Assembly (NCBI GenBank): GCA_030608765.1
Contig: JAUWDN010000032.1
Coordinates: 1 to 7,856, forward strand
Direction of reading: 5' to 3'
DNA: 7,856 bases
From: Promethearchaeota archaeon
Lineage (GTDB): Archaea > Asgardarchaeota > Lokiarchaeia > Sigynarchaeales > SOKP01
The position numbers were made by a program, and so were the translations under genes. Below, piece by piece: positions 1 through 7,856 of the stretch; within the stretch, counting starts at the first letter, position 1; each line of letters begins with the position of its first letter. The notes under the pieces are model-generated. The model worked only from the letters and a program-made list of their open reading frames with translations. It did no database searches and had not been told where the DNA came from.

Positions 1-276
1 AAGGATTATTTTAAACCAGTTGAAGATTTATACATATTTCGGATAATGTTGTTATTCGGATTTTTAGGAGCAGTTATTACTTTTGTATTCGATATCTTGA
101 GCACATTGTTGTTGTGGTTGTTTGGCGGATTTGCAGTTTCGATTACGATCGACTCTTTTATAGCCTTTTACTTATCAGGAATAGTGTTTACTATAGTCCA
201 CCCAGTAGGAAATGTTTTAGGTTTTGTATTCCTACTGCCTGGATTAATTCAGGTGATTATGAAATTAATAGATTAA
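1..276 (+). CDS. C-terminal part of a membrane protein, possibly an ECF-type transporter S component (5' end outside window)
   Basis: The frame is open from the first base, so the 91 visible residues are probably the end of a longer gene. The ATG at 46 has no convincing SD site and would begin inside a hydrophobic stretch. The visible part begins with a polar segment (KDYFKPVEDLY) and is then strongly hydrophobic, with about three membrane segments (roughly residues 16-42, 44-66 and 70-87) and a short charged end. The pattern of an aromatic-Asp before a helix (FDILST, 30-35) followed by a G-x-x-F-x-x-x-H-x-x-x-N motif (60-71) and a Pro-Gly near the end resembles the last helices of ECF vitamin-uptake S components. 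That family call is an inference from pattern only; substrate unknown. The gene runs convergently with rpl15 and is unrelated to the ribosomal cluster. Confidence 0.55.
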   Translation, partial: KDYFKPVEDLYIFRIMLLFGFLGAVITFVFDILSTLLLWLFGGFAVSITIDSFIAFYLSGIVFTIVHPVGNVLGFVFLLPGLIQVIMKLID

Positions 277-327
277 TCCTAACAAAAACTAAGCTAAAAA
301 GTAAGTAAATAAATAAATCTAAAGTTT
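277..327 (-). terminator. AT-rich convergent intergenic gap, likely end of the ribosomal transcript
   Basis: This is the only gap between convergent genes. Read on the minus strand after the rpl15 stop it contains TTTATTTATTTACTTAC and then two TTTTT runs (complements of 296-300 and 284-288), the type of oligo-T signal at which archaeal RNA polymerase terminates. No hairpin is obvious. A TTTTT on the plus strand (325-329), inside the end of rpl15, could serve the convergent gene. Assignment is by composition and position only. Confidence 0.4.
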
Positions 328-810
328 TTAATTTGCTTCCGAAAGGAGTGTAACTTTACCACCAGCAGACTCAATTTTCTCAATAGCTCGTTTTGAAGCT
401 TTGTCAACTGTTAGATTAATTTTTTTATTAATATCTCCACGGCCTAAGATTTTTTGGACATTAATATCTTTTAAATTGATAGTGTAAGTATTTCCCGTCT
501 TAGTAGCAACATTTTTTAGCGTGAGATCTTCAATTTTTGAATCTAAATCTTTTATGTTTAGAGCGTTTACGTGGTAAATTCTGTTAATGTCTTGGGGTCG
601 TTTAAAACCTCGTTTTCCGAAATCCCAATCTGGGTCTGGAAATCCAAGTTCTTTTTGTTTGAGATAATAGGATTTCTTACTTTTCTTCCATTGGGTTGTT
701 TTTCCTTTACCAGCCCTTTGACCCGCTTTTCGGTGTTGTCCAACTCTTCCATACCCTTGCGTACGAGTTCCTCTCATTTTCCGTATTCTTTTAGGAAATT
801 TTCGCGTAAT
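328..810 (-). CDS. rpl15: 50S ribosomal protein uL15 (L15), apparent ATT start
   Basis: Large-subunit protein uL15, archaeal/eukaryotic (L27a-like) type, 160 residues with the start chosen here. The N-terminal part carries the conserved basic Gly-rich signature RGTRTQGYGRVGQHRK (13-28), followed by QRAGKGK, which threads into 23S rRNA. The globular C-terminus ends with the usual SAGGKV element (148-153). The first ATG in frame (775-777) would start at MRGTRTQ and drop TRKFPKRIRK, a basic stretch matching the N-termini of archaeal and eukaryotic homologues. The frame stays open to a TGA (817-819), and the only position with correct SD spacing is ATT at 808-810, 7 bases after AAGGTG. No ATG, GTG or TTG is available in frame. 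Last gene of the cluster. If ATT is a sequence error, the protein is the same. Confidence 0.92.
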   Translation of the reverse strand: MTRKFPKRIRKMRGTRTQGYGRVGQHRKAGQRAGKGKTTQWKKSKKSYYLKQKELGFPDPDWDFGKRGFKRPQDINRIYHVNALNIKDLDSKIEDLTLKNVATKTGNTYTINLKDINVQKILGRGDINKKINLTVDKASKRAIEKIESAGGKVTLLSEAN

Positions 811-815
811 ATCAT

Positions 816-823
816 ATCACCTT
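816..823 (-). promoter_or_regulatory. Ribosome binding site of rpl15
   Basis: Minus-strand AAGGTGAT complements the archaeal 16S rRNA 3' end (AUCACCUCC). From the last G of GGTG there are 7 bases to ATT at 810. An out-of-frame ATG at 813-815 lies only 2 bases away, which is too close by the spacing used elsewhere in this cluster. The site therefore decides the start. Confidence 0.75.
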
Positions 824-828
824 TCTAT

Positions 829-1362
829 TTATATCATTTTATGAATTAATACGTTAATAAACTGATCTACATAGCCCAGAGTTCCGCCTTCGTTGTAATG
901 TTTTTTAATCGTTCCGCGGTGTCCTTTTCTTGGGGGATGTAACCGAAAAACTGGTTTTATTTTATATACATCCTGAGTTCTATATCGAATTTCTCCGGAT
1001 AATAAAGCTTTAGAAAACTCTTTCATATTCTTGTATTTAGTCAGATTTTTGATGTGTTCATCTGTGAGTGGTTTGTTACCTTCGACTTTTCCTCTCGCCC
1101 TTAATAATCTTAATAGAGCCTTCTCATCGATTTCCCCATAAGCTATGTAATCTTTACATTTTTTAAGCATACCCATATAGCTTACGTCCCCCCATATAAG
1201 GACTCCATGATTAACTCTATGCATTCTTAACATTTTTAATGTGTTTAAAATTACGCGCTTCATTCCCGGAGCACCTCTTATACGAATTGCGAAGTATAGC
1301 GCAGGGGGTTTGGATCCTTTCGTTTTGGGTTTCTTTCTTACAACTACATTATTTTCAGCCAT
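829..1362 (-). CDS. rpl30: 50S ribosomal protein uL30 (L30)
   Basis: Large-subunit protein uL30, archaeal/eukaryotic (L7-like) long form, 177 residues. The L30 fold starts near residue 21 (LYFAIRIRG), followed by the diagnostic LKMLRMHRVNHGV (42-54) and SYMGMLKKCKDYIAYGEID (61-79). The C-terminal half carries FRLHPPRKGHRG (139-150) and the GGTLGY element (159-164). A basic N-terminal extension of about 20 residues (VRKKPKTKGSK) precedes the core, longer than in many archaea. The ATG at 1360-1362 (MAENN) is chosen over upstream GTGs at 1374 and 1371 because the GTGGTG there serves as the SD site, ending 6 bases before this ATG. It follows rps5 closely and precedes rpl15, as in other archaea. 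Confidence 0.95.
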   Translation of the reverse strand: MAENNVVVRKKPKTKGSKPPALYFAIRIRGAPGMKRVILNTLKMLRMHRVNHGVLIWGDVSYMGMLKKCKDYIAYGEIDEKALLRLLRARGKVEGNKPLTDEHIKNLTKYKNMKEFSKALLSGEIRYRTQDVYKIKPVFRLHPPRKGHRGTIKKHYNEGGTLGYVDQFINVLIHKMI

Positions 1363-1368
1363 CATATA

Positions 1369-1374
1369 CACCAC
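1369..1374 (-). promoter_or_regulatory. Ribosome binding site of rpl30
   Basis: Minus-strand GTGGTG, 6 bases before ATG 1362. Gene callers could misread these two GTG triplets as start codons; the spacing rule shared by neighbouring genes argues that they are the SD element. Confidence 0.6.
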
Positions 1375-1381
1375 TCATCAT

Positions 1382-1996
1382 TTATAAGTTGAAATTAAAT
1401 TTGTGAGCATTTTTAAGAGCATAGAAGGTAGCCTTTACAAGATTTTCACTTGTTCTGGTGTCACCGAAGGTTTTGCTCCATATATCTTCAATCCCCGCTA
1501 ACTTCAATACTTGTTTAACTTTATCAGCACACACTAATCCAACTCCTTGTGGAGCAGGAATTAAGTGTATTTTAACAGAACCACATTTTCCATCTACTTT
1601 AAATGGTACGCTATGAGTATGACCGCAACCACATTCTTTACTACCACACCCTCTAATAACGGGGACCACGGAAAGCTTCGCTTTGTCAATTGCTTTTCTT
1701 ATTGCAGGTCCTACTTCTCGTGATTTAGCTGAACCAACACCAATAAAACCATCAGCTCCAACAATAACGACAGCTTTAAATCTTGATCGTTGACCGCTAG
1801 CGGTCATTTGTTGTACCATGTTAATTGTGACGACGCTTTCCTGAAGTTGTGGTAGGAGAACGTTAATAATTTCTTTTTCTTTGACTACAAGATTATTAGC
1901 GAATATTTTGTCCAAGGTTATTAACCCTTGTTGAACTAATTCACCTAATCGCGTGGTAGGAATCCAGTTTTCTACAGAATTTCTTTGTCTACTCAT
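1382..1996 (-). CDS. rps5: 30S ribosomal protein uS5 (S5)
   Basis: Small-subunit protein uS5, archaeal/eukaryotic (S2-like) form, 204 residues. It contributes to decoding fidelity and to the mRNA entry channel. The N-terminal part has WIPTTRLGELV (11-21). The dsRNA-binding S5 domain carries TASGQRSRFKAVVIVGADGFIGVG (65-88), with Cys-rich RGCGSKECGCG (115-125) following at its end, as in archaeal and eukaryotic homologues. The C-terminal S5 domain has GKCGSVKIHLIPAPQGVGL (136-154) and SKTFGDTRT (174-182). The start at ATG 1996 is supported by AGTGA upstream with 7 bases after GTG. It sits 12 bases downstream of rpl18. Confidence 0.97.
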   Translation of the reverse strand: MSRQRNSVENWIPTTRLGELVQQGLITLDKIFANNLVVKEKEIINVLLPQLQESVVTINMVQQMTASGQRSRFKAVVIVGADGFIGVGSAKSREVGPAIRKAIDKAKLSVVPVIRGCGSKECGCGHTHSVPFKVDGKCGSVKIHLIPAPQGVGLVCADKVKQVLKLAGIEDIWSKTFGDTRTSENLVKATFYALKNAHKFNFNL

Positions 1997-2008
1997 TTTA
2001 ATTCACTT

Positions 2009-2602
2009 TTATGTGCTACTTTCAATTTTTTTGAATGTATTCGAAACCATTTGACTAATTTTTTGTGGATTAATATTATTTTTTTTTAGATAACCTGAGA
2101 AAACTTGTTCATATTTCTCGGGATTCTCACTTTTTAAAAGATTTGCATATTGTTCTATATGTGAACCTGTTATTATTTCTTCTATATTGCCTGGAAAAAA
2201 ATCTTCGTTATGGGGAATCTCTATTCCTGATTGCACCACGCCTTTAAATGCGGCGAGTACTCGATTTCTGTGTAAAAACATGCCTAAATCAAGAATTGCT
2301 TCTTTAACATTCTGTTTTTTGGCCTTTGTACCTGCTAGAAATCCTGTTAAGTATGCTGCTGGAATATTACCCGTATTAGCATTCCACCCGAATTTAGAAA
2401 CTAATTCTTTAGAGTGAGCAGAAACGATAATTTTATCGCCACCAATTTTAGATTGTATAATTTGTACAATAATATGATTATTTGAAGCTCTAATTACAGC
2501 TCTTAGTTTTTTTGATTTTAGTAACTTCATTCTCCTATGGTAATTCGTTTTACCTTCAGCTCTCCTTCTGAATGGTCTTCGATATCTTGGTCCTTTTGCC
2601 AT
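2009..2602 (-). CDS. rpl18: 50S ribosomal protein uL18 (L18)
   Basis: Large-subunit protein uL18 of the archaeal/eukaryotic (L5-like) type, 197 residues, a normal archaeal length. It binds 5S rRNA together with uL5. The basic N-terminus MAKGPRYRRPFRRRAEGKT is characteristic, followed by NYHRRMKLL (20-28), the strand NNHIIVQII (41-49), GWNANTGNIPAAYLTG (72-87) and LDLGMFLHRNRVLAAFKG (105-122). The C-terminal part (130-197) is helical and holds the HNEDFFPG motif (131-138). The start codon lies 3 bases after the rpl19e stop, and its SD-like AGGAAAGGTAG is within the end of the rpl19e coding sequence, suggesting translational coupling. Confidence 0.97.
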   Translation of the reverse strand: MAKGPRYRRPFRRRAEGKTNYHRRMKLLKSKKLRAVIRASNNHIIVQIIQSKIGGDKIIVSAHSKELVSKFGWNANTGNIPAAYLTGFLAGTKAKKQNVKEAILDLGMFLHRNRVLAAFKGVVQSGIEIPHNEDFFPGNIEEIITGSHIEQYANLLKSENPEKYEQVFSGYLKKNNINPQKISQMVSNTFKKIESST

Positions 2603-2605
2603 CTT

Positions 2606-3061
2606 CTATCTACCTTTCCTTATTAATTCCTTTTCTTTAATATGTCGGTTCATTTGAGCAACGCTGTTAAACATCCCGCCTTTGGCGTTTTTGTATAACT
2701 TCCGATAAGTAGCTGTAGTAATTAATTTCCGATCCCTTAACTTTTTAAGTTCTCGTCTTTGCGGGCGAATTCGATTCATCCACCTTTTTTTCTTAGGCAA
2801 TCGAGCGTATTTAGTTCCTTTTCTTTTTCCTAATCCTCTAGCTCTGCCTTTCTTCTTACGCTCATGTCGCACATTTTTTCTATATTTTGAGTTGCCTTTT
2901 TTATATTTTTTTAATATTATGCCTTCTTTTACTAAATTGCGGATATCCTCTCGAGTAATTGCCATTTTGATCTCATCAATTAGATAGGGATCAAAATAGA
3001 CGCGATTTTCCCCACATTTTAATATTTCCGCTGCCATTCTTTTTTGGGCTTTTAAACTCAT
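2606..3061 (-). CDS. rpl19e: 50S ribosomal protein eL19 (L19e)
   Basis: eL19 is found in archaea and eukaryotes and has no bacterial counterpart. The protein is 151 residues, the usual archaeal size, and highly basic. The N-terminal helical domain has LKAQKRMAAEILKCGENRVYFDP (3-25) and the ITREDIRNLVKEG segment (35-47). A long basic linker with RHERKKKGRARGLGKRKGTK (65-84) lies along rRNA, and a C-terminal helix contains RIRPQRRELKKLRDRKLIT (97-115) and YRKLYKNAKGG (119-129). The ATG at 3061 follows AAAGTGATAATAG, a 7-base spacing after GTG. Confidence 0.97.
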   Translation of the reverse strand: MSLKAQKRMAAEILKCGENRVYFDPYLIDEIKMAITREDIRNLVKEGIILKKYKKGNSKYRKNVRHERKKKGRARGLGKRKGTKYARLPKKKRWMNRIRPQRRELKKLRDRKLITTATYRKLYKNAKGGMFNSVAQMNRHIKEKELIRKGR

Positions 3062-3097
3062 CTATTATCACTTTATATCTTAATTAATAACGATTTT

Positions 3098-3562
3098 TTA
3101 GTCCTCATCTTCAAGCAGATCTTCATCATCTAAATCGTCTATAGTAGATTTTAATGCTGCTTCCAAACTATCTAATTCTCTCTGAGAGATTCCTAAATTT
3201 AGGATTTTAAATCCTCTACTTTGAGCGTAATCAATCACGCCTATCCTTTTCCTAACACCTAGGTTTGTTGAAATTTTAATAGCGTGTTTTTTATTATTTA
3301 GATCTTTCAAATCATTTATATTATAAACTCTTACTTCTTCATACCCCGAAGGATGTAGCCCTCTCACTTTTTTAGGACCTCTATACCCCGCTGAAGGAGA
3401 TTTAACTCCGGATTTGGATTTTATTCTAGTTCGTGAATCAATCCCTCTTGCTTTTCTCCACGAATCTTTTACTCTTTTGTATCTCCAAGATTCGACACGT
3501 CTAAAAGAGGGGCGTTTTTTATTGATTTTTTTCCTAAGTTCTATTAATCTTTTTTGTTCCAT
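3098..3562 (-). CDS. rpl32e: 50S ribosomal protein eL32 (L32e) with acidic C-terminal tail
   Basis: eL32 is an archaeal/eukaryotic large-subunit protein. Diagnostic motifs are FRRVESWRYKRVKDSWRKARG (20-40) with IDSRTR, KVRGLHPSGYEEVRVYN (65-81), and an end section HAIKISTNLGVRKRIGVIDYA (93-113). The protein is 154 residues, somewhat longer than the roughly 130 usual in archaea. The excess is a C-terminal segment ending in a strongly acidic tail (IDDLDDEDLLEDED, 141-154), unusual for a basic rRNA-binding protein. ATG 3562 has GAGGTC upstream with 6 bases between. The start sits close to the rpl6 stop (15 bases). Confidence 0.96.
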   Translation of the reverse strand: MEQKRLIELRKKINKKRPSFRRVESWRYKRVKDSWRKARGIDSRTRIKSKSGVKSPSAGYRGPKKVRGLHPSGYEEVRVYNINDLKDLNNKKHAIKISTNLGVRKRIGVIDYAQSRGFKILNLGISQRELDSLEAALKSTIDDLDDEDLLEDED

Positions 3563-3577
3563 TATTATGACCTCAAT

Positions 3578-4156
3578 TTATTTTATTTCCCAGGTAATTT
3601 CTTCTCCATTCTGAATTTTATAGAGGTACACTCCATCTTGAAAAACTCTTGGGTCTTTTTTTCTAATTCTACAAGCTTTCTTTATATTTGCAGCCGTTTG
3701 TCCTAATGTTTCTTTATCAGGTCCAGTCAAAATAACATCTTCGCCATCGATCTTAACTTCAACATTATCTAAATATTTAGTGACTCGTGGAGCTCTCTCT
3801 CCTAGAAAATTTACAACATGAATTTCTTTTTTATCGGGGATTACTTCAACTGTACATGGAAAATGACTATAACATACTTTACATATGTATTTATAATTCG
3901 TTTGAACACCACTTATTAAATTTTTAATTAAATTAATAATAGTCTTAATCAACGCGAGTGTTCCGCTTTTTGGAAAGTTCGTTGTAAAGATTATTTTATT
4001 CCCATCAATTACTACCTTAATACCTCTCACATGCGAAAAATCTTTTGTGATTTTTCCATTTGGTCCTTTTACAGTAATATGATGATTTCCATCCAGTGTA
4101 ACCGTAACTCCTTTCGGAATTTCCAGTTCTTCTTTAAAAAATGCTACCTTTACCAT
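3578..4156 (-). CDS. rpl6: 50S ribosomal protein uL6 (L6)
   Basis: Large-subunit protein uL6, archaeal/eukaryotic (L9-like) form, 192 residues. It lies near the GTPase-associated centre and is built of two related alpha/beta domains. The first has IPKGVTVTLDGNHHITVKGPNG (13-34) and GTLALIKTIINLIKNLISGV (65-84). The second carries the conserved YSHFP (96-100), NFLGERAPR (116-124), and VILTGPDKETLGQTAANI (141-158) before ACRIRKKDPRVFQDGVY (161-177). Cysteines at 92, 95 and 101 surround His98 in positions that are usually hydrophobic in relatives. Start at ATG 4156, preceded by AAGGTAAGGATAA; it lies 22 bases after the rps8 stop. Confidence 0.97.
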   Translation of the reverse strand: MVKVAFFKEELEIPKGVTVTLDGNHHITVKGPNGKITKDFSHVRGIKVVIDGNKIIFTTNFPKSGTLALIKTIINLIKNLISGVQTNYKYICKVCYSHFPCTVEVIPDKKEIHVVNFLGERAPRVTKYLDNVEVKIDGEDVILTGPDKETLGQTAANIKKACRIRKKDPRVFQDGVYLYKIQNGEEITWEIK

Positions 4157-4178
4157 TTATCCTTACCTTTTTCCACTA

Positions 4179-4562
4179 TTAATAGACATAACATAAAGTC
4201 ATACCGCCGATATGTTTTTCTTCGGCTTCTTTCATGGTCATAATACCTTGATTTGTTGTAAGCAGAATTATTCCTAATCCTGGTGCTGGAAGTAGTTTTT
4301 TTTCTAGCGATTCAAATTGAGAAATGTTGTAATTAAGCCTCATTAAACCAGAGCAGTGATTTATTTTGCTCAACAAGGCTATTTTGAATTTTCCTTGCCT
4401 ACCATCGTCATACCTTTCAAATTCCCCGATATATGCGTGTTGTTGAAAGATACGAAGAACCATTTGATTTAATTTCGAAGCTGGGCTAACTACCACTTCT
4501 TTTTTTCGTGCTTTTTCTGCATTCTTAAGGTCGTTACACATATCGGCCAGTGTATTTGTTAT
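4179..4562 (-). CDS. rps8: 30S ribosomal protein uS8 (S8), apparent ATA start
   Basis: Small-subunit protein uS8, archaeal/eukaryotic (S15a-like) form, which binds the central domain of 16S rRNA. With the start chosen here it has 127 residues, normal for archaea. It reads MTNTLADMCNDLKNAEK, matching the family N-terminus with its conserved LAD and NAEK. Later motifs are YIGEFERYDDGRQGKFKIAL (43-62), INHCSG, LLPAPGLGIILLTTNQGIM (88-106) and the closing EEKHIGGMTLCYVY. The first in-frame ATG (4539-4541) removes the NTLAD part of the conserved first helix and lies 27 bases from the SD site. The frame upstream contains no ATG, GTG or TTG before a TAA at 4566-4568; ATA at 4560-4562 is 6 bases after a perfect GAGGTG. 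An A/G sequence error would restore ATG. Confidence 0.93.
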   Translation of the reverse strand: MTNTLADMCNDLKNAEKARKKEVVVSPASKLNQMVLRIFQQHAYIGEFERYDDGRQGKFKIALLSKINHCSGLMRLNYNISQFESLEKKLLPAPGLGIILLTTNQGIMTMKEAEEKHIGGMTLCYVY

Positions 4563-4568
4563 TTTTTA

Positions 4569-4574
4569 CACCTC
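4569..4574 (-). promoter_or_regulatory. Ribosome binding site of rps8
   Basis: Minus-strand GAGGTG matches the archaeal anti-SD (CACCUC) over all six bases, the strongest SD in the window. It is followed by TAAAAA and then ATA. No other start-like codon lies within 5 to 10 bases. This fixes the rps8 start at a non-standard codon. Confidence 0.8.
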
Positions 4575-4590
4575 ATTGCTAATATCAACA

Positions 4591-4737
4591 TTAATCATAT
4601 CTATAAAATCCAATTTCTTTTCCAATTTCGTAAAAACATCGACGACATATATATAAACCATACCTTCTTATTATTCCTCTGTGCGTATGGCATCGTCTAC
4701 ATTCTCTTTGACCTTTACCTATTTTACCTTGCGGCAT
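4591..4737 (-). CDS. rps14: 30S ribosomal protein uS14 (S14), zinc-binding type
   Basis: A 48-codon gene between rpl5 and rps8, easily missed because of its size. The protein begins MPQGKIGKGQRECRRC and continues RRYGLYICRRCFYEIG. Two CxxC pairs (Cys13/Cys16 and Cys31/Cys34) form the structural zinc site of the C+ form of uS14. The RGIIRRYGLY segment (20-29) is the universal rRNA-contacting signature. It belongs to the head of the small subunit, near uS3 and uS10. Length is close to the archaeal norm of about 50 to 55 residues. ATG 4737 is preceded by AATGATAATT, a weak SD with about 6 bases spacing. Position between uL5 and uS8 is the canonical one. Confidence 0.96.
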   Translation of the reverse strand: MPQGKIGKGQRECRRCHTHRGIIRRYGLYICRRCFYEIGKEIGFYRYD

Positions 4738-4762
4738 AATTATCATTCTTGTTTTTAAATGG

Positions 4763-5368
4763 TTAAATAAAATCTAAATCTAATTTGTCTACAATTTCAA
4801 TTCCAAACTTTTTTTTCAAGAAATATTGAGCTTCAAAACGAGATACATAATGATGTTTGGGTACTCTAGCTCGACCTTTTCTTCTGTACTTTACTCGCAT
4901 TCCAGGTCTCACTATTCGACCAACAACATCAAGCCCCCAGATGCCAATTACATTGTCATATTCTATTCCTGGAATGGTAATATGTTCTGTAATACCAAAA
5001 CCAAAATTTCCATAATTATCGAAGCTTTTTCTTAACATTTTATCATTATTTACAACAAAAAGTCTTTTTAATAATTTTTCTGCTTCTTTATTGCGAATTG
5101 TAACCATTGTACCGATTGGACGTCCTATTCTCAAATTAAATTCTTTCACATTTTTCTTAGATAAAGTTTTTACAGCAGTTTTACCAGAGATAGTTTGTAA
5201 GACAGTAGCTGCTCTTTCTAGCTCTTCTCCTCCAGCACCCACTCCAATATTAAGAACTACCTTTTCTAAATAAGGTCTCTTCATCGGATTAGTCCACATT
5301 TCTTCAAAGATTTTTCCTTGTTCTCTTAAAGATTTTTTCTTCGTTTCTCTTGCTGCTTTCATTGACAT
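4763..5368 (-). CDS. rpl5: 50S ribosomal protein uL5 (L5)
   Basis: Large-subunit protein uL5 (eukaryotic L11-like), which binds 5S rRNA and contacts the P-site tRNA. It has 201 residues. The core begins LEKVVLNIGVGAGGEELERAA (34-54), followed by KNVKEFNLRIGRPIGTMVTIR (72-92), SFDNYGNFGFGITEHITIPG (115-134), and VRPGMRVKYRRKGRARVPKHH (153-173). The N-terminal 30 or so residues are charged, giving a slightly longer extension than in many archaea. ATG 5368 is preferred over ATG 5362 because GAGAGGAA is about 7 bases upstream of it. It lies 21 bases after the rps4e stop. Confidence 0.97.
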   Translation of the reverse strand: MSMKAARETKKKSLREQGKIFEEMWTNPMKRPYLEKVVLNIGVGAGGEELERAATVLQTISGKTAVKTLSKKNVKEFNLRIGRPIGTMVTIRNKEAEKLLKRLFVVNNDKMLRKSFDNYGNFGFGITEHITIPGIEYDNVIGIWGLDVVGRIVRPGMRVKYRRKGRARVPKHHYVSRFEAQYFLKKKFGIEIVDKLDLDFI

Positions 5369-5389
5369 GATATATTTCCTCTCTTAATA

Positions 5390-6142
5390 TTATTCTAATT
5401 CTGGTAAACTAATTTCAGATTGGTCTTCTCCTAAGATAAAAGTATAGTCATAAAGGGTTTCAGTATGCTCTGAGTTATGCTGTATAGATACTGTACTTGC
5501 TTTCGGACCGAATCGCTTTAAAATAGTTGTGACTTTTCCTACTTGTCCAATATTTTTCCCGGACATGATTATTGCTAAATTTCCTTCTTTGAACTTTAAA
5601 ACTTTAAGAATTTCTTGCTCAGGAACGGAAATTTTTAATACATCCATTCTTTTGTAAATATCCTCTTTAGTATTTCTCGGATCCTTAACCCGTATAAAGA
5701 TATTTCTTCCGTCATGTAAGTTTAATTGTATATGGCCTCCCTTTAATGTGGATTTCTCAGTAATTCTACACAATTTAAATGCACTTTCTGCTTCAGGTAT
5801 TTCGTGTAAAATTAATCCGTGGTGAGAATCTGGAAGAATTCTATAATGTTTGTTCATCTTTTCTATACTTAATACATCCATCAAACCTACAGGATATGTT
5901 TTATCTTTAACGATTTTTCCATCTACTTTAAACTTCCCTAACCCAATTAGTTTTTTTGCTTCTCTATGGTTATCTACTATTTTTAAAAGATCCCTAACGA
6001 TATGTAATAATGGCAAACAGAATCTACTGGGGTGAGGTCCCGGCGATGGTGCCATAAAGAATTTGCCATGCTTTCTTTTTATTTGTAAAAACTTGGGCGT
6101 ATTAAGTCTTTTTGACGATCTTGTACCACCATGTCTAGTCAT
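5390..6142 (-). CDS. rps4e: 30S ribosomal protein eS4 (S4e)
   Basis: eS4 is specific to archaea and eukaryotes; 250 residues, close to the family norm. Domains in order: the N-terminal motif RHGGTRSSKRLNTPK (3-17) with FFMAPSPGPHP (28-38); an S4 RNA-binding domain (about 41-95) with REAKKLIGLGKFKVDGKI (60-77); a central beta domain (96-170) with HDGRNI; and a C-terminal KOW-like segment (about 186-208), GNLAIIMSGKNIGQVGKV. The last residues are acidic (GEDQSEISLPELE). The ATG at 6142 abuts the rpl24 stop TAG with no gap, and its purine-rich SD (GAGGAGGAAGAG) is within the Glu-rich end of rpl24, so translation is probably coupled. Confidence 0.97.
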   Translation of the reverse strand: MTRHGGTRSSKRLNTPKFLQIKRKHGKFFMAPSPGPHPSRFCLPLLHIVRDLLKIVDNHREAKKLIGLGKFKVDGKIVKDKTYPVGLMDVLSIEKMNKHYRILPDSHHGLILHEIPEAESAFKLCRITEKSTLKGGHIQLNLHDGRNIFIRVKDPRNTKEDIYKRMDVLKISVPEQEILKVLKFKEGNLAIIMSGKNIGQVGKVTTILKRFGPKASTVSIQHNSEHTETLYDYTFILGEDQSEISLPELE

Positions 6143-6574
6143 CTATTTCTCTTCCTCCTCCTTTTGTTTTTTTGGAGCCCTAAGCTCATCATCTCTGAAT
6201 CCAAAGACAGCTTTACGATCAATCATGCTTGCTCTCCATGGGTCCATTTTCTTCTCTTTATGAAATTTTGTTACTACTAATTTTGAAATGTGAATCGCGG
6301 GATGAAATTGGGTTCCATCTGCTTTGTCAAAAGTCGCTTCTTTTATTTTTGCTCGCTGATTTTTAGTGATTTCGATAACTTCGCCTTCAAAATCAGTAAA
6401 CTCCCCTTTAACTATTTTAACTGAATCGCCCACTCTCAAGGGAATATTTTTTATCCCATACTCTTCTCTTAAGAAATCTGCAACTCTGGCAGACAATAAC
6501 TTTGACCGTTGATGATTCTTATATTGAAATAATGCTTTCCTCTGTCTCCGAGGCTGTTTTGAATTAACTTTCAT
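6143..6574 (-). CDS. rpl24: 50S ribosomal protein uL24 (L24)
   Basis: uL24 of the archaeal/eukaryotic (L26-like) kind, 143 residues; it initiates large-subunit assembly in related systems. The N-terminus MKVNSKQPRRQRKALF is the family signature. A KOW motif spans about 46-73 (LRVGDSVKIVKGEFTDFEG), followed by DGTQFHPAIHISKLVVTKF (86-104). The C-terminal 35 residues (KKMDPWRASMIDRK, then charged, ending KKQKEEEEK) extend past the core. The start is placed at ATG 6574 rather than the upstream GTG 6583. AGAGTG, which contains that GTG, is the SD site 6 bases before ATG, and relatives start at the same point. Confidence 0.96.
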   Translation of the reverse strand: MKVNSKQPRRQRKALFQYKNHQRSKLLSARVADFLREEYGIKNIPLRVGDSVKIVKGEFTDFEGEVIEITKNQRAKIKEATFDKADGTQFHPAIHISKLVVTKFHKEKKMDPWRASMIDRKAVFGFRDDELRAPKKQKEEEEK

Positions 6575-6580
6575 TTTTTT

Positions 6581-6586
6581 CACTCT
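6581..6586 (-). promoter_or_regulatory. Ribosome binding site of rpl24
   Basis: Minus-strand AGAGTG followed by six A and then ATG 6574. The GTG inside it could be miscalled as a start. Confidence 0.6.
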
Positions 6587-6595
6587 TTTTTTTAA

Positions 6596-7021
6596 CTAAA
6601 TAATTAATGAAGAAATGGAGGCTAAACGGGGAAATAATTCCGCAGCTTCTCTTGCTATCGGTCCACGAATCTCTGTAGCTTTAGGATCGCCTTCTCTGGT
6701 TATTAACACACCAGCATTATCTTCAAAAGACAATCTAGTTCCGTCTTTTCTTCTATATATCATTTTTTGCCGAACTATTACTGCTTTCAATATATTTCCG
6801 CGTAAATCTGGACGGCCTTTTTTAATAGTTACCGTACAAACAGAGCCTACAGAAGCTTTTGGTAACCTCCTTAATCGAGTCTTTGAACCATCAACGTTAA
6901 TAATTTGCGCTATTTTAGCGCCTGAATTATCCGTAATAAAAATTTTTGAACCATTTTGTACACCATAACTAGTTCTTGGTTTAACTTGCCTTTTTCCTCC
7001 AAGTTTTCTTCGAGTTCCCAT
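6596..7021 (-). CDS. rpl14: 50S ribosomal protein uL14 (L14)
   Basis: Large-subunit protein uL14 (eukaryotic L23-like), 141 residues, the usual archaeal length. It lies at the subunit interface and takes part in bridges with 16S rRNA. Motifs: ITDNSGAKIAQIINV (29-43), TRLRRLPKASVGSVCTVTIKKGRPDLR (48-74), AVIVRQKMIYRRKDGTRLSFEDNAGVLI (80-107) and GPIAREAAELFPRLAS (120-135). The N-terminal extension (residues 1-22) is basic. The ATG directly follows the rps17 stop TAG (no gap), with GGGGCG 6 bases upstream acting as a weak SD; coupling to rps17 is likely. Confidence 0.97.
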   Translation of the reverse strand: MGTRRKLGGKRQVKPRTSYGVQNGSKIFITDNSGAKIAQIINVDGSKTRLRRLPKASVGSVCTVTIKKGRPDLRGNILKAVIVRQKMIYRRKDGTRLSFEDNAGVLITREGDPKATEIRGPIAREAAELFPRLASISSLII

Positions 7022-7372
7022 CTAAGCCGCCCCAGATTTTATTTTGTCTAGTACTATGAAAGCTTTTGTTTTAGAAAGTTTTCTACTTTCTCCAACTCTT
7101 ACTAAATCCCCTACCTCAATTTCATTATTAAGACATTCAGGTAGATGACACGCTAATCTCGAGTTACGCCTTTCATACCTTTGATATTTTCTAATAAATT
7201 GAACATAATCTTGCCTAATAATTACAGTGTTTTTTGATTTTTTGTTAACAACCACTCCTTGAGTAATTTTTCCTCTGATTCGTGTTTTCCCATGGAAGGG
7301 GCAATCTTTATCACTACACTCACGCGTAGTTGGTGGATTAACTCCAGGAATACCAATATTTCTAACACTCAT
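7022..7372 (-). CDS. rps17: 30S ribosomal protein uS17 (S17)
   Basis: Small-subunit protein uS17 (eukaryotic S11-like), 116 residues, binding the 5' domain of 16S rRNA. The archaeal/eukaryotic N-terminal extension contains CSDKDCPFHGK (19-29). The OB-fold core carries GKITQGVVVNKKSKNTVIIRQ (34-54), RKYQRYERRNSRL (61-73), and GDLVRVGESRKLSKTKAFIV (88-107). The region usually written HNPPC is here ACHLPEC (74-80), with one additional Cys. The start at ATG 7372 overlaps no gene; it is 1 base after the rnp1 stop, with CGATG about 7 bases upstream as a weak SD. Confidence 0.97.
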   Translation of the reverse strand: MSVRNIGIPGVNPPTTRECSDKDCPFHGKTRIRGKITQGVVVNKKSKNTVIIRQDYVQFIRKYQRYERRNSRLACHLPECLNNEIEVGDLVRVGESRKLSKTKAFIVLDKIKSGAA

Positions 7373-7373
7373 T

Positions 7374-7667
7374 TTATTTCATCGACCATTTCTTTTTTTT
7401 TAAACTTCTTAATCTGTTTTCAGGAATGCCTATTATTTTTGATCCGTTCACTTCTAGCGTTCCATCATTTAGCTTGAATCTAAAAATATAATCTTTTTTG
7501 ATATATTTTTTTATTATTTTATTTTTTTCTGATATTAACATATTCTGGGTATCATCAATTACCACACCAGCATCTAAGAATTTAGTATTAGCAGGTTTTG
7601 ATTTAAGCCTAGCTTCTACTTCAAAGCCAATTAAATCGTGGTAAATCAGATATTTTGGGCTTATCAT
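7374..7667 (-). CDS. rnp1: RNase P protein component 1 (Rpp29/Pop4 family)
   Basis: A protein subunit of archaeal RNase P, which removes the 5' leader from precursor tRNAs; it is related to eukaryotic Rpp29/Pop4 and pairs with Rpp21. It has 97 residues, the usual archaeal size. Motifs: HDLIGFEVE (10-18), GVVIDDTQNMLI (34-45), the strand YIFRFKL (60-66) and VNGSKIIGIPENR (73-85), with a basic end (KKKKW). The fold is an Sm-like beta barrel. ATG 7667 lies 11 bases after the rpl29 stop, with only a weak SD (AGTTGA). Its place between uL29 and uS17 is the common archaeal arrangement and ties tRNA processing to ribosome production. Confidence 0.93.
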   Translation of the reverse strand: MISPKYLIYHDLIGFEVEARLKSKPANTKFLDAGVVIDDTQNMLISEKNKIIKKYIKKDYIFRFKLNDGTLEVNGSKIIGIPENRLRSLKKKKWSMK

Positions 7668-7678
7668 TATTAATTCAA

Positions 7679-7856
7679 CTATTTTTCTTCGTTTTTTACA
7701 GTAAGAATCCTCGCTATTTGCTTTCTTAGCAGTTTTGCTTTCGCGGGGTTGTCTGAGATGCCACCACCAGTTTGTTGGCTGTATAACATCATTAATTCTT
7801 CTCTTAATGTTATTAAATTCCTTTCTTTTTCTCGTTCGTCCATTTCTCGGACCTTT
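7679..7856 (-). CDS. rpl29: 50S ribosomal protein uL29 (L29), 5' end outside window
   Basis: C-terminal 58 residues of uL29, a short helical hairpin protein at the peptide exit tunnel and part of the docking site for the signal recognition particle. The visible sequence includes KVREMDEREKERNLITLREEL, then MMLYSQQTGGGISDNPAKAK and LLRKQIARILTV before a charged end. The two long helices separated by the Gly-rich N-P loop, with the ending R-K-Q-I-A-R-I-L-T-V, are diagnostic. The frame is open at the right edge, with an estimated 8 to 12 residues missing. The ATG near the edge (7840-7842) is internal: the upstream KVRE is conserved. It is probably preceded by rps3 outside the window. Confidence 0.9.
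   Translation of the reverse strand, partial: KVREMDEREKERNLITLREELMMLYSQQTGGGISDNPAKAKLLRKQIARILTVKNEEK

Follow-up and report, generated by a model that had tools for sequence, protein, structure and literature searches.

Start codons AUU, AUA and AUC in Shine-Dalgarno-led ribosomal protein genes and in the aIF1 gene of Lokiarchaeia: probable translation starts with a possible regulatory role

At which codon is translation of the ribosomal protein uL15 initiated in a Lokiarchaeon whose uL15 frame holds no ATG, GTG or TTG (referred to here as standard start codons) between the in-frame stop at 819-817 and the ATG at 777? The question is raised by a window of 7,856 nt, i.e., the whole stretch of DNA analysed, which carries the spc ribosomal operon of a Lokiarchaeon on its minus strand with uL15 (rpl15) as the last gene of the run, and whose closest relatives are MAGs of Candidatus Lokiarchaeota or Lokiarchaeia. 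At 1-276 of the plus strand a hydrophobic ORF was seen, convergent with the end of the operon. On the minus strand the uL15 leader reads AAAGGTGAT ATGAT ATT ACG CGA AAA TTT CCT AAA AGA ATA CGG AAA ATG AGA GGA, whereby GGTGAT occupies 821-816 and ATT follows 5 nt further on at 810-808, TAT and GAT being the only codons between the in-frame stop and this ATT (Table 1). An earlier note on this DNA had proposed that rpl15 starts at this AUU, seven bases after GGTG; its coordinates and the spacing it gave proved right, and the lack of an ATG, GTG or TTG in frame ahead of ATG 777, as described there, was confirmed on the minus strand.

Table 1. Coordinates in the window of the uL15 and uS8 features discussed in the text
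Feature	Position	Strand	Remark
uL15 (rpl15) CDS	328..810	-	160 codons and stop, AUU start; translation ITRKFPKRIRKMRGTRTQGYG...SEAN*
AUU start codon of uL15	808..810	-	relatives show ATG, ATT or ATA in this column; no standard codon from in-frame stop to ATG 777
Shine-Dalgarno AGGTGAT of uL15	816..822	-	complementary to the 16S 3' end GGATCACCTCC; 5-nt spacer to AUU
In-frame stop TGA ahead of uL15	817..819	-	3 codons upstream of AUU
Short out-of-frame ORF from ATG 815	774..815	-	judged irrelevant; ATG absent in G008, G009 and G010
Internal ATG 777 of uL15 (MRGTRTQ)	775..777	-	not the start; AAG in G008 (L005/L142); ATG also in genomes with an upstream ATG start
uS8 (rps8) CDS	4179..4562	-	AUA start; relatives have ATG or TTG in the column
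AUA start codon of uS8	4560..4562	-	first ATG 7 codons downstream; preceded at 2 codons by an in-frame stop
Shine-Dalgarno GAGGTG of uS8	4569..4574	-	6 nt before AUA

Relatives of uL15 were found in 95 of the 97 genomes searched, and 67 leaders, i.e., those of 66 related loci and of the window, were read. In ten of them the interval from the upstream stop to the gene body is free of standard starts, and all ten have ATT or ATA in one shared column, 6 nt after GGTGA: ATT in the window, G001, G009 and G010 and ATA in G008 (the five such genomes of genus g1), and ATT in five genomes of genus g8 (G051-G055). The same column reads ATG in the rows of g2, g3 and g6 and in part of g1, often with ACA or ACG as the next codon, and in another part of g1 (e.g., G012) as well as in much of g8 the ATG stands one codon downstream of it. 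Four further leaders (L017, L024, L028 and L029) have ATT in the column together with GTG or ATG 1-3 codons upstream and are ambiguous. MAGs of two genera were in this way found to keep AUU (in one case AUA) in the column of AUG, and the start proposed earlier for rpl15 is borne out by its conservation across independent genomes, by the homology of its column to AUG and by its Shine-Dalgarno spacing, next to the synonymous-only change up to codon 777 and the case of G008, which are taken up below. One uL15 match (G006:C188:435-908) was observed to contain an in-frame TAA.

Starts of this kind were also found in other ribosomal protein genes. For the survey, 17 gene families from 59 loci (the window and 58 named Lokiarchaeia loci) were aligned to their usual start, and a start was counted as non-standard if the interval from -6 to +2 codons around the start column was free of ATG, GTG and TTG; contig-edge rows were dropped, as were 16 misaligned rows, namely L171 and L174 of uS3, L160 of uL5 and 13 of uS5, which were misaligned or had another start further off. 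Forty-one starts without a nearby AUG, GUG or UUG were obtained, and all 41 are AUU, AUA or AUC (collectively AUH), with none of CUG, ACG, AAG and AGG among them. They belong to uS14 (17/50), uL15 (11/59), uS8 (9/52), uS3 (2/39) and eS4 (2/48), the uS8 cases being the window and eight other loci with ATA and no standard codon near. The sequences come mostly from MAGs, and rows next to each other are related; the named loci and those with G handles overlap in genomes, and their counts are not additive. On the tree of the 58 loci at least 13 changes between AUH and standard starts were counted for the five genes (5, 2, 3, 2 and 1), whereby the five changes of uL15 count the four ambiguous leaders as standard and some of the five depend on these. 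Eight of the 17 AUH uS14 genes have no AUG, GUG or UUG in their entire reading frame and an in-frame stop three codons upstream, so that internal starts are excluded for these eight. A pattern for uS14 starts (GGTG, 4-9 nt, AUH-PQGK) matched 21 of 227 genomes of the phylum, including 17 of the 19 g8 genomes; the four matches outside g8 are probably due to chance, given that three genomes were matched by the reversed pattern used as a control.

Further families were read from loci captured by motif (26 of 27 for uS4, 19 of 27 for uS11 and 14 of 30 for uS12), which revealed AUC in 8 of 26 rows of uS4, ATA or ATT in 2 of 19 rows of uS11 and ATA or ATC in 4 of 14 rows of uS12, two of the latter with GTG inside the Shine-Dalgarno sequence, while for eL19 a single genome shows ATA, closely preceded by GTG and TTG. 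Three families assigned from their sequences to uL1, uL10 and uS7 have standard starts in all rows read (29, 29 and 30, respectively). In the family assigned on the same basis to uL11, four of 26 rows are without a standard codon near the column, which reads ACG, ACA or CAG; these rows count neither for nor against a non-standard start of uL11, as the column proved to lie inside the gene and insertions are present in these genes. Five uL11 loci (L292, L306, L308, L316 and L318) share a 28-nt frame-breaking insertion at the same site and other loci break further upstream, perhaps owing to short introns. A separate observation concerns the N-termini of uS5 in the window's genus, which hold Q/R/N-rich stretches of variable length (e.g., L139, L143 and L151). 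By a post hoc hand tally, 7 of 12 small-subunit families and 2 of 15 others have AUH starts (p 0.037), and an over-representation of small-subunit proteins is only suggestive. As to genes outside the ribosome, the small membrane-like protein A_19 (G054, 700-900 kb) has ATA after GGAG, with ATG in G055 and TTG in G051, and is one candidate for a non-ribosomal AUA start. Besides uL15 it was all that was obtained from comparing orthologues of G054 with G055, G051 and G052, where the 134 pairs (standard start in both for 75, in one for 20 and in neither for 39) are clouded by antisense and upstream-extended frames. A statistic of in-frame versus out-of-frame codons after GGTGA in 400 kb of G054 yielded too few sites.

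What accompanies the AUH starts is a strong Shine-Dalgarno sequence; the 16S 3' tail with which such sequences can be compared, GGATCACCTCC, was read in G055 (L220). A match of at least 5 nt was found for 40 of the 41 AUH starts as compared with 277 of 705 AUG, 12 of 33 GUG and 21 of 44 UUG starts, the difference between AUH and AUG corresponding to a Fisher p of about 8e-15 when related rows are counted singly. Gene by gene, AUH and standard starts with such a match number 16/17 versus 3/33 for uS14, 9/9 versus 18/41 for uS8, 2/2 versus 6/33 for uS3, 11/11 versus 33/47 for uL15 and 2/2 versus 43/45 for eS4. The eS4 gene is uninformative in this respect because 43 of its 45 standard starts have the match too, and as the standard starts of uL15 likewise often have it, the link between Shine-Dalgarno strength and AUH comes mainly from uS14, uS8 and uS3.

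The start codon of the fidelity factor aIF1 was then read, by frame or anchored motif, together with that of aIF1A. A SUI1 domain (PF01253) above the curated cut-off was identified in 26 of 30 Lokiarchaeia genomes, corresponding to 27 aIF1 loci, of which 26 were readable (L241, being masked, was left out). Twenty-three of these 26 genes start with AUU and one (L250) with AUC, the loci (L239-L263) belonging to five genera. Each of the 24 is preceded at 2-4 codons by an in-frame stop, the interval holds no standard codon, and further into the gene a standard codon first occurs at residues 9 to 106. The other two genes (one in G042, the other the second copy in G058) have ATA plus an in-frame GTG or ATG upstream; the G058 copy (L264) is diverged, its start being ATA or an ATG which overlaps the Shine-Dalgarno sequence. 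An interrupted Shine-Dalgarno sequence, GGTTGTGA, stands in 23 of the 24 AUU/AUC leaders. Reading frames of at least 45 codons end no closer than 85 nt upstream of the aIF1 genes, so that translational coupling is unlikely. The control, aIF1A, begins with ATG, GTG or TTG in all 28 readable Lokiarchaeia loci, a set outside which stand L394, which gave an antisense frame, and L408, which gave no row. Among 29 aIF1 loci of other Asgards, 12 start with AUG, seven with AUA without a standard alternative, three with AUA and an ambiguous alternative, and two each with CUG, GUG and UUG, one being unreadable; ten more Asgard loci comprise two with CUG, one with GUG, two with UUG, two with AUG, one with AUG or UUG, one unclear and one unread. 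In some of these other families (L358, L371, L431 and L433) a CUG start is apparent, and some relatives have GUG. A non-AUG start of aIF1 is widespread in Asgards without being universal, and AUU was seen as its start only in Lokiarchaeia. In all 15 non-Asgard aIF1 loci an ATG stands in frame close to the usual start position. Six NCBI entries for aIF1 begin with MKDD, which fits AUU read as Met, and others start 21 residues late (e.g., P0034 and P0048).

Based on position, conservation, the coupling to Shine-Dalgarno sequences, the lack of an alternative start and the unchanged tRNA anticodon, the AUH codons are very probably genuine translation starts in Lokiarchaeia. The AUU of uL15 would be read by the ordinary initiator Met-tRNA (anticodon CAU), whereby the strong and closely spaced Shine-Dalgarno pairing would compensate the mismatch at the third codon position, and uL15 would represent one case of a lineage-wide use of AUH in Shine-Dalgarno-led ribosomal genes and in aIF1. 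As regards their function, the leading explanation, to which we give slightly less than an even chance, is that AUH starts serve regulation via an aIF1 feedback resembling that of IF3 and eIF1. Weak starts would be kept as a means by which aIF1, through discrimination against non-canonical start codons, holds down its own production and adjusts that of the AUH ribosomal genes in parallel. Such discrimination is reported for the S. solfataricus factor in work cited in PMC6237735 and PMC8211752; if the Lokiarchaeia factor, whose gene starts with AUU or AUC in 24 of the 26 readable cases, discriminates likewise, a self-limiting loop would follow naturally. The regulation of ribosomal genes is less clear, as it has a problem of sign: a shortage of aIF1 would increase their output, and it is not evident that such a response would be homeostatic.

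In the ribosomal genes, plain output tuning by a weak codon combined with a strong Shine-Dalgarno sequence is the main rival. A non-regulatory reading assumes that the AUH starts are real and carry no regulation, the strong Shine-Dalgarno sequence allowing drift of the third position away from AUG to be tolerated, and is well possible, if somewhat short of an even chance. That AUH and AUG alternate at one column in related genomes, and that a strong Shine-Dalgarno sequence nearly always accompanies AUH, speaks for this reading. The distribution of AUH over genes speaks against it, as in the surveyed families AUH was found in ribosomal proteins and aIF1 but not in aIF1A, uL1, uL10 and uS7, and so does aIF1 itself, which keeps AUU or AUC across five genera without a close upstream gene and with an interrupted Shine-Dalgarno sequence in 23 of 24 cases.

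An altered decoding or mRNA maturation, with a second initiator tRNA or a modified one at work, or with an AUG brought to the start by RNA editing or by the splicing of a short intron, is improbable. All three AUH codons are in use, as an initiator blind to the third base would allow, and the short frame-breaking insertions of Lokiarchaeia uL11 genes may be introns; but the 5' pattern of the initiator tRNA was found once each in 53 of 65 genomes and its anticodon is CAT (CAU) in 30 of 30 read, no single base edit converts A, U and C alike to G, and the constant spacer from Shine-Dalgarno sequence to AUH together with AUG in the relatives' column is not predicted by splicing. Those 30 anticodons gave no sign of a changed code, none other than CAU being met. 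In 23 of the 30 Lokiarchaeia initiator tRNA genes (L108-L137) the sequence is interrupted after the anticodon, presumably by an intron, and some have an apparent insertion further on; ARAGORN returned no initiator tRNA in six loci tried, and a first pattern had matched 1 of 65 genomes, with tRNA introns as the suspected reason. Initiation in Lokiarchaeia, as judged from these genes, seems to tolerate a mismatch at the third position.

The remaining readings bear on the start of uL15. Initiation at the internal ATG 777 (MRGTRTQ...), which would leave the upstream basic stretch untranslated, is very improbable: this ATG is present in the window and many relatives, but G008 has AAG instead and offers no further standard codon before residue 44 of 160, the ATG has no Shine-Dalgarno sequence at the right distance, an ATG upstream opens this stretch of uL15 in other genomes, and neither uS14 nor aIF1 can be explained in this manner. 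Moreover, from the AUU up to codon 777 the five AUH genomes of g1 differ only synonymously; over the 11 codons after the start six synonymous steps and one non-synonymous step were counted, the latter being codon 777 itself (AAG in G008). In nine g8 rows the extension shows 10 synonymous versus 6 non-synonymous steps, a weaker constraint than in g1. A start at the next codon, ACG, or a frameshift from ATG 815 is hardly credible, as ACG does occupy the site of ATG in the G012 clade but is replaced by TCA in G054 and by ACA in G009, in G010 and in four of the five strict g8 rows, and as ATG 815, which opens an ORF of 13 codons out of the uL15 frame with its stop at 776-774, is not conserved: G001 has it, G008, G009 and G010 are without it and still carry ATT or ATA, and hence it is not the uL15 start. 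A sequencing or assembly error (a base lost or gained, or a miscalled ATG) is practically negligible. In its favour, an indel of two bases might go unnoticed in the ATAT-rich leader, and ATG 815 lies one base out of frame; but the identical AUU recurs in independent MAGs from different studies, with a differing leader sequence in G009 and G010, and neither an extra base nor an ATG at 810, both of which the earlier note had considered, was seen in the window or its closest relatives. The relatives rule out such an error for the group, and conservation of ATT or ATA in ten leaders at the same column excludes both chance and sequencing error for uL15. With internal ATG 777, ATG 815 (as uORF or by frameshift), ACG and sequencing error rejected, the sequence comparison supports AUU 808-810 as the only plausible start of uL15 translation.

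For the proposed regulation by AUH starts, the closest known system is infC of E. coli, which encodes IF3, starts at AUU and is subject to autoregulation. The earlier note had likened the uL15 start to that of infC; the likeness stands and is extended by aIF1, the functional counterpart of IF3, which in Lokiarchaeia itself starts at AUU, so that in both systems the gene of a start-codon fidelity factor begins at this codon, while a regulatory role of the codon would follow only by analogy. In Lokiarchaeia several ribosomal protein genes share the codon, and the feedback is predicted from the analogy. PMC4611024 describes IF3 as discriminating against triplets without a 3' G (AUU, AUC and AUA). 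The resemblance of aIF1 and IF3 is held in PMC6412873 to be convergent. Eukaryotic eIF1 (SUI1), for which autoregulation through an AUG in poor context is given in PMC6237735, is a homologous factor of the SUI1 family that likewise has a weak start of its own; there the weakness lies in the poor context of an AUG, whereas in Lokiarchaeia it is the codon itself (AUU/AUC), accompanied by a Shine-Dalgarno sequence. AUG, GUG and UUG are named as archaeal start codons in the review PMC7531240, and compared with such Shine-Dalgarno-led starts the operon position, the Shine-Dalgarno sequence and its spacing are alike in Lokiarchaeia, the difference being an AUH codon without 3' G. No report of AUH starts in archaea was recognised in the literature searched, which comprised titles and some abstracts, subscription papers and preprints apart.

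If the AUH starts are genuine, a major lineage of archaea has AUU, AUA and AUC among its functional start codons, and gene callers would easily truncate or miss aIF1 and genes like uS14, in which standard starts can be absent altogether. It could furthermore be tested in archaea close to eukaryotes whether the weak-start control of eIF1 predates eukaryotes. It is possible, though on balance doubtful, that Lokiarchaeia and those Asgards with AUA or CUG starts of aIF1 run a fidelity circuit, in which aIF1 would limit itself through its own AUU or AUA codon, and uS3, uS4, eS4, uS8, uS11, uS12, uS14 and uL15, with AUH starts and strong Shine-Dalgarno sequences, would form a regulon that reads out how much aIF1 there is relative to free 30S subunits, and from which the eukaryotic eIF1 loop may descend. 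Were this circuit to hold true, self-limitation of a fidelity factor by a weak start would be found in bacteria, Asgard archaea and eukaryotes. For archaea close to eukaryotes, the AUH starts hint at a layer of translation control that has gone unrecognised.
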